A DNA stretch of 64,000 nt from Fimbriimonadaceae bacterium (GTDB lineage Bacteria > Armatimonadota > Fimbriimonadia > Fimbriimonadales > Fimbriimonadaceae): positions 682,001 through 746,000 of the forward strand of contig JALHNM010000001.1 of the NCBI GenBank assembly GCA_022843485.1, written 5' to 3'. A model generated the notes under the pieces. That model made no database searches and was not told where the DNA came from. It saw only the letters and a program-made list of their open reading frames with translations. The translations under genes and the position numbers were made by a program. Shown piece after piece: positions 1-64,000 of this stretch (the stretch's first letter is position 1; every line of letters starts with the position of its first letter).

Positions 1-974
1 TCGACGAGCATCAGGTGGCTGTCCGTGCCACCCGAGACGATGCGGAACCCGTGCCCGGTGAGCGCGGCGGCGAGGGCTTGCGCGTTGCGTTTGACCTGCG
101 CCGCGTACTCCCGGAACTCCGGCCGGAGGGCCTCGCCGAACGCCACGGCTTTAGCCGCGATCACATGCATCAGCGGTCCGCCCTGGATACCGGGGAAGAC
201 CGCCATCCGGATCGCCTTGTCGTACTGCTCGTCGTCGTACAGGATGATCCCCCCTCGCGGCCCGCGGAGCGACTTATGGGTCGTCGACGTGATGACGTCG
301 GCATGGCCCACGGGTGAGGGGTAGGCCTTGCCCGCGATCAGGCCGCTGTAGTGCGCCATATCGCACATATGGAGGGCGCCGACCTCCTTGGCCACCCGGC
401 CGATGAAGGCGAAGTCGATCTCCCGCGAGTACGCGCTCGCGCCGCTGACGATGATCTTGGGCCGGGACTCTTGGGCGAGTCTGCGCAGGCCGTCGTAGTC
501 GATCGTCTCGTCCTCTTTGAGGCCATAGGAGACGATGTGGTAGGTCTGGCCGCTATGCGCGACGGGCGAGCCGTGCGTGAGGTGGCCCCCGTCGCTCAGG
601 CTCAGCGAGAGGAGCGTGTCGCCCGGCTTGAGGAACGCGTGGTAGACGCAGAGGTTGGCCCCGGCGCCGCAATGGGGTTGGACGTTCGCGAAGTTGACGC
701 CGTAGAGCTCGCGGAGTCGGTCGATCGCGAGCTGCTCGACCTGGTCGGCGAACTCGCAACCGCCGTAGTACCGACGCCCCGGGTAGCCCTCGGCGTACTT
801 ATCGGTCAGGGCGCTCGCCATCGCCTCCCGCACCGCCCGGCTCGCGATGTTCTCGCTGGCGATGAGTTCGAGGTTGTTCTGCTGCCGTGCCTCCTCCTTA
901 CGCAGGATTTCGCCGATCAGGGGATCAGATTCGTTGACGGATTCCCGGTGTCGCGTAGCGACTGGACTGACCAT
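1..974 (-). CDS. glyA: serine hydroxymethyltransferase (3' end cut off by the window)
   Basis: PLP enzyme interconverting serine and glycine with transfer of a one-carbon unit to tetrahydrofolate; cytosolic. About 324 N-terminal residues of a usual ~415-430 are present. Diagnostic stretches are [10 protein letters not shown] near residue 35, [13 protein letters not shown] near residue 60, and [12 protein letters not shown], whose lysine forms the PLP aldimine. The frame runs off the left edge without a stop, so truncation is by the window. The ATG at 974 is preceded by a TATACT -10-like hexamer only 6 bases upstream, suggesting a leaderless transcript. Confidence 0.95.
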
Positions 975-986
975 GGTGATAGTATA
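975..986 (-). promoter_or_regulatory. putative -10 element placing the glyA transcript start at its ATG
   Basis: On the minus strand TATACT (981-986) is followed by six bases and then the glyA ATG at 974. A sigma70-type start 6-7 bases past the -10 would fall on the start codon. No good -35 hexamer and no Shine-Dalgarno sequence is visible. Inferred from spacing only. Confidence 0.4.
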
Positions 987-1105
987 CGGGACAGCGAGGA
1001 GTGTCGGCACAACGGCGTGCGACCCCTCCATACCCCCTGGTGGGGCGTGAGTGTCTAATGTTAGGGGCGCGGGTTCTGGGCGCCAACAGTGATGGATGGT
1101 GAAGT

Positions 1106-1897
1106 GTGAGGGCAAACATACGAGCTCAAGGATTTGTCGGTGACTCTGGGAGCGAACGGGCTCCGGTAAAGGGGCTCCCACCCCGACTCAGCCAGATTCT
1201 GCGGCTCGCGTCGCACGGACGCACCGACAAGGAGATCGCGACCGAACTCGGGATTAGCCCCCAGACGGTCGAGTCGCACTGGAAGCGGCTACGGGAGCAC
1301 TTCGGGACCTCGAGCCGGACGCACATTGTGGCAAGGGCCATGGAGGACGTGCTGGAAGATGTCCGCCGCGAGTGCGAACTGCTTCGTTACAAGCTGGGCC
1401 AAGAACACGCCGTCCGGATCGCGGCCGAGCATCGCTTCTCGCCTTACGACGCCTTGCAAGGCATCGACGATGAGCTAGCGGCCGTGCTCATGCTCGGTCA
1501 GGAGCCCGAAGTGCCCGCCATGCTGCTGGCCGTGGACTGTGCGTCGTGCTTCCTGATCGACGACTTGCGCTCGATCCACGCCACGACGCCGGAGGCCATC
1601 CTTCCGGAGCCGTTCCAAGGGCTGTTCCACCGAACGGGGGGGACGTGCACCGGGGTGTTTCGGGGGTACCAACTCATCGAGGAGATCGTTCGAGCTTCGG
1701 ACGAGGGGCGGAGGCAGGGGACCGACTTCCTTGTCCGCGAGCACGGCGGAGAGGCCCGGACTCTCTTCGTGACGATGCGGTTTGGCCCGACCGTCGCCGG
1801 CGAATCGTCGAGCCTCTTCCGGGTCGGATGTGACGTGACCGGCTGGATCGACCCTTCGCACCTGAGCCAGGCATTGGTGGGGCCGGTCTTCCGCTAG
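1106..1897 (+). CDS. LuxR-type HTH regulator with N-terminal DNA-binding domain and PAS-like C-terminal domain
   Basis: 263-residue putative transcription regulator. Residues ~25-85 match a LuxR/FixJ helix-turn-helix ([20 protein letters not shown]). It is followed by a charged helical linker (~85-115) and a ~140-residue region resembling a PAS-type sensor domain. Most LuxR-family proteins carry the HTH at the C terminus, so the order here is reversed. The start is GTG at 1106; an ATG at 1092 opens only a five-codon frame. The last four bases (CTAG) are shared tail-to-tail with the PLP-enzyme gene on the other strand. Ligand and targets are unknown. Confidence 0.75.
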
Positions 1898-3189
1898 GCG
1901 CCCACCGAGGCGAGGGCGGACTCGAGGTCGCGGAGGATGTCCCGCTCGTCCTCCAACCCGATCGAGAGGCGAACCCCGCCAGGCACGATGCCCGCCTTGG
2001 CCTGCTCGTCCGGTGGGATCGTGGAGTGGGTCATCGAGGCGGGGTGCTCGACTAACGTGCGAATCTGCCCGAGCGACACGGCGAGCGTGACTGACAATGC
2101 GTTCGTCGCAAGGTGGTCGCAGACCTGGATCGCGGCTCGGTAAGACTGGTCCGGGTCACCCTTCATCGTGAAAAAGATCATCGCCCCAGGTGCGAAATCA
2201 CCGTCGATGTCTCGCATCTGCCGCTGCGCCAGCGCCTTCTGAGGGAACGAGTCGAGGCCAGGGTACGACACCGACGCGACGGTCGGCTGCAGCTCAAGGA
2301 ACTCGGCGACCCGCTGGGCTGTGTCCTGTTGGTGCTCGATCCGCATCGCCAGCGTCGGCAGTCCGTAGGTCAAGATCCGCCAGGCGGTGTCCGGGGTCAT
2401 CGACCCGCCGAAGTCCTTCCGGTAGAGGAGCAAGGCCGTCTCGCTGGTTCGCGGGCCTACCACGACCCCTCCCATTGATGCCCCGAAACCGCTGATATGT
2501 TTCGTGAGGCTGTGGACGACGTAGTCCACGCCCATCGTGATGGGACGCTGCCCGTAAGGCGAGGCGAACGTGTTGTCGATGACAGTGACGACCCGCCGCT
2601 CGGGCTCACGGCCCTCGTTCACCTCAGCCACCAACCGCACGACCGCCTCGAGGTCCACAAGCTCCATCGTCGGGTTACAGGGCGACTCGAAGTAGACCAC
2701 TCGGGTCTCGGGCCGGATCGCTGCCCGGAGCGCCTCGAGGTCGTGCATCCGGATCGCCGTATGGCCGACGCCGAACCGGCTCAGCCAGTTCACGATGTGG
2801 CTGTACGTACACCCATAGATCGCCGGGTGGAACACGACGTGGTCGCCGGTCCGCACGTGGATGCCGATCGCCGCGCTGACCGAGGCCATTCCCGTCCCGA
2901 AGCAGACGGCGCACTCCCCCTTCTCCGCGAAGGCGAGCGTCTCCTCAAGGAGCCCGACGCACGGTTCGTCGAGCCGGTCGTAGATGTAGATCGGCTTGGC
3001 CGTGTCCCGGTCGACACCCGGGTTGGCGAACTGCTGGAACGCATCGGCTCCTCGCTGGGCACTGCGCAAACGGAACGCGACGGCCGTCGTGATCGGGGGC
3101 AGGATGTGGTCCTGGAAGTCCCACTTCTCGCTTCGGAACTTCCCGTGGATGAGAACGGACCGGTCGCGGTACCCGTCTTCGCGGTGCAT
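1894..3189 (-). CDS. Cys/Met metabolism PLP-dependent enzyme (trans-sulfuration / methionine gamma-lyase-like)
   Basis: 431 residues, fold type I PLP enzyme of the cystathionine gamma-synthase / O-acetylhomoserine sulfhydrylase / methionine gamma-lyase family. The Schiff-base lysine is K230 (HSLTKHISG), the cofactor-binding aspartate D206 (VIDNTFASP), and the phosphate-binding loop lies near FGTGMAS. The C-terminal VRLSIGLED is typical. Sequence alone does not separate synthase from lyase. The ATG at 3189 follows a TACAAT hexamer by five bases (possibly leaderless), and an inverted repeat at 3202-3221 covers the likely -35 region. Confidence 0.9.
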   Translation of the reverse strand: MHREDGYRDRSVLIHGKFRSEKWDFQDHILPPITTAVAFRLRSAQRGADAFQQFANPGVDRDTAKPIYIYDRLDEPCVGLLEETLAFAEKGECAVCFGTGMASVSAAIGIHVRTGDHVVFHPAIYGCTYSHIVNWLSRFGVGHTAIRMHDLEALRAAIRPETRVVYFESPCNPTMELVDLEAVVRLVAEVNEGREPERRVVTVIDNTFASPYGQRPITMGVDYVVHSLTKHISGFGASMGGVVVGPRTSETALLLYRKDFGGSMTPDTAWRILTYGLPTLAMRIEHQQDTAQRVAEFLELQPTVASVSYPGLDSFPQKALAQRQMRDIDGDFAPGAMIFFTMKGDPDQSYRAAIQVCDHLATNALSVTLAVSLGQIRTLVEHPASMTHSTIPPDEQAKAGIVPGGVRLSIGLEDERDILRDLESALASVGA

Positions 3190-3194
3190 AGCCT

Positions 3195-3221
3195 ATTGTA
3201 TCGGTTCGGTGTCCAGAACCG
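3195..3221 (-). promoter_or_regulatory. putative promoter and operator of the PLP enzyme gene
   Basis: Minus-strand TACAAT (3195-3200) lies five bases before the ATG. Immediately upstream is an inverted repeat CGGTTC-N8-GAACCG (3202-3207 / 3216-3221) that would overlap the -35 position, a layout expected of a repressor operator. The regulator is unknown. Confidence 0.35.
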
Positions 3222-3287
3222 GAGCAGAAGGAGAACTTCCACGCATTATGAGACTCGTTCGAGAGAAGGGGGCCTCAGAACTAACAG

Positions 3288-3318
3288 TGTAAGTCCTTTA
3301 AGGCCTATGGGACTTACA
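3288..3318. repeat. perfect 9-bp inverted repeat between rpmE and the PLP enzyme gene
   Basis: TGTAAGTCC (3288-3296) and GGACTTACA (3310-3318) are separated by 13 bases. The element is A/T-richer than its surroundings. It lies downstream of the rpmE terminator and upstream of the PLP enzyme gene. It could be a protein-binding site or a stem-loop in a longer leader. Confidence 0.5.
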
Positions 3319-3348
3319 ATTGAAGGATGACACCTCGTCCAAGGGCAT

Positions 3349-3386
3349 AAACGAAAACGGGCCGCCCATCGACGACGGGCGGCCCG
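3349..3386 (-). terminator. rho-independent terminator of rpmE
   Basis: Ten-bp stem, C3358-GGGCCGCCC-3367 paired with 3377-GGGCGGCCC-G3386, with a 9-base loop. On the minus strand the stem is followed by GTTTTCGTTT. It begins about 20 bases past the rpmE stop codon. Confidence 0.85.
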
Positions 3387-3406
3387 CGAGGCAGGTGGGA
3401 GAGCGC

Positions 3407-3652
3407 CTACTTCTTCTGCTGGTTGGCGTACCGGCGCATGAACTTCTCGACCCGGCCGGCGGTGTCGACGATGCGCTTCTGGCCCGTGTAGAACGGGTGG
3501 CTGAAGGCGGAGATATCGACGTGGACCACGAAGTGCTCGATGCCGTCGATGACCTTCGTCTCGTTGCTCCGCATCGTGGAGATCCCCTGCCACTGGTGCT
3601 CGCCGTCGACGAACAGGACGGGGTGGTTGACGGGGTGGATGCCTTCCTTCAT
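3407..3652 (-). CDS. rpmE2: 50S ribosomal protein L31 type B
   Basis: 81 residues starting MKEGIHP and containing SHPFYTGQKRIVDTAGRVEKF, diagnostic of L31. The CxxC zinc-ribbon cysteines are absent and there is a ~10-residue central insertion, as in the zinc-independent B type, which often substitutes under zinc limitation. No Zur-like site was recognised. The gene is monocistronic with its own promoter and terminator. A longer upstream frame was rejected in favour of the family-typical start. Confidence 0.93.
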   Translation of the reverse strand: MKEGIHPVNHPVLFVDGEHQWQGISTMRSNETKVIDGIEHFVVHVDISAFSHPFYTGQKRIVDTAGRVEKFMRRYANQQKK

Positions 3653-3688
3653 GGTACGCCTCGTGGCCCGGCACAGTCCGGGCGTGAG

Positions 3689-3718
3689 AGTATCGCACAA
3701 GTGGCGGGCTGGGTTCAA
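3689..3718 (-). promoter_or_regulatory. sigma70-type promoter of rpmE
   Basis: Minus strand: TTGAAC (3713-3718) as -35, an 18-base spacer ending TGC, and GATACT (3689-3694) as -10. The predicted start near 3682 leaves a leader of about 30 bases before the rpmE ATG. Confidence 0.65.
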
Positions 3719-3764
3719 GGCACCCCCAGGACCGGTCACGCCAGGTAACCTACCGGCCACGCCC

Positions 3765-3838
3765 GCGGGAGTAGCTTAGTGGTAAAGCCTCGGCCTTCCA
3801 AGCCGATGATGCGGGTTCGATTCCCGTCTCCCGCTCCA
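3765..3838 (+). tRNA. tRNA-Gly(TCC), CCA encoded
   Basis: Acceptor GCGGGAG (3765-3771) pairs with CTCCCGC (3828-3834). The D arm GCTTAGTGGTAAAGC, anticodon stem TCGGC/GCCGA with loop CTTCCAA (anticodon TCC), T arm GGGTTCGATTCCC, discriminator T and genomic CCA are all visible. Reads GGA (and GGG by wobble). Confidence 0.97.
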
Positions 3839-3904
3839 CCCCCGCCGTCGTACCCCTGGGACTTGACTTTCTGACCGCGACCCGGCACAATGAAGGGTAG
3901 CTCT

Positions 3905-4976
<1,072 letters not shown>

Positions 4977-5342
4977 GGCTCGCGCCAGACCCCGTCTGTC
5001 CGGCCGAGGTCCAGCGGTCGCACGAGCGCATAGCCGCCGCTATCGACCCCCCTTTGGACCAGGGCCACCAGGGTCATGTAAAGCGCAGGCAGGGTCAGCC
5101 ACGTCGGCGCCCCCTCCTCGCCGACCCCGAACAGGGCGGGCCAGGCGATGGCAAGGGCGATGGCGCTGACCATGGCGACGCCGGGGCTTGCGGTCGCCAG
5201 GGCGAGGGCCGTCAGATCCCGCTCCCCTCGAAGCGCACCGACTCCGACGCCGACCGTCGCGGCAGAAAGGAACAGGGCGGGGGCGGCGGAGACGGCCACC
5301 CCGAACGAGGCCGCCGCGCGGGCGGGCCAGCGCGGGGGTCGC

Positions 5343-5552
5343 TCAGGACTCCGGGACATCTTCGGGCCGCACGTTGGCCGCCGCCTCGTTCTCGGCCAAG
5401 ATCTGGTCGTAGATCTCCTTGCGGTGGACGCTCACGTCCCGGGGCGCCTTGATGCCGAGGCGCACCTGCTCCCCGCGCACTTCGAGCACGACGACCTCGA
5501 TGCCCTCCCCGATGACGATGCTCTGGTTGACTTTCCTGGTCAGGACCAGCAT
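5343..5552 (-). CDS. csrA: carbon storage regulator CsrA
   Basis: 69-residue RNA-binding protein. It starts with the canonical [20 protein letters not shown] and continues with [19 protein letters not shown]. CsrA dimers bind GGA-containing leaders and repress translation, classically of flagellin mRNA. It is encoded just downstream of fliW, its protein antagonist, matching the FliW-CsrA-flagellin switch known in other bacteria. Confidence 0.97.
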
Positions 5553-5593
5553 GGACGCGCCCTCCTTGGCCGCCGCCTACCCGTTGGCCCCAC

Positions 5594-6052
5594 TCAAGCC
5601 GCGGTCGCCTGAGCGTCTCCGAAGACCGGGTGTCGCACTGGGTACACCTCGTCTTCGAGGACGATCTGACGGCCCTGCCTGGTCGCGGCGTTCACGACGA
5701 TCGGACCGGCGAGGTTGAGCGTCATGCCGCGGGGGTTACCGGACGGAACGGTGCACACAGTATAGACGAGAACCGGCGTCTCCTCGTCGATGCCCAGCGA
5801 ATCTGCCGTCGCGACCGGCACGCCAGGGGCATAGTCGCCGACGTACACCTGGGGATCGACCACCAAGAACGAGGGCATCTCTCCGTCCAGGCACTGCAGC
5901 CAGCGGAACGGGCTCCCCGCCTTGTGGGCGATCAAGAGGAACCGGCGGTACTCAGGGAGGCCGACCAGACCCTCGTCGAAGGTCACGAGGTCGTCGTCGA
6001 GGAACTCCACCCGGCCAAAGCGGGGGGTGGTCACGGCGTGTGCGGTCGTCAT
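5594..6052 (-). CDS. fliW: flagellar assembly factor FliW
   Basis: 152 residues with the FliW signatures FDEGLVGLPEYRRFLL near residue 25 and TLNLAGPIVVNAATRQGRQ near residue 112. FliW binds CsrA non-competitively and also binds flagellin, tying flagellin translation to secretion. Its start overlaps the flgL stop by four bases and csrA follows within 50 bases, so regulator and antagonist are co-transcribed with hook-filament junction genes. Confidence 0.95.
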   Translation of the reverse strand: MTTAHAVTTPRFGRVEFLDDDLVTFDEGLVGLPEYRRFLLIAHKAGSPFRWLQCLDGEMPSFLVVDPQVYVGDYAPGVPVATADSLGIDEETPVLVYTVCTVPSGNPRGMTLNLAGPIVVNAATRQGRQIVLEDEVYPVRHPVFGDAQATAA

Positions 6053-6930
6053 CGCAGGAAGTCCAGGAGGCTCAGGTCGCTGGCCCGGGCGGTCACTTGG
6101 AGCGACGCCTGGTAGGCCGTTTGGGCGAGTTGCATCTCGGTGATCGCTTGGGCGAGGTCGATGTCTTGGGCGTCGCTGATCCGCTCGGTGAACTCGTCGA
6201 TCCGGCGGGCGTTGTCAGACTTCAGCGCCGTCACCGTCTGGAGCCGGGCGCCGATGTCGCCTTGGAGCCGGAGGGCCCCGTCGGACCGGGCCTGGATCGC
6301 GGCCACGTCGCGCCCGCCGATCAGGTTCGGGTTCCCGCTCAGCAGTGACGTCCGGAGGTTCTCGAGGTCGGCATAGGCACCTGTCCAGAAGTCGGAGGAC
6401 GGTGTGTCGACCCGCGTCATCTCGCCCGGACGGGTCTCGACCCGGATCGGGTCGGTGTCGCCGTTGAAGGTGAGCGTCGGCGGGGTCGCGGTGAAGGGCC
6501 GGGTGCCGTTGGCCTGCCCGGCGAAGACGAACTGGCCCTGGGTGCCCCGGCTGTTGGCCATCTCGACCAGCCGGCGCTGGATCTCGGCCACCTCGTTCGC
6601 CATCGCCTCGCGGGCGAGCGGCTCGACGGTCGAGTTCGCCCCCTGGACGGCCAGTACCGAGGCCCGCCGCAGCAGCGTGACCGCCTCGGAGACCGCCGTC
6701 TCGGACGTCCCGAGGTAGTCGGAGGCGACGCGTAGGTTGCGGTCGAGGGCCTCGACCTGCCGTTGCGCGGCCCGGGCGCTCAGCACCGTACCCGCGGCGA
6801 TCAGGTCCTCGCTCGCGCTGGTGAACCTGCGGCCCGTGGTGACCCGTTCCTGCGCCTCCGTGTAGCGCCGTTGAGCGTTCAGGATCTGGAGTTGGTAGGC
6901 CTCGTATTGGCGTTGGGTACCGATCCGCAT
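6049..6930 (-). CDS. flgL: flagellar hook-filament junction protein FlgL
   Basis: 293 residues with the flagellin-like coiled-coil ends: N-terminal QRRYTEAQERVTTGRRFTSAS and C-terminal EMQLAQTAYQASLQVTARAS. Length is near the usual ~300. FlgL (HAP3) caps the hook-filament junction outside the cell and is exported by the flagellar type III apparatus. It lies two bases downstream of flgK. Confidence 0.95.
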   Translation of the reverse strand: MRIGTQRQYEAYQLQILNAQRRYTEAQERVTTGRRFTSASEDLIAAGTVLSARAAQRQVEALDRNLRVASDYLGTSETAVSEAVTLLRRASVLAVQGANSTVEPLAREAMANEVAEIQRRLVEMANSRGTQGQFVFAGQANGTRPFTATPPTLTFNGDTDPIRVETRPGEMTRVDTPSSDFWTGAYADLENLRTSLLSGNPNLIGGRDVAAIQARSDGALRLQGDIGARLQTVTALKSDNARRIDEFTERISDAQDIDLAQAITEMQLAQTAYQASLQVTARASDLSLLDFLR

Positions 6931-6932
6931 CG

Positions 6933-8312
6933 TTATCGCCTCAGCATGCCGATCAGGTCCTCGGCGGTCTGGTCGAAGACGGTGAGCGCCCGGGCCGCCG
7001 CCTGATAACTGCGTTGGAACCGGACGAGGTCGGCCATCTCATCGTCGAGGCTCACCCCGCTGACCTGGGAGACCCGGTTCGCGATCTGCTCGGACACCGC
7101 CGTTTGGCTCGACACAAGGCCGTCGAAGTACGCCCGGTCGCCGGCCACCTGGAACGCTGCGTTCTGCCAATAGGCCCGGAACGTCCGCCCACCTAGCCCC
7201 GTGAACGAGGCGTCGCGCATGTCGGCGATCGATTGGGCCAGCCCCCCGTCACCGGGGCGGTTCGTGAGACCCGTGACGATCTCGTCCAAGTCGCCCTTGA
7301 CCGCGCCCGTGAGGTCGAAGTCGGCTGCGCCCGTCTGCGGCGAGTTGTCGTTGAAGAACCGGACGTTCGTGTTCCCGTTGAGGTTGGTGCCGGTTGTATG
7401 GACGGCGTTGACCTGGGTTCGGAGCTGGTTGGCCAGTGTGTCCAGCCGGCCCTGCTGGTCGACGAGGGCGTTGTTGGCCACGAAGAGCCCGGCCAGCCGC
7501 CCGCCGCGCACTGGGTAGGTCGCAGTCGGCTCGCTGATCGTCCCCGCGGCGCTGTCGTAGGTGCGAGGGAAGGCCCGTGCCCCGGCCGAATCGACGAGCG
7601 AGAACCCTGCGGCGATCACGCTGACCGAGCCGTCGGGCTGGGCGAAGGTGCGAACGTCGGTCAGCTCCGAGAGCTGCCGGATCGCCTCGTCCCGTTGGTC
7701 GAGCAGGTCGGGTGAGCCCTCCGGCGTTGTCCCCGAGCCTTGGATCGCGCGGTTGAGCGACTCGATCCGGACGGCGAGCCGGTCGATCTCGTCGAAGGTG
7801 GTCTCGATTTGGCCGGCCGTCTCGACCCGCTGTTGCTCGAGGGACTGCCAGGCGCCCCTGACCTTGTCGGCGAGGCTCTGGCCCGCGGCCCGAACCTGGA
7901 GCCGGGCCCCAGCGTCCGAGGGGTTGGCGGCGAGGTTCGACCAGGCGTCGAAGAACTTACCGAGGGTCGCGTCGATGCCGTCCGGCCCGGGTTCACCGTA
8001 GAGCCGCTCGACTTCGCTCAGCCCCGCCGCCGCCGCCGATGACCGGCCGAGGTCGGCCCGGTTCCCGTTCCCTTGAGCTTCGAGGAAGCCGTCGCGGAGC
8101 CGTCCGATGGAGGTCACGCTTACGCCCTGGCCGAGGGACTTCCACTCGAGCTCGAAGTACCGGATCGGCTCGTTCGCCGCGAACGAGACCCGCTGGCGCG
8201 AATAGCCGGGCGTGTTCACGTTGGCCAGGTTGTGGCCGACCGTGTTCATGGCCCTCTGGAAGCTCCGGAGGGCCTGGTTCGCCATATTGATGCCCGCGAA
8301 CGGACCGGCCAT
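6933..8312 (-). CDS. flgK: flagellar hook-associated protein FlgK
   Basis: 459 residues. The N-terminal rod/hook motif (FQRAMNTVGHNLANVNTPGY) and C-terminal SLDDEMADLVRFQRSYQAAA are typical of HAP1. It connects the hook to the FlgL junction. It is slightly shorter than the ~550 residues of enteric FlgK. It follows its putative export chaperone gene flgN directly. Confidence 0.96.
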   Translation of the reverse strand: MAGPFAGINMANQALRSFQRAMNTVGHNLANVNTPGYSRQRVSFAANEPIRYFELEWKSLGQGVSVTSIGRLRDGFLEAQGNGNRADLGRSSAAAAGLSEVERLYGEPGPDGIDATLGKFFDAWSNLAANPSDAGARLQVRAAGQSLADKVRGAWQSLEQQRVETAGQIETTFDEIDRLAVRIESLNRAIQGSGTTPEGSPDLLDQRDEAIRQLSELTDVRTFAQPDGSVSVIAAGFSLVDSAGARAFPRTYDSAAGTISEPTATYPVRGGRLAGLFVANNALVDQQGRLDTLANQLRTQVNAVHTTGTNLNGNTNVRFFNDNSPQTGAADFDLTGAVKGDLDEIVTGLTNRPGDGGLAQSIADMRDASFTGLGGRTFRAYWQNAAFQVAGDRAYFDGLVSSQTAVSEQIANRVSQVSGVSLDDEMADLVRFQRSYQAAARALTVFDQTAEDLIGMLRR

Positions 8313-8327
8313 AGTTGGATTATCGGT

Positions 8328-8813
8328 TCATGCGGCCTGGTTCATGACCACGCTCGTCACGACCGCCTTTTGGTAGGGCCCTTGACTCTCGGCAGCGGCC
8401 TTCGCGACCAGGGCGAGGGTCCCGCCGGTGTACTCCAGTTCGGCCTCGATGAGGGCCCGGTTCTTGGCCACCACCGACTGGACGTTCCGCCCGACGACGA
8501 TCACCCGGTTCGCGACCGACTGGAGCTGCTGTGCCTCCGCTTTCTCAAGCGCCTGCACCAAGCTTCGAAGGTTGGGTTCGGTCCCCAACTCTCCGGCCAG
8601 CTCTCGGGCACAGGCCACAGCCTTCTCGTCGATCTGCTCCATCAGGAGGCCCATGCTGTCGAGTTCCGGCTGGATCCGCTCCACCCGTTCCACGTCGCGC
8701 ATCGTCAGAGCCGCCGTCTGTTCGTGGAGCGAGCGGAGCAGCCGTTCGGCCGTCCCCAGCCAGTCCCACCAGAGCGTCTCGAGCTGTTTGGTCTTCTTCT
8801 TGGTCGTGTTCAT
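8328..8813 (-). CDS. flgN: FlgN-like flagellar export chaperone
   Basis: 161-residue, largely helical protein with heptad-like stretches. It fits the FlgN family of chaperones that deliver FlgK and FlgL to the export gate. The location between flgJ and flgK supports the call; primary sequence identity in this family is low. It overlaps the upstream rod-binding gene by four bases. Confidence 0.75.
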   Translation of the reverse strand: MNTTKKKTKQLETLWWDWLGTAERLLRSLHEQTAALTMRDVERVERIQPELDSMGLLMEQIDEKAVACARELAGELGTEPNLRSLVQALEKAEAQQLQSVANRVIVVGRNVQSVVAKNRALIEAELEYTGGTLALVAKAAAESQGPYQKAVVTSVVMNQAA

Positions 8814-9295
8814 GCTTCAGTCTCCAGGCGCGTCGTGTTCGGGCGGCTGACTGCCCCCTTGACGACCGCCTCGGCGGTGCTTAGGAAAACGAGTTTGGCG
8901 AGGCCCATCCCTCGGGGCCCGCGGGCGGCGTGGTCGGCCACCGCTTGGTGCATCATGTCGCGGGCGAAGTCGCCCATAGCCCCCCCCTCTTCGACGAGGC
9001 GCTCACGCCCCGTCTGTTCGAGCAGGCCCTTCAAGAAGTAGGCCTCCATGCTCTGGGCGGCGTCTTGGAGCTTGGCGAGTTGGGTCTGGGCCTCGGCGGG
9101 GAGGCGGTCGACTTTGATTCGGCCTCCTTCGACGAACGGTTCCAGCGCAGCTTGGCCGGCCGATCCGAGGGCGTTGGTCACCCAACCGCTCAGACGTTGC
9201 TCGAGGGCCTGGGCGAAGTCCGCCCGCACCCCCGGGGCCGCGAGAGAGGCCCGGGTAGACCCGGCTGCCCCATCGATGCGGACGGTCGTCATCAC
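8810..9295 (-). CDS. flgJ: flagellar rod-binding protein (FlgJ N-terminal type)
   Basis: 161 residues. The region ~85-145 (AQSMEAYFLKGLLEQT through ARGPRGMGLAKLVF) resembles the rod-binding domain of FlgJ. The muramidase domain of enteric FlgJ is absent, as in many non-proteobacteria, so peptidoglycan hydrolysis for rod passage must come from another enzyme. Overlaps flgI by four bases. Confidence 0.8.
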   Translation of the reverse strand: MMTTVRIDGAAGSTRASLAAPGVRADFAQALEQRLSGWVTNALGSAGQAALEPFVEGGRIKVDRLPAEAQTQLAKLQDAAQSMEAYFLKGLLEQTGRERLVEEGGAMGDFARDMMHQAVADHAARGPRGMGLAKLVFLSTAEAVVKGAVSRPNTTRLETEA

Positions 9296-10611
9296 TGCAC
9301 CTCCACCCGAGCCTTGAGGGCTCCCTGGCGCTGGAGGGCCATGAGGATCGCGATCATGTCGCGGGCTGACACCTTGAGGGTCTGGAGCACGCGGGCCAGA
9401 TCGTCGAGGGTCGCGTTCGGCACGACCGTCCCCACCTGGGCCGGGGTCTCGGCGGCGTCGATCTGGGGGATCGCGACGACCACCGTCTCCCCGTTCGAGA
9501 AGGGGGGCGGCTGGCTGACGACGTAGTCGGTGGTGATCCGGACCTCGAGCGAGCCGTGGGCGATCACGGCCGGGCCGAGCTTGACGTTCCCTCCGACCAC
9601 GATCGTGCCCGTCCGCTCGTTCACGACGACGCTCGCGGGGGTGTGGGCCATGACCTCGGTCGCCTCGACCTGTTGGGCGACGTTCGTACCGGAGAGCCCG
9701 GCCGGAGGCAAGATACGCAACGTTGCCCCGTCCTCGGCGTCCACCTGGAACCCAGGAAGCTGGTCGCGCAGGGCCTGGACGGCCCGTTCGGCCGTGGTGA
9801 AGTCCGGGTCGCGCAGGTCGAAGAACATGACCCCGCCCTCGAACACGAACTGGGTCGGCACGCTCCGCTCCACGACCGCCCCGCCCGCCACGATGCCGAC
9901 GTTCGCGTGGTTCTTCCGGGCGCTGCTCCCGCCGGAGCTCGCGTTGAACCCGCCGATGCTCACCGAACCGAAGGCGGTGGCGAGGGTCGTGTCGGGGTCG
10001 GACATGCCGGTGAGCACAGTGGGCAGCAACACGCCGCCCTCAAGGCTCTTGGCGTCGCCGGTCGAGCTCACGGTGACGTCGATCTTGGTGCCGGGGGCCA
10101 CGAATGGCGGAAGCTCGGCGGTCAGGGTCACGGCCGCGATGTTCTTGGAGCGCACCTCCTTCTGGTCGACCGCCGTCCCCCACCGGCTCAGGTAGTTCGA
10201 GATCATCGTCGCCGTCCACGGGGCGGACTGGGAGTCCCCCGTACCGGCCAGCCCGACCACGAGGCCGATGCCCTGGATCACGTTCGACCGGGCGCCGCGG
10301 AACCGGCCGAGGTCGCCCAGCCGCACGCGGACGCCCTCGATCTCCCCGCGGCGGATCGCTTCGAGGTTGCGGGCCTGGCGCTCGTCGAGCATCCGCTTGA
10401 TCTCGGCCACTTGGTCGGCGGTCAGCTGGGGCTCCTGCCCCGCTCCGGCCGCCGGGTCGACCGTCCCTTGGTTCTGGGTCTGGGATTGGCCCGCCTGAGC
10501 CTTCTCCTGGGCTTTCTTGGGATCCTCCTGGAACCCGGAGCGACCCGGGACGGCCTGGCCGAGGACGTTGGCCGCAAGGGCCGTGACGAGGGTGAGGGTG
10601 GTGAGTCGCAT
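9292..10611 (-). CDS. flgI: flagellar P-ring protein FlgI
   Basis: 439 residues, longer than the usual ~365. A signal peptide is followed by an extra Gln/Ala-rich segment of about 60 residues, then the conserved VRLGDLGRFRGARSNVIQGI and the rest of FlgI. It forms the periplasmic ring around the rod and indicates a peptidoglycan/outer-membrane envelope. The C terminus (TLDDLARVLQTLKVSARDM) is family-typical. Confidence 0.96.
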   Translation of the reverse strand: MRLTTLTLVTALAANVLGQAVPGRSGFQEDPKKAQEKAQAGQSQTQNQGTVDPAAGAGQEPQLTADQVAEIKRMLDERQARNLEAIRRGEIEGVRVRLGDLGRFRGARSNVIQGIGLVVGLAGTGDSQSAPWTATMISNYLSRWGTAVDQKEVRSKNIAAVTLTAELPPFVAPGTKIDVTVSSTGDAKSLEGGVLLPTVLTGMSDPDTTLATAFGSVSIGGFNASSGGSSARKNHANVGIVAGGAVVERSVPTQFVFEGGVMFFDLRDPDFTTAERAVQALRDQLPGFQVDAEDGATLRILPPAGLSGTNVAQQVEATEVMAHTPASVVVNERTGTIVVGGNVKLGPAVIAHGSLEVRITTDYVVSQPPPFSNGETVVVAIPQIDAAETPAQVGTVVPNATLDDLARVLQTLKVSARDMIAILMALQRQGALKARVEVQ

Positions 10612-10621
10612 CGGGTCCCCT

Positions 10622-11230
10622 TCAGAAGAGCCAGTCCAGGAGCTGGGTGATCAGCCCTCGGCGCTGGCGGTCGGCGATCATCCCTCGGCCTTCCATTCGG
10701 ATTTCGGCCTCGGCGATCTGGGCGCTCTTGACGGTGTTCTCGCGGCTGATGTCTTCCGGCCGGACGATCCCGCGGAGCACGAGGGTCTGGGTGTCCTTGT
10801 TCGTGACGAGCGTCCGCCGGCCCTCGACGAAAAGGTTGCCGCCCGGGAGGACCTGCTTGATGACCACGCTCATCTGGGTCTGCATCGAGCTGTCGACCTG
10901 GGTCGACCCGTCTCCGCTCACCTTGCTGTCGTTCGAGACCGAGAGCGGGCGGAAGAGGCGGCTCAGGAGGCTCTTCACGAACTCAGGGGCGAAGCTGGTG
11001 GAGTCGCTCTTGGTCGCGTTCGTCTTCGCCGCGTACTTGGCGGCGGTGGTTTCGTCGACGAGCACGAGGAGCAGGTCGCCCACCCGCCGTGCGATGCGGT
11101 CGTGGAGGGGGTTCACCCCGCCCGGCGCATAGAGCGAGCCCGGGTTGGCCTTGCCGCCGGGGTCCTGGCCCCGGGCACCCGCCGCCGCCAAGACGAGGAC
11201 GAGGGCCAGGGCGAGCCCGACCCGCTTCAC
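10622..11230 (-). CDS. flgH: flagellar L-ring protein FlgH, without lipobox
   Basis: 202 residues from a GTG start whose last bases form the flgA stop (GTGA overlap). FlgH forms the outer-membrane bushing. Conserved parts include GDLLLVLVDETTAAK and LPGGNLFVEGRR. The signal peptide (ALALVLVLAAAGARGQ) has no cysteine, so the usual lipoprotein anchor is missing. A longer in-frame extension to 11584 was rejected because it reads through flgA. Confidence 0.93.
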   Translation of the reverse strand: MKRVGLALALVLVLAAAGARGQDPGGKANPGSLYAPGGVNPLHDRIARRVGDLLLVLVDETTAAKYAAKTNATKSDSTSFAPEFVKSLLSRLFRPLSVSNDSKVSGDGSTQVDSSMQTQMSVVIKQVLPGGNLFVEGRRTLVTNKDTQTLVLRGIVRPEDISRENTVKSAQIAEAEIRMEGRGMIADRQRRGLITQLLDWLF

Positions 11231-12384
11231 GCCCGGACCTCCACGGCCCCGTCCGGGGTGCCGGTGCCGACGACCCGGGTCGTCGACTCGACGAGCTGGA
11301 CGGTGACGGTGCCCCCGCGTTGGTCGATCTGGACGACCCGTCCGCGGGTTTGGACGGTGACGCTGCCCGACTTTACGCGGACCGGGACGACGGAGCCGAC
11401 ACGGAAGCTCGCGACGGGGGCGGTCGACCGGAGCCGGAGCGTCCGGCCGTTGAACCGCTTGCCATCGACGTACACGCCGACGGTGACGCTGGCCTCGAGC
11501 CCGTTCGTGGAGGAGGTCTCGGCCGTCAGCCGCAGCTCCCCCGCGGGCACGGTCATCGTTGGGCCCGGGGTAGGGGACTCCCATTGGGCGCTCCCCCCCT
11601 TGGCGAGGTACGCGACGGCGGCCTCGACGAACTCCGAGTGGGGCACGTCCTGTCCCGCCCGGCGGACGGTGGTGCGAAGCGGGCCGAGGAACCGCACGCT
11701 GCGAACCTCGACCCCTGCAAGCCGAAGCCTACCGAGGACGAAGGTGCGGTCGATCGTGCGAGCGACGCCGAACGCCGGGGTGGGCCCGAGGTCGAGACCG
11801 GTCAAGGTCGGTGCGAGTTCGGCCCGGGCGAAGACCGTGGCGATCTGCCCCAGCGTGAGGCTGTCGCCGGTCACCTTCGGCTCGTCCTGGAAGCTGACCT
11901 CCACCCCGCCGGAGCGCAGGAACTCGGGGTCCGGCATGGGCTGGGGCGGCGCAGTCTCTTTGGGCTCCGAGGGCGCGACTTGGTCGGTCGAGGGTTGCAC
12001 CGGCTTCGGAGCCGTCGTGGCGGCGACGATGCGGACTGTCCCGCCCGGCTCTACCATCTGGGCGCGGGCTGCCGAACGGAAGAACCCGGACGGGTCCGGG
12101 CCGCTGGGGCTCGAAGCGAAGGTGGCGACCATGACCCGGCCGGTCACGGACCCGGCGGAGCGGACAGTGCCGTCGGCGTCGAGGGTGAACCCAGGCTGGG
12201 CGCTGACCGAGGGCACGAGGGGAAGGCCGCAGGCCGACACGAGCCGGCCGCCTTCGGACCGCAGCCCGATCGACCGGGCGAACACGGCCCGCCCTTCGCG
12301 GACGAAGCGGAAGTACGCGTCGCCTTCGATGCGGTAGACGGTCGTTGCAGGGGACAGCAGGAGGCCACAGAGCACGCTCACCAT
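11227..12384 (-). CDS. flgA: FlgA P-ring assembly chaperone fused to an N-terminal FlgG/FlgE-like domain
   Basis: 385 residues, well above the usual ~220-240. The C-terminal part (~160-385) is FlgA, ending in a SAF-like segment (VRVKSGSVTVQTRGRV). Residues ~16-110 resemble the central domain of rod proteins: YRIEGDAYFRF matches VAIQGDGFFEV of the neighbouring FlgG, GRLVSACGLPLVP matches its DGYLINPP region, and GFTLDADGTV matches ITISANGTI. A Pro-rich linker (~125-150) joins the halves. It starts three bases after the flgG stop. Confidence 0.85.
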   Translation of the reverse strand: MVSVLCGLLLSPATTVYRIEGDAYFRFVREGRAVFARSIGLRSEGGRLVSACGLPLVPSVSAQPGFTLDADGTVRSAGSVTGRVMVATFASSPSGPDPSGFFRSAARAQMVEPGGTVRIVAATTAPKPVQPSTDQVAPSEPKETAPPQPMPDPEFLRSGGVEVSFQDEPKVTGDSLTLGQIATVFARAELAPTLTGLDLGPTPAFGVARTIDRTFVLGRLRLAGVEVRSVRFLGPLRTTVRRAGQDVPHSEFVEAAVAYLAKGGSAQWESPTPGPTMTVPAGELRLTAETSSTNGLEASVTVGVYVDGKRFNGRTLRLRSTAPVASFRVGSVVPVRVKSGSVTVQTRGRVVQIDQRGGTVTVQLVESTTRVVGTGTPDGAVEVRA

Positions 12385-12388
12385 CGCC

Positions 12389-13177
12389 TTACCTCTTGAG
12401 GTTGTTCAGGATGCCGAGCATGTCGTCGGCGGTCTGGATCGCCTTCGAGTTGATCTCGTAGGCGCGCTGGGCGGTGATCATCCGGACCATCTCTTCGACG
12501 ACCTGGACGTTCGAGCCTTCGATGAAGCCTTGTTGGAGGCTGCCCGCTCCCTGCTCACCCGGTGTCGAAGGCGTCGCTGCCCCGGAGCCGCCGCCGGCTC
12601 GGAACAGGTTCTGTCCGATGCGGGTGAGTCCGGCCGGGTTCGGGAAGACCGAGACCGTTAGGTTCCCGACCACCGTCGGGTCGTCCTGGCCGGGGAGGAT
12701 GGCGGTGATCGTTCCGTTCGCGGAGATCGTGATCGCCTTCGACCCCGTCGGGATCGAGATGGGCGGGTTGATGAGGTAGCCGTCGCTCGTCACGACCTGG
12801 CCGAGCGAGTCGGCCTTGAATCCGCCGTCGCGGGTGTAGCCGGTCGTGCCGTCCGGGAGCGTGACCTCGAAGAACCCGTCGCCCTGGATCGCGACGTCGA
12901 GCGGGTTCCCAGTGGCCGAGATCGACCCGAGCGAGTAGCTCGTCGAGCTCGCCGAGAACCGCGACCCGAGGCCGACCTGGGCGGCGGCGGGCAGGTTCGA
13001 GGAGGCGCCGGTCTGGGCGCCCGAGGCCCGGATCGTTTGGTACATCAGGTCTTGGAACTCGGCCCGTTGGCTCTTGAACCCGTTCGTGTTGACGTTGGCG
13101 AGGTTGTTCGCGATCACGTCGAGGTTCGTCTGTTGGGCCACCATGCCGGTGCCCGCGGTGTTGAGTGCTCTCATCAT
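12389..13177 (-). CDS. flgG: flagellar distal rod protein FlgG
   Basis: 262 residues, the standard length. The N-terminal motif NLDVIANNLANVNTNGFK, the central GDGFFEVTLPDGTTGYTRDG, and the C-terminal NVQVVEEMVRMITAQRAYE are all intact. Forms the distal rod through the P and L rings. Confidence 0.97.
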   Translation of the reverse strand: MMRALNTAGTGMVAQQTNLDVIANNLANVNTNGFKSQRAEFQDLMYQTIRASGAQTGASSNLPAAAQVGLGSRFSASSTSYSLGSISATGNPLDVAIQGDGFFEVTLPDGTTGYTRDGGFKADSLGQVVTSDGYLINPPISIPTGSKAITISANGTITAILPGQDDPTVVGNLTVSVFPNPAGLTRIGQNLFRAGGGSGAATPSTPGEQGAGSLQQGFIEGSNVQVVEEMVRMITAQRAYEINSKAIQTADDMLGILNNLKR

Positions 13178-13223
13178 AAGCGGCGTCTCCCCTGTCTCGG
13201 TTCGTCGTCGCCTTCAGTCCGGT

Positions 13224-13278
13224 GGGGGGCGCGATCGGCGCCCCCCGTGCCGCGTCCCCGGGGGTTTCAGCCCCGGGG
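13224..13278 (-). other. two tandem GC-rich stem-loops between flgF and flgG
   Basis: GGGGGGCGC (13224-13232) pairs with GCGCCCCCC (13238-13246), and CCCCGGGG (13256-13263) pairs with CCCCGGGG (13271-13278). No U-tract follows on the minus strand. In this 112-base intercistronic gap they may stabilise mRNA or attenuate transcription. Confidence 0.5.
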
Positions 13279-13289
13279 TCCCGCCGCGC

Positions 13290-14015
13290 TTACCGGCCCT
13301 GTAGGCTCTGGATCAGTCGTTGCGTCCCTTCGTCCTGGCTCTGCACGCTGCGCTGGGCCATTTCGAAGGCGCGGTTGAGTCGAATCATCGCGACCATCTC
13401 CTCGACCGCGTTCACGTTCGAGGACTCAAGGGTCTGTGGGATCACCTGAGCGGCCTCCATGGGCGTGGCGGCCTCGGTCTCGAGGAGGGCGTCGAGCGTC
13501 TTGCGGAACGGGCCGTCGAAGACCCCGATCCGCCCCGCGACCTGGCCGTCGACCTCGACGGCCCCGTTCGGGTCGACCTTGACCTTCCCGAGCGGGAGCG
13601 TGATCGGCCTCCCGTCCATGCCGAGCACGAGCCGCCCGGCCTTGTCCGTGACCTGTCGGTCGGAGTTGAGCGTGAAGCCCCCGTCCCGGGTGTAGCGCAC
13701 GCCGAGCGGGGTCTGGACGGCGAACGCGCCCCGTTGGCCCATGACCGCCAGGTCGAGCGGGTTCCCGGTGGGCGTCAAGTTGCCCATCGAGAAGTCGGTG
13801 AAGCGGCCTTTGCTGACCGCGCCCGCTCCGAGGCTGCCGATCTCGAGGCCCGACCCGCCGCCGGCGTTGAGGGCCCTCACGAGCCCGTCGTCGAACGCGA
13901 TGCCATCGCGCTTGTAGCCGATGGTCGAGGCGTTCGCCAAGTTGTGCGACACCACGTCCAACCACTGCTGGCTCGAGACCATGGCGGTCGCGGCTGCGTA
14001 GACACCCCTTTGCAT
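13290..14015 (-). CDS. flgF: flagellar basal-body rod protein FlgF
   Basis: 241 residues from MQRGVYAAATAMVSSQQWLD, the conserved FlgF/FlgG N terminus, with DVVSHNLANASTIGYKRDG. The centre has TPLGVRYTRDGGFTLNSD and the C terminus NVNAVEEMVAMIRLNRAFE. It is the first gene of the flagellar run. The much longer open frame to 14558 was rejected: its extra residues have no rod-protein character and run over the divergent gene. Confidence 0.95.
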   Translation of the reverse strand: MQRGVYAAATAMVSSQQWLDVVSHNLANASTIGYKRDGIAFDDGLVRALNAGGGSGLEIGSLGAGAVSKGRFTDFSMGNLTPTGNPLDLAVMGQRGAFAVQTPLGVRYTRDGGFTLNSDRQVTDKAGRLVLGMDGRPITLPLGKVKVDPNGAVEVDGQVAGRIGVFDGPFRKTLDALLETEAATPMEAAQVIPQTLESSNVNAVEEMVAMIRLNRAFEMAQRSVQSQDEGTQRLIQSLQGR

Positions 14016-14195
14016 CCCGGTATGTCTATCGGGCTGGGCCATCGATCGAGGGAGGGATCGGACCTCGCAATCGACTCGAACTTCAGGTCTCGCGCCGCCA
14101 AACTTGACGGAGAGCGCGAAGGATGGCGGGAAGGTCCCGCCCTCGGCCCAGCCTAGGGCCCGAAACCGCCCAGATGTGTCACGATCAAGGCGTCC

Positions 14196-14582
14196 ATGGA
14201 CGCTACGTCTTCTTGCCCCATGCAGTCCGCCCCGACCACGGCTCAGAAGCCGGAGGGCGCCGGCTTCGTCGCGGTCAACTACATCGACTGCAAGCCGCAC
14301 TACCGCGAGCGGTTCGAGTGCCTGTTCTGCAGCCGGGCCCGGGCCATCGACCGGATGCCGGGCTTCTTGGGCATGCATGTGCTCAAGGACACCAAGGACG
14401 AGCAGCCGTACCTCGTCGTCAGCTACTGGAAGGACCAGGCCAGCTTCGACGCCTGGGTCGGCTCGCCCGAGTTCCTCGAGGGGCACAAGCGGGGCTTCGA
14501 AGACCTTGCCGAGGCCAAGAGGCGAGGCGAGGAGCCCCCCATGACCTCCCGATTCCACACTTACGCGATCTTGACGGACTAA
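14196..14582 (+). CDS. antibiotic biosynthesis monooxygenase (ABM)-domain protein
   Basis: 128 residues. Residues ~25-105 form a dimeric alpha/beta-barrel ABM domain (MPGFLGMHVLKDTKDEQPYL, then YWKDQASFDAWVGSPEF). Relatives include quinone monooxygenases and IsdG/HmoB haem-degrading enzymes, and the substrate cannot be told here. Three cysteines in the first half are unusual. The gene stands alone, divergent from flgF. Confidence 0.8.
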   Translation: MDATSSCPMQSAPTTAQKPEGAGFVAVNYIDCKPHYRERFECLFCSRARAIDRMPGFLGMHVLKDTKDEQPYLVVSYWKDQASFDAWVGSPEFLEGHKRGFEDLAEAKRRGEEPPMTSRFHTYAILTD

Positions 14583-14601
14583 CCGTTCGGGGCGTCCCCG
14601 C

Positions 14602-16266
14602 CTAGACGATCGTCTTCTTCACCAGGGCCTCGCCCTTGTCGGGGCGAATGGGCTTGAGGGCGACCACGGACTCGGGCTCGAGGTCCAGCAGCTTAAGCCA
14701 GTCCTCGACGGCGTCGTTCTTTGGGAAGATCTCGTTCTCGCGGAACTCAGCCTCGGTCGCCTCGAGGAGGTCGGTCAGCGAGAGCCCGGTGTCAAGGGTG
14801 CGATCCGCGATCGCGCGACGGATTGCCGTGTCCTTCGCCCGGTCGACGATCGACTTGAGCAAGGCCCCGCTCACCATGTCCTGCCAGTAAAGGGTCTCGC
14901 TGTTGCCGTTGCGGAGCGAGACGCGGAGGAACTCGGTCTCCCTCGACTTCTTCCAGACGTGGGCGACCGTCCCCTCGACGAGGGCCCTCCGGGCACACTC
15001 GGGTTCGGCGTGCTCGGCGACGAGCGCCGGGTCGAGGGGGAGCCGTTCGTGCAGGTAGATGTCGAGGATCTGGCGGCTCGACTCCCGGTCGGGGCGGTTG
15101 ACCTTGACCTTCCGGTCGATCCGCTCGGGCCGTAGGATAGCGGGGTCGATGTAGTCCGGCCGGTTCGACGTGAGGATGAGGACGACGTTCTCGAGTTCGA
15201 CCATCCCGTCCATCTCGGCGCAGAACTGAGGCACGACCGTGTTGCTGATGTTCATCCACCGTCCGCTCGACCGGGTGCGTAGGATCGACTCTGCCTCGTC
15301 GATGAAGATCACCACGAGCCGCCCTTCCTTGGCCCGTTCCCGGGCGGCGGCGAAGATCTCCCGGACCATCCTCTCGGTCTCGCCGAGCCACATGTTCAGG
15401 ATCTTCGGCCCGCTAATGTGCATAAAGCACTCCTTGACCTCGTGCCCGCTGCGCTCGCTGTACTCCCGGGCCAGGTTGTAGGCCGTCGCCTTGCCGATGA
15501 GCGTCTTTCCGCACCCGGGGGGGCCGTAGAGCAGCACGCCCTTGACCGGCCGTTTGTCGTAGCGGGCGTAAAGCTCGGGGTAGAGGAGGGGGTGCTCGAT
15601 CGTCTCGCGGATGAGGGCGATGGCCTCTTCTTGGCCGCCGACCATCTCCCAGGGGGTCTCGGGGATCTCCTCGACGAAGTAGTCCCGAGTCTCGCGGTGG
15701 GCGAAGTGCTCGACGGCGATCCGCCCGGTGGGGTCGAGTCGGACCTCGTCGCCCGACTTGACCGGGGCGCCTTCAAGGGCCGCCGCGCGCTCGACGAGCC
15801 GTCCCGCGAGTCCCTGGGGGTCGCTCCCGACTCGGAGCCGGCCGTCCTCGAGCGCCTCGCTCACCTTCACGATCGGTCCGACGGTGGGGGTCGGCATCAG
15901 GCCGACCACGGCGTAGGCCTCGTTCAGCCGGACGCGGACGCCGGGGGCCAAGAGGGCAGCGTCGAGGTTAGGGTCGACCGTCGTGACGTACTCGGTGTCC
16001 CCCATCGCCACGACGACGAGGCCGTCCTGATCCAGGCCCCGGAGGTAGACGCCGACCCGGTTCGCGGGGGCGGTGAGCTTCTCGTACGCCTCGGCGTACT
16101 TCGCGAGGGTCTCTTCGCGCTCGGCGCTGGTCTTCTGGTCCGCTTCGAGCTCGTGCCGCAGGGCGGCGAGCGTGTTCTGGAGTTTCGGGTCGTCCTTGGG
16201 GGCCTGGTTCGCCAGACGCTCGAGGAGGGTCAGACTGCGGCTCTGGTCGGGATCCATCTCCCTCAT
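14602..16266 (-). CDS. proteasome-associated AAA ATPase (ARC/Mpa type)
   Basis: 554 residues. An N-terminal coiled coil (~25-65) is followed by two OB-like segments (~70-185) and one AAA+ domain with Walker A GPPGCGKT (248-255), Walker B VVIFIDEAES (~318) and an arginine-finger region LRPERIDRK. ARC/Mpa hexamers unfold substrates for the bacterial 20S proteasome. The protein ends KKTIV, lacking the QYL-type docking tail of Mpa. No proteasome subunit, Dop or Pup/UBact gene is adjacent. Starts at 16266 or 16257 are both possible; an in-frame extension to 16764 overlaps the next gene and was rejected. Confidence 0.88.
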   Translation of the reverse strand: MREMDPDQSRSLTLLERLANQAPKDDPKLQNTLAALRHELEADQKTSAEREETLAKYAEAYEKLTAPANRVGVYLRGLDQDGLVVVAMGDTEYVTTVDPNLDAALLAPGVRVRLNEAYAVVGLMPTPTVGPIVKVSEALEDGRLRVGSDPQGLAGRLVERAAALEGAPVKSGDEVRLDPTGRIAVEHFAHRETRDYFVEEIPETPWEMVGGQEEAIALIRETIEHPLLYPELYARYDKRPVKGVLLYGPPGCGKTLIGKATAYNLAREYSERSGHEVKECFMHISGPKILNMWLGETERMVREIFAAARERAKEGRLVVIFIDEAESILRTRSSGRWMNISNTVVPQFCAEMDGMVELENVVLILTSNRPDYIDPAILRPERIDRKVKVNRPDRESSRQILDIYLHERLPLDPALVAEHAEPECARRALVEGTVAHVWKKSRETEFLRVSLRNGNSETLYWQDMVSGALLKSIVDRAKDTAIRRAIADRTLDTGLSLTDLLEATEAEFRENEIFPKNDAVEDWLKLLDLEPESVVALKPIRPDKGEALVKKTIV

Positions 16267-16304
16267 ACTACGCTGGGAACGCGCGGTGCCGCCGCAGGTC
16301 GGGA

Positions 16305-17549
16305 CTATGCGATGGTCACGTCGGGCTGCTCCGGCGGGAGCATCGCCTCGGCGCCCTCGAACCCTTGGAGGACGGCTTCGGCGGCGGCGTGATTGACGTC
16401 CTTGGACACTCGGCTCTGGGCCCGCAAGCGGACGGTGCGGTCGTGACGCCGGGCCCAGCCCTGGACGAGGACGGAGACCCGACCGTCGGAGTCGCGGAAG
16501 ACGAGGGTGTCCTCGGCTCCGACGCTCGTCCCGGGGACGGCGTGCTCGATCGCTTGGGCTGTCGCGCTCACGACCGACTCCAATGTGGACTCCCCTCGCC
16601 GGACGGCCACCCCGGTCGCCACCGTGCCGCGCAGGGACACCGAGACCGACGTCGGCTCGACGCCAGCGTCGTCCACCGACAGGAACTGGACTTGGGTGGG
16701 CCGGGCCTGGGCCCGCTCGGGCGGCGCCTCCGCGGCCTGGTGGCGGGGCTTGCTGGCGAGGCACTCCTGGCTCGCGAGATTGATCAGGTTATCGACCGTC
16801 GAAGCGTAGTGGACTCGATCCCGCTCCCGCGTCCGCTTGCCTCCGCTCAGCCCGATCGCGAACGTGACGGGGTCCCGCACCCCCTCGACTTCAAGGGCTA
16901 CCCCTTGGAGCCTGTCCCGCACGGCTTCGATCTCGTCCCGTGGTCGGGTCGAGCCGAGCACGAACTCGTCACCCCCGTAGCGCACGAGGACGTCCTGGCT
17001 GGGCTCCAGGTGGTCGGCGAGGGTTTTCGCGAGGGCCTTGATCACCCTGTCGCCCACGATGTGCCCCTGTCGCTTGTTATAGGACCCGAAGTCGTTGAGG
17101 TCGACGAAGAGTAGGGTGACCTCGCGCCCGGCCTCAAGGCTCTTGATGCCCCAATCGCGGAGTCGGTCGCTCCAGGAAAGCCCGGTCATCGGGTCCCACG
17201 ACCGTCCGAGCTCCTCAAGGAGGCTCAGCGCAGTGAGGATGCCGGCGTAGCGCCCGCAGCGGGTCACGGCGGCGTAGTCGAGGGACTTATCCGCGAGCTC
17301 CTTTGCGGCCGCTCGGATCGGGGTCTGTTCGTCGAGGACGCACGGCGCGGGGGTAACGATCTCCCGGACCGTGACGTCAGGGGCGCTGGCGAGGGCGATG
17401 TCCAGCGTCAGCAGGCCGAGGAGCCGTCCCTGGTCGGTGACCGCGACGATCCGGCGCCCCCGCTCCTGCATGAGCCGGACAGCGACCGAGGCCGTGACGA
17501 GGGGCTCGATCGTGTCCGCGATCAGGGTCAGGTCTTGGAGCGTGCGCAT
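16305..17549 (-). CDS. CBS-pair / GGDEF diguanylate cyclase with an uncharacterised C-terminal domain
   Basis: 414 residues. The first ~130 form two CBS motifs (VAVTDQGRLLGLLTLDIAL; YAAVTRCGRYAGILTALSLL). A GGDEF domain follows with intact RYGGDEFVL, so c-di-GMP synthesis is plausible. The inhibitory RxxD motif that usually precedes GGDEF reads PSQD, so feedback inhibition is probably lost. The last ~150 residues are a separate alpha/beta segment I cannot name. The start is MRTLQDL; upstream in-frame codons run into the neighbouring gene. Confidence 0.85.
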   Translation of the reverse strand: MRTLQDLTLIADTIEPLVTASVAVRLMQERGRRIVAVTDQGRLLGLLTLDIALASAPDVTVREIVTPAPCVLDEQTPIRAAAKELADKSLDYAAVTRCGRYAGILTALSLLEELGRSWDPMTGLSWSDRLRDWGIKSLEAGREVTLLFVDLNDFGSYNKRQGHIVGDRVIKALAKTLADHLEPSQDVLVRYGGDEFVLGSTRPRDEIEAVRDRLQGVALEVEGVRDPVTFAIGLSGGKRTRERDRVHYASTVDNLINLASQECLASKPRHQAAEAPPERAQARPTQVQFLSVDDAGVEPTSVSVSLRGTVATGVAVRRGESTLESVVSATAQAIEHAVPGTSVGAEDTLVFRDSDGRVSVLVQGWARRHDRTVRLRAQSRVSKDVNHAAAEAVLQGFEGAEAMLPPEQPDVTIA

Positions 17550-17640
17550 GCCGGTCTGACCGCAGGACGGCGCGGTCGATGCCCATGGGATTGACGCAGT
17601 TTGGGGGCCGAACCTCACGGTTGGAACGCCGCCCATGGGC

Positions 17641-18699
17641 CTATCCGTCCTCAAATCGGCGAAGTACGGCATTTTTGCAGGCCTCGACGGCCTGGCAAAA
17701 GGTCAGGTCTCGCATCCCCCGCTCGACCGCCGAAGCGCGGGCGTAAGCACTGGTCGGGGAGACCCCGAGGAAGGTCGAGACCTTGTCCTCGCTCACCCCC
17801 ATCTCCCGCAACATAAGGAAGCAGCTCACGTCCGTTACCCAGTGGGCCGACGGGTGTCCGGAGTCTCCGATCGTCTGGACGACGGCCTCGTAGGCCCGTT
17901 CCAGCGGGTCCCAGCCGTCGAAGTCGACCAGGTACGGGTGGAGCACCCCACAGGCCCGGGCATGGTCGGCCGGGGCCGACCAATCCTGCTTCTCGAGTTG
18001 GAGCGTCTGGACGGCCCCGACGATCGAGTGGCCGTTGCCGCAGACGTGTTGGGCGATGAGCCGCTCCATGGCCCGGCTGAGCTGCACCCCGTAGAGGGAG
18101 GCGATCTGCCGGACGACGATCTCGCGTTCGAGGGGGGACGGCTCGTGGATCTGGGCGACGGCCCATTCGCGGCCCATCGGGAGGAACGACCGGGTCCCTC
18201 GGGTGGGTCGGTGGTCGGTAATGGCGAGCAAGGTCGGGCGCCCGGTGCGGACCCGGTGCTCGAGGCCCATCCGGAACTGGTGGCGGAGTTTCGGGTGGAG
18301 GAGGGCGCTCTGGACGTCGTCGAGGATGAGGGGCACGGGAGGTTCGCCCGGCGCGGCGGTCGCGGCCCAGTCGGCGGCCTGGACGAGCACCGGCTCGGTG
18401 GCGAGTTCTTGGCGCATCGTCTCCGCGACGGCTTGGAGGAGGTGGGTCTTGCCCCACCCGGACGGCCCGATCACGGCGACCTGGGCGCGATGGCCCCGGC
18501 CGAACAACAACCCGGCCTCAAGGGCGGCGATGTTCGAAGGCAGCGCGGCCAGCGATTGGAGGGCGTTGAGCGAGCGTCCGGCCATGATCGACGACAGCCG
18601 GTCCTGCCTTCCGCGGGTCCAGCGATGGGAGACGGGGGTGTCGTGCATCGGGAGCATGGTTGGCGTTTGGGATCGGTGCGATCCCCCGAACGGCTCCAT
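17641..18699 (-). CDS. divergent DnaA-like AAA+ ATPase
   Basis: 352 residues. Walker A GPSGWGKTHLLQAV (78-91) and Walker B LILDDVQ match DnaA domain III, and the text around TDHRPTRG matches its sensor region. The C-terminal ~60 residues resemble the DnaA domain IV helical fold (MLREMGVSEDKVSTFLGVSP), but the DHTTV signature for DnaA-box recognition is absent. Domain I is missing. It may be a paralogue acting in replication control or a motor for another DNA process. Starts at M15 or M18 are also possible. Confidence 0.7.
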   Translation of the reverse strand: MEPFGGSHRSQTPTMLPMHDTPVSHRWTRGRQDRLSSIMAGRSLNALQSLAALPSNIAALEAGLLFGRGHRAQVAVIGPSGWGKTHLLQAVAETMRQELATEPVLVQAADWAATAAPGEPPVPLILDDVQSALLHPKLRHQFRMGLEHRVRTGRPTLLAITDHRPTRGTRSFLPMGREWAVAQIHEPSPLEREIVVRQIASLYGVQLSRAMERLIAQHVCGNGHSIVGAVQTLQLEKQDWSAPADHARACGVLHPYLVDFDGWDPLERAYEAVVQTIGDSGHPSAHWVTDVSCFLMLREMGVSEDKVSTFLGVSPTSAYARASAVERGMRDLTFCQAVEACKNAVLRRFEDG

Positions 18700-18803
18700 T
18701 GTTAGAGACTGGCCCCCCTGGGGTCAAGACCCAAATCGTCCCGGACGACCCAAGTATGTAGGGGTTTTAGCGCCCTAAGGTGCATTGATCGTCGCTCGCA
18801 AGT

Positions 18804-20111
18804 TCACCGGGGAATCGAGGTCGATCCTTCACGGTGAATCCCCAAGTTTTCCCCACTGCCGTGCTTGATGCGCGCCCAGTAAGCGTCGAAATCGAACCCT
18901 GGACTGTGATCCGGAACGTGGCAGGACCGGCAAGGGTTCGCGCCGACCTTGGGCATTCGGGCCTCCAACGGTCGGGCGACGTGGGCCTTTCCGGGACCGT
19001 GGCAGCTCTCGCACCCGACGTCCGTCATCGTGGGCGTCTCTCGTCGGGATCGGAACCCGGTCGGGGCGTCGAGCGCGACCACGTGGCACCCGACGCAGTC
19101 CGGATCCCGGTCGTGGCCCTCTTTCTCGAGGGTGCGGAGGGCCGACGCGTGCTTGGTCCCTGACCACACGGCCGCCTCGGCCGCGTGGCACCCGAAACAC
19201 GCCTCCGACCCGACGTACTCTCCCTGGTTTGGCCGAGGCATCTCTTTGAGGAGGCCTTCCTCTCCGACTCGATCGAGGTAGGCCCGGTAAAGGCGGGCGG
19301 TGGCGGGGTCGTCCGTGATCTCGGGCCCGAGCGGTACGACTCGGTACCCGACGAACCCGCCGTTCCGCCAGCTCGCGGCGACGACGGCCTTACCCTTCTC
19401 GCCCGCGCTGAGCAGCCAGGTCCCCCCCTCGCGCTCGGCCTGGTCAGGCGGGGTCGCAGTCGATCGATAGACGACGGCGCGGAACCCGGGGTGCCGCCTC
19501 GCGAGGGTCCGAGCCTCTTCAAGCCCCCCGGCGTAGAGGAGGACCGCTGCCTTGCCGAGTTCGGCCGCCTGAGCGAGAAGGGCCTCGGCCTGCGCGTCGA
19601 AGGGTCGGGCGGTGGTGTCGAGGAGCCGGGCTGACCGGGCGGCGTCGGGATCGAGGGCACCGATCAGGAACGGCCCTTTCGTCACCGACTCCGACGCTTC
19701 GAAGCCCTCGACCGGTTCGAGCGAACTGCTGAGGAGGGTGCCTTTCGACAGGCGCTGGAGGCTCCCAAGCATGGCAGGGCCCAGGGCGGCGTCGCGCGAG
19801 GTCACGTGGACAGCGGCGACCCCTGCGTCGGCGAGGGCCTCGGCCAGCGTCTCGGCCTTCAGCTCGTCCTGGCGGCCGGTACCAGACACCAGGCCGCCGT
19901 TTTCGACGACGACCGCCGTCCCCTCGGAGCCGAGGGATCGGATCGCGGCCACCCTTCGGCGCAGCCCTCCCGACATCGGCTTCGTGCAGCCGCAGGGCGA
20001 GAGGTACCCCAGCGTGTCGCCGCCGACGATGAGGGTCGCGCGGTCGTCGGGCGGGGAGTAGAGCCCGGCGAGCAGCCCGGCGAGTCCGACCCCCGCCGCC
20101 CAGAGCCTCAC
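18804..20111 (-). CDS. tetraheme cytochrome c with N-terminal 5'-nucleotidase/UshA-like domain
   Basis: 435 residues from a GTG overlapping the upstream TGA (GTGA). A signal peptide (WAAGVGLAGLLAGLYS) is followed by LGYLSPCGCTKPMSGGLRRR, typical of a metallophosphatase-like domain seen in multiheme proteins. Four CxxCH haem sites lie at 305-309, 339-343, 367-371 and 394-398, with further His residues as possible axial ligands, as in cytochrome c554-like proteins. Periplasmic electron transfer is likely. It is coupled to the DUF1573 gene. A longer frame to 20900 was rejected. Confidence 0.85.
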   Translation of the reverse strand: MRLWAAGVGLAGLLAGLYSPPDDRATLIVGGDTLGYLSPCGCTKPMSGGLRRRVAAIRSLGSEGTAVVVENGGLVSGTGRQDELKAETLAEALADAGVAAVHVTSRDAALGPAMLGSLQRLSKGTLLSSSLEPVEGFEASESVTKGPFLIGALDPDAARSARLLDTTARPFDAQAEALLAQAAELGKAAVLLYAGGLEEARTLARRHPGFRAVVYRSTATPPDQAEREGGTWLLSAGEKGKAVVAASWRNGGFVGYRVVPLGPEITDDPATARLYRAYLDRVGEEGLLKEMPRPNQGEYVGSEACFGCHAAEAAVWSGTKHASALRTLEKEGHDRDPDCVGCHVVALDAPTGFRSRRETPTMTDVGCESCHGPGKAHVARPLEARMPKVGANPCRSCHVPDHSPGFDFDAYWARIKHGSGENLGIHREGSTSIPR

Positions 20112-21760
20112 CTCAGGACTCCCGTGACGGGGACGACGAGGGTCGGTTGCTCGGGGTCGTCCGTCGTGACGGTCACTTTGGCGTCGAGGCTCCCGGCGGG
20201 TGCGTCTGGCTTGATCCGGAGGGTGACTCGATAGTCGCCGCCGCGGAAGGGGGCGACCTCGGGAAGGAGGAACTCGGTGTCCGACTCGACCTTGAGGATC
20301 CGGAACGGCCTGCCTGGACGGCTCACCAAGAACCATGCGGGCCGGGCTTTGTCGGCCTGCTGACCCAGGTTCACGGCCTGCGGGAGCGCGACGATCCCTC
20401 GTTGCACCGGCACCGTGAAGTGGAGGGTGGGGAAGAGCGTGCTGTCCGTCTTGAGCGAGAGCGTGACGGCGGACCGGCCGCTCACCACGCGCGGCCCGAT
20501 GAGGAGGCTGAACCGCTGACCCTTCCGCTCGACTGGGCCCTCGCCGAGTTCGGGGTCGGGGCGGACGCCGGACCAGTCGGACTGCTCGAAGATGGCCGAG
20601 ACGCCGCTCGTGCTCGCGCTCAGAACCCGGATCGGCCGGGCAGGGTCGATCGCGAAGTAGACGTCGACCTTGCCCCCGGCCTCTCCGAGCACGACGGGCC
20701 CCTCCCCGTCGCGAAGGAACCGGTAGGCAGGGACGACTCGGGTCTGCACTCGGATCCGACGGACCGGTTGATCGGGGTCGTTGGAGTAGAGATAGAGCGC
20801 TTTGTCGAAGGGGCCCGGGAACTCGCCCGTATCGATGAAGACCTGGACAAGCCCGGTCTGCCCCGGCTGCACCACGGGCGTGTGCCGAATCGTGAAGCAA
20901 GCACAGTCGGGGGTCACGCGGAAGGCCAGCGGCCCCTTGCCCCGGTTCGTGACTTGGATGCTCGTCTGGACGACGTCCCCTTGGGGCACCGGGTCGAGTC
21001 GAAGGCCCTGCGGATCGACGAAGGCCTCGGGCCGGGCGAGGCTGAGCCGGGTCTTGGTCCGCGCCGCGGTGCGGAGGGCGTCGGCGACCCGTAGCGTCTC
21101 GCGGGCGAGAAGGGCCTCGGCCGGGCTGACGCGGTGCTCCAGGTTCTGAAGGAGGTCGGTCCGGCTCATCACGGACGCCCCGCGTGGGGTCCTCGCCAGC
21201 CCCAGGTAGGCACCGACCGCGTAGGAGACCTCGTTCTGCACCTGGACAGAGTCTATGGGGAGGCGGCCGGACTCCCGGTGGAGTGCGACGAGGACGTCGA
21301 GCCGCGGCTCGGACGGGTCGTCGGACGTGAAGGCGACCGCGCCTGCGGGGATAGGTTCCCCGGGGCCGGGGGGGAGCTCGGGCTGGAACCCGACGCGAAC
21401 GTCTTTCCCGGGCCCGAGCGTCGGCTCAACGCTGGCCAACTGCCTTCGCCAGTCGGAGAGGGCCCGGTCGCGAGCCCGAGCAAAGGCTGCGCGATCTCGC
21501 TCCGGGACGCTCCGGTCGTCCCACGTTAAGGCGAACCGGGGCTTAGGGAGTCGGTCGGCGAGCCGGGTCGCCTCATCCCACCGCCCGGCTTCCAGGGCCG
21601 ACGCGAGCCGGTACGCAGTGGCCTGGTACTCCGCCGAGGAACCGATGGGCAGGATCGGGGCGGGGTCGTCGCCCAGGACAAGGATCGAGAGGAGGAGGGC
21701 AGTCACGTTGGTAGGGTAGGACGGGTCGAAGGGGGCGGGATTACTCGATGAACGCGTCAT
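20108..21760 (-). CDS. DUF1573-domain secreted protein
   Basis: About 550 residues. The middle (~265-360) matches DUF1573, an Ig-like fold, with the characteristic TPDCACFTI and the YLYSNDPDQPVRRI strand. A second Ig-like region ends the protein (DDPEQPTLVVPVTGVL). The N-terminal third is unrecognised. The ATG at 21760 overlaps prfB by 20 bases; a GTG at 21706 would place the hydrophobic segment TALLLSILVLG at the N terminus as a signal peptide and avoid the overlap. Probably an envelope partner of the downstream cytochrome. Confidence 0.8.
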   Translation of the reverse strand: MTRSSSNPAPFDPSYPTNVTALLLSILVLGDDPAPILPIGSSAEYQATAYRLASALEAGRWDEATRLADRLPKPRFALTWDDRSVPERDRAAFARARDRALSDWRRQLASVEPTLGPGKDVRVGFQPELPPGPGEPIPAGAVAFTSDDPSEPRLDVLVALHRESGRLPIDSVQVQNEVSYAVGAYLGLARTPRGASVMSRTDLLQNLEHRVSPAEALLARETLRVADALRTAARTKTRLSLARPEAFVDPQGLRLDPVPQGDVVQTSIQVTNRGKGPLAFRVTPDCACFTIRHTPVVQPGQTGLVQVFIDTGEFPGPFDKALYLYSNDPDQPVRRIRVQTRVVPAYRFLRDGEGPVVLGEAGGKVDVYFAIDPARPIRVLSASTSGVSAIFEQSDWSGVRPDPELGEGPVERKGQRFSLLIGPRVVSGRSAVTLSLKTDSTLFPTLHFTVPVQRGIVALPQAVNLGQQADKARPAWFLVSRPGRPFRILKVESDTEFLLPEVAPFRGGDYRVTLRIKPDAPAGSLDAKVTVTTDDPEQPTLVVPVTGVLR

Positions 21761-22857
21761 CGGTCGGCGGTCGCTTCAGATAGGCCTCCATGAACCCGTC
21801 GATGTCGCCGTCGAGGACGCCCACGACGTTCCCCGTCTCGTGCCCCGTGCGGTGGTCCTTGACCATCGTGTAGGGCTGCATAACGTAGCTCCGGATCTGG
21901 CGTCCCCATTCGGCGGGGCCGGTGTCGCCCTTGAGCTCGTTCATCTTGCTCTGATCTTGGACGCGCTGGACTTCGGCAAGGCGGGCGGCGAGGACCTTCA
22001 TGGCGCTGGCCCGGTTCTTGTGCTGGCTCCGCTCGTTCTGGCACTGGACGACGATGCCGCTCGGGATGTGGGTGATCCGGACGGCGCTCTCTGTCTTGTT
22101 GACGTGCTGTCCGCCCGCACCACCGGCGCGGAGGGTCTCGACCTTGAGATCGGCGTCGTTGATCAGGACTTCGGTCTCGTCGGTGTCGGGGAGGACCTCG
22201 ATCTTGCAGAACGAGGTGTGGCGTCGGGCGGCGGCGTCGAAGGGGGAGATCCGGACGAGTCGGTGAACCCCGTTCTCGCTCTTGAGATAACCATAGGCGT
22301 TGGGGCCCGAGATGGCGATGCCTACGTTCCGGTACCCAGTGACGTCCCCTGGGGTCTCGTTCAGGAGTTCGACTTTGTAGCCTTTTTCCTCGGCCCACCG
22401 CATGTACATGCGTAGAAGCATCTCGGCGAAGTCGCAGGCCTCGCTCCCGCCCGCACCGGCGTTGACTTCGAGCAGGGCGTCGCGGTCGTCGTGCTCGCCG
22501 CCCAGGAGAGTCTCGAGTTCGTAGGCGTCGAGGTCCTTGAGGAACTTGCGGGCCATCGCATCGGCCTCCTTGAGGAGGTCGTCGTCCGGCTCCTCGGCGA
22601 GCATCGCGTAGCTCTCGGCGAGGTCGCGTTCGCGCGCGTCCAAGGCTTCGAACGGATCGACCCGCCCCTGGAGCTTCTTCAGCCGCCGCAGGGTCTTCTG
22701 CGCCTCCTTGGGGTCGTTCCAGAACTCGGTCTGGTCGCGCTTGGCCTCGAGGGCCGTTATCTCATGCAGGAGTCGATCGAGGTCAAAGATGCCCCCTGAT
22801 AGCGTCCAGTCTCGATCGAGACCTAGACAGCGCTTCCTGCTGCTGCATCGTCAGCAT
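21741..22857 (-). CDS. prfB: peptide chain release factor 2, expressed by programmed +1 frameshift
   Basis: RF2 releases peptides at UGA and UAA. The main frame has the catalytic GGQ (GAGGQHVNKTES) and ends at 21741. The zero-frame begins at ATG 22857 (or 22848) and encodes 24 residues ending RGHL, then TGA at 22783-22785. The shift site reads AGGGGG-CAT-CTT-TGA-C: an internal Shine-Dalgarno-like stretch followed by the slippery CTT-T. After the slip, reading resumes at GAC (22784) and gives a 371-residue protein. Coding parts are 22786-22857 and 21741-22784. Confidence 0.95.
22779..22799 (-). promoter_or_regulatory. autoregulatory +1 frameshift site of prfB
   Basis: The minus strand reads CAGGGGGCATCTTTGACC. 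This matches the classical RF2 element (SD-like AGGGGG, short spacer, CTT TGA C). Low RF2 lets the ribosome slip at CTT-T; high RF2 terminates at UGA. Established mechanism, seen directly here. Confidence 0.95.
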
Positions 22858-22930
22858 GCCGTTACCTTACCCGGTGCCGGTCGGGGGCCCTGGCCTTTCG
22901 CTGGGGACCGGGGCCGGGCCATGATGAGGG

Positions 22931-24433
22931 ATGCGACGTGCCGGGTGGTTCGTTCTGGCGGTGATAGGGGCCTTGGGGACGGCTTGGGGCCAGGGGCGCG
23001 CGCCCGGGGGGGCCTCGGAATCAGGCCCGCTGGTGCGGGACGACGCGCGGACCTTCTTCCCGATGGTCCAGGAGGCGACGTTCCAGTCGTACATCCGCCC
23101 CGCGAACCCCAAGCGGAGCGAGGTGCGAGCGGTCCGTCCGAACCGGTTGCGCTCGGGTGGCCGCCGAACGGCGCTTCGCCCGCGCGACCGGGCGCTGTTC
23201 CCGGGCATCGAGTACAACGGGTCGCGGCCGCCCGACCCCCACATCGCGGTGGGCACTGACCAGATCGTGCAGGTCACGAACTCGCAGATCGCCGTGTTCG
23301 ACCGGGCGGGGCAGCGTCTTTTCCTCCAAACCTTGGGTCCGAGCGGTTTCTTCCGGGGGGTCGCCACCCGAAGCTTCGTGTTCGACCCGCGGGTGGTCTA
23401 CGACGCGATGGCGGGCCGGTTCTACGTCGTCGCCCTCGAGTTCGACGACGCCCCCGAGGTGAGCGGCCTCCTGGTCGCGGCCTCCGACGGGCCAGACCCC
23501 CTCGGTGGGTGGAGTAAGTGGCGGATCGAATCCCGGCTTTGGCGGGATGGGCGGAGCTTCTGGTTCGACTACCCGTCGCTCGGGTTCTCGCGGGACGGGG
23601 TCGTGGTCACAGGGAACCTCTTCCCGTTCGCGGGGGGCACTCCTTGGGCCCGTTCGATCGGGTTCCGGAAAGCTGCGCTCAGCGGGGGCGGTCCGCTGCC
23701 GTTCTTTTTCTGGACCCACGAGCGGACGCCGACGGTGCAGGCCTCGCGGGCCCTCCCGGGAGCGGGCGACACGGTGTTCGGGGCCGCCCTCAGCACCACT
23801 TCGGCCCTGAGGCTGCTGGCTTGGGCCGGGTTCGCGACCGGGGTGCCGAGGCTCAACGAGGCCGAGGTCGTGGTGCCGTCCTTCACGCTCTTCACGGCCC
23901 GAGTCCCGACGAGCGACGGCGCGACGATCGACCCAGTGAGCGACCGTCTCATGGACGCGGCTTGGGGCGGGGGCTCGCTGTACGCCACCCACACGGTGCA
24001 GGTCTCGAGGACCGATCCCCGAGCCTCGGTGCGCTGGTACGAGTTCACGCTGGGCTCGTGGCCGGAGAGCGGGTCGCCCGGACTACGGCAGACGGGCGAG
24101 GTCCGTGCGGACGGCAACGGGCACTACTGCATGCCGGCGATCGCCGTTGACTCTCGGGCCTCGGTCTCGCTGGTCATGACGGGGAGCAGCCGGACGACGC
24201 TCCCCGACCTGTTCGCGACGGGCCGGACGGCGAGCGCCCCGAACGGCGCCATGGGGACACCGACCCGGATCGGGTCGAGCCTACAGCGACCGATCGACGC
24301 CTCGAGTCGGTGGGGCGACTACTTCAGCGTGGTGCCGGACCCGGTCGATACGGGGGTGTTCTGGGGGACGGGCCAGGTCACGCGGGCGGACGGCGACTGG
24401 AGCACGGTCATCGTGAACTGGACGCTACCTTGA
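22931..24433 (+). CDS. secreted beta-propeller-like protein (first tandem paralogue)
   Basis: 500 residues with a signal peptide (~1-21, ending TAWGQ). Repeated beta-rich elements include PDPHIAVGTDQIVQVTNSQI and FDPRVVYDAMAGRFYVVALE, and a conserved RWGDYF lies near the C terminus. It aligns along most of its length with the next gene. The catalytic role is unknown and no sorting signal is seen; likely extracellular or periplasmic. It lacks the C-terminal domain of its paralogue. Confidence 0.75.
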   Translation: MRRAGWFVLAVIGALGTAWGQGRAPGGASESGPLVRDDARTFFPMVQEATFQSYIRPANPKRSEVRAVRPNRLRSGGRRTALRPRDRALFPGIEYNGSRPPDPHIAVGTDQIVQVTNSQIAVFDRAGQRLFLQTLGPSGFFRGVATRSFVFDPRVVYDAMAGRFYVVALEFDDAPEVSGLLVAASDGPDPLGGWSKWRIESRLWRDGRSFWFDYPSLGFSRDGVVVTGNLFPFAGGTPWARSIGFRKAALSGGGPLPFFFWTHERTPTVQASRALPGAGDTVFGAALSTTSALRLLAWAGFATGVPRLNEAEVVVPSFTLFTARVPTSDGATIDPVSDRLMDAAWGGGSLYATHTVQVSRTDPRASVRWYEFTLGSWPESGSPGLRQTGEVRADGNGHYCMPAIAVDSRASVSLVMTGSSRTTLPDLFATGRTASAPNGAMGTPTRIGSSLQRPIDASSRWGDYFSVVPDPVDTGVFWGTGQVTRADGDWSTVIVNWTLP

Positions 24434-24528
24434 GGCGAGGGCGATAAGAATCGTCTTATGTTGTTCCCTCCCTGTGGGTTCGGCTCAGCTAATCTGGGCC
24501 TGAAGGGCGTATAGTGGAGGCAGGGATC

Positions 24529-26571
24529 ATGGATCGCGCTCATACCTTGTCACGTGCCGCCCGCGTTTTGGCGGTCACCCTCCTCTTCTCCCTGTCGAGC
24601 CTGTCCTGGGCGCGAGAGGTCTTGCCGATGTCGAGCCAGCAGACGGTTCAGCCGGGCTCGCGCATCGACACGCGCTCGTTCTTCCCGCAAGTGAACGAGA
24701 CGATGGGCCAGCGGCGGATCGTCCCGCCGAACCCGGAGCGCCCGGGCGGGATCCTCGGTGGGCCCGCGAACTCGCTGGTGTCGGGGACGAGCGGCGGCAT
24801 CTCGACGGCGAACGTTCAGGCCCGGTTCCCGGGCATGACGTCGAACGGCTACCTTCCGCCCGACCCGCAGATCGCGGTGAGCGACACGCACATCGTGCAG
24901 GTCGTCAACTCGGCGGTGGCCTTCTACTCGCGGTCCGGTCGACTCGAGTTCCGTCAGGACTTCGCTGGGAACGGGTTCTTCGCCGGCCTCAAGCAGGACG
25001 ACTTCATTTTCGACCCGAAGGTCTTCTTCGACCCGGGCACGGGGCGGTTCTTTTTGGTCGCGCTCGAGGTGGACTTCTCCCAGAACCTCAGCCACATCCT
25101 TCTCGCCGTCTCCGACGACTCGAACCCGAACGGGTCGTGGAACCGGTTCCGGGTGGACGTCGCGGTCGAGATCGACAGTAACCGCTTCTGGCTCGACTAC
25201 CCCGGTTTTGGGTTCAACAAGGACGGGGTCGTCGTGACGGGGAACATGTTCGGTTTCGGAGCCGGGGACACGTTCGTCCAGGCCCTGCTTTTCCGAAAGG
25301 ACGAGATGACCGAGAACCGGGCGCTCACCGTGTCCCGCTGGAACGTCAGCACCGTCAACTCGATCCCGGTCTTCACGATCCAGGCGGCCAAGTCCAGGGA
25401 CTTGGCGGTCGATTACATCTACGGCTCATCGCTGGTGACCGAGACGCAGATCGCGGTCTACGCTTGGGCGAACATCCTTTCCTCGACCCCGCAGCTCGTC
25501 GCCCAGCTTGTGCCCGTACCTGCGTTCAGGCTGATCGGGAGCGCGCCGATGACCGGCGGTGCCCGGCTCGACACGATCTCTGGCCGGCTGCTCGACGCGA
25601 CCTACAACAACGGGAGCCTCATGGTCGCCCACACGACGCAGGCGGCGACGGGCCAGCGACGCTCGCAGGTCACCTGGTACGAGGTCGATCCGGGGACGTG
25701 GCCGGTGAGCGGGATCCCTGACCTGCGGCAGGCGGGGGACATCGCCCTTCCTGGGTCGTTCTGGGCCTTCCAGCCGGCGATCGCGATGAACGACAACGGC
25801 GACGTGTCGGTCGTGTTCACACGGACTAGCGCCCAGAGCGGCGCGGACGGGATGATCGCCACCCGACGGGCGAGCGACACCCCCGGGCGAATGGGAACGC
25901 CGCTCCAGATCACGAGCGCCCCGTTCCGATCGACCGACATCGGCCGGTGGGGCGACTACTTCACCGTCGATATCGACCCGCTGGACGGCACTACGTTCTG
26001 GGGCGTCCACCAGATCGTCATCCCGAGCGGCTCGTGGACCACGAACATCACGAGTTGGCGCGCCGCGACGAGCGGGGGGCTGAACGATCCGCTCGCCCTT
26101 CGCCCGGACAGCATCACCACGAGCGTCGGGACGTTCGTGCAGGGCGACGTGGCGGATGCCTCGGAGGCGGACGATGACTCGACCTACGACGTCGATAGCG
26201 TCCAGCGAGGTCGTGAAGGGCAGTTCGCGAGCGTCGACCTCACCTTCGAGTCGCCGTTCTCCCGCTTCGACGCGGGGACGATGGACGTGATCCTCCGCGC
26301 GTTCGCCTCGCCGGGCCGGACGCAGACGGGGACCGTGTTCCTGTTCAACGTCGATACCGGCCGGTGGGACTTCGTCCGGTCGTTCAGCACGAACCAGAAC
26401 CCGGGGACGTTCCGAGCGACTGTGACCTCGAGGACCGAGCGGTACATCGACGGTGACCGCGTGGTTCGAGTGCGGTTCCGACAGCACGACCCGGTCAAGC
26501 GTCGGGGCACGAACGCGACGCCGTTCCGGATGAAGGCCGACGCCGTCCAGATGTCGATCGTCTCCGGGTAA
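24529..26571 (+). CDS. secreted beta-propeller-like protein with extra C-terminal beta domain (second tandem paralogue)
   Basis: 680 residues from an ATG preceded by GGAGGCAGGG; a GTG 15 bases upstream is the alternative. A signal peptide (~5-30) is followed by the same core as its neighbour (PDPQIAVSDTHIVQVVNSAV; FDPKVFFDPGTGRFFLVALE; RWGDYF). The last ~150 residues (from SITTSVGTFVQGDVADASE) form a separate beta-rich domain resembling the C terminus of the protein at 62.3-63.8 kb. A TATAGT hexamer at 24509-24514 is a plausible -10. Confidence 0.78.
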   Translation: MDRAHTLSRAARVLAVTLLFSLSSLSWAREVLPMSSQQTVQPGSRIDTRSFFPQVNETMGQRRIVPPNPERPGGILGGPANSLVSGTSGGISTANVQARFPGMTSNGYLPPDPQIAVSDTHIVQVVNSAVAFYSRSGRLEFRQDFAGNGFFAGLKQDDFIFDPKVFFDPGTGRFFLVALEVDFSQNLSHILLAVSDDSNPNGSWNRFRVDVAVEIDSNRFWLDYPGFGFNKDGVVVTGNMFGFGAGDTFVQALLFRKDEMTENRALTVSRWNVSTVNSIPVFTIQAAKSRDLAVDYIYGSSLVTETQIAVYAWANILSSTPQLVAQLVPVPAFRLIGSAPMTGGARLDTISGRLLDATYNNGSLMVAHTTQAATGQRRSQVTWYEVDPGTWPVSGIPDLRQAGDIALPGSFWAFQPAIAMNDNGDVSVVFTRTSAQSGADGMIATRRASDTPGRMGTPLQITSAPFRSTDIGRWGDYFTVDIDPLDGTTFWGVHQIVIPSGSWTTNITSWRAATSGGLNDPLALRPDSITTSVGTFVQGDVADASEADDDSTYDVDSVQRGREGQFASVDLTFESPFSRFDAGTMDVILRAFASPGRTQTGTVFLFNVDTGRWDFVRSFSTNQNPGTFRATVTSRTERYIDGDRVVRVRFRQHDPVKRRGTNATPFRMKADAVQMSIVSG

Positions 26572-26595
26572 CCCCGCGGCCGACCATGACCCTGC

Positions 26596-26626
26596 GCGGG
26601 CCGGACGAGTCTCTCGTCCGGCCCGC
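26596..26626. terminator. 14-bp GC-rich stem-loop between convergent genes
   Basis: GCGGGCCGGACGAG (26596-26609) pairs perfectly with CTCGTCCGGCCCGC (26613-26626) around a TCT loop, between the + strand secreted protein and the - strand fliT-like gene. There is no U-tract on either side, so it may be a bidirectional terminator or a 3'-end stabiliser. Confidence 0.5.
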
Positions 26627-26632
26627 GGCGTG

Positions 26633-26947
26633 TTAGGACCCCTCCGTCAGGTCGTGTTGCGGGCTGACGGTCCGGTAGGCCCGGCGCGCGTCACGAGCCC
26701 GGCCCGCGTCCTCGAGCAGCGCCCGGCGTTGACTCTTCCATGCGCTCAGGACCTCGGACCCCACCGCGAGTGCCCGCCGGTAGTCAGCGGCCTCGGAGCC
26801 GGAGAGGGAACGTGGGTCGATCGATTCCAAGAGCGTCTGACGGCGGGCCAACAGCGCGGTCACCGTCTCCCAGTCGTCCCGGTTCGAAGCCTCGAGGAGG
26901 CTGTGACCGACCATGAGCAGGTCGGCCGTCGGGCGGCTAGGCGGCAT
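26633..26947 (-). CDS. FliT-like flagellar chaperone
   Basis: 104 residues, helical, with heptad character (MVGHSLLEASNRDDWETVTA; YRRALAVGSEVLSAWKSQRR). Its ATG overlaps the end of fliS by 11 bases. A short helical protein directly after FliS is the usual place for FliT, which chaperones the filament cap. Primary-sequence support is modest. Confidence 0.6.
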   Translation of the reverse strand: MPPSRPTADLLMVGHSLLEASNRDDWETVTALLARRQTLLESIDPRSLSGSEAADYRRALAVGSEVLSAWKSQRRALLEDAGRARDARRAYRTVSPQHDLTEGS

Positions 26948-27338
26948 CGGAAACGGGCCCTTTGGTGCGGAGCTGCTCTTCGAGCGCGGCCCAAGACTGC
27001 CGCAGTTCGGTGAGCACCTGGGCCGCTTCTGCCAGCGGGGCCGGGTCGTCGGACAGGTTGCCGGCGACGAGGCGGTCGTAGCAGAAGCTATAGAGCCCCA
27101 GGAGGTTGTGGGCGATCTCCGAGCCCTTCTCCATGTCGAGGCACGACATGAGCTCGGCGATGATCTTCTGTGCCCGGACCAGATCCTCGTTCTTGCGGTA
27201 GAGGTCGCCGTCGGCCATGGCCCGGCGGCCACTCTCGATGAACCGGAGGGCCCCGTCGTAGAGCATGACGACGAGTTGCAGCGGCGAGGCGCTGGTCACC
27301 GCCGCCTTGCGGTACTGATCGAGTGGCTTGGACGACAT
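26937..27338 (-). CDS. fliS: flagellar secretion chaperone FliS
   Basis: 133 residues. DQYRKAAVTSASPLQLVVML is the FliS signature near the N terminus, and NLLGLYSFCYDRLVAGNLSD is conserved further on. It binds the flagellin C terminus in the cytoplasm before export. The chosen start MSSKPLDQYRK matches family length; an upstream ATG at 27386 would add 16 residues. It is remote from the main flagellar cluster and no flagellin gene is in the window. Confidence 0.93.
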   Translation of the reverse strand: MSSKPLDQYRKAAVTSASPLQLVVMLYDGALRFIESGRRAMADGDLYRKNEDLVRAQKIIAELMSCLDMEKGSEIAHNLLGLYSFCYDRLVAGNLSDDPAPLAEAAQVLTELRQSWAALEEQLRTKGPVSDAA

Positions 27339-27406
27339 CGGCAAGGTCAGACTCTCCCGAGAGACACGAAGATTATCGGTCGCCATCCGCGATCTTGGAG
27401 GCCGGG

Positions 27407-27877
27407 TCAGCCTTCTGGGGCCGAGCCCTCGTGGTCGCGGGGGAGCAGGAGCACGCCGAGCAGGCCTGTCCATAGGAACCACACGATCGGGAGGAGCCAG
27501 GCCCAGCGCTCCGGGTACTCGGGGGCGGGGAGGTCGACGCTGAGGCGGCCCAGCATCGTCTGCTCCAGCCGCAGGTACATGAACACCGCCGACGCCATGC
27601 CGCCCCCGAAGAAGCCGCTTGCCCCGGCCAGCCGGAAGCGGCGGATGCAGAGGGCCCCGAACACGCTCGCGGGAAGGGCCCCGGTCAGACCGATCGTGAT
27701 GAGCCCGTCCAGCCGGTACTCAGGGAAGACCAGCCAAGGCCAGACCGCGATGAGATAGGTGAACACCGCGGCGAGTGAGATCGTCGCGCACCCCGCCATG
27801 AGCTGGGTCTCGAAGTCGGACTTCGACTTGACCGGCTCGCTGAGCGGTTCGTCGGTTCGGAGCGGTTCGTGGGCCAT
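27407..27877 (-). CDS. hypothetical integral membrane protein
   Basis: 156 residues with about four hydrophobic segments (near 28-50, 57-78, 84-102, 124-145). The N-terminal ~25 residues are polar and acidic. I recognise no family. It lies between gap and fliS on the same strand and could be co-transcribed with either. Confidence 0.6.
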   Translation of the reverse strand: MAHEPLRTDEPLSEPVKSKSDFETQLMAGCATISLAAVFTYLIAVWPWLVFPEYRLDGLITIGLTGALPASVFGALCIRRFRLAGASGFFGGGMASAVFMYLRLEQTMLGRLSVDLPAPEYPERWAWLLPIVWFLWTGLLGVLLLPRDHEGSAPEG

Positions 27878-27905
27878 CGTAGGGTTCTTGGGCCCCTGGG
27901 TCTGG

Positions 27906-27932
27906 GGTCGGCGCCGACACCCGGCGCCGACC
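27906..27932 (-). terminator. stem-loop just past gap
   Basis: GGTCGGCGCCG (27906-27916) pairs with CGGCGCCGACC (27922-27932) around ACACC, starting nine bases after the gap stop on the minus strand. No U-tract, so termination is uncertain. Confidence 0.5.
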
Positions 27933-27940
27933 CGTCCCGG

Positions 27941-28951
27941 TCAGAGGCCTTTCTGGGCCATGAAGTGGACGATGTCGGCGATGCGGCAGCTGTAGCCCCA
28001 TTCGTTGTCGTACCACGCCACGGCCTTGACCATTTCGTCGAGGACGACGGTGTCGGGGGCGCTGAAGATCGAGCTGTGGGCGTCGCCGCGCAGGTCGCTC
28101 GAGACCAGCTCCTCGTCGGTGTAGCGGAGGATGCCCTTCATCGGCCCGTCGGCGTAGCGCTTCATGGCGGCGTTGACCTCCTCCTTGGTCACCGCCCGGC
28201 TGAGGACGGCGGTGAAATCGACGACGGAGACGGTCGGGACGGGGACTCGGAACGCCATGCCCGTGAACTTGCCCTTGAGCTCGGGGATGACGAGGCCGAC
28301 GGCCTTGGCGGCGCCGGTCGAGCTCGGCACCACGTTCTCGGCGCCCGCCCGGGAGTCGCGCAGGTCCTTCTTGGCGGTATCGACCATGCTCTGGCTGTTC
28401 GTGTAGGCGTGGACGGTGGTGAGGAGGCCCTTCTGGATCCCGAACGTCTCGTGGAGCACCTTGGCGACCGGGGCGAGGCCGTTCGTCGTACAGCTCGCGT
28501 TGCTGATGACGTGGTGCTGGGTCGGGTCGTACATGTCGTCGTTCACGCCGAGGACGATGGTGACGTCCTCGTTCTTGCCCGGGGCAGAGATGACGACCTT
28601 CTTCACGCCGCGCTCGCGGTGGCCCTTGGCCAGGTTCGCGTCGGTGAACCGGCCGGTCGACTCGATGACGAGGTCGCAGCCCACGGTGTCCCACGGGATC
28701 TTGGCCGGCTCAGTCTCCTTGAAGACCTTGATGTCGTAGCCGGCGACCTGGATCGAGTCGTCGTCGTGGGTCACGTCGCCGTGGTAGGGTCCGTAGACCG
28801 TGTCGTAGCGGAACAGGTAGGCGTTCGTCCCGACGTCCGTGAGGTCGTTGACGGCGACGACCTCGATGTTCTCCCGTTGCCTCTCGACGATCGCTCGGAG
28901 CGACAGGCGCCCGATCCGCCCGAACCCGTTGATCCCAACCCTGATGGCCAT
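27941..28951 (-). CDS. gap: glyceraldehyde-3-phosphate dehydrogenase
   Basis: 336 residues, standard length. The NAD-binding GINGFGRIGR opens the protein, and the catalytic cysteine C154 lies in SNASCTTNGLAPV. It oxidises glyceraldehyde-3-phosphate to 1,3-bisphosphoglycerate in glycolysis. Transcribed alone or with the downstream membrane-protein gene; pgk and tpi are not adjacent. Confidence 0.97.
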   Translation of the reverse strand: MAIRVGINGFGRIGRLSLRAIVERQRENIEVVAVNDLTDVGTNAYLFRYDTVYGPYHGDVTHDDDSIQVAGYDIKVFKETEPAKIPWDTVGCDLVIESTGRFTDANLAKGHRERGVKKVVISAPGKNEDVTIVLGVNDDMYDPTQHHVISNASCTTNGLAPVAKVLHETFGIQKGLLTTVHAYTNSQSMVDTAKKDLRDSRAGAENVVPSSTGAAKAVGLVIPELKGKFTGMAFRVPVPTVSVVDFTAVLSRAVTKEEVNAAMKRYADGPMKGILRYTDEELVSSDLRGDAHSSIFSAPDTVVLDEMVKAVAWYDNEWGYSCRIADIVHFMAQKGL

Positions 28952-29091
28952 GACGCCCCTAAGGTTACCGAAGGCGAGGGTCGGCCGGGCTTCGGACGGC
29001 CCAAACGATCCTTCCGTGGTGCGCTGAACTTTGACGGTTCGGCGACGTCTGACCTTGCGTAGACCCCGTTGAGGGGCTTTGGAGACAGACC

Positions 29092-29574
29092 ATGAACATT
29101 CGAACCATCGGCGTCGTCGCCGTCCTTGCTCTCGCCGGGCTCGCCTCGGCCCAGTTCGTCGAAGGCGCCCGCGGGCGTGGGGAAGTCACGAACCGTGAGA
29201 ACGCGAAGGGCACGTTCAGTTTCAACGCGGCCCGGTTCCTCCGGAACAACGAGGAGGTCGTGAACGGGATGGTGGAGTTCGGCACGCGATCGCGCGAGCG
29301 AGCCGTCACCATTCAGGGCCGGGTGCAGCGACTCGCCGTCAACGGCGAGCGAAAGGTGGCCGAGTTTGCCGGTGAGGGCGTGCTCATCGTTCGGACGCCC
29401 CGTGGCGTCGAGCGGGTCCAGGGCCGCTTCCAGGCCCGTGCCGTCGACCGCCGCCAGAACGGCCAGGGCGACCCGGACGTCTTCAGCATCCTCTTCGAGG
29501 GGCCGAACAACGTTCGCTTCGAGTTCGGCGGCAACGTCACTCGCGGCGAGGTCACCGTCAAGCCCCGAGCCTAG
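29092..29574 (+). CDS. small secreted protein of unknown function
   Basis: 160 residues. A clear signal peptide (TIGVVAVLALAGLASAQ, cleavage after ~20) is followed by a beta-rich, Arg/Asn-rich mature region (GKGRGEV-like and FEGPNNVRFEFGGNV motifs). I do not recognise the family. ATG with GGAGACAG upstream at suitable spacing. Monocistronic. Confidence 0.65.
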   Translation: MNIRTIGVVAVLALAGLASAQFVEGARGRGEVTNRENAKGTFSFNAARFLRNNEEVVNGMVEFGTRSRERAVTIQGRVQRLAVNGERKVAEFAGEGVLIVRTPRGVERVQGRFQARAVDRRQNGQGDPDVFSILFEGPNNVRFEFGGNVTRGEVTVKPRA

Positions 29575-29671
29575 CGGTCCACGCCTCTCCCACCGAGCGG
29601 CGGCCTCGCGGTCGCCGCTCGGGTCGAGGGCACCGAGTTGCGGTGCGTTCACCGAGGAGAGGAAAGGACAG

Positions 29672-29706
29672 AAAGCCCCGCCCGGTTCGTTCCGGTGCGG
29701 GGCTTT
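29672..29706. terminator. bidirectional rho-independent terminator after rpsI
   Basis: AAAGCCCCGC (29672-29681) pairs with GCGGGGCTTT (29697-29706), extended inside by CCGG/CCGG. T-rich on the + side (CTTTTC) and, on the minus strand, ending CTTTC. It closes the ribosomal operon from one side and possibly the small secreted gene from the other. Confidence 0.8.
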
Positions 29707-29729
29707 TCTGCGACAGGGGTGGGGGCGCC

Positions 29730-30125
29730 TTAGCGCTTGACGAACTGGAAGCCGCGGCGGGCCTTCTTACGGCCGTACTTCTTGCGCTCCTTGACCCGGG
29801 CGTCCCGGGTGAGGAAGCCGCCTCCGCGGAGGGACTTGCGGAGGTTCTCGTCGATCTCGACGAGGGCGCGCGAGATCCCGAGCCGGACGGCACCGGCTTG
29901 CCCGGTGATGCCGCCGCCCTTGACCTTGGCCCGGACGTTGAACCGGCCCTCGATCTCGAGGGCGGTCAGCGGGCTCTTCACGAGGATCTCGAGCACAGGC
30001 CGGCAGAGGTAGGTGTCGTAGTCTCGGTCGTTGATGAGGATGCGGCCGTCGCCGGGTTCGATCCAGACTCGGGCCACGGCGCACTTCCGGCGGCCGGTGC
30101 CATAGGCTAGGGCGTTCTTGCTCAC
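29730..30125 (-). CDS. rpsI: 30S ribosomal protein S9
   Basis: 131 residues with [17 protein letters not shown] near the N terminus and the basic C-terminal tail [17 protein letters not shown], which reaches the P-site tRNA. Overlaps rplM by four bases (ATGA). Confidence 0.98.
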
Positions 30126-30556
30126 TTACGCACCTCGAGCGGCTTGGGGTTCTGGGCCTCGTGCGGGTGGTCCGGGCCGGCGTAGACCTTCAGCTTCGTG
30201 TAGGTGCTCTTCCCGAGCTTGGTCTTGGGCAGCATGCCCCAGATGACCTTCTCGAGCAGGCGGGCGGGCTTTTCGGCGAGGAAGTCCTCGCGGCTGATGT
30301 TCCGGATGCCGCCGGGCCACATCGTGTGCCAGTAGAGGAGCTCCTTGCCCTTGTTGCCCGTCCACACGGCCTTGTCGGCGTTGACGACGACGACGAAGTC
30401 GCCGCAGTCCATATGGTAGGTAAAGGTCGGTTTATGCTTGCCGCGGAGGATCTGGGCGACTTGGGCCGCGAGGCGGCCCACCGGCACGCCGGTCGCATCG
30501 ACCACGTACCAGTCCCTTTCGATCGTCGACGGCTTCGCCGTGTACGTTCTGTTCAT
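30122..30556 (-). CDS. rplM: 50S ribosomal protein L13
   Basis: 144 residues: [17 protein letters not shown] near the N terminus, then [13 protein letters not shown] and the [15 protein letters not shown] region. Standard length. Part of the truA-rplM-rpsI end of the second ribosomal block. Confidence 0.98.
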
Positions 30557-30592
30557 CGTTGTTCCCTGTCGTTAGATTGTCCTGTCAAATCG

Positions 30593-31426
30593 TTAGTCGT
30601 TGTCGTTGCGGAAGCGCCCGCTCTGGTCGCTCGGCTTCCGTCCGTAATCGACCTTCATGAGGCAGAGCCCCCCTGCGGGGAGCACTACCGGCCAGTGTCC
30701 GGAGTAGTCCCGGTCGTAGGGCCGTTCGAAGAGCCGGTCGATGGTCTCGGGGTCTCGGCTGCCCCGGCCGACCTCGAAGAGGGCCCCGCAGACCCTTCGC
30801 ATCATTCCCCGAGCAAAGGCGAGGGCGACGATGTCGATGCGAACCTCGTCCCGTGCTTGGCTCACCCGGACGCTGCTCACGGTCCTCACCGTGTTCTCGT
30901 GGGCCTCGAGGAGTTGGGTGAAGGCGCGGAAGTCACGCTGGCCTTCGAAGCGCCGGGCGGCTTCGGCCATGGCGCCTGTGTCGAGGGGTCGTCCCCAGCC
31001 GTAGGTGTACCGACCTCGTTCCGGGTCTCGCGGCGCGCAGTGGATGCGGTAGCGGTACCACCGGTTAAGGGCCCAGAACCGGGCGTGGAACTCCCGGTGG
31101 ACGATCCTCGCGCTCTGGACGGCAACGTCCCCGGGCAACGCGTCGTTGAGGGCTCGCCGCCAGTTCTCCATCGGCATGCTCACGTCCGTGTCGAAGTGGC
31201 AGCTTTGGGCCCTTGCGTGTGCCCCGGCGTCGGTCCGGCTGGCGCCGACGGGTTCGTTCTCCTCGCCCGAGACCCGGCGAACGGCGTCTGTCAATGTGCC
31301 GTGGACGGTGCGTCGTCCACGCTGCGGCGCCCAGCCGCAGAAGTCGGTGCCGTCGTAGGCGACGACGAGTCGGATGCGCCGGGTCTTAGTCTCGGACAAG
31401 CTCCAGGACGCAGGTGTCGGCCCCAT
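30593..31426 (-). CDS. truA: tRNA pseudouridine(38-40) synthase TruA
   Basis: 277 residues. The catalytic aspartate is in GASRTDAGAHARAQ; IRLVVAYDGTDFCGWAPQ opens the conserved fold. Isomerises uridines in the tRNA anticodon stem-loop. The ATG at 31426 overlaps rplQ by 41 bases; a TTG at 31399 would shorten this overlap to 14 bases and keep the domain. Position after rplQ is common. Confidence 0.94.
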   Translation of the reverse strand: MGPTPASWSLSETKTRRIRLVVAYDGTDFCGWAPQRGRRTVHGTLTDAVRRVSGEENEPVGASRTDAGAHARAQSCHFDTDVSMPMENWRRALNDALPGDVAVQSARIVHREFHARFWALNRWYRYRIHCAPRDPERGRYTYGWGRPLDTGAMAEAARRFEGQRDFRAFTQLLEAHENTVRTVSSVRVSQARDEVRIDIVALAFARGMMRRVCGALFEVGRGSRDPETIDRLFERPYDRDYSGHWPVVLPAGGLCLMKVDYGRKPSDQSGRFRNDND

Positions 31427-31835
31427 CGCCCCGGCGGGTGCCGGTGCGGGTGAGGCGGGTGTAGCCGCCGGGCCGGTCTTTGAACATCGGCGCGACGTGC
31501 TTAAAGAGGTGGCTGACGAGGTCTTCGCCGTTCAGGAGGCTCCGATCGACGAGCAGCTGAAGCTTTTCGGCCTCGGTCTTGCCGGCGAGGGCGGCCGGTC
31601 GGGCGCTCGAGCGGCTGTGGCCGACGAGCACCTTCCGGGCCTCGCGGCGGGCGTGCAGGGTGTCGTCCTTGGCGGTGGTGATGAGCTTCTCGACGAGGCG
31701 GCGGAGTTCCTTGGCCCGGCCGACGGTGGTATGGACGTACCCGACCCGGACGAACTGCCGGGTGAGGTTCGTGAGGAGGTGCCGGCGTTGGTCGCTCGGC
31801 AGCCCCAGTTTCCTTCGATCGACGCGGTGTCGCAT
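31386..31835 (-). CDS. rplQ: 50S ribosomal protein L17
   Basis: 149 residues. The conserved MRHRVDRRKLGLPSDQRRHL start and the RRLVEKLITTAKDDTLHARR stretch are intact. The C-terminal ~30 residues (from GGYTRLTRTGTRRGDGAD) are typical of L17. Follows rpoA by 12 bases. Confidence 0.98.
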   Translation of the reverse strand: MRHRVDRRKLGLPSDQRRHLLTNLTRQFVRVGYVHTTVGRAKELRRLVEKLITTAKDDTLHARREARKVLVGHSRSSARPAALAGKTEAEKLQLLVDRSLLNGEDLVSHLFKHVAPMFKDRPGGYTRLTRTGTRRGDGADTCVLELVRD

Positions 31836-31847
31836 GGGTGTGTTCCT

Positions 31848-32834
31848 TTAGAAATCGTCCTCGTCGTCGAGGAGGTCGATGTTGATATAGCCGCCCTTGG
31901 AGGGTCGGAGTTCGACGTTGTGCTCGGCGAGCTTGTCTCGGACCTCGTGCAGCGACTTCTTCCCGAAGCCCCTGATGCTGGTCAGGTCGGCCTCGTTGAC
32001 GATGGCGAGCTGGCGCAGCGTGAGGATCCCGGCCCGCCGCAGGCAGTTGAACGTGCGCTGGCTGAAGTCGAGCTCTTCGATCTTGAGGTCGGGGATGTTG
32101 GCGAGTTCGGGGGCGAGCTCACCGTCGTCGTCGAGCCCGAGGTCGAGCCCGGCGCTGCCGAGTTCGAAGAACATCTTGAAGTACCGGTCGAGGATGTGGG
32201 CGGCCTGGGTGACGGCGTCGTTCGGGGCGCACCCGCCGTTGGTCCAGACCTCGAGGATGAGCCGCTCGTAGTCGGTGCGCATCCCGACGCGGGTGGCCTC
32301 GACGGTGTAGTTGACCTTGCGGACGGGCGTGAACTGGCTCCCGCTCGGGATCACGCCGATCACGCCTCGGTACCGCTCTTGGCGCTCCGGGAGCACGTAG
32401 CCGCTCCCCCAGCCGATGTAGAGCTCGGCCGTGAGGCTAGCCTTCGGGTCGCTGATCGTCGCGAGGTAGCACTCCGGGTTGACGACGGTCACGCCTTCGG
32501 GGCACTGGATATCGGCGGCGGTGACCCGCCCCGGGCCCTTGACGTCGATACGCAGCACGGCCTCTTCGGGCTGGGGGCCGTCGAAGTTCCAGCGCAGGCC
32601 CAGCCCCTTCAGGTTGAGCAGGAGTTCGGTCGTGTCCTCCTTGACGCCGGGGATCGGGGCGAACTCGTGGAAGACCTTGTCGATCTTGATGGCACAGACG
32701 GCGGCGCCTTGGATGCTGCTGAGCATGACCCGGCGAAGGGCGTTGCCGATCGTCTGCCCGTAGCCCCTCTCGAGGGGTTCGAGGACGAACTTGGCGTACT
32801 CCTGATCGATCTGGATGGTCTGGATGTGGGGCAT
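31848..32834 (-). CDS. rpoA: DNA-directed RNA polymerase alpha subunit
   Basis: 328 residues. The N-terminal domain (GYGQTIGNALRRVMLSS) assembles the polymerase. The C-terminal domain (NCLRRAGILTLRQLAIVNEA, then RGFGKKSLHEV) contacts UP elements and activators. A short acidic tail DDEDDF ends the protein. rpsD, usually just upstream, is missing here. Confidence 0.98.
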   Translation of the reverse strand: MPHIQTIQIDQEYAKFVLEPLERGYGQTIGNALRRVMLSSIQGAAVCAIKIDKVFHEFAPIPGVKEDTTELLLNLKGLGLRWNFDGPQPEEAVLRIDVKGPGRVTAADIQCPEGVTVVNPECYLATISDPKASLTAELYIGWGSGYVLPERQERYRGVIGVIPSGSQFTPVRKVNYTVEATRVGMRTDYERLILEVWTNGGCAPNDAVTQAAHILDRYFKMFFELGSAGLDLGLDDDGELAPELANIPDLKIEELDFSQRTFNCLRRAGILTLRQLAIVNEADLTSIRGFGKKSLHEVRDKLAEHNVELRPSKGGYINIDLLDDEDDF

Positions 32835-32849
32835 TCGGTTTTCGGGGGG

Positions 32850-33242
32850 TCAGACTCGGCGCTTCTTGGGCGGCCGGCAGCCGTTGTGGGGGACCTTCGT
32901 GACGTCGCGGATCGAGCGCACGTCGAGGCCGGTGGCGTTGAGCGAGCGGATGGCGGTCTCTCGCCCGCCCCCGGGGCCGCTCACGAAGACGTCGACGCTC
33001 TCCATGCCGTGGTCCTTGGCCTTGTTCGCGGCCTTCTCGGCGCTGAGCTGGGCGGCGAAGGGCGTTCCCTTGCGGCTCCCTTTGAAGCCGACGTTGCCGC
33101 TCGAAGACCAGCACAGGGCGTTGCCTTGGGCGTCGGTGATCGTGACGATCGTGTTGTTGAACGACGAGTGGATATAAGCGTGGCCGTGGGCGACCTGTCG
33201 CTTCTCCTTCTGTTTGCCGCGGGTAGTGGGTTTGCGTGCCAT
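32850..33242 (-). CDS. rpsK: 30S ribosomal protein S11
   Basis: 130 residues with [20 protein letters not shown] and the C-terminal [18 protein letters not shown], both diagnostic. Located between rpsM and rpoA. Confidence 0.98.
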
Positions 33243-33245
33243 GCC

Positions 33246-33623
33246 TTACTTCTTGGCCTTCTTCTTCCCGGCGACGGTCTTGGCCTTGCCCTTCCGGGTG
33301 CGAGCGTTGCGGCGAGTGTTCTGGCCGCGGGTGGGCAGGCCTCGGCGGTGCCGCAGCCCCCGGTACGAGCCGATCTCGATGAGCCGGCGGATGTTGGCGT
33401 AGTGCTCGCGGCGGAGGTCGCCCTCGACTTGGTAGTCCTCGTCGATGACGTTTCGGAGCTTCGCGACCTCTTCGTCGCTCAGGTCACGGATTTTCTTGCG
33501 GGGGTCCGTCCCCGACTTCTCGACGATCTCGGAGGCACGCTTCGGACCGATGCCGAAGATGCTCTGCAGGCCGTAGTAAACGGCCTTGTCACGGGGGAGG
33601 TCGACGCCTGCGATACGAGCCAT
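33246..33623 (-). CDS. rpsM: 30S ribosomal protein S13
   Basis: 125 residues starting [13 protein letters not shown], with the helix-hairpin-helix region [12 protein letters not shown] and the basic [20 protein letters not shown] segment. The C-terminal tail is Lys-rich. Confidence 0.98.
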
Positions 33624-33632
33624 GGGTGATTC

Positions 33633-33746
33633 TTAACCTTGTCGCTGCTTGTGCTTCGGGTTGATGCAGATCACCCGGACAACGCCCTCGCGCTTGATGA
33701 TCTTGCACTTTTCGCAAATCTTTTTGACGCTCGCTCGGACTTTCAT
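33633..33746 (-). CDS. rpmJ: 50S ribosomal protein L36
   Basis: 37 residues, [20 protein letters not shown] onward. The zinc ligands C11, C14, C27 and H32 are all present, so this is the zinc-binding form. Preceded by AAGGAG ten bases before the ATG. It is the first gene of the second ribosomal transcription block. Confidence 0.97.
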
Positions 33747-33849
33747 GGGGTTTAACTGCTCCTTCGGCGCCGCCCGGGCCGTCCCATTCACGGGGGAGGC
33801 GGCCTTCGGCGGGTCGCGCCGACCGACGTGGACGCCCGGCGCGAAGAGG

Positions 33850-33861
33850 GATGATACCAGC
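33850..33861 (-). promoter_or_regulatory. extended -10 promoter of the rpmJ-rpsM-rpsK-rpoA-rplQ-truA-rplM-rpsI block
   Basis: The minus strand reads GCTGGTATCATC: extended -10 TGG-TATCAT with no clear -35. It sits between the infA stop and rpmJ, leaving a ~100-base leader. The same 12 bases occur upstream of rpsN at 40102-40113. Confidence 0.6.
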
Positions 33862-33893
33862 CCGGGGGGCCGTCCGTGCGGGGTCCGGGACCC

Positions 33894-34163
33894 TCAGCGG
33901 TAGCGGTAGACGATACGGGCCCGAGTGAGGTCGTAGGGGCTCACTTCGACGCGGACCCGGTCGCCGGTGAGGATTCGGATCCAGTGCTTGCGCATCTTGC
34001 CGCTGACGTAGGCCAGGATCTCGCCGTCAGTCTCCTCGAGCTTGACTCGGAACTGGGCGTTGGGCAGGTTCTCGACGACGGTGCCGTCGAGCTGGATCCC
34101 CTCTTCCTTATCCGATTCGTCGGTGGACTTTTTCTTGTGGTGATAGTGTCGGCCTCGCGGCAT
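33894..34163 (-). CDS. infA: translation initiation factor IF-1 with N-terminal extension
   Basis: 89 residues against the usual ~72. The OB-fold core is clear ([46 protein letters not shown]). The first ~20 residues ([20 protein letters not shown]) are a His/Lys-rich then acidic extension, with no internal Met to offer a shorter start. Follows map by 16 bases. Confidence 0.95.
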
Positions 34164-34179
34164 GGTCTCCTGGTTCGTC

Positions 34180-34932
34180 TCACTCCACGGTCAGCAGTTC
34201 CGGCCCGTCGCTGGTGACGGCGACCGTGTGTTCGAAGTGTGCGCTGAGTTTACCGTCCGCCGTGACGACGGTCCAGCCGTCCGGCAGGGTCACGATCTTC
34301 GCCGTCCCTTCGTTGACCATCGGTTCGATACAGATCGTCGCCCCCGCCTTCAGGACCGGCCCTTGTCCCGGTCGTCCATAGTTGGGGACGTTCGGGGCCT
34401 CGTGGAGGTCGCGCCCGATCCCGTGGCCCAGCAGTTCTCGGACGACGGAGTAGCCGTTCCGTTCGACGTACCGTTGGATGGTCGAGGAGACTTCGCCGAC
34501 CCTCGCCCCCACCCTCGCCTTGGCGATGCCTTGCATCAGAGCCTCGCGGGTCACGTTCAGCAGTCGCTGGGCGTTCGGGGCGATCGTGTCGACGGGGTAC
34601 GTCCATGCGCTATCGGCGTGGAAGCCGTCCTTATAGACCCCGACGTCGATGTCGACGATGTCGCCCGGGTTCAGGACTCTGGGGCCGGGTATCCCGTGGA
34701 TGACGACCTCGTTGACGCTGATACAGGTCGAGGCGGGGTAGTCGCCCCGGTAGCCGAGGAAGCTGGGCACGCCCCCTTCCTCGGTGATGATCCGGTGGGC
34801 GAGGGCGTCGAGGTCGCCGGTGGTGGTCTTCCCGGGCACGATCGCCTCGCTGAGGAGCCGCAGGGTCCGGGCGACGATCCGGCCCGACTCGCGCATCTTG
34901 GCGATCTCAGAGTCCTTCTTAAGGAGGATCAA
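34180..34932 (-). CDS. map: methionine aminopeptidase, type I
   Basis: 250 residues starting at a TTG that overlaps the adk stop (TTGA). Metal ligands are visible in [40 protein letters not shown] and AHFEHTVAV. Removes the initiator methionine. Upstream in-frame codons to 35178 lie inside adk and were rejected. Confidence 0.95.
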
Positions 34933-35585
34933 ACGCCGAGCCCCGCGACGATCTGGGCGAACACCCGCTCCGGTTCTTGGACCGCGTCGACCCGGAGCAG
35001 CTGGCCCATGGCGGCGTAGTAGTCGACGACCGGCTGGGTGTTCTCGTGGAACACTCGGAGCCTCGCCCGGATGGTCTCCGGTCGGTCGTCCTCGCGCACG
35101 AGGAGCGGGCCGTTGCACTTGTCGCAGAGCCCCTCCCGCCGGGGCGGCTTTGCGGCCGAGTGGTAGATCTCGCCGCACTTCGTGCAGCCGATCCGGCCCG
35201 AGAGGCGTTCGACGACGACCTCGTCCTCGACCTCGAGCGACACGACCCCGGTGAGTTCGATGTGCTCGTGCTCGAGTTCCTCGGTCAGGGCCTCGGCTTG
35301 GCGGACGGTTCGCGGGAACCCGTCCAGGACGAAGCCCCGGTTGCGCACCTCGGCCGAGCGCAGGCGCTTGACCATCATCTGGATCGTGATGCCGTTCGGG
35401 ACGAGTTCGCCCCGGTCGATGTACGACTTGGCGAGTTGGCCGAGGTCGGTGTCGGCCTCGATCTCGGATCGGAAGATGACCCCGCTCGAGAGGGGTTTGA
35501 CGCCGAGCCGCTCTTCGAGGAGGGCCGACTGGGTGCCCTTCCCGACTCCCGGGGGGCCGATAAGGATCAGCCTCGCGCGGGTCAT
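34929..35585 (-). CDS. adk: adenylate kinase, zinc-type lid
   Basis: 218 residues. The P-loop GPPGVGKGTQ and DGFPRTVRQAEAL are conserved. The lid carries CTKC and CDKC, a four-cysteine zinc site. Interconverts AMP, ADP and ATP. Starts at an ATG overlapping the secY stop (ATGA). A longer frame through secY was rejected. Confidence 0.97.
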   Translation of the reverse strand: MTRARLILIGPPGVGKGTQSALLEERLGVKPLSSGVIFRSEIEADTDLGQLAKSYIDRGELVPNGITIQMMVKRLRSAEVRNRGFVLDGFPRTVRQAEALTEELEHEHIELTGVVSLEVEDEVVVERLSGRIGCTKCGEIYHSAAKPPRREGLCDKCNGPLLVREDDRPETIRARLRVFHENTQPVVDYYAAMGQLLRVDAVQEPERVFAQIVAGLGV

Positions 35586-36943
35586 TCGTACTGTTTCGTG
35601 AGCAGGTTGGCCTCGATCTGGCGCATCGTCTCGAGCGCGACGCTGACCATGATGAGCAGGGACGTACCGCCGATCAAGGCGAGCCCCGGGATGTTGGCGA
35701 TGAGGGGGAACAGGTACGGCGTGAGGGCCACGACGGAGAGGAACAGGGCGCCGACGAACGTCACCCGCGAGATCACTCCGTCGAGGAAGTCCTTCGTCTG
35801 CTTCCCAGGCCGGATCCCAGGGATATAGGAGCCCGCCCGTTTCAGGTTGTTCGCGATGTCCTCGACGTTGTACATCATCGCGTTCCACATGTAGGTGAAC
35901 AGGAAGATGAGGCCGCAGTAGACGAGGGCGCCCACGTAGCCCCTCCAGTTCGTGAAGTCGGGGCTGAAGAACCGACCGACGTTCATGAGCGTCTGGTGCA
36001 CCGGGCTGGTCTGGGGGAACGCGGCGGCGAACTGACTCGGCATGTAGATGAGCGCGATCGCGAAGATGACCGGGATGACGCCCGCCATGTTGACCGAGAC
36101 GGGCAGGTAGCTCGTCTGGCCGCCGAGCGACTTGGTCCCGTAGTTCCGTCTCATGTGCTGGATCGGGATGCGCCGCTGGGCGACGGTGAAGAGCACGATC
36201 GACCAGGTGATGGCGAGGAAGAGGAGGAAGATGAGCCCCGCCTGCCATAACTGGACGGTGCCCCCCTGGATGCCGCCTCCGATGGTCGTGAGCAGGTTCG
36301 GGATCGAGATGACGATCCCGGCGAAGATCATGAGGGAGACGCCGTTCCCGATCCCCCGCTCGCTGATCTGTTCACCTAGCCATAGGAGGAACATGGCCCC
36401 TGCCGTCCAGAAGAGGACGACGGTGAGCTTGAGGCCGGGGTTCATCATGGCGATCGTCGGGATCCCCCCCGCCAGAAGCTGCAGCAAGCCCCAGCCCTGG
36501 AACACGCACAGGACGAGCGTGAGCAGCCGGGTGCGCCGGTTCTGTTGGCGCCGGGCGTACTCTCCGCCTTCCTGCATCTCCTTCTTCCAGGCCGGGTTGG
36601 CGAGGGTGAGGACTTGCAGGATGATCGAGGCCGTGATGTACGGGCCGAGTCCGAGGGCGAAGATCGACAGTCGCTTGAACGCCCCGCCGCCCATCGTATT
36701 GAGGAGCGTGAAGAAGTCGTTCTGCGCGAGCAGGTTCGTCATCTCGTTCGGGTCCACGCCCACGATCGGCACGGGGACGTGCACGCCGAGGGCGTAGATC
36801 CCGAAGATGAGCAGGACGAACTGGAGGCGGGCGCGGATGTCGTCGTCGAGCCATGCGAGGCGCAGCGTCTCGGCCAACCCGAGGCGTAGCCCCTTGTCCC
36901 CGCGGTTCCCACCGCCCCCGCCTAAGCTCGCGATCGCGCCCAT
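35582..36943 (-). CDS. secY: preprotein translocase subunit SecY
   Basis: 453 residues with ten predicted membrane helices. Diagnostic stretches are FKRLSIFALGLGPYITASII and KSLGGQTSYLPVSVNMAGVI (cytoplasmic loop). Forms the SecYEG protein-conducting channel. Between rplO and adk, the canonical position. Confidence 0.97.
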   Translation of the reverse strand: MGAIASLGGGGGNRGDKGLRLGLAETLRLAWLDDDIRARLQFVLLIFGIYALGVHVPVPIVGVDPNEMTNLLAQNDFFTLLNTMGGGAFKRLSIFALGLGPYITASIILQVLTLANPAWKKEMQEGGEYARRQQNRRTRLLTLVLCVFQGWGLLQLLAGGIPTIAMMNPGLKLTVVLFWTAGAMFLLWLGEQISERGIGNGVSLMIFAGIVISIPNLLTTIGGGIQGGTVQLWQAGLIFLLFLAITWSIVLFTVAQRRIPIQHMRRNYGTKSLGGQTSYLPVSVNMAGVIPVIFAIALIYMPSQFAAAFPQTSPVHQTLMNVGRFFSPDFTNWRGYVGALVYCGLIFLFTYMWNAMMYNVEDIANNLKRAGSYIPGIRPGKQTKDFLDGVISRVTFVGALFLSVVALTPYLFPLIANIPGLALIGGTSLLIMVSVALETMRQIEANLLTKQYE

Positions 36944-36955
36944 GGTCTTGATCCG

Positions 36956-37495
36956 TCAGTCCTTCTCAGCAGTCTTCGTCTTTTTCGTCTTGGTCGCGGG
37001 GGCCGGTGCCGGGCCGTCGCCCTTGACCTTCTTCTTGGGAGTGGTCTTGCCCGGGGTGGGGATGACCACACAGGTCCCACCGGCGGCCTCGATCTTCACC
37101 TTGGCCGTGGCCGAGAAGTGGTGGGCGTGGACGGTCAGCTTCTTCTTCGTCTCGCCGACGCCGAGCACCTTGAGGCCGTCCTTCATCCCGGGCGTGAGTC
37201 CGAGCCGGGCGATGGCTTCAGGGGTCACCTCGCCGTCGAAGTGCTTGTCCAGGTCGACCACGTTGACGATGGCGAACTCCTTATGGTTGATGTTACGGAA
37301 GCCCTTCTTCACCGGCAGTCGGCGGTGGATCGGGGTCTGGCCGCCTTCGAACCAGGGGCTGATCTGCCGCCTGGCCTTCTGACCTTTGGTGCCTCGCGTA
37401 GCGGTCTTGCCCATGCCGCTCCCGATCCCGCGGGCGACTCGGCGCCGCCGCTTGGTGGAGCCCTTGGCTGGGCGAAGCTCGTGGATCATGCTCAT
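36956..37495 (-). CDS. rplO: 50S ribosomal protein L15, with Lys/Pro/Ala tail
   Basis: 179 residues; the L15 core ([38 protein letters not shown]; the C-terminal [11 protein letters not shown]) covers ~150. The last ~30 residues are a Lys/Pro/Ala-rich extension ([20 protein letters not shown]). The start overlaps the rpmD stop (ATGA). Confidence 0.97.
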
Positions 37496-37836
37496 TCAGC
37501 GTCCTCCTTCTTCTTGGCCGGCTTGCGCTTCGGCTTCTCGGCGGTGTCCTCGGCCTCGGGGGCCTCGGCCTTGGCCTTGGCCGGCTTGGCGGCCGGGGCG
37601 GCCGGGGTGCCCGTTCGGGCGGCGGCCTTCTTGCCTCGGGCCTTCGGCGCCTTCGGTTGGTCTTCGACCTCCTCGACCTGCAGCAGGTGCTTGACCTTGT
37701 GGATCATGCCCCGGATCGAGGGGGTGTCGTGTTGGAGCACGCTCCGCCCCGTCTTGCCCAAGCCGAGGGACTGGACGATCGCCCGGTTCCGCGGCGTGTT
37801 CGCGATCGGGCTCTTCACGAGGGTGATCTTAAGCAT
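37492..37836 (-). CDS. rpmD: 50S ribosomal protein L30 with long basic tail
   Basis: 114 residues, about twice normal. The first ~58 are L30 ([38 protein letters not shown]). The rest is a low-complexity Lys/Ala/Pro/Glu tail like histone H1 or HU tails ([20 protein letters not shown]). Overlaps rpsE by eight bases. Confidence 0.93.
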
Positions 37837-38416
37837 GGTCCTCCTCTTCCTTCCGCGCCTTGGCGAGCCAGGGCACGAGGGCCTTCACGTCCGCCCCGCG
37901 GCGGCTCGCGATGTCCTCGGGGGCAGAGAGTTCTCGGAACGCCTCGACCGTGGCGTAGGCCACGTTCGTGCCGTTCCGGCTGCCGAGACACTTGGCGAGG
38001 ACGTCGTGGACGCCCGCCGCTTCGAGGCACTGCCGCACGGCCGACCCGGCCTTGACGCCGGTCCCCGGCGAGGCGGGTTTGAGCACGACTTGGGCCGTGC
38101 CCCACTTGGCCGTGACTTCGTGCGGGATCGTCGTGCCGATCATCGGCACCTTGAACATCGCCTTCTTGGCCGCCTCTTCCGCCTTGCGGATGGCGTCCGG
38201 GATCCCTCGGGCCTTGCCGAGGCCGACCCCGACGCTGCCCTTGTTGTCCCCGACGACGACGAGGATCGACCAGCTGGCCGTCTTACCGCCCTTGTGGGTC
38301 TTGAAGACCTTGTTCGATCGAATGACGCGGACGTCGAGCTGCGGCCCTTCCGGTGCCCGCCCGTCCCGCGGTGCGGACGGCTGGCGCCGTCCGGTGAGTC
38401 GTGGTCCTCTTCCCAT
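37829..38416 (-). CDS. rpsE: 30S ribosomal protein S5
   Basis: 195 residues. The double-stranded RNA-binding part (KTASWSILVVVGDNKGSVGV) and GVKAGSAVRQCLEAAGVHDV are conserved. The N-terminal ~25 residues are an Arg/Pro-rich extension. One base after the rplR stop. Confidence 0.97.
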   Translation of the reverse strand: MGRGPRLTGRRQPSAPRDGRAPEGPQLDVRVIRSNKVFKTHKGGKTASWSILVVVGDNKGSVGVGLGKARGIPDAIRKAEEAAKKAMFKVPMIGTTIPHEVTAKWGTAQVVLKPASPGTGVKAGSAVRQCLEAAGVHDVLAKCLGSRNGTNVAYATVEAFRELSAPEDIASRRGADVKALVPWLAKARKEEEDHA

Positions 38417-38417
38417 C

Positions 38418-38771
38418 TTAGAACTCCAACCCCGCCTCGCGGGCCGCGTCGGCCAGGCTCGCCACCACCCCGTGGTAGCGGAACCCGCCCCGGTCGAACA
38501 CCACCGACTTCAGGCCGAGGGCTTTCGCACGTTCGCCGATCGCCTGTCCCACCTTCTTCGCCCCGTCGGCGTTGTCGGTGGCGGCCAGGCCCTTCTCCTG
38601 GCTGCTGGCGGCCGCGAGCGTGTGCCCGGAGACGTCGTCGATGATCTGACAGCTGATGTGCTTCGTGCTCTTGAAGACGGCGAGCCGCGGGCGCTCGGCC
38701 GTCCCTGTGATCTTTTTGCGCAGGCGCTCGTGGCGCACCACGCGCATGTCGCTCCGTGTTTTGGTGGCCAT
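38418..38771 (-). CDS. rplR: 50S ribosomal protein L18
   Basis: 117 residues, standard length, binding 5S r[23 protein letters not shown] and [20 protein letters not shown] are diagnostic. Two bases from rplF. Confidence 0.98.
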
Positions 38772-38773
38772 CG

Positions 38774-39328
38774 TTACTTACCTGCCCTCTTGCCCGGTCG
38801 GAGCTTGACCACCTCGCCCGCGTAGCGAACGCCCTTGCCCTTGTAGGGGTCGGGGCGCCGCACCTTGCGGATGTCGGCGGCGATCTGGCCGACCACGGCC
38901 TTGTCGATGCCCGTGACGGTGATCCGCGTGACGCGGGTCTTCTCGTCCTGGGCGACGGCGATGTCGACCCCTTCCGGCGGGGAGACCTTCACCGGGTGCG
39001 AGTACCCGATGTTGAGCACGAGCGCCTTGCCCTCGAGCTGGGCCCGGTAGCCGACGCCGTGGATCTCGAGCGACTTCTGGTGGCCCTTCGTCACGCCCTC
39101 GACCATGTTGTTGATGAGGGTGCGGGCCAGTCCGTGCTGGCTCCGGTTGAACCGGTCGTTGTCTGGGCGCGAGATCGTGAGCGTCCCCGCCTCGCTCTCG
39201 AGCGTGAGGCTCGGGGCTATGGCGACGCTGAGCTCGCCCTTCGGCCCTTTGACGGTGACTTGGCCGTCCTGGTGGTCGACCGTGACCGTCCCCGGGAGGG
39301 TGATGGGTTTGAGTCCGATTCGAGACAT
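38774..39328 (-). CDS. rplF: 50S ribosomal protein L6
   Basis: 184 residues from [13 protein letters not shown]. The repeated L6 domains end with [19 protein letters not shown]. An in-frame extension to 39652 runs over rpsH and was rejected. Confidence 0.98.
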
Positions 39329-39330
39329 GG

Positions 39331-39726
39331 TTACCAGACCTCCCCGATGACCTCGCCGCCGACCCGGCGCTTGCGGGCCTCCCGGTCGGTCATCACGCCG
39401 AGGCTCGTCGTCATGATCCGGGTGGCGAGGCCGCTGCGCATCGGGCGCAGTTCGTCCGAGGCCTTGTAGACCCGGAGGCCGGGCTTGCTCACCCGCTTCA
39501 AGGTGTGGATGATCGGCTTGCGCCGGTGGTCGTAGCGCAGGTTCACCCGCACGACCGGGAACTTCGTCTCCGTGATCACGTCGTAGCCCGTGATAAACCC
39601 CTCGGCCTGAAGGATCTTCAGGACCTCGAGCTTGATCTTGCTCATCGGGCAATCGACGGTCATGTGGCGGGCGCGGAGCCCGTTGTTAATCCTCGCGAAG
39701 AGGTCGGCGATAGGGTCGCTATGCAT
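39331..39726 (-). CDS. rpsH: 30S ribosomal protein S8
   Basis: 131 residues: DPIADLFARINNGLRARHMT at the N terminus, LKRVSKPGLRVYKASDELRP in the middle and the GVMTDREARKRRVGGEVIG C terminus. In other bacteria S8 represses its own operon; no leader hairpin for this was identified. Confidence 0.98.
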   Translation of the reverse strand: MHSDPIADLFARINNGLRARHMTVDCPMSKIKLEVLKILQAEGFITGYDVITETKFPVVRVNLRYDHRRKPIIHTLKRVSKPGLRVYKASDELRPMRSGLATRIMTTSLGVMTDREARKRRVGGEVIGEVW

Positions 39727-39733
39727 CGTTCCC

Positions 39734-39919
39734 TCACCAACTCGACTTTACGACGCCGGGGAGAAGCCCCTTGTGGGCCATCTCACGGAAGCAGATGCGG
39801 CAGATGCCGAAGTAGCGGATGTAGCCGCTGTCCCGGCCGCACTGACTACACCGGGTGTAGCCCCGCACCTTGAACTTCGGCTTGCGTTTCTGTTTAACGA
39901 TCAGACAGGTCTTGGCCAT
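39734..39919 (-). CDS. rpsN: 30S ribosomal protein S14 type Z
   Basis: 61 residues with zinc ligands C24, C27, C40 and C43 ([20 protein letters not shown]). It is the first gene of its ribosomal block. In the canonical spc operon it follows rplE, which is not present upstream here. Confidence 0.97.
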
Positions 39920-40101
39920 ACGTGTGCCCCGCCGTTCCCAGACCGGTATGCGCCGCTCCCGTGTCCGGGCGGCCCGCCCGTCCACTCGTTCGTCGGGCCC
40001 TTGCGCCCTTCGGCGGCTTCGGGACGTCCCGACGGGTGCGGCCGCACCTCGTCTGTGGCTGAGTTGTCGCGGACCCAGCCTGAGCCAGGGACGCGAACGC
40101 A

Positions 40102-40113
40102 GATGATACCAGC
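40102..40113 (-). promoter_or_regulatory. extended -10 promoter of the rpsN-to-infA block
   Basis: Minus strand GCTGGTATCATC, identical over 12 bases to the element before rpmJ. No -35 of quality. The predicted start leaves a GC-rich leader of ~175 bases before rpsN. Confidence 0.6.
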
Positions 40114-40164
40114 GGGCCGGGCCGCCTTGGGCCTGCCGGAACCGAGTCTGAGGCCTTTGCGGGC

Positions 40165-40605
40165 CTAACGAGGTTCGAGGGTGAGCGACTCGACCCGCCA
40201 TTCGGGCGACATCGTGCGGCGGGCCACTGTCACCCTCAGGGTCGCGGCCCCCTTCTCGAACTGAGCCTCACCGGTCGCCTGCACGAACTGCCAGACCATG
40301 TCGTTCCGGGCTCCTGCCCAGGACTTCTCGGCCCTCATAGGCCCGAGCGACCGGAACGGCCCGAAGCGCCCCTCCCAGTCGGCGACCTGAGTCGGCGGGA
40401 GGCCCAAGCGGAACTCGTTCGTCCCGGCCTCTTCGAGGACCTCGCCGTCCCAAGCCGCGAGGAACTCCTTCGCCACCCCCTCGGCGGCGGGGAGTGCGTT
40501 GCGCTCGATCCGGCCGTGGGCGTCGGCCCAGAACCACACAAGCCCCCCGGCGGGGAAGCCCAGGAGGAACAGCACGAGAAGCGCGGCCTTCACTCGGTTG
40601 GACAC
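40165..40605 (-). CDS. hypothetical membrane-anchored protein
   Basis: 146 residues. One N-terminal transmembrane helix (~7-27, [20 protein letters not shown]), then a soluble domain with a NTF2/SnoaL-like feel ([28 protein letters not shown]). I do not recognise a specific family. 31 bases after the next upstream gene, probably co-transcribed. Confidence 0.6.
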
Positions 40606-40636
40606 GCCACTATTGTGGCCCTGCGGGGTCGCCGGG

Positions 40637-41170
40637 CTATCGGGCCCGGGTCAGGCTGTCCCAAACGAGCCACTGGACGAGCCACACGCAGACCGCCAGC
40701 CCCGCCTTCACCGCCAGGCTGCGCCCGGGCGACATCCGACTGTCGGGGGCCTTGAGGAGCAGGTAGGTCGCGAACACCTGGGACCCGACGAGCCCCATGT
40801 TGTTGACCGGTCGGAACGGGAGTTCTGAGAGGACGAAGACCGGGTTCGGCTGGGTCGCGAGAGCCCGGACGGCCTCGATCCAGCAGAGCGCGATGCCGGT
40901 CAAGGCCAGCCCGACCAGCGCCCGTTCCACCACCGTTCGCCGACCGAACAGGATCCAGAGCAAGGTGAGCCCCACCACGGCCGAGGTCACCGTCAGGCCC
41001 GCGGTCTGAAGAAGCCGCACCCCCGGCACTTCGACGTAGTAGCTCAGGGCGCTCTGTTGCTGCTCGGCGCCCCGGGCGACGAACACTTCGTACCCGATGA
41101 GGAGCGTGCAGACGAAGGCGAACAGCCAGTCCTGCCAGCCGGGCCCGTCGTAGTCCTTGGGGGCGTCCAC
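40637..41170 (-). CDS. hypothetical multi-pass membrane protein
   Basis: 177 residues with about five hydrophobic segments. No family recognised. It starts three bases after the oxidoreductase stop, so the two are probably one operon. Confidence 0.6.
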   Translation of the reverse strand: MDAPKDYDGPGWQDWLFAFVCTLLIGYEVFVARGAEQQQSALSYYVEVPGVRLLQTAGLTVTSAVVGLTLLWILFGRRTVVERALVGLALTGIALCWIEAVRALATQPNPVFVLSELPFRPVNNMGLVGSQVFATYLLLKAPDSRMSPGRSLAVKAGLAVCVWLVQWLVWDSLTRAR

Positions 41171-41173
41171 CGG

Positions 41174-42256
41174 CTACCAGGCCTCCCGCGGCATCGGCTC
41201 CGGTCGCTGGGGACCGTCCGGGAGGGTGACCCGGCGGCCGTCCCTATCCGAGTCGAGGGCGGCCTGCATCGTTTCGAGTACGTGCTGGGCCAGGGCGCCG
41301 CTCGCCCGGTGCGGCCTGCCCTCGCGGATCGCTCGGACCATATCGACGACCCCCAGCCCCCGGGTGTTCTCGGCGTACGGCCGGGCGAGCGGGACCTCCG
41401 CCCATGCGTCCTCACCGCGTCGTCGGAGCCGGATCGGTCCGCCGAAGCCGTTCGGGTCGGGGACTTGGAGGGTGCCCTCGCTGCCGTAGAGCTCGATCGG
41501 CGGGAGAGTGTGGTGCAGGACGTCGAAGCTCGTCGTGAGTTGGACGGTCGGGCCGGAGGCGAAGTCGAGTGCGGCCACGATGTGGGTGGGTGTCTCGACC
41601 GGGATCGGCTGCCCTTTGCGACCGCCGTGTCCGATCGTGCGCTCGGAGAAGGCGGATCGGGCCGAGGCGACGACCCGGTCCACGGGCCCGAGCAGCGTGA
41701 CTAGAGCCGAGAGGTAGTAGGGCCCCATATCGAACAGCGGCCCCCCGCCAGGCTGGTAGTAGAAGTCCGGGTTGGGGTGCCAGCCCTCGTGGCCCGGGCA
41801 CATCATGAACGCCTGGGCGGCGACCGGCGTCCCGATGGCACCGGAGTCGACGAGGTCGCGACAGGTCTGGACCCCGGCTCCGAGCACCGTGTCCGGGGCG
41901 GCCCCGACCCGGAGCCCGTGCTCCTTGGCCACTTCCAGCAGCTCCCATCCTTGGTCCGGGCGCACTGCCAGGGGCTTCTCGTTGTAGACGTGTTTGCCGG
42001 CCCGGAGCGCGTCCAGGGCGACCTGGTGGTGGGCGGAGGGGACTGTGAGGTTGACGACGACCTCGACTCGAGGGTCGCCGAGGGCCTCGCGCGGATCGAC
42101 GGCCGGCACGCCGAACTCGGACGACCGCCGGGAGGCGCGCTCCGCGTCGAGGTCGGCGACGGCCCGGACCTCGACGTCGGCCGACTGAGTCAGGGTCTTC
42201 AGGTAGATCCCGCTGATGTCCCCGCACCCGATCACTGCGACTCCGGTCTTGGCCAC
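41174..42256 (-). CDS. Gfo/Idh/MocA-family oxidoreductase
   Basis: 360 residues. An N-terminal Rossmann fold (VAVIGCGDISGIYLKTL, GxGxxG) is followed by the catalytic EKPLAV lysine motif. The C-terminal beta-sheet domain shows GPYYLSALVTLLGPVDRV. NAD(P)-dependent sugar or polyol dehydrogenase; substrate unknown. Its nearest partner genes encode only unknown membrane proteins. Confidence 0.9.
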   Translation of the reverse strand: MAKTGVAVIGCGDISGIYLKTLTQSADVEVRAVADLDAERASRRSSEFGVPAVDPREALGDPRVEVVVNLTVPSAHHQVALDALRAGKHVYNEKPLAVRPDQGWELLEVAKEHGLRVGAAPDTVLGAGVQTCRDLVDSGAIGTPVAAQAFMMCPGHEGWHPNPDFYYQPGGGPLFDMGPYYLSALVTLLGPVDRVVASARSAFSERTIGHGGRKGQPIPVETPTHIVAALDFASGPTVQLTTSFDVLHHTLPPIELYGSEGTLQVPDPNGFGGPIRLRRRGEDAWAEVPLARPYAENTRGLGVVDMVRAIREGRPHRASGALAQHVLETMQAALDSDRDGRRVTLPDGPQRPEPMPREAW

Positions 42257-42351
42257 TGTCGGATTGTGGCCCGCGCCCGGGAAAAGCCGACCGGGACGAA
42301 GGAACCGTTTTTCGCCGGAGCGTCAGCCCTGGGCCCGGCTTCGACGCGTCG

Positions 42352-42357
42352 CATAAT
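42352..42357 (+). promoter_or_regulatory. putative -10 element of the J-domain/WD40 gene
   Basis: CATAAT lies nine bases before the TTG start at 42367. Transcription would begin a few bases before the start codon, giving a nearly leaderless mRNA. No Shine-Dalgarno sequence is seen. Confidence 0.4.
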
Positions 42358-42366
42358 TCAACAGCC

Positions 42367-43524
42367 TTGCCCACGCTCTACGACGTTCTCGGGGTGACCC
42401 CCAAAGCCCAGGCCGGCGACCTTCGCTCGGCCTATCGTCGTTTGGCCCGGGTGTACCACCCGGACGTCAACGACGATCCCCAAGCCCACGAGATGATGGC
42501 GAGGCTGAACGCCGCCTTCGAGGTGCTGAGCGACCCTGTGCGCCGCATGGAGTACGACGCCGCGATCGGTTCGGCCGCCTACGCGGAGCCGAGCACGGAC
42601 GGGTCGGCTGAGAAGGACCCCGACTCGATCCGCGCGACGATCCTGCACCGGCTGCGGGGCCACAAGACGCCGGTCTACGGCATGGGCTACGAACGGGAGA
42701 CGGGCCGGCTGGTCAGCTGCTCGTTCGACAACGACGTCGTCTGGTGGGAGAAGGACATGACCGGCCCGGCGCGCTCGCTCCGGCTCGAAGGGGGCGTCGT
42801 GAGCTCGGTCCAGCCGGTGGGCGACAACCGGGCGGTCCTGGCTGGCTGCACCGAGCAGCAGGTCGGATGCTGGCGAGTCGACGGGGAGAAGGTTGAGGTC
42901 TGGCGGCACGTCCCGAAGGACTGGGTGGTCAGCGTCGCGCCGTCGCCGGACGGCCAGAGCCTCGCCCTCGGGTCGGTCGAGCGCCAGGCGCGCGTCGTCT
43001 CGGTGGCGGACGGGAGCGTGAAGTACGTCTGCGAGGTCCACACGGACTCGGTGACGGCGCTGGCCTGGTCGTCGGACTCCCGTTACCTCGCGACCGGTTC
43101 GGCCGACGCGACGGTGAACCTCTGGGAAGGCCGCACCGGACGCCTCGTCCACACGATCCAGCAGGTGCGCTCGACGGTGACGTCGCTGGCCTTCAGCCCG
43201 GACGGGAACTGGCTCGCGGTGGCGGCCGTCGACTTCTCGCTTCGCGTGTTCGACCTCCGGCGGCTGGCCTTGCGGAAGACGTTCTTCGGGCACCAGAAGC
43301 CGATCGAGGGCCTGGCGTTCCATCCCCGGTCGTGGCTGCTCGCGAGCGTGAGCCGCGACGGGAGCCTGGGGCTGTGGAACGTCGTCCACGGCATCGGTCA
43401 CGGCCGGATCGAGGCGTCGCTCCAACCGCTCTCGACGGTCGCCTTCAGCCCGAACGGCCTCGACCTCGCCGCCGCCGGCCTCGACAAAGTCCTCCGCGTG
43501 TGGCGCCTGAGTTCGCCAAAGTAG
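42367..43524 (+). CDS. J-domain / WD40 beta-propeller fusion protein
   Basis: 385 residues from TTG. Residues 1-70 are a J domain with intact HPD (31-33), the motif that stimulates DnaK ATPase. Residues ~90-385 are WD40 repeats (HTDSVTALAWSSDSRYLATG; VTSLAFSPDGNWLAVAAVDF; RDGSLGLWNV), about seven blades. No Gly/Phe or zinc-finger region. The propeller probably selects clients for DnaK. An in-frame start further downstream would lose the J domain. Confidence 0.88.
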   Translation: MPTLYDVLGVTPKAQAGDLRSAYRRLARVYHPDVNDDPQAHEMMARLNAAFEVLSDPVRRMEYDAAIGSAAYAEPSTDGSAEKDPDSIRATILHRLRGHKTPVYGMGYERETGRLVSCSFDNDVVWWEKDMTGPARSLRLEGGVVSSVQPVGDNRAVLAGCTEQQVGCWRVDGEKVEVWRHVPKDWVVSVAPSPDGQSLALGSVERQARVVSVADGSVKYVCEVHTDSVTALAWSSDSRYLATGSADATVNLWEGRTGRLVHTIQQVRSTVTSLAFSPDGNWLAVAAVDFSLRVFDLRRLALRKTFFGHQKPIEGLAFHPRSWLLASVSRDGSLGLWNVVHGIGHGRIEASLQPLSTVAFSPNGLDLAAAGLDKVLRVWRLSSPK

Positions 43525-43560
43525 GCGACGGCCGGTTGAAACCCGCTTGACCTCCCTGGG

Positions 43561-43577
43561 GCCCGCGAATGGCGGGC
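43561..43577 (+). other. stem-loop after the J-domain/WD40 gene
   Basis: GCCCGC (43561-43566) pairs with GCGGGC (43572-43577), with CCCT/AGGG flanking pairs. No U-tract, so a terminator role is weak. Confidence 0.35.
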
Positions 43578-43688
43578 AGGGTCGCGAGAAGTGCCACCGG
43601 GACAACGCTCCGCGTCTTACCCGCGGTCAACGACGTCTGCGTGAACTGAGGTGCGACACGGCAGGCTCGGCGGTCGTAGAAATCAGTC

Positions 43689-45512
43689 ATGCCGCCCAGA
43701 ACCTTTCCTGTAAGCCTTGTCCTCGGCGTGGCCACCCTGATGGTCGCGCCTCCAGTTGCCGCTCAGAGCGTGCGGGTGGTTTGGACATCGACTGGAGGTG
43801 TGTCTGCGGACCTTAGCGTTTCGGGGATCACCGGTGAGATAGCGACGATGACCGCCGAGTCCGCAGTCGTCCTCGGTCCGGACTTCGAGTTCCTTCGGCT
43901 GATCGAGAGAAGTCGTGCTGGAAGACCGATCATGTTGCCCGAGCGTGATCGGGCGATTCTCGTGTCTTTCGGATCCGTCAATGTCTACGACACAACGACT
44001 GGAGAGGTCAAAGAGTCATATCGTGGTACGCCGTTCGTTTCTCGCGAGGTCACCGTCGACGCGACCGGACAGACCCTCACTGCGATGGGAGATGGTTCCC
44101 GTCTCCTTGTTTGGCGAAGGGGGGAGCAAAGTCCGATACGAGACTTTCCTGCGCCATCGCGATGGGGTCCAGAAATCACCCCCGACGGTTCTCGCGTGCT
44201 CATAAGCTCGGCCGGGGGAGAAATCTTCATGACCGATATCGAGACGGGCATCGACGTCTGGACCCGAAGCGACCTTTCGCGGTCATCGAGAACTCCGTTC
44301 GCCCCAGACTCCTCGTCGGCACTTCTGGATACACCGACGGCTCTCGTCTGCGTCTCTCTCTCGAACGGGCAGGATCGCTGGCGCGCGGATGTTCGGTTCG
44401 ACGCATCCACGTACTCGATTGACGGAACCCGGGTGTACGGTGCTCGTGGCAAGGAAATCGTCGAGTTCGATGCAGCATCCGGGGCCGTGTTGCGCCGAGC
44501 CCCACTGGATCGCGGGTTCGTGAATTCGATGAGGCCTGATCCGGATGGCGGCTCCCTACTCGTGTCGGGCGCTGCATCGGTCTTCCGGGTTCGCCTGTCG
44601 GACCTCTCAACGTTCGACCTCAAGTTCAGGCCTATCGGGTATGCAGGCCGAATCTACCCTCGGCCAGGGCGACAAGAGCTCTTAGCAGTCTTCGACAGCA
44701 ACAGCTTCATCATCGATGCGACTTCTGGGAAGGTCTTGAAGAGGGTCCAGGGGATCCCAGACTTGCCGGGATCCGCCGCGTTCGACCCTAGCGGTGCCGT
44801 AGTGGTCTTGCCTCGAAGCACAGGGTTTTCAGTGGCGAGGCTCGAGAGTGGATCGGGGCTAGAGACCGATCCCCCGACGGAGGTCGAGTCGCCGACCTCG
44901 GCGGGGCGCCGAGGGGTCCGGCTTGCGTTTCGCAGTCTTGTAGCGTCTAACGCCGGGCCAGAGTTTTACACCCTCTCTACTCGTGGCGTGTTCCAGGCTT
45001 GGAGCTTTTCGACGGGTGCCCTATTGCGGTCGGTGACGATGACTCAGAGCCGCGTCGAGACGAGCTCGATCAGTCGAGACGGGAGGCTTGTGTCCTGGCG
45101 AACGTCGAACCCGGTGGGGATCGTCGTGGGTGAGACCGCAACGGGTCGCGTGGTCGCAACCGTTCCTTTGGGGGGCTCTGGCGGTGAGTTCATGGAGTTT
45201 TCTCCCGACGGAAGGTGGTTGGCATTCCGAGAAGCGACCGGCTTGCTCCGCCTGCTGGACACATCGACATGGCAGGTGCTCCCACAGGTCGGGCCGCAAG
45301 TGCGTTGGCTGCTCCAATGGTCTGAGGACAGTACCCGGATAGGCGTGCCAGAAGGCGTTGGGGGTTCCGTGCTCAATGTGCCATCCCTCCAAAGAGAGTT
45401 CGAGTTCCCATCCGAACCCGAGTCCACGATCCTTTCTATCAAGCCCCTTGAGAACGGCGAGGCCATCCTTGGGTTCTCTGACGGCCGACTCGTCAGGGTG
45501 CGGCGAGACTAA
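43689..45512 (+). CDS. secreted WD40-like beta-propeller protein
   Basis: 607 residues. A signal peptide (VSLVLGVATLMVAPPVAA, cleaved ~25) precedes propeller-like repeats (ITPDGSRVLISSAGGEIFM; FSPDGRWLAFREATGLLRLL). A full set of two propellers is plausible. Codon use is visibly less GC-biased at third positions than in its neighbours (many T/A-ending codons), which may mean recent acquisition or low expression. No enzymatic motif. Confidence 0.78.
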   Translation: MPPRTFPVSLVLGVATLMVAPPVAAQSVRVVWTSTGGVSADLSVSGITGEIATMTAESAVVLGPDFEFLRLIERSRAGRPIMLPERDRAILVSFGSVNVYDTTTGEVKESYRGTPFVSREVTVDATGQTLTAMGDGSRLLVWRRGEQSPIRDFPAPSRWGPEITPDGSRVLISSAGGEIFMTDIETGIDVWTRSDLSRSSRTPFAPDSSSALLDTPTALVCVSLSNGQDRWRADVRFDASTYSIDGTRVYGARGKEIVEFDAASGAVLRRAPLDRGFVNSMRPDPDGGSLLVSGAASVFRVRLSDLSTFDLKFRPIGYAGRIYPRPGRQELLAVFDSNSFIIDATSGKVLKRVQGIPDLPGSAAFDPSGAVVVLPRSTGFSVARLESGSGLETDPPTEVESPTSAGRRGVRLAFRSLVASNAGPEFYTLSTRGVFQAWSFSTGALLRSVTMTQSRVETSSISRDGRLVSWRTSNPVGIVVGETATGRVVATVPLGGSGGEFMEFSPDGRWLAFREATGLLRLLDTSTWQVLPQVGPQVRWLLQWSEDSTRIGVPEGVGGSVLNVPSLQREFEFPSEPESTILSIKPLENGEAILGFSDGRLVRVRRD

Positions 45513-45704
45513 GTGCTCGGCGTCGACGGCGGGCGGCCCGGGACCGGGGCTGGCCGGAAGGTAGCGTCCCTAGACATCGGGATACGGCCCCGATCCGCCC
45601 ACAACTGACCTTTCGCTCGCCCGGCTTCCCGCGTCCGTGACAGCGCGGCCCTACGCTGAAGCCCCCGACGTTGCGCCCTTTGTCGAGGGCGGTCGCATTC
45701 GAGC

Positions 45705-47879
45705 ATGAACCCAGAGACGGCTCTTCAAGAGGCGTCCGGTCCCGTCGGCCCGCTCATCGAGCTGGACGCTGACCTGACCGAAGACGCCCATTACGGGACA
45801 CGGCGCTTGGTCGTCAGCCAAGACGCCGTGCGTGTCCTTGCGCCCGGGGGGGCCGAGCTCCTCCGCGTGCCGATGTCCGACCTCAAGACGGCCCGCCACG
45901 AACCCCTCGTGAGCGGCGGCCGGCTCCTCTTGCGCACCAAGACCGGCGAGGAGATCCCCGCCGTCACCTACTCCCTCACCCACGCCCACCAGTTCAGCGA
46001 GGCGGCCCGGGGCATCGAGCAACTCGCCAAGGGCGAGGTGCTGCTCGTCAACCTCGAACCGGAGCTCACGCGCTGTCCGAAGTGCAAGCGGCTGCTCCCG
46101 GAGAAGGACGGCGTGTGCCCTGCCTGTCTCAACAAGGGGCGGACGATGCTCCGGATCGCGGGGTACCTCGGGCCCTACAAGACCGCGGCCGTGCTCCTCG
46201 GCGTGGTCGCGATGGTGCAGACGGGCCTCAACCTGCTGCCTCCGCAAATCCAGCGGCTGATCGTCGACGACATCCAGTTCGGCCGGGCCGACCTGCCGAA
46301 CCTCGCCACCTGGATCGGCGCCTGGCTCGCGATCGTCGTCCTGGCCACCGCCTTCGACGTGGTCCGCGGCCGCACGAACGCCTACCTCGCCGCGAGCATC
46401 AGCGCCGACCTGCGCAGCGCAGTCTACCGGGCGGTCGAGTACCTCAACCTCAAGTACTTCGACAAGAAACCGGTCGGCGCGATCGCGAGCCGGGTCACGA
46501 ACGACACCGAGCGGCTCTGGTTCTTCCTCGTCGACGGCCTGCCGTACCTGTTCATCAACTCGCTGATCCTCCTCGCGGTCACCGTGTTCCTTTTCGTGAC
46601 GAAGTGGCAGCTCGCGCTCGCGATCCTCGCCCCGATCCCCGTGATGCTGTTGATCGGCGTCTCGTTCTGGGGCCGGCTCGGGAACATGTTCCACCGGGTG
46701 AGCCAAAAGATGGCCCGGCTGCACATGCACCTCAACGAGAGCCTCCACGGGATCCGGGTGGTCAAGGCGTTCGTCAAGGAGAAGCACGAGTACGACCGGT
46801 TCGTGAAGCGCAACCACGAGTGGCGCGACGCCGCGATGCGTAGCGAACAGCATTGGTACACGAGCTTCGGGCTCATGACCTTCTGCGTGCTCATGGGGAC
46901 GATCGTCCACTGGGGCTATGGCGGCTACCTCGCGATGACGGGCCAGCTCACGCTCGGGCAGTTCTTCATGATCCACCTGTACCTGCAGATGGTGTACGGG
47001 CCGCTGCAGTGGTTCGCCCAGATCAACAACTGGTTCAGCCGGGCGATGGCGGGTGCTGAACGGGTGTTCGAGGTTCTCGACATGACGCCGGAGACGAAGA
47101 CGGGCCTGAAGCGCGAGGTCGAGGGCGAGGTGTCGTTCGAGAACGTGCGGTTCGGCTACGACAAGTCGAACCCGGTCATCAAGGGCGTCTCGTTCACGGT
47201 CAAGCCGGGCGAGATGATCGGTCTCGTCGGCCACTCGGGGGCGGGGAAGTCGACGACGATCAACCTCATCGCGCGGTTCTACGAGCCGGACGTGGGGTCG
47301 ATCAAGATCGACGGGGTCGACTACCGCGACCTCGACCTCGCGGACTACCGCCGGCAGATCGGGATCGTGCTCCAGGAGCCGTTCCTTTTCAACGGGACGA
47401 TCGCGGAGAACATCGCCTACGGCAAGCCGGGGGCGTCGTTCGAAGAGGTGATGACGGCGGCGAAGGCGGCCAACGCCCACGACTTCATCCTCGCGAAGCC
47501 GGACGGGTACGACACGTTCGTCGGCGAGCGCGGCTCGCGGCTGAGCGGCGGCGAGAGGCAGCGCGTCTCCATCGCCCGAGCGATCCTGCACGACCCGAAG
47601 ATCCTGATCCTCGACGAGGCGACCTCGAGCGTGGACGTCGAGACCGAGAAGCAGATCCAAGAGGCGATCGGGAGGCTCGTGAGTGGGCGGACCACCTTCG
47701 CGATCGCCCACCGTCTCTCGACGCTGCGCAACGCGAACCGGCTCATCGTGCTCGAGCGGGGCGAGATCAGCGAGGAAGGCACTCACGAGGAGCTGATGGC
47801 CAAGAACGGGACCTTCAAGAAGCTCGTCGAGACCCAGTCGCAGATCAACGCCGCGGTCGGGGCGGTGGCGGTCGAGTGA
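45705..47879 (+). CDS. ABC exporter (fused permease-ATPase) with N-terminal PH-like and zinc-ribbon extension
   Basis: 724 residues. The first ~120 form a beta-rich, PH-like segment, then a zinc ribbon CPKCKRLLPEKDGVCPACL (~126-144). A six-helix ABC membrane domain (~150-450) and an ATPase domain follow, with Walker A GHSGAGKST, signature LSGGERQR and Walker B ILILDEATSS. A homodimeric exporter is likely. Exporters paired with DUF1854 proteins are known near cyanophycin genes in other bacteria, but none is present here. Confidence 0.9.
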   Translation: MNPETALQEASGPVGPLIELDADLTEDAHYGTRRLVVSQDAVRVLAPGGAELLRVPMSDLKTARHEPLVSGGRLLLRTKTGEEIPAVTYSLTHAHQFSEAARGIEQLAKGEVLLVNLEPELTRCPKCKRLLPEKDGVCPACLNKGRTMLRIAGYLGPYKTAAVLLGVVAMVQTGLNLLPPQIQRLIVDDIQFGRADLPNLATWIGAWLAIVVLATAFDVVRGRTNAYLAASISADLRSAVYRAVEYLNLKYFDKKPVGAIASRVTNDTERLWFFLVDGLPYLFINSLILLAVTVFLFVTKWQLALAILAPIPVMLLIGVSFWGRLGNMFHRVSQKMARLHMHLNESLHGIRVVKAFVKEKHEYDRFVKRNHEWRDAAMRSEQHWYTSFGLMTFCVLMGTIVHWGYGGYLAMTGQLTLGQFFMIHLYLQMVYGPLQWFAQINNWFSRAMAGAERVFEVLDMTPETKTGLKREVEGEVSFENVRFGYDKSNPVIKGVSFTVKPGEMIGLVGHSGAGKSTTINLIARFYEPDVGSIKIDGVDYRDLDLADYRRQIGIVLQEPFLFNGTIAENIAYGKPGASFEEVMTAAKAANAHDFILAKPDGYDTFVGERGSRLSGGERQRVSIARAILHDPKILILDEATSSVDVETEKQIQEAIGRLVSGRTTFAIAHRLSTLRNANRLIVLERGEISEEGTHEELMAKNGTFKKLVETQSQINAAVGAVAVE

Positions 47880-47887
47880 GACCGGAG

Positions 47888-47939
47888 CCCCTCCTCGTTT
47901 TTGGCCGGATGGTTCGTGCCGGACAAAACCGAGGAGGGG
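47888..47939. repeat. long imperfect inverted repeat after the ABC gene
   Basis: 47888-47908 pairs with 47919-47939 (21 positions, two mismatches; CCCCTCCTCG / CGAGGAGGGG at the base) around a 10-base loop. It starts nine bases past the ABC stop. The right arm is repeated with small changes at 48060-48080. Confidence 0.65.
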
Positions 47940-47954
47940 GTTGGGGGTGGAGAC

Positions 47955-48098
47955 ATGCGCAAGAACTTCATGAACTATGAGCCCGACAACGTCGAGCGGA
48001 TCTGGCGCCCCAAAAAGGCCGCCTCAGTGTCCGAGCAGCGACTTTGGGCACGAACCATCCCGACAAAACCGAGGGAGGGGCTCCGGAACGAACCATGA
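47955..48098 (+). CDS. small ORF coupled to the DUF1854 gene
   Basis: 47 residues, starting MRKNFMNYEPDNVERIWRPK. The ATG follows a GGGGGTGGAGAC stretch suitable for ribosome binding. Its TGA overlaps the ATG of the DUF1854 gene (ATGA), which argues for translation. The Arg/Lys-rich second half partly runs through a repeat. I do not recognise it; it could be a leader peptide. Confidence 0.45.
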   Translation: MRKNFMNYEPDNVERIWRPKKAASVSEQRLWARTIPTKPREGLRNEP

Positions 48099-48547
48099 AG
48101 CTTTTCTACCAACCTGAAGGAAGGCTCCGGCTGACGCTGGAGGATCGGAGCTACCTCGAAGTCAAACCTGCGTGGGCGTCGCCGCTCTCGCACCCGAACC
48201 GCTACCTGGCCCTGCTCGACGGGAAGGGTCGCGAGATCGTCATGGTCGAGGACCTCGCGGCTCTCACGCCCGAAAACCGAGCGGTGATCGACGCCGAACT
48301 CCACCGGCGCTACCTGACGGCCCGGATCGACCGGGTGCTCCACGTCAAGACCGAGTTCGGCGTGACCTACTGGACCGTCGTGACCGACCGGGGCGAGCGA
48401 GAGCTCGTGACCCAGAGCCTGCAAGAGAACGCCAACTGGCTCACCGCCTCGACGCTACTCCTGAGCGACGTCGACGGGAACCGCTACGAGCTCGACGTCG
48501 ACCGGATGGACGAGCAGTCCCGCCGGCTCGTGGACGCGACGGTCTAG
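48095..48547 (+). CDS. DUF1854-family protein
   Basis: 150 residues (MKLFYQPEGRLRLTLEDRSY; ENRAVIDAELHRRYLTARID; YWTVVTDRGERELVTQSLQE). DUF1854 proteins regularly follow ABC exporters such as the one upstream, and both occur in cyanophycin-linked clusters. The role is unknown. The ATG is preferred over an upstream TTG because it overlaps the small ORF stop. Confidence 0.8.
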   Translation: MKLFYQPEGRLRLTLEDRSYLEVKPAWASPLSHPNRYLALLDGKGREIVMVEDLAALTPENRAVIDAELHRRYLTARIDRVLHVKTEFGVTYWTVVTDRGERELVTQSLQENANWLTASTLLLSDVDGNRYELDVDRMDEQSRRLVDATV

Positions 48548-48719
48548 TCCTCCCGGAGGGCCGTCCGCCCCAGCCCGCTCCGCCGTTTCAGGCCCGGCCG
48601 CCCTAGGCCCTAACATGGCGTCCTTGCGGCCGTCACAGTTAACCTCTTCTTGCGCAAAGAATTAGTGTCGCCCTCCTCTCGCGGACGCTCGCGCGAGGGA
48701 CGCGACGGAGAGAATTGAG

Positions 48720-49325
48720 ATGAGGTCAATCACCGTTTCCGCCCTGCTCGTCCTTGCCGCTGCCGCCAACGCCGAGATCGCGTTCAACAACTTCGGCCCG
48801 GGGGACACCTACAACGTCGCCCAGGGCTGGAGGCTTGAAGGCGATGGGTCGGTCTTCGAGGATTTCGTCCAGGGCGACCAGTTCACCTCCGCCGCGACCG
48901 GAGCCGTCACGAGGATATCGCTCGCCGCAGGGCTGACTGTAGGGCCGAACGTCCTCACGATCACCCTCTACGCCGACAACGGAATGGACTTCGTCGGGAC
49001 GCAGCTTGGCCAGTGGACGTTGAACGACGCCCTGGGGAACCAGTTCGAGCCCAACCCGCCGGTCGTGTTCGATATCACGGGTGGGCCGAGGCTGGTCGCC
49101 GGGCAGAAGTACTGGCTAGTGGCGAACGCCCCTGCGCTCGGCGCCTCGGTCTGGAACTGGAACTCGATCGGCGACACCGGGAACCACTACGTCTTCAACG
49201 GCGGGGTCGGCGCGGTCACGACCGAAACCCGAGGGGCGTTCCGGGTCGAGGTGGTGCCGGAACCGGCGACGATACTCGCCCTCGGGGCGGGCCTCCTCGC
49301 CCTCGCCCGACGCCGCCGGAAGTAA
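48720..49325 (+). CDS. PEP-CTERM sorted secreted protein
   Basis: 201 residues. A signal peptide (VSALLVLAAAANA, ~18) is followed by a beta-rich domain. The C terminus is a full PEP-CTERM signal: VVPEPATILALGAGLLALAR followed by RRRK. It is processed by an exosortase and likely goes to the cell surface. GGAGAGAA precedes the ATG. No exosortase gene is in the window. Confidence 0.85.
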   Translation: MRSITVSALLVLAAAANAEIAFNNFGPGDTYNVAQGWRLEGDGSVFEDFVQGDQFTSAATGAVTRISLAAGLTVGPNVLTITLYADNGMDFVGTQLGQWTLNDALGNQFEPNPPVVFDITGGPRLVAGQKYWLVANAPALGASVWNWNSIGDTGNHYVFNGGVGAVTTETRGAFRVEVVPEPATILALGAGLLALARRRRK

Positions 49326-49445
49326 CCGTCGGTCGTCGTCGGCAGGTGAGGGGGCCTAAGTCTGGGCCGCCTCACCAGTTCCGCATAGCGAGAATCGACG
49401 AAGAACCTGGCATTCTTGACAGTTCGAATCCACCCAGTCTCGTAG

Positions 49446-49451
49446 GATAAT
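49446..49451 (+). promoter_or_regulatory. putative -10 of the candidate small RNA
   Basis: GATAAT at 49446-49451 with TTCGAA 17 bases upstream as a weak -35. Predicted start ~49458. Confidence 0.4.
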
Positions 49452-49457
49452 AGACAG

Positions 49458-49562
49458 CGCGATAGACGGTGTCCAGCGGACACCTCTCCAACAAGGCTTA
49501 CCACAGAGCAGAAACCTTCTGAATCGAGTTCGGCGGTACCGGGTGGTGCCGCCTATTTTTTT
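49458..49562 (+). ncRNA. candidate small RNA with three hairpins and intrinsic terminator
   Basis: About 105 bases without a convincing ORF. Hairpin 1: GGTGTCC-AGC-GGACACC (49468-49484). Hairpin 2: CAGAA-ACC-TTCTG (49509-49521). Hairpin 3 is the terminator at 49532-49553 followed by TATTTTTTT. Between hairpins 1 and 2 lies an unpaired CAACAAGGCTTACCAC stretch. It does not match 6S, SRP, tmRNA or RNase P. Alternatively the tail is only the terminator of the PEP-CTERM gene 210 bases upstream. Confidence 0.45.
49532..49562 (+). terminator. rho-independent terminator
   Basis: GGCGGTACC (49532-49540) pairs with GGTGCCGCC (49545-49553; one G-T pair), loop GGGT, followed by TATTTTTTT. A strong + strand terminator serving either the candidate small RNA or the PEP-CTERM gene. 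Confidence 0.85.
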
Positions 49563-49585
49563 GTCTTGGCCCCCTCCCGCGTTAC

Positions 49586-50047
49586 TCAGCCCCGGGTCTC
49601 GACGACCTCGGACAGCTGGTCAAGGTGGTAGAGGTCGTGACCGAGGAGCATGTTCGCCATGTCGGCCACCGTCATGCTCCCTCGTTCTGGGTGGGCGACG
49701 TGCGACTCCATCTGGGCCGGTTCGAGCCCCTTGAGCCAGGCGAGCGTCTCGCCCCGGGATCGGCCGAACGCGGCGAGGTTCGAGTCCGGGTCCTGGCCCG
49801 CATAGTCGTTGTCGATCGCCCGCTGCCCCTCATCGTACGGTTCGATCACCGACCCGGGCTCCTCGACCGCCTGGCGCATCCGGGCGAGGAAGATGGGCTC
49901 CCAGTCGGCGAGGTGGGCGAGCACTTCACGAGGGCTGAACCGCCCAGGCCCGGTGGGGGTGTCCCATTGATCCGTCGCGAGCCGCCGGCAAAGCCGGGCC
50001 GTCACCCGTGGGCCGACGTCGAGCACGTTCGTGAGGTAGGGGTTCAC
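49586..50047 (-). CDS. DinB-like protein
   Basis: 153 residues, four-helix bundle. The putative metal-binding histidines are in EVLAHLADWE and GHDLYHLDQL, as in DinB_2/YfiT-type proteins, some of which are metal-dependent thiol transferases. The substrate is unknown. Nine bases downstream of the ThuA-like gene. Confidence 0.85.
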   Translation of the reverse strand: MNPYLTNVLDVGPRVTARLCRRLATDQWDTPTGPGRFSPREVLAHLADWEPIFLARMRQAVEEPGSVIEPYDEGQRAIDNDYAGQDPDSNLAAFGRSRGETLAWLKGLEPAQMESHVAHPERGSMTVADMANMLLGHDLYHLDQLSEVVETRG

Positions 50048-50056
50048 CCTGAGATT

Positions 50057-50749
50057 TTACTCGTGCCAGGCGGCCCACTGGATCGCCTTCCGAAGGCTCG
50101 CCAGGAAGAGCGGTTCGGCGAACGATTCCTTGGTGTGGCCCATGCCCGTGTACCACGCCCGTCCCTTCCCAACTTCGTGGCACCACACGATCGGGTGGTC
50201 GGCCTCGGGCTCGCCCATCGGGACGCTCGAGCGATCGAGGGTGGCGAGCACCGTCACCTTCGGCCGAGGGTTCACGCGGTACTCGTACCACTCGTCCCGT
50301 CGGTTCCAAACGACGGGCAGCATCTTGGTCGTCGGGTGCTTGGGGGCCTCGACCTCCACCCGGGCGGTCTGCGTTCCTGGTGGGTGGCTCTTGAAGTAGG
50401 CCCCCACGAGCCGGCCGTACCAGGGCCAGTCGTACTCGGTGTCCGCGGCCGAATGGATCCCGACGAACCCCCCGCCGGACTCCACGAACTCCTGAAGGGC
50501 CCTCTCTCCGGCCTCCGGCAGGACGTCCCCGGTCGTGTTCAGGAACATGACCACGTCGAATCGCGCGAGGTTGGCCTTGGTGAACGCCCCGGGATCCTCG
50601 GTGGCGGTCGCCGTCACCCCGTTCATGCCCTTGACCGCGGCGACGCCGACTTCGATGTTGTCGTGCCGGAATCCGACCGTTCGGGTGTACACCAAGACCG
50701 CCACATCGTGCGGCGAGAGGGCGATGGCGGCGACGAGGGGCGCGAACAC
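50057..50749 (-). CDS. ThuA-like domain protein
   Basis: 230 residues with a class I glutamine amidotransferase-like fold (ThuA, trehalose utilisation). Seen are AVLVYTRTVGFRHDNIEVGV, DVVMFLNTTGDVLPEAGERA and GGGFVGIHSAADTEYDWPWY, and a C-terminal GRAWYTGMGH. A short hydrophobic N terminus may be a signal peptide. Probable role in carbohydrate metabolism, by family only. Confidence 0.85.
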   Translation of the reverse strand: MFAPLVAAIALSPHDVAVLVYTRTVGFRHDNIEVGVAAVKGMNGVTATATEDPGAFTKANLARFDVVMFLNTTGDVLPEAGERALQEFVESGGGFVGIHSAADTEYDWPWYGRLVGAYFKSHPPGTQTARVEVEAPKHPTTKMLPVVWNRRDEWYEYRVNPRPKVTVLATLDRSSVPMGEPEADHPIVWCHEVGKGRAWYTGMGHTKESFAEPLFLASLRKAIQWAAWHE

Positions 50750-50792
50750 GCCCTCACTCTAGCACGCCTTCGCGCCGATCCGGAGGGGGGAC

Positions 50793-50867
50793 TGGAGCCT
50801 TTGACGAGAATCGAACTCGTGACCTTCCCCTTACCAAGGGGATGCTCTGCCGCTGAGCTACAAAGGC
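50793..50867 (-). tRNA. tRNA-Thr(GGT), CCA encoded
   Basis: Acceptor GCCTTTG/CAAAGGC, D arm GCTCAGCGGCAGAGC, anticodon stem TCCCC/GGGGA with loop TTGGTAA (GGT), T arm CGAGTTCGATTCTCG and encoded CCA. Confidence 0.97.
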
Positions 50868-50968
50868 CCTCCGCAGGGGACTATACCGCACCCGGGGCCG
50901 CGACCCCAATGGGGCCCGTTCCCCCGCGGGCCGGGTGAGGGTGGCACCCTGCTAAACTCTTGGGGATC

Positions 50969-52462
50969 ATGCCCCTCGAGCGCCACTTGATCGAGATGGA
51001 CGGGGGACGCACCGTCACTGCCCCCGCGACGCTGGACGGGGTGTTCGATGGGGCCGTCGCCCACGATGGGCCCGTCGTGGTGCACTTCCACGGGGGCCTC
51101 GTCGGAAGGTCGAAGGCGGTGGTGGGAGCCCCGGGGACGGTCGAGGCCTACGGTCGGGCCGGGGCGTACGCCATCGTCCCGGTCTGGCGGACAGGCGTGC
51201 TCGAAGTCCTGGCGGACTCGTGGCTCCGGATCGCCGGGGAGGCCTTGTTCAAGGTCCTCATCGACCGGGTCGCCGGGCTCGCCCATGCCCATCTCGCGGC
51301 GGGGCCTGGGGGCCGGGGCACCGTTGACCGGACCCTGCCCGAAGTGACCGACGAGGTCATGGTCGCCTCGGCCGAGGGTCGCGGCGACTTCCCGGCGGTG
51401 CTGGACGGGCCAAGACTGCCAGAAGGAACGGACGTAGGCGAGCCGAGGGCCGCAGCAGTAGAGGCTCTCGAGCTGGAGCTCCTGGCCGACCGCCGGCTCA
51501 CCGCTGAGTTCGACGCCGCCGCCCGGGGTGCCGGGCTCGAGGTCCCGACCGGAGCCCGCGGCCTTTCGGCCGCCGAGACCCTCCCGCCCAAGCCGACCCT
51601 GGCCGACCACGACGTGCTCCGTTCGCTCCAGGGCGACGCCTCGACCCGGGGCCTCCCGTTGGCGGCGGCGAAGTTCACGGTCAACGTCGTGCTGAGGGTC
51701 GTCGGCCGGTACGCAGCTCGCACTCACCACGGCCTCCACGCGACCGTGGTCGAGGAGGTGCTGCGCGCCCTGTACTTCCCCGTTGCGGGGAGGACGGTGT
51801 GGGACGAGATCAAGGGGTACACCCGGAAGGCGTTCGAGGGCGAGGCCCCAGAGTACGGCGGGACCGCGCTCCTGGAGGGCCTCGCGCGGATCCCCGCTGA
51901 ACGCAGGGTCGTGCTCGTCGGCCACAGCGCCGGAACCGTGTTCATCGCCGAGCTGCTCCGGCGGGCTCGAGGCCTCGGGCGGACGTTCGAGGTCGTCTTC
52001 CTGGCCCCGGCGATCCGGATGGACGAGTTCGCGGCGGCCGTGGTGGGCCGGGCCGACCTCCTGACGCCGACGCCGAGCGGGCCAGCGTTCCGAGTCTTCA
52101 CGATGTCAGACGAGTACGAGGCGGCCGATACCCTCGTCCGCCTCCCGCCTCCGGTCGGCGAGCTGAAGGCCTTCTACCCCCGGTCACTCCTTTACTTCGT
52201 CTCAGGGCTCTGCGAGCCGGAGGTCGATGCCCCGCTACTCGGGATGCAGCGGTTCTTCGACCCGGGACACTGGGCCGCGCGGGACCAGGGGGTGGCCGAG
52301 TCCGTCCGGTTCTGCGAAGGGCGTACCGTGTGGTCCGTCGCCGAGCATGCGGACGACCGTTTGCGGGCGTCCTCGTCCTCCCACAGCGGGTTCGGTGAGC
52401 CCATACCCGGGAATGAGACGATGGAGAGCGTGTTGAGCCTGGTGCGCCGGGGGTGGGCGTAG
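50969..52462 (+). CDS. alpha/beta hydrolase of a three-gene caspase module
   Basis: 497 residues. The nucleophile elbow GHSAG is at 318-322, and an oxyanion-hole-like VVVHFHGGLVGR lies near residue 38. A ~200-residue insertion separates them, unusual for small lipases. The start is ATG 50969 with TAAACT 10 bases before it; TTG at 50960 is possible. No signal peptide, so cytosolic. Its stop lies inside the next gene's first codons, so translation is coupled with the caspase gene. Confidence 0.8.
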   Translation: MPLERHLIEMDGGRTVTAPATLDGVFDGAVAHDGPVVVHFHGGLVGRSKAVVGAPGTVEAYGRAGAYAIVPVWRTGVLEVLADSWLRIAGEALFKVLIDRVAGLAHAHLAAGPGGRGTVDRTLPEVTDEVMVASAEGRGDFPAVLDGPRLPEGTDVGEPRAAAVEALELELLADRRLTAEFDAAARGAGLEVPTGARGLSAAETLPPKPTLADHDVLRSLQGDASTRGLPLAAAKFTVNVVLRVVGRYAARTHHGLHATVVEEVLRALYFPVAGRTVWDEIKGYTRKAFEGEAPEYGGTALLEGLARIPAERRVVLVGHSAGTVFIAELLRRARGLGRTFEVVFLAPAIRMDEFAAAVVGRADLLTPTPSGPAFRVFTMSDEYEAADTLVRLPPPVGELKAFYPRSLLYFVSGLCEPEVDAPLLGMQRFFDPGHWAARDQGVAESVRFCEGRTVWSVAEHADDRLRASSSSHSGFGEPIPGNETMESVLSLVRRGWA

Positions 52463-53463
52463 CGTTGGACCCCGCGAGCCACCGCGCCTTGCTGATCGGG
52501 GTCGATCGCTACCCGGACTGGGGCGACCTGAAGGGCGCGGAGTCGGACATCGACGACGTCGAAGCCTGGCTCCTCTCGACGGGCGTCTCGCCCGACCGGG
52601 TCACCAAACTGCGCTCGAAGGACTACAGGTTCACGACAGCGCGCCGGGCAAGACCCGTGTTCCAGCAGGTCGTCGATTGGCTGACTGGCCTCGAAGAGGA
52701 GGCGGACGGCCGGCCAGACGACTTCCCGCTGGGCGAGCGGGTGTACCTCGTGTTCGCGGGCCACGGGATAAACCACAAGGAGTTCCAACAGACCGGGCTC
52801 TTGCCCCGTAGCGGGCCCCGGTTCTCGGACTGCCTGCCGCTGCTCTCCGCCCGGACGTTCCTCCGGACCCGGGCGTACTTCAGAGAGGTGGTCGTCGTCG
52901 CGGATTGTTGTCGAGACCAGGTCAAGCTCGCCCTGACACCGTCCTGGCCCTTCGGAGTCGAGACCCACCGAAACTCCAACCAGGTCTCGGTGTTCGAGGT
53001 GTACGCGGCCGAAGCGGGGGAGAAGGCGATCGAACAGGAGTTCGCCCCCGGCAAGTGGGGCGGAGTCACGACCCAGGCCCTGCTCCGGGGCCTCCAGGGG
53101 TTCGCCGCCGACGACCAGGGCCGAGTGTGGGCGCACACGCTGAAGGGCTACCTGATCGCGGCCGTCGTCGCCCGGCTCGGACAGGAGTTCGAGCCGCAGG
53201 TGTCCGCCAAGGAAGAGGAGCCGTCGCCGATGTTGCTCTGCCAGTCCGCCCGCCGCCGTCCGACCCTTCGGATCGTCCCCAAGGCCCACAAGACCGGCCT
53301 GGTCACCGTGACGAGGAAGAAGGACAGTGAGACGGCGGGCGTCGCGCTGCTCGGGGAGCCGCTCGAGTTCGTGCTCGACGTCGGGTACTACGCCGTGACG
53401 GCCCCGGACGGGTCGAGACAAGACGTTACACTGGCATGGGAGGAAACGACGGTCTATGTCTGA
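52453..53463 (+). CDS. caspase-family (peptidase C14) protease with C-terminal beta-sandwich
   Basis: 336 residues. The N-terminal RALLIGVDRYPDWGDLKGAE is typical of bacterial caspases/metacaspases. The catalytic dyad is H104 (FAGHG) and C153 (ADCCRD). After ~255 a beta-rich domain follows (EFVLDVGYYAVTAPDGSRQD; ETTVYV). Starts with GTG overlapping the hydrolase by ten bases; a TTG at 52465 is possible. Its stop overlaps the next ATG. No transmembrane segment or signal peptide. Confidence 0.85.
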   Translation: MGVALDPASHRALLIGVDRYPDWGDLKGAESDIDDVEAWLLSTGVSPDRVTKLRSKDYRFTTARRARPVFQQVVDWLTGLEEEADGRPDDFPLGERVYLVFAGHGINHKEFQQTGLLPRSGPRFSDCLPLLSARTFLRTRAYFREVVVVADCCRDQVKLALTPSWPFGVETHRNSNQVSVFEVYAAEAGEKAIEQEFAPGKWGGVTTQALLRGLQGFAADDQGRVWAHTLKGYLIAAVVARLGQEFEPQVSAKEEEPSPMLLCQSARRRPTLRIVPKAHKTGLVTVTRKKDSETAGVALLGEPLEFVLDVGYYAVTAPDGSRQDVTLAWEETTVYV

Positions 53464-54850
53464 GTCCCCGACCCCACGGTTGACGTTCAGCGCGAGTGGT
53501 CACAGCCAGCACCGGTTGTGCGTCGAGACCGGCGATCCGTTGACGGAGGCGTTCGTGGTGGACGGACAGTTCCAGCTCGTTGCCCGGGGGCTCGGGCGGG
53601 TGGAGGCGGTCCTCCCAGCTGGGTCGTACCTCGTCAAGTTCCGCGCCGGGGAAGCTCGGGCCGAGCAGTGGGTGCACCTCGACCGCGACGTCGACCTCGA
53701 CTTCGACCGTCCACCGGTGGCCCCGGCCAGCTCGGCGCCGCTCACCGAGGACGAGGGCTGGACGCGGGCCGAGCTCGAGGAAGCGGCGGATCTGTGTGCG
53801 GCCGGAAGTCTTGCTATCGTCGTTCGTGACCCGAAGCGGGAGACCCTCGGTGCCGACCGGGTCAGTCTTCTGAGCCTCGACGGTCGCCCGCTGGTCAAGC
53901 TGAGCGACCGCGAGCCGGCTGGGGACGGGTGGCGGGTGGTGCACGACTCGGCGGTGATCGGCTTCGCGGGGGCCGTGGACCCGGGGGCGTACCGGCTCCG
54001 TGTCCAGAGCCCGGCCGTCGGGACGTACGAGATGGCCCTCTGGGTCGGCCCCCTGTCCGAGACGACGGTGTACTTGACCCGCAAGTCGGTCGGCCGCCCG
54101 GGCCAGAAGCGGCGGGTACCCCACCTTGAGTCAGCTTCGGTGCTCATCGCCGGTCGTGGCCAAGGGGTCGAGGATCGTCTGCGCTATGCCCGGCTGACGG
54201 AGACGGCGCGGGCGTGGCTCGCCCGGGAGCGGCCACCGATCCCGGACGACGCTGAGGTGCGGGCAGCGCTCTCGGGGGACGGGGCGTGCCCGATGTTCGG
54301 TCTCGTGGCGGCGCATCTGATGTCCCAGGCGATGCTTGCCGATGGGGACGAGGGGTTCCGGCCGAAGCTGGAAGGAGTCCTCGACCGACTCGACGCCCTC
54401 TTGCCCGGGTGTCCGGACGTGGGGGCGGTCCGCTTGACTCTGGGCCAGGGCCACGAGCGGGACTACGGGGCTCCACCGATGCTGAGGACGAGTTGGCGGC
54501 TGATCAACGCGGAGGAGCGGGGTCGGCTCGTACCTCCGGCGAGCTTGGCCGCGGCGATCGGGCCGGCCGTCGCGCAGGTGTTCCCGTGGCTGGTCTGGGA
54601 CACGTCGAAGATGGTCCGGGCAGGAGGGGCAGAGGACGTCGATCTGCGGAACGTCAAGGCCCTGAAGCGAAAGGCGGGGAAGGGCCCTACCTCCCACCGG
54701 ATCGCCCAGCTCGTCCAGGCGACCGACCTGAGCACGGTGCACAACGTCGAGGACCTCGCCCAGCAGTGGCGGATCCCGGTGGCGAGCGTCGCCCCGGCGA
54801 TCAACGAACTCGAGGCCGCGCTGAAGAAGGAGCCTCGCGGGTCAGGCTAG
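53456..54850 (+). CDS. companion protein of the caspase module, with two beta-sandwich segments
   Basis: 464 residues. Residues ~10-80 and ~125-220 each contain a beta-sandwich pattern (VEAVLPAGSYLVKFRAGEA; AVDPGAYRLRVQSPAVGTYE; ETTVYLTRK) like the C-terminal domain of the caspase before it. The second half is helical (MFGLVAAHLMSQAMLADGDE) and ends in a helix-turn-helix-like stretch (VEDLAQQWRIPVASVAPAIN). No known enzyme motif was found. Possibly the regulator, substrate or effector of the caspase. Confidence 0.75.
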   Translation: MSESPTPRLTFSASGHSQHRLCVETGDPLTEAFVVDGQFQLVARGLGRVEAVLPAGSYLVKFRAGEARAEQWVHLDRDVDLDFDRPPVAPASSAPLTEDEGWTRAELEEAADLCAAGSLAIVVRDPKRETLGADRVSLLSLDGRPLVKLSDREPAGDGWRVVHDSAVIGFAGAVDPGAYRLRVQSPAVGTYEMALWVGPLSETTVYLTRKSVGRPGQKRRVPHLESASVLIAGRGQGVEDRLRYARLTETARAWLARERPPIPDDAEVRAALSGDGACPMFGLVAAHLMSQAMLADGDEGFRPKLEGVLDRLDALLPGCPDVGAVRLTLGQGHERDYGAPPMLRTSWRLINAEERGRLVPPASLAAAIGPAVAQVFPWLVWDTSKMVRAGGAEDVDLRNVKALKRKAGKGPTSHRIAQLVQATDLSTVHNVEDLAQQWRIPVASVAPAINELEAALKKEPRGSG

Positions 54851-54859
54851 GCAGTCGGC

Positions 54860-54945
54860 TGGTGGGGAGTACAGGATTCGAACCTGTGAAGGCATTCGCC
54901 GACAGATTTACAGTCTGTTCCCATTGGCCACTCGGGCAACTCCCC
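54860..54945 (-). tRNA. tRNA-Tyr(GTA), CCA encoded
   Basis: Acceptor GGGGAGT/ACTCCCC, anticodon loop CTGTAAA (GTA), a long class II variable arm, T arm CAGGTTCGAATCCTG, discriminator A and encoded CCA. Confidence 0.97.
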
Positions 54946-55054
54946 ACGACTGGCGAAAGGGCAGGATACCTCCGGGGTCGCCTGGTTTTCCTGGCCCCGG
55001 GTCCTCGGCGATCGCGCATCGTGATGGGCTCAAGACGGCCCGACACTAAACCTA

Positions 55055-56956
55055 GTGACGACGAAGAATCGACGACAGGCCATTTTGGAGGCGCTGCGGA
55101 CTCCGTACGGCGTCCGGACAAAGATCTTGGTCTTGCTCGCGCTCGTGTTCGCTACGAGTCTGTACGCGCTGACTTGGCAGCGTCTCGAGGTGCGGAGGCA
55201 GGAGATCATCGCCCACAGCTCCATGCGAGCTGAGGTTGCGGCCAAGGAGGCGGCGGCTGGGATCGTTGGGCGGCTGGACACGGTCGCCGTGGCGGGGCTC
55301 CTGTGGGAGAAGATGGTCGGAACCCATCCTGAAGGCTCGATCCAGTCTAGGATACGCCCCCATGACCTCAACTCGATCGATCGGTCCACGGAGCGCCTTG
55401 CCGGGCGCCTTGGGATCTATCGGGTCTCGGTGCACGAGTTCGACCCCACTTCGGGAAAGTTGAACACTCTGTTCGTGGCGCCGACCAAAGATGCGGCCAA
55501 GGGCCTCACCTGGCTGAGCAAAGAAGGGGAGGCGACTTTGCTCAAGGTCTGGGCCAAGATGGCCGGCTCTTCACGTTTGGCTGAGGCGAGGAGAGACCGT
55601 TTGGCCGCGACCTCTCGCGTCATCCTCAGCGACCGGTTCGTGATCAAGGCAGGGAAACCAACCCGTCGTGGGGCAGCACCGCCGGTCATGGGCCGAATCC
55701 TTGGCGTGCCGATTTGGTCGGACGAGGAGCAGGCGGTCGGGGTTCTCTCGATCGTTCTGACTGAGTCCAAGATCGCGTCAGCCCTCCCCAGCGGGGACTT
55801 CGCGATTCTAGCCGGGACGACGGAAGGGGCCATCACGGCCGCGACCTCGGGTGCGTTCTCCCGTACCTCAAAGGCCGGTTCCGTAGGCAGCTTGGAGAAG
55901 GCTGGCACGCTTCGACTCGATGTCTGGGGTCCGGGCGGTCAGTGGAAGTTATGGTACGGAGTAACTGCAGAGTCAGTTGAAGCAAATCCTCAGTTTCAGG
56001 GTGCGGTCCGGGAGGCCCTACTGTTCGCCCTCGTGGTCACCGTACTGTTGGCCTGTGCGCTTGGGTTCCTGCGGGTTCACATTGTGAGTCGAAGGCGCCT
56101 TACCGAGCGGAACACCGCCCTCGAGAGAGAGGTTCGCGAGCAAACTCAGCGGCTCGTGGAGGCCCAACAGATGGAGTCGATCGGCCAAATGTCGGCAGGC
56201 ATTGCCCACGAGATCAACACACCGATCCAGTTCGTCCAAAACAATCTCCAGTTCTTGAGCGAGGCCGCGGAGAGGCTCGAGGCGGCCTGGCTGGAGGTGG
56301 AGAGCTCGTCCGATTCGCCGGAACGCGTCAAGGAGGTGGCCCAATCGGTCGCCCATTACCGAGAGGAGATTCGGGGGGCCGTCCTGGAGAGCTTGGAAGG
56401 GGCGAGGCGGGTTGGCGAGATCGTCCGGGCGATGAAGCTCCACGTCCACTCGGGGGGCACCGGGTACATGGACGAGTCTCTGAACCGGATCGTGGAGAGC
56501 AGCGTCACGTTGGCCCGCAACGAGTGGAAACCGTACGGGGTCGTGAGGTTCGAACTGAACAAGGAACTCCCGACGGTCTCTTGCCACCCGGGTCAACTCC
56601 GTCAGATGGTGCTCAACCTGGTCGTCAACGCCGCCCACGCCCTTGCAGAGTCGGGACGGACGCCCGCGGACGGCTTGATCACCGTCCGCACGTCCACCGA
56701 GGACTACTGGGTCGCGCTCGAGGTCACCGACAACGGGTGCGGCATGAGCCCCGAAGTGAGCGAACGGATCTTCGACCTCTACTACACGACCAAGGAGCCG
56801 GGTAAGGGCACCGGGATGGGCATGGCAGTCGTGGCCGAAGCGATCCGGGCCCATGGCGGGTGGGTTGAGGTCGATAGCGAACCCGGAGTGGGGACATCGA
56901 TCCGTGTCTATCTAGACAGCCGCCTGAATGACCTAGAATCTCTTCAAGCCGCATGA
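55055..56956 (+). CDS. membrane sensor histidine kinase
   Basis: 633 residues from GTG. A membrane helix (~24-42) is followed by an extracytoplasmic sensor (~45-330) and a second helix (~335-355). A short coiled coil leads to the phosphoacceptor box GIAHEINTPIQFVQNN, and the ATPase domain shows LVVNAAHALAES, DNGCGM and GTGMGMAVV. The GIAHEINTP type is common in kinases paired with stand-alone receivers. Stop and next start overlap. Confidence 0.92.
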   Translation: MTTKNRRQAILEALRTPYGVRTKILVLLALVFATSLYALTWQRLEVRRQEIIAHSSMRAEVAAKEAAAGIVGRLDTVAVAGLLWEKMVGTHPEGSIQSRIRPHDLNSIDRSTERLAGRLGIYRVSVHEFDPTSGKLNTLFVAPTKDAAKGLTWLSKEGEATLLKVWAKMAGSSRLAEARRDRLAATSRVILSDRFVIKAGKPTRRGAAPPVMGRILGVPIWSDEEQAVGVLSIVLTESKIASALPSGDFAILAGTTEGAITAATSGAFSRTSKAGSVGSLEKAGTLRLDVWGPGGQWKLWYGVTAESVEANPQFQGAVREALLFALVVTVLLACALGFLRVHIVSRRRLTERNTALEREVREQTQRLVEAQQMESIGQMSAGIAHEINTPIQFVQNNLQFLSEAAERLEAAWLEVESSSDSPERVKEVAQSVAHYREEIRGAVLESLEGARRVGEIVRAMKLHVHSGGTGYMDESLNRIVESSVTLARNEWKPYGVVRFELNKELPTVSCHPGQLRQMVLNLVVNAAHALAESGRTPADGLITVRTSTEDYWVALEVTDNGCGMSPEVSERIFDLYYTTKEPGKGTGMGMAVVAEAIRAHGGWVEVDSEPGVGTSIRVYLDSRLNDLESLQAA

Positions 56957-57933
56957 AGCCAACAATTCTCTTCGTCGACGACGAACCGAACGTCCTGAGT
57001 GGGATGCGACGCTCGCTCCTTGAGAAGTCCGCTGAGTGGTCGCTTCACTTCGTCGGGGGAGGGGCCGAGGCGCTCGAGACGCTCCTCGTCGAGCCGGTGG
57101 ACGTGATTGTCACCGACCACAACATGCCGGGGATGACCGGCCTGCAACTCTTGGGGCACCTCAAGGGGAACCCGGGGTGGGCACCGCTCCCGGTTATCGT
57201 TCTGACCGGGATGACGGAGTCGGAGCTCAAGCGCCAGGCCCTAGAGGCGGGGGCGTTTGACCTGCTCCACAAGCCGACCGACCGGGAGGACCTCGTGGCC
57301 CGAGTGCAGAGCGCCCTTCGCGTACGGGACCTGCAGCGCCAGATGGCGAGCCAGGGCGCCGAACTCCAAGAGGCTCTCTTCCAGCGGACGACTGCGCTCA
57401 AGCGGTCCCGCGAGCGGGTGCTCCAGACGCTCGCTACCCTTGCCGCGTCGACTTCGGCAGGACGTCTACGCCTTGCGGAGCCGCTCGCAGAGACGGCCAT
57501 TCTCGTTGCTCGAGCTAGCGGGATGCCGGTCGAGGACGTCGACCTCCTCGGTCAGGTCGCACTCCTCCTCGCGGCGATGGCGAACTGCGACCCTGCGGCC
57601 CGTGAGACTTGCCTCGGGCCGGCCGGGTTCGGGACGCTGCTGACGGGCCTGCCCCCGTACCTCGACGAGGTCGAGGACCCGTTCTGGACGGTTGCCGACG
57701 CGACGATGCGTTCTGTGTTCGGGGCAGGGATGGACCCGGGGGCAAGCCCGGGCGTAGGGGTGCTGGCGGTCGCGTTCGCGTTCGTCGAGGCTCGAGTCGT
57801 CTCCGGGCTCTCGGTAGACCACGCCGTCGCCTCTGTGCGTGAGCGGGCGGGCGAAAGGTTCGACCCAGCGATCGTCGATGCCCTGGCGTCGGTTAGCGGG
57901 TCGCTCGACCGGGTCGCCTCGGTGGCCGCTTAG
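56953..57933 (+). CDS. response regulator with degenerate HD-GYP-like output domain
   Basis: 326 residues. Receiver domain 1-125 with D9, D10, phosphoacceptor D55 and K107 intact. Residues ~155-320 follow the HD-GYP layout (SGMPVEDVDLLGQVALLLAA; DHAVASVRERAGERFDPAIV), but the HD pair is replaced (LLAAMANCD) and no GYP is seen. Phosphodiesterase activity is therefore unlikely; it may bind c-di-GMP or act as a protein-interaction domain. Partner of the upstream kinase. Confidence 0.82.
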   Translation: MKPTILFVDDEPNVLSGMRRSLLEKSAEWSLHFVGGGAEALETLLVEPVDVIVTDHNMPGMTGLQLLGHLKGNPGWAPLPVIVLTGMTESELKRQALEAGAFDLLHKPTDREDLVARVQSALRVRDLQRQMASQGAELQEALFQRTTALKRSRERVLQTLATLAASTSAGRLRLAEPLAETAILVARASGMPVEDVDLLGQVALLLAAMANCDPAARETCLGPAGFGTLLTGLPPYLDEVEDPFWTVADATMRSVFGAGMDPGASPGVGVLAVAFAFVEARVVSGLSVDHAVASVRERAGERFDPAIVDALASVSGSLDRVASVAA

Positions 57934-58601
57934 TTCGGCGTGATCCACTCGCTCATCTGGACGGGGCTGACCCGTTGATACGGGGGGGCCTTGGCGTCCT
58001 CGATGTGCCGTTCGAGGATCGGGATCATGTCCGCGATCCGTTCGATCGTGTCGGTCCCCTCGAGCAGCCGTTGCTTGTCGAGGTTCTCGATCTGGAGGAA
58101 ATGGGCGACGACGAACGAGAGGGCGGTGGCATCGACGGGCAGCTTGATCTTGGCGACCTTGACGTCGAACCGGGCGAAGTAGGTCTCGATGTAGGTTTGA
58201 ACGTACTCCCGGGCCCGGCTGAGCAGGGCCTGGGTGCGGGGAGTGTCCTCGATCTCGAGTTCCACGACCGGTTCGACGTACCCGACGACGTAAGGCCGGT
58301 CGTACTCCAGCTTTCGGACCCGAAACCTCCGTTCCCCCTGAACACGGACGTCCATTTTCCCGTCATCGTACGTGTGAACGCTCACGATGCGGACGGCGGT
58401 GCCGACCATGTACGGTTCGGCGGTCTGGCCGACCTCCTCGCCCGAGCGGATGAGGACGACGCCGAACGGCTGGTCGAACTGGGTGCAGTGCCGCACCATC
58501 TCCCGGTACCTCTCCTCGAACACGTGCAGTTGGATCTGGGCGTAAGGGAAGAGGACGGTCCTGAGGAGGAAGAGCGGCATTTCCTCGAGACGGTCGGCCA
58601 T
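57930..58601 (-). CDS. LON substrate-binding domain protein
   Basis: 223 residues. MPLFLLRTVLFPYAQIQLHV, then FEERYREMVRHC, match the N-terminal domain of Lon; no AAA+ or protease domain follows. Such stand-alone LON-domain proteins are common and may bind unfolded substrates. It is divergent from the GAF-PAS kinase with only 11 bases between starts. Confidence 0.88.
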   Translation of the reverse strand: MADRLEEMPLFLLRTVLFPYAQIQLHVFEERYREMVRHCTQFDQPFGVVLIRSGEEVGQTAEPYMVGTAVRIVSVHTYDDGKMDVRVQGERRFRVRKLEYDRPYVVGYVEPVVELEIEDTPRTQALLSRAREYVQTYIETYFARFDVKVAKIKLPVDATALSFVVAHFLQIENLDKQRLLEGTDTIERIADMIPILERHIEDAKAPPYQRVSPVQMSEWITPN

Positions 58602-58612
58602 CGCCGTCCATT

Positions 58613-60415
58613 ATGCCTGCGCCGACCGACCCTGACCCGAGCCCTCGCCTAGGTATGCTCCCAAATCCCGATTCGACCCTTCGAGCCGACCCGATGACCT
58701 TGGATAACGGATCCCCTGCCCCGGAAGACCTCCTGAAGCGCATCGCCGCTCTCGAAGAGGAGAACCGCCGACTCAAGTCTCCCGAATCGGCGCCTTCGAG
58801 TAGTGAGGCGGTTCCGCGATCCGTCCCGATGGAGTCGAACGTGGACGTGGCCCCGATCCAAGAGGGCGACATCACGCTGCGTCGGTTGGTTCAGCGCATC
58901 GCGATGATCCTGCAGGCGGAGCGGATCGTGATCATGTTCTACGACCGCGAGTTGGGCGAGCTTCGGGCGATCCCACCGGCTTACGGCTTTGAGGACGGCA
59001 AGCTCGAGCACTTCCGGGTCCGGGCGACGCAAGGGATAAGCGGCGAGGTCTTCCGGTCGGCCGAGCCGATCGTGTTCCACGACGCCCCCAACGACGGTCG
59101 CACGAAGAAGGACATGGTCTCGTTGATGCACGTCCACAACGGCATCACCGTCCCGCTGATCATCGAGAAGCGGGACGAGGAGAACCGGGTCGTTGAGCGG
59201 ACGACCATCGGCGTGCTCCACGCCTTCAACAAGCGCCACGGCGAGGACTTCAACGAAGAGGACGTCCGGCTCCTCGAGCGGATGGCCCGCAACGTCGGGT
59301 CGATCATCGCCAACCTCCAGCTCTATCGCGAGGTCATCGAAGAGCGCGAGGAGCTCCTCCAGACGTTCGAGTCGGTCACGGTCGGCCTGATCCTGGTCTC
59401 CCCGGAGCTTCGGGTGAGCCAGATGAACAGCTCCGCCCGCTACATGTTCCAGGTCGTCGGCGATGCCATCGGGAAGCAGGCGGACGAGGTCTTAAAGGAC
59501 GAGGCCCTCCTCGAGACGCTCCGCGGTGCGGTCGATGGAAGGGAGACTCCGAAGCGGGACATCGCGGTCATCCTGCAAGGGGCGGAGCGGGTCTACGAAG
59601 TCCAGGCCACCCAGGTGCGGAACGAGGAGGGCAAGAACCTCGGCGCCGTGGCGATCCTGAACGACATCACCGAACTCCGCAACATCGACAAGATGAAGTC
59701 CAGCTTCGTCGCGATGGCCTCGCACGAGCTCCGAACGCCGCTCACCGCGATCAAGGGCTTCAGCTCGACGCTCCTCGACGGGATCGACGACGAGATCTAC
59801 GGGCCGGACGAACAGAAGGAGTTCCTCGGCATCGTCGTCTCGGAGTGCGACCGCCTCCGCCGGCTGATCGACGACCTGCTGAACACGGCCCGGATCGAGG
59901 CGGGCGAGAGCCTGAAGCCGAACTACAACCGCTTCAACCTCGACGCGTTGCTGGACAAGGTCGTGGTCGTGCAGAATCAGGCGTCGAACCGGCACACGGT
60001 GAAGCGGGTGAACCACTCCGGGCTGCCCGAGTCCATCGTCGGCGACGAGGACAAGTTCGACCAGATCCTCACGAACCTACTCAACAACGCGATCAAGTAC
60101 TCGCCCGAAGGGGGTGACGTCATCGTCCACGTCCTCCACGACGGCGACGAGATCGAGATCGGGGTGGAGGACCAAGGCATCGGCATCCCGGCCGACCACC
60201 TGAACAAGGTGTTCGAGCGGTTCCACCGGGTCGACAACGAGGACAACCGCAAGATCTACGGCACCGGCCTCGGCCTGTTCCTCGTGAAGCACCTGGTCGA
60301 AGACGTCCACCTCGGACGGATCTGGGCCGAGTCGGTGGTAGGGACCGGGTCCACGTTCAAGTTCCGCGTCCCGGCGGCACTGGACATCGACGAGGCCAAA
60401 GCCCGGAACAGCTAG
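58613..60415 (+). CDS. cytosolic GAF-PAS sensor histidine kinase
   Basis: 600 residues. A GAF domain (~90-250, with VPLIIEKRDEE and LHAFNKRHGEDFNEEDVRLL), a PAS domain (~255-355), the phosphoacceptor box ASHELRTPLTAIKG and an ATPase domain (LLNNAIKYSPEG; DQGIGIP; GTGLGLFLVKHLV) follow in order. No transmembrane helix. The signal is likely cytosolic. The start may be 58613, 58655 or 58694; the first 40 residues are low-complexity Pro/Asp-rich. Confidence 0.93.
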   Translation: MPAPTDPDPSPRLGMLPNPDSTLRADPMTLDNGSPAPEDLLKRIAALEEENRRLKSPESAPSSSEAVPRSVPMESNVDVAPIQEGDITLRRLVQRIAMILQAERIVIMFYDRELGELRAIPPAYGFEDGKLEHFRVRATQGISGEVFRSAEPIVFHDAPNDGRTKKDMVSLMHVHNGITVPLIIEKRDEENRVVERTTIGVLHAFNKRHGEDFNEEDVRLLERMARNVGSIIANLQLYREVIEEREELLQTFESVTVGLILVSPELRVSQMNSSARYMFQVVGDAIGKQADEVLKDEALLETLRGAVDGRETPKRDIAVILQGAERVYEVQATQVRNEEGKNLGAVAILNDITELRNIDKMKSSFVAMASHELRTPLTAIKGFSSTLLDGIDDEIYGPDEQKEFLGIVVSECDRLRRLIDDLLNTARIEAGESLKPNYNRFNLDALLDKVVVVQNQASNRHTVKRVNHSGLPESIVGDEDKFDQILTNLLNNAIKYSPEGGDVIVHVLHDGDEIEIGVEDQGIGIPADHLNKVFERFHRVDNEDNRKIYGTGLGLFLVKHLVEDVHLGRIWAESVVGTGSTFKFRVPAALDIDEAKARNS

Positions 60416-60435
60416 CGAGCCAGTCGGAGTCAAGG

Positions 60436-60470
60436 AAGAGGCCCCGTGTCCGATGGACACGGGGCCTCTT
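60436..60470. terminator. bidirectional rho-independent terminator
   Basis: A 16-bp perfect stem, GAGGCCCCGTGTCC (60438-60451) with GGACACGGGGCCTC (60455-60468) plus AA/TT, three-base loop. It lies between convergent kinase (ends 60415) and htrA (ends 60487) genes. Confidence 0.85.
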
Positions 60471-60486
60471 CGCGTCTGGATCGACC

Positions 60487-62055
60487 CTAGCGGATCGGGA
60501 TCGTAACGCTGTACTGGGCCGTCGCCCCGTCCTTCACCCGGGTGTACTCGACCGTGAGCGGCTCGCCGGGCCGGGCGCTGCCCATGGCCTCGCTGACGTC
60601 CTGGACCGAGCGGATGTCACGACCGCCGATCTTGCGGATGACGTCGCCGGGCTCGAGCTTGTACTGAGCGGCGAGCGACCCCTCCATGACCGACATAACG
60701 GCCACCCCTTCCAGCTCGTTCGGCAACGAGAACTGGCGTCGGACGTTCGGATCCAGGTTCTGGATCTGGACGCCGAGCCGGGGGCGGCCGCCGGTGAGGG
60801 GCGGGGTCGGCTCGCGGTCGGGGGCCTGGGGCCCGTCCCACTCACGGAAGAAGTCGCGGCTTCGGGGCTGGGCCTCCTGCTGCTGCTGCTGTCCCGGAAG
60901 CTGGCTGGGGGCGATCAGGGCGACGTTGACCCTCGCCTCGCGACCGTCTCGGACGTAGGTCACGTCCACCCGGTCGCCCGGGGCTTGGGCGTACATCGCC
61001 GTGCGGAGGTCGACCTCGTTCGAAACGACCTGGTTCCCGATGCGGACAATGACGTCGCCCGGTCGGATGCCCGCTTTGTAGGCCGGCGTGTCCTGGTCGA
61101 GTTGTCGGCCGACGAGGGCGCCGGCGCCGAGGTTCAAGCGCTTCTTCTCGTAGGGCTTGAGGTCGCGGGGGAGGACGCCCATGGCGCCCCGGTCGAACTT
61201 ACCCTTCTCGATGAGCTCGGTCGTGACGACGCGGACGAAGTTGGCGGGGATGGCGAAGCCGATCCCAGCGCTACTGCCCGTGCTGCTCACGATGCTCGAG
61301 TTGACGCCGATCACCTTGCCGTCGCTGTTGATGAGCGGGCCGCCACTGTTGCCGGGGTTGATCGAGGCGTCGGTCTGGATCAGGCCGCTGTAGCTTCGCG
61401 GGACGCCTGCCCGGACGTCGGGGATCATCCCGGTCCGGCCGACGCCGCTGACGTGGCCGATGGTGACTGTGTCCTCGATGCCGAACGGGGCGCCGATGGC
61501 GATGGCGAACTGCCCGGGTCGGACCTGGTTACTGTCCGCCAGTTCGAGCGTGGGGAGGTCCCGGGCGTCGATCTTCACGACGGCCAGGTCGAGTTGGGGG
61601 TCGTCGGCGGGGACGACCTTGCCCCGCAAGGCTCGGCCGTCGGCAAGGATGACGGCGACCTCTTCCCGGCCCGCCACGACGTGCTCGTTCGTTACGATCC
61701 AGCCGTCCGAGCGCACGAGGAACCCGGAGCCTTCGCCCCCGCCTCGCATCATCTCGGCCTGGTCAGGCCTCTGTTGGGTCTCGTCGTCGTTGAGTCGGTT
61801 CAGGTTCGTCGTGATGTGCACGACGGCCTGCGAGGCCGACTCGGCGAGGGCGGTCATGGCCGACTCGATCTGCCGCACGCTGTCCATGTTCGCCGGCGTC
61901 GTGATCGCGACCGGCCGGAGCTGGATCGGTTGGGACTGGGCGAAGGGCAGGACACCTTTGGGCATGTTCTGCGCCACGACGATCCCGCCGACGAGCAGGG
62001 CCCCGACTCCGAGCAGGAGGTAAGGGCGGGAGAGTGTTCCGGTCATCCACTTCAT
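60487..62055 (-). CDS. DegP/HtrA-type serine protease with two PDZ domains
   Basis: 522 residues. An N-terminal membrane anchor (~12-30, LLLGVGALLVGGIVVA) is followed by the trypsin-like domain with H125 (TNEHVVAG), D156 (DPQLDLAVV) and S237 (GNSGGPL). Two PDZ domains follow (GIRPGDVIVRIGNQVV; KLEPGDVIRKIGGRDI) with a Gln-rich linker. Periplasmic protein quality control. Its terminator is shared with the convergent kinase. Confidence 0.94.
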   Translation of the reverse strand: MKWMTGTLSRPYLLLGVGALLVGGIVVAQNMPKGVLPFAQSQPIQLRPVAITTPANMDSVRQIESAMTALAESASQAVVHITTNLNRLNDDETQQRPDQAEMMRGGGEGSGFLVRSDGWIVTNEHVVAGREEVAVILADGRALRGKVVPADDPQLDLAVVKIDARDLPTLELADSNQVRPGQFAIAIGAPFGIEDTVTIGHVSGVGRTGMIPDVRAGVPRSYSGLIQTDASINPGNSGGPLINSDGKVIGVNSSIVSSTGSSAGIGFAIPANFVRVVTTELIEKGKFDRGAMGVLPRDLKPYEKKRLNLGAGALVGRQLDQDTPAYKAGIRPGDVIVRIGNQVVSNEVDLRTAMYAQAPGDRVDVTYVRDGREARVNVALIAPSQLPGQQQQQEAQPRSRDFFREWDGPQAPDREPTPPLTGGRPRLGVQIQNLDPNVRRQFSLPNELEGVAVMSVMEGSLAAQYKLEPGDVIRKIGGRDIRSVQDVSEAMGSARPGEPLTVEYTRVKDGATAQYSVTIPIR

Positions 62056-62235
62056 AGTCGGTTCCTAAGGCTGTCTACGAGAAGACGCTTGGGCCGTCAC
62101 GCCGCATCGGGTGCCCTGGCCGGGGCGCCTTCTCCCTACTGCCTGGAACCCTCTTGGCGGCCGGAATGGTTCCGTGGACCTGCGGAGGTCCTTCTGGGGT
62201 GAGGACTGGAGCCGGAATGGGCAGATGAAATGGAA

Positions 62236-62260
62236 ACGGCCCCCCGGATTGGGGGGCCGT
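62236..62260 (-). terminator. rho-independent terminator of the large secreted gene
   Basis: ACGGCCCCCC (62236-62245) pairs with GGGGGGCCGT (62251-62260), followed on the minus strand by TTCCATTTC. 26 bases beyond the stop at 62286. U-rich but interrupted. Confidence 0.75.
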
Positions 62261-62285
62261 CTTCGTTCGGTGGGCTTCGGTCGGC

Positions 62286-63794
62286 TTAGCGGCCGAGGGT
62301 CCAGCGGACGAGGGTCGTTTCCTTGCAGACGTTCGGGTTCGGCACCGGGCCGACGATGCGGATCGTCTGCTTGGCCCGCAGGGCCCCGGCCGGGCCGACG
62401 AGCCGGCTCAGGGTGCCGGTGCCGTTCACGGTGCGGGTCGTGAGCGTCGTGTTGAGGTTGACCTGGTTGAAGTCGGTCGTGTCGAAGAGGTTGGTCTGAT
62501 AGTTGAAGACCTGGAGGGTCTGCTGGACCAGGCCGCCGACCGTCGAGCGGCTGCGGACGTCGAGCTTGAAGCTGCTCGGCGAGGCGACCGTGGTCGAGCC
62601 GAGGTAGTCGACCTCGATGATGCGGGCCGGGTCGTTCGGGACGATGAACCGGCACACGCGGAGTCGGTTGTTGTCGTCGCCGCGCAGGCTGTTCACGTCA
62701 CCGGCGTCGACGCGGCCGCGGAGGCGGTTGAAGCTGGTCGGGAAGACCTCTTCGGCGGCCGAGGCGAACTCAGCGATCGAGGCGTCGTAGGTGTTCGTGC
62801 CGGCGTTCCAGCGGTAGAGGACGAACTTGTTCGTCGGACCGTTGAAGCCCGGGATCACATTGCGCTCGTCGACGGTCGGGTTGAGGACCGTACCGGCCTC
62901 GTTCATGCGGGCACCGTAGATGAGCTGACCCGCGTAGCGGCGATAGCCGTCCGGGGTCTGCGGGTTGCTGTCGATGCCGTCGGTCGGGGCGCCCGGGATC
63001 GGGACGATCGTGCCGAAGTCGATCGGGGTGCTCGTGCCGAAGATCGGGTCCGACTCGAACGTGGGGTCGCCCTTGAAGAGGCCGATGCTGAGGGTCTGGC
63101 CGCGCTCGACCGGGATGCCCTCGCCGGTGCCCGAGGTGGTGCGGCGGAAGGCGGGGCCGGGCGGGTCGGTCGTGCCGGCGTCCGTGCGGAAGGCGCCGAT
63201 GGCGCTATAGGCCATCGCGATGTCGCGCGGCTGGAACGTGAACGAACCCTGGGCGTTCGTGATCGTCGTGCCGTTGCGGAACACGAGCACCTGGACGCTG
63301 TGGAACGGCTCCTGGCCCTCGCGGCTGCCGCCGAAGCTCTTCGTCTGGACGATCGTGGCGGCGTAGAAGTCGGCCGTGTCGTTCTCGATGACCTTGCTCA
63401 CCTGGCCCGCGCGGCTGGCCTGGTTCAGGTCCTCACCGAGGAAGCTGATGCGGGGAAGGGCGGCCGCGTGCGTCTGGCTGTACATGCGCCAGGTGTTCTC
63501 CTGGCTGTCGTACGTGTTGACCACGCCGTCGGTGCGGAGCCAGTTGATGTGACCGTTAGTCGCGAGGTTGAGCTCCGAGTACGTCTGGCCCCAGAAGAAG
63601 ACGGGGGCGACGAGGGCGGGGCGGATGATGTAGCTGTCGTCGGCGTCGCCGCCGATAAAGTTGTTGGTGCTCGTGGCCTGGTCGAGGATGACGAACCGGC
63701 CGCCGGTGGTGTCGGGGTCGATGATCCAGGCCGAAGCGGCGCCCGCGATGGCGGCGACGGCGGCGATGCTGAGGGTACGAACGAGGTTGCGCAT
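62286..63794 (-). CDS. large secreted protein with shared C-terminal beta domain
   Basis: 502 residues. A signal peptide (LSIAAVAAIAGAASA, cleaved ~22) is followed by a beta-rich body (FFWGQTYSELNLATNGHINW; FGEDLNQ-like segments). The C-terminal ~150 residues (from FNRLRGRVDAGDVNSLRGDD) resemble the end of the protein at 24529-26571, with the same VFN-Y-T-LFD pattern. No LPXTG or PEP-CTERM signal. AAGGAG lies ~7 bases before the ATG. The function is unknown. Confidence 0.75.
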   Translation of the reverse strand: MRNLVRTLSIAAVAAIAGAASAWIIDPDTTGGRFVILDQATSTNNFIGGDADDSYIIRPALVAPVFFWGQTYSELNLATNGHINWLRTDGVVNTYDSQENTWRMYSQTHAAALPRISFLGEDLNQASRAGQVSKVIENDTADFYAATIVQTKSFGGSREGQEPFHSVQVLVFRNGTTITNAQGSFTFQPRDIAMAYSAIGAFRTDAGTTDPPGPAFRRTTSGTGEGIPVERGQTLSIGLFKGDPTFESDPIFGTSTPIDFGTIVPIPGAPTDGIDSNPQTPDGYRRYAGQLIYGARMNEAGTVLNPTVDERNVIPGFNGPTNKFVLYRWNAGTNTYDASIAEFASAAEEVFPTSFNRLRGRVDAGDVNSLRGDDNNRLRVCRFIVPNDPARIIEVDYLGSTTVASPSSFKLDVRSRSTVGGLVQQTLQVFNYQTNLFDTTDFNQVNLNTTLTTRTVNGTGTLSRLVGPAGALRAKQTIRIVGPVPNPNVCKETTLVRWTLGR

Positions 63795-63930
63795 CAGTGT
63801 TCTCCTTTCGCCCCGGCTCCCGTGCGTCGGCGGTGCCGACCTGGGTCCCGGGGGTGTCCGCGAACGTGCGGTCGAACGACGGGGTCACTCCCCCGTCACC
63901 GAAGACCGCCCGACTCCGGGCACGTCACGA

Positions 63931-63959
63931 AGTATCGCGAAAGGGGCCCTCCTTAACAA
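63931..63959 (-). promoter_or_regulatory. sigma70-type promoter of the large secreted gene
   Basis: Minus strand: TTGTTA (63954-63959), 17-base spacer, GATACT (63931-63936). Predicted start near 63924 gives a ~130-base leader. The -10 is identical to the one upstream of rpmE. Confidence 0.6.
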
Positions 63960-63972
63960 TTCGATAGCGAGA

Positions 63973-63991
63973 CGTTAACGTTCCGTTAACG
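63973..63991. repeat. pair of GTTAAC palindromes upstream of the promoter
   Basis: CGTTAACG occurs twice 11 bases apart in the last 30 bases of the window, just upstream of the -35 of the large secreted gene. Paired palindromes in this position could be an operator. Confidence 0.4.
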
Positions 63992-64000
63992 AAAAAGGGA

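Follow-up and report, generated by a model that had tools for sequence, protein, structure and literature searches.

The 64,000-nucleotide stretch of Fimbriimonadaceae DNA analysed here (the window) carries flagellar rod and ring genes in the order flgF-flgG-flgA-flgH-flgI, which is also the order in nearly all of the examined relatives with the FlgA fusion described below. The genes lie close together, with a gap of 4 bases between flgG and flgA and with the start of flgH overlapping the end of flgA, so that flgA has the neighbours by which the gene is recognised (flgG on one side, flgH and then flgI on the other).

9292..10611, minus strand: flgI, P-ring (Pfam FlgI, E 2e-99)
10622..11236, minus strand: flgH, L-ring (Pfam FlgH, E 1e-46)
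11227-12384, minus strand: flgA, open reading frame of 385 residues
12389..13177, minus strand: flgG, distal rod, complete (Pfam rod, D1 and C-terminal domains; Salmonella FlgG, E 1e-79)
13290..14024, minus strand: flgF, proximal rod (Pfam)

Adjoining the flagellar cluster is an AAA ATPase with proteasomal ATPase OB domains (ARC/Mpa-like; 14602-16764 of the window). The relatives of the window FlgA that carry names are Fimbriimonadaceae and other Armatimonadetes records (14 loci, alignment A2); a contig scan with the window FlgA protein alone as query returned no matches.

Architecture of the extended FlgA

The window FlgA begins with a signal peptide, which is followed by a FlgG-D1-like domain of ~110 residues and, after a disordered linker, by the FlgA chaperone core, as set out below.

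12343..12384, minus strand: probable Sec signal peptide, residues 1-14, a short hydrophobic segment assigned by inspection
12013..12348, minus strand: FlgG-D1-like domain, residues 13-124 (Pfam LlgE_F_G_D1, PDB profile search, structural alignment)
11914..12012, minus strand: linker, residues 125-157, predicted to be disordered (pLDDT <50 at 124-142)
11653..11913, minus strand: 3g74-like domain, residues 158-244 (Z 11.0 to 3g74 over 85 residues)
11419..11652, minus strand: helix and antiparallel sheet, residues 245-322 (secondary structure of the model, set against the description in PMC4895218)
11230..11418, minus strand: FlgA domain D3, residues 323-385 (Salmonella FlgA 3vjp 139-198, Z 9.5; ChapFlgA 52-122)

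Residues 1-14 are a helix at low confidence in the predicted models, and signal peptides read by eye are clearer in some homologues, L007 and L011 among them, where they lie immediately N-terminal of the rod-like domain. With respect to the C-terminal half, the window protein alone scores 14.9 bits against ChapFlgA, below the cut-off; among 39 FlgA homologues, ChapFlgA is matched by 32, as is flgA_cterm (E up to 1). A whole-protein profile divides accordingly, its N-terminal part matching FlgG and its C-terminal part matching Salmonella FlgA 3tee (E 8e-4). Domain D3, the part of FlgA that binds FlgI in Salmonella (PMC4895218), is common to the window protein and Salmonella FlgA (3tee, 3vjp; D1-D3), as is the position of the gene beside flgG, flgH and flgI. 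Residues 245-322 we take, on the basis of the predicted model, to be FlgA domain D1. The window protein differs from Salmonella FlgA in its additional rod-like N-domain, linker and 3g74-like domain, and in that SAF/D2 is undetected.

The FlgA of Thermotoga maritima (3frn, D0-D3) likewise has an extra domain, D0, before D1 (PMC4895218). Judging from the model, residues 158-244 of the window protein are probably the equivalent of this D0, and 3frn aligns from window residue 160, albeit poorly (rmsd 9.6). In comparisons that covered Thermotoga FlgA as a whole, no result links its D0 to the rod-like domain. The 3g74 entry is itself a protein of unknown function, and a few FlgA relatives match a model of the sporulation protein SpoVAA.

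In terms of the SAF/antifreeze-like D2 that is otherwise a mark of FlgA, Pfam detected no SAF domain in the window protein and matched ChapFlgA only from position 52. SAF was similarly unmatched in Fimbriimonadales FlgA in general (families f1, f2, f4 and f5, f1 being the window's own), which match only the second half of ChapFlgA, from position 52-64; three other Armatimonadota (L071, L074 and L075) match both SAF and the full ChapFlgA. Because SAF is undetected in the unfused FlgA of the same order as well, the window protein is classed as a FlgA both reduced and extended, and not as a standard one. SAF/D2 seems to have been lost before the rod-like domain was acquired.

Relationship of the N-domain to FlgG D1

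A first-pass annotation had described the protein as FlgA fused to a FlgG/FlgE-like rod domain, and this description was borne out by both profile (E 3e-9) and fold (Z 14.9). The N-terminal piece of the window FlgA, searched alone, gave a single Pfam match, to LlgE_F_G_D1 (residues 19-80, E 0.06), which covers 2-62 of the 64 model positions and scores 13.9 bits against a cut-off of 27. Stronger matches were obtained from its relatives: LlgE_F_G_D1 is matched by 34 of the 39 FlgA homologues (best 2e-13), with the relative L059 passing the Pfam cut-off at 40.3 bits, and the FlgG model TIGR02488 is matched by 28 of the 39. We also built a profile from 14 N-domains, with no FlgG included, and searched it against 177,635 PDB sequences. 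The top five matches were all FlgG (E 3e-9 to 4e-8), positions 14-135 of the profile being collinear with FlgG 91-221, and FlgE came next at 3e-4.

When an AlphaFold2 model of residues 1-143 (pLDDT 87.5) was compared with FlgG 6jf2 in VIA-align, 117 residues superposed at 2.8 Å (Z 14.9). Every structural match with Z >10 is to a rod or hook protein, and the best other chain reaches Z 2.4. The prediction therefore returned a fold like that of FlgG D1, not the unlike fold that would have counted against the fusion. The resemblance had originally been placed at residues ~16-110; it is real there, but the limit of 110 is too short and the match extends to ~124-130, with the homology spanning D1 as far as the PG..G segment that precedes the FlgG C-terminal helix. 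That the resemblance is due to chance, or to a widespread beta fold without homology to rod proteins, might be argued from the weak score of the window sequence alone (E 0.06). Against this stand the five FlgG entries at the head of 177,635 sequences at a profile E of 3e-9, the Z of 14.9 compared with 2.4 for the best unrelated chain, and the D1 matches of 34 of the 39 relatives. We regard this explanation as exceedingly improbable, and reject it on the profile search and structural alignment.

Both profile and fold thus place the FlgA N-domain with the D1 domain of FlgE/F/G (PF22692). The remaining hallmarks of a FlgG rod protein are not found: Flg_bb_rod and Flg_bbr_C, the terminal rod segments, are absent from the FlgA Pfam matches, and the L-stretch is missing too. 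The N-domain is consequently a FlgG-derived domain and not a FlgG, and, as the terminal helices and L-stretch are absent, it is unable to polymerise as rod. Compared with FlgG D1 (PF22692; 6jf2, 5wrh), it is alike in fold, strand order and conserved Gly/Pro positions. It differs in lacking the terminal helices and L-stretch, in standing behind a probable Sec signal peptide, in having lost net negative charge, and in having an R104 and a D/E98 of its own. FlgG D1 is exported by the type III route and then displayed at the surface of the rod, whereas the FlgA copy would be periplasmic via the Sec route. In a literature search that took in few subscription papers, no title or abstract described a fusion of FlgA to a rod D1.

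Distribution, origin and selective constraint

We surveyed 291 genomes of the phylum Armatimonadota. In the window's family, 72 of 85 genomes yielded a FlgA, and the fusion is present in 70 of these 72, in one case divided between contigs. In the sister families the fusion is present in five of six f5 genomes and in the single f3 genome found; it was not found in the other Armatimonadota of the survey. In f2, f4 and the remaining families the match starts at about residue 140-160, or else consists of flgG and flgA chained across a stop codon. The two exceptions within the window's family (G036 and G051), which we read directly, have an intact unfused FlgA of ~260 residues with a signal peptide, beside flgG and flgH. 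A third genome of the same genus, G007, has the fusion, so that the following two normal-looking FlgA genes represent a natural deletion within the fused clade.

L110:744-1526, minus strand: unfused flgA
L111:790-1575, minus strand: unfused flgA

One f5 genome (G070) likewise has FlgI together with an unfused FlgA. On a tree of FlgI and FlgH that was built without G036 and G051, the pattern is one gain and one loss (G070), to which those two genomes add a second loss. The rod-like domain has thus been gained once and lost at least twice in Fimbriimonadales, and in view of the two losses it is an accessory to P-ring assembly and not a condition of it. Fifteen FlgA-less genomes of the order were searched for FlgI: 14 are without it, and the other yielded a truncated piece where a contig ends. 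Nine genomes without FlgI belong to a single genus of the window's family, g19 (G161, G162, G043, G168, G170, G172, G173, G175 and G177), which suggests that the flagellum, or at least the P-ring, has been lost there.

In a quick tree of D1 domains, the FlgA N-domains form one clade (SH-aLRT 100) joined to FlgG, and FlgF forms a separate clade (99); as the domain is short, the exact branching point is not fixed. Specifically, P138, F178, P206, G207 and G212 (Salmonella numbering) are common to FlgG and the FlgA N-domain and are not found in FlgF. An origin from FlgF is disfavoured by both the tree and these diagnostic residues. PDB matches to FlgE are weaker than those to FlgG (3e-4 versus 3e-9); the groups analysed in the tree were the FlgA N-domains, FlgG and FlgF. 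The source of the captured domain was likely a FlgG of the kind encoded in the window, and with flgG immediately upstream of flgA, we infer that the fusion arose most simply when part of flgG was duplicated into its neighbour.

The identity of the N-domain between species is low, at about 25-40%. Nonetheless, dN/dS in the three closest informative pairs is 0.087, 0.076 and 0.020 for the domain versus 0.115, 0.101 and 0.110 for the FlgA core; in a more distant pair (L032/L042) the domain value exceeds that of the core (0.384 versus 0.201). Where it is kept, the rod-like domain is, from these sequence comparisons, under purifying selection, and the dN/dS values lead us to reject a drifting relic. 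Across 64 FlgA N-domain sequences, G99, G101, R104, P138 and G155 are near-invariant. R104 (60 of 64) and D/E98 (57 of 64) are specific to FlgA, FlgG having mostly Gln and Asn at these positions, and their conservation points to a surface that would be absent from FlgG.

Possible functions of the rod-like domain

The process by which FlgA targets and releases FlgI has been stated to be unknown, and a role for FlgA as a pilot that carries FlgI to the rod has been proposed (PMC4895218). K63 and K95 of FlgI face, in the LP-ring structure, a negative rod surface that bears D109, D154 and E203 of FlgG (PMC8298488). Both rod-facing lysines appear to be conserved in the window FlgI (KNIAAV and AKSLEGG), as judged from alignment and residue context. 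On the FlgA side, acidic residues occur beside D109 in 64% of N-domains (with a one-residue gap there), at D154 in 70% and at E203 in 0%, and the mean net charge of the N-domain core is -0.4 compared with -5.7 in FlgG. A faithful electrostatic copy of the rod is therefore unsupported, given the difference in charge and a 203 position that is never acidic; a local mimic of it is possible.

A related module was also encountered in a second protein. A search of FlgI-less genomes with the FlgA N-domain profile found, in G161, a 605-residue transporter with a D1-like stretch between two hydrophobic segments; its family match is to the AmpG muropeptide transporters (TIGR00901, E 2e-43), under that model's cut-off. 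By standard MFS topology, the loop that holds the stretch would be periplasmic.

L097:409-2226, minus strand: AmpG-family transporter with a FlgG-D1-like insert, from the window's family; likewise L099-L104 and L109

When eight of these inserts were made into a profile free of flagellar sequences, its top five PDB matches were FlgG (E 5e-5 to 3e-4; next 0.27), and hhalign related it to the FlgA domain at 98.4% probability. Transporter-sized frames with a match were found in the eight seed genomes and in seven others of the family (about 15), where for the non-seed matches the score may come partly from the transmembrane flanks of the profile. AmpG orthologues without the insert exist, and in the genome from which the window comes no insert-bearing transporter passed the search threshold. 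In many genomes the FlgA domain scores higher than FlgG with the insert profile, and insert and FlgA domain may share a closer origin. The D1-like domain is thus able to work away from the flagellum, and with the AmpG-like insert known, a shared fold becomes a weaker reason to assume a rod-specific function.

With these observations in hand, a role for the N-domain in P-ring assembly is favoured by its presence in 70 of the 72 FlgA-bearing genomes of the window's family and the purifying selection on it, by its host being a FlgI binder in Salmonella, and by the absence of FlgI from 14 of the 15 FlgA-less genomes of the order. The reading that we prefer, if tentatively, since we place it somewhat short of even, is that the N-domain is a tethered mimic of the rod that would grip FlgI until the real rod takes over and displaces it. 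The retention of the rod-facing lysines in FlgI and the acidic residues near D109 and D154 argue for such a mimic. A simple version of it is disfavoured by the loss of negative charge and gain of FlgA-specific residues, by the loss of the domain in two lineages that keep FlgA (with FlgI or FlgH), and by the D1-like module in an AmpG-like transporter, present even where FlgI is not. A fuller account, in which a rod-surface domain was re-routed to Sec, serves as a tethered mimic that holds pre-ring FlgI and yields to the rod, and was reused in AmpG within the lineage, we consider somewhat unlikely in its entirety.

The first-pass annotation had proposed that FlgA is positioned on the rod by this domain, which is plausible and would fit the retention of the domain in the window's family, the purifying selection on it and its place on a protein that binds FlgI in Salmonella. 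In this form the N-domain would be a docking module, binding the rod through D1-D1 contacts or at the growing tip and delivering the FlgA-FlgI complex. The shared fold, the conserved FlgA-specific surface and the earlier proposal of a FlgA-FlgI pilot to the rod (PMC4895218) all fit docking, but the missing FlgG terminal helices and L-stretch and the related module in AmpG-like proteins count against it, and we rate it as rather unlikely. A peptidoglycan- or muropeptide-binding module that compensates for the lost SAF/D2 is unlikely in our estimation. D2 has been proposed to bind peptidoglycan (PMC4895218), SAF/D2 is undetected in Fimbriimonadales FlgA and present in three other Armatimonadota, and the other protein in which the module occurs belongs to the AmpG family of muropeptide transporters. 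However, the unfused FlgA of f2 and f4 are also without SAF, so that its loss needs no replacement, and the FlgA motifs [DE]G[ED]GY.R and PGEG are not retained in the AmpG inserts. We also know of no FlgG D1 that binds peptidoglycan. The remaining alternative, a structural spacer or stabiliser with no binding partner of its own, would account for the low interspecies identity, the drift in net charge, the repeated loss of the domain and the toleration of an insert in another protein; it sits poorly with a dN/dS that, in the closest pairs, is similar for domain and FlgA core or lower for the domain, and with the five near-invariant residues noted above, and we consider it quite unlikely.

Whichever of these applies, a rod-type domain exists here apart from the rod, and a relative of it in a protein that is not flagellar at all. 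A chaperone fused to the domain around which its ring closes is a direct hint as to how FlgI is delivered and released, and the FlgG D1 copy carried by FlgA suggests that FlgI is handled by imitating or gripping the rod. The isolated N-domain offers a tool for tests of binding to FlgI, rod or peptidoglycan.

FlgI itself also varies: in the window's family it has an N-terminal extension, often some 30-60 residues past the signal peptide, which is missing from most FlgI encoded beside an unfused FlgA.
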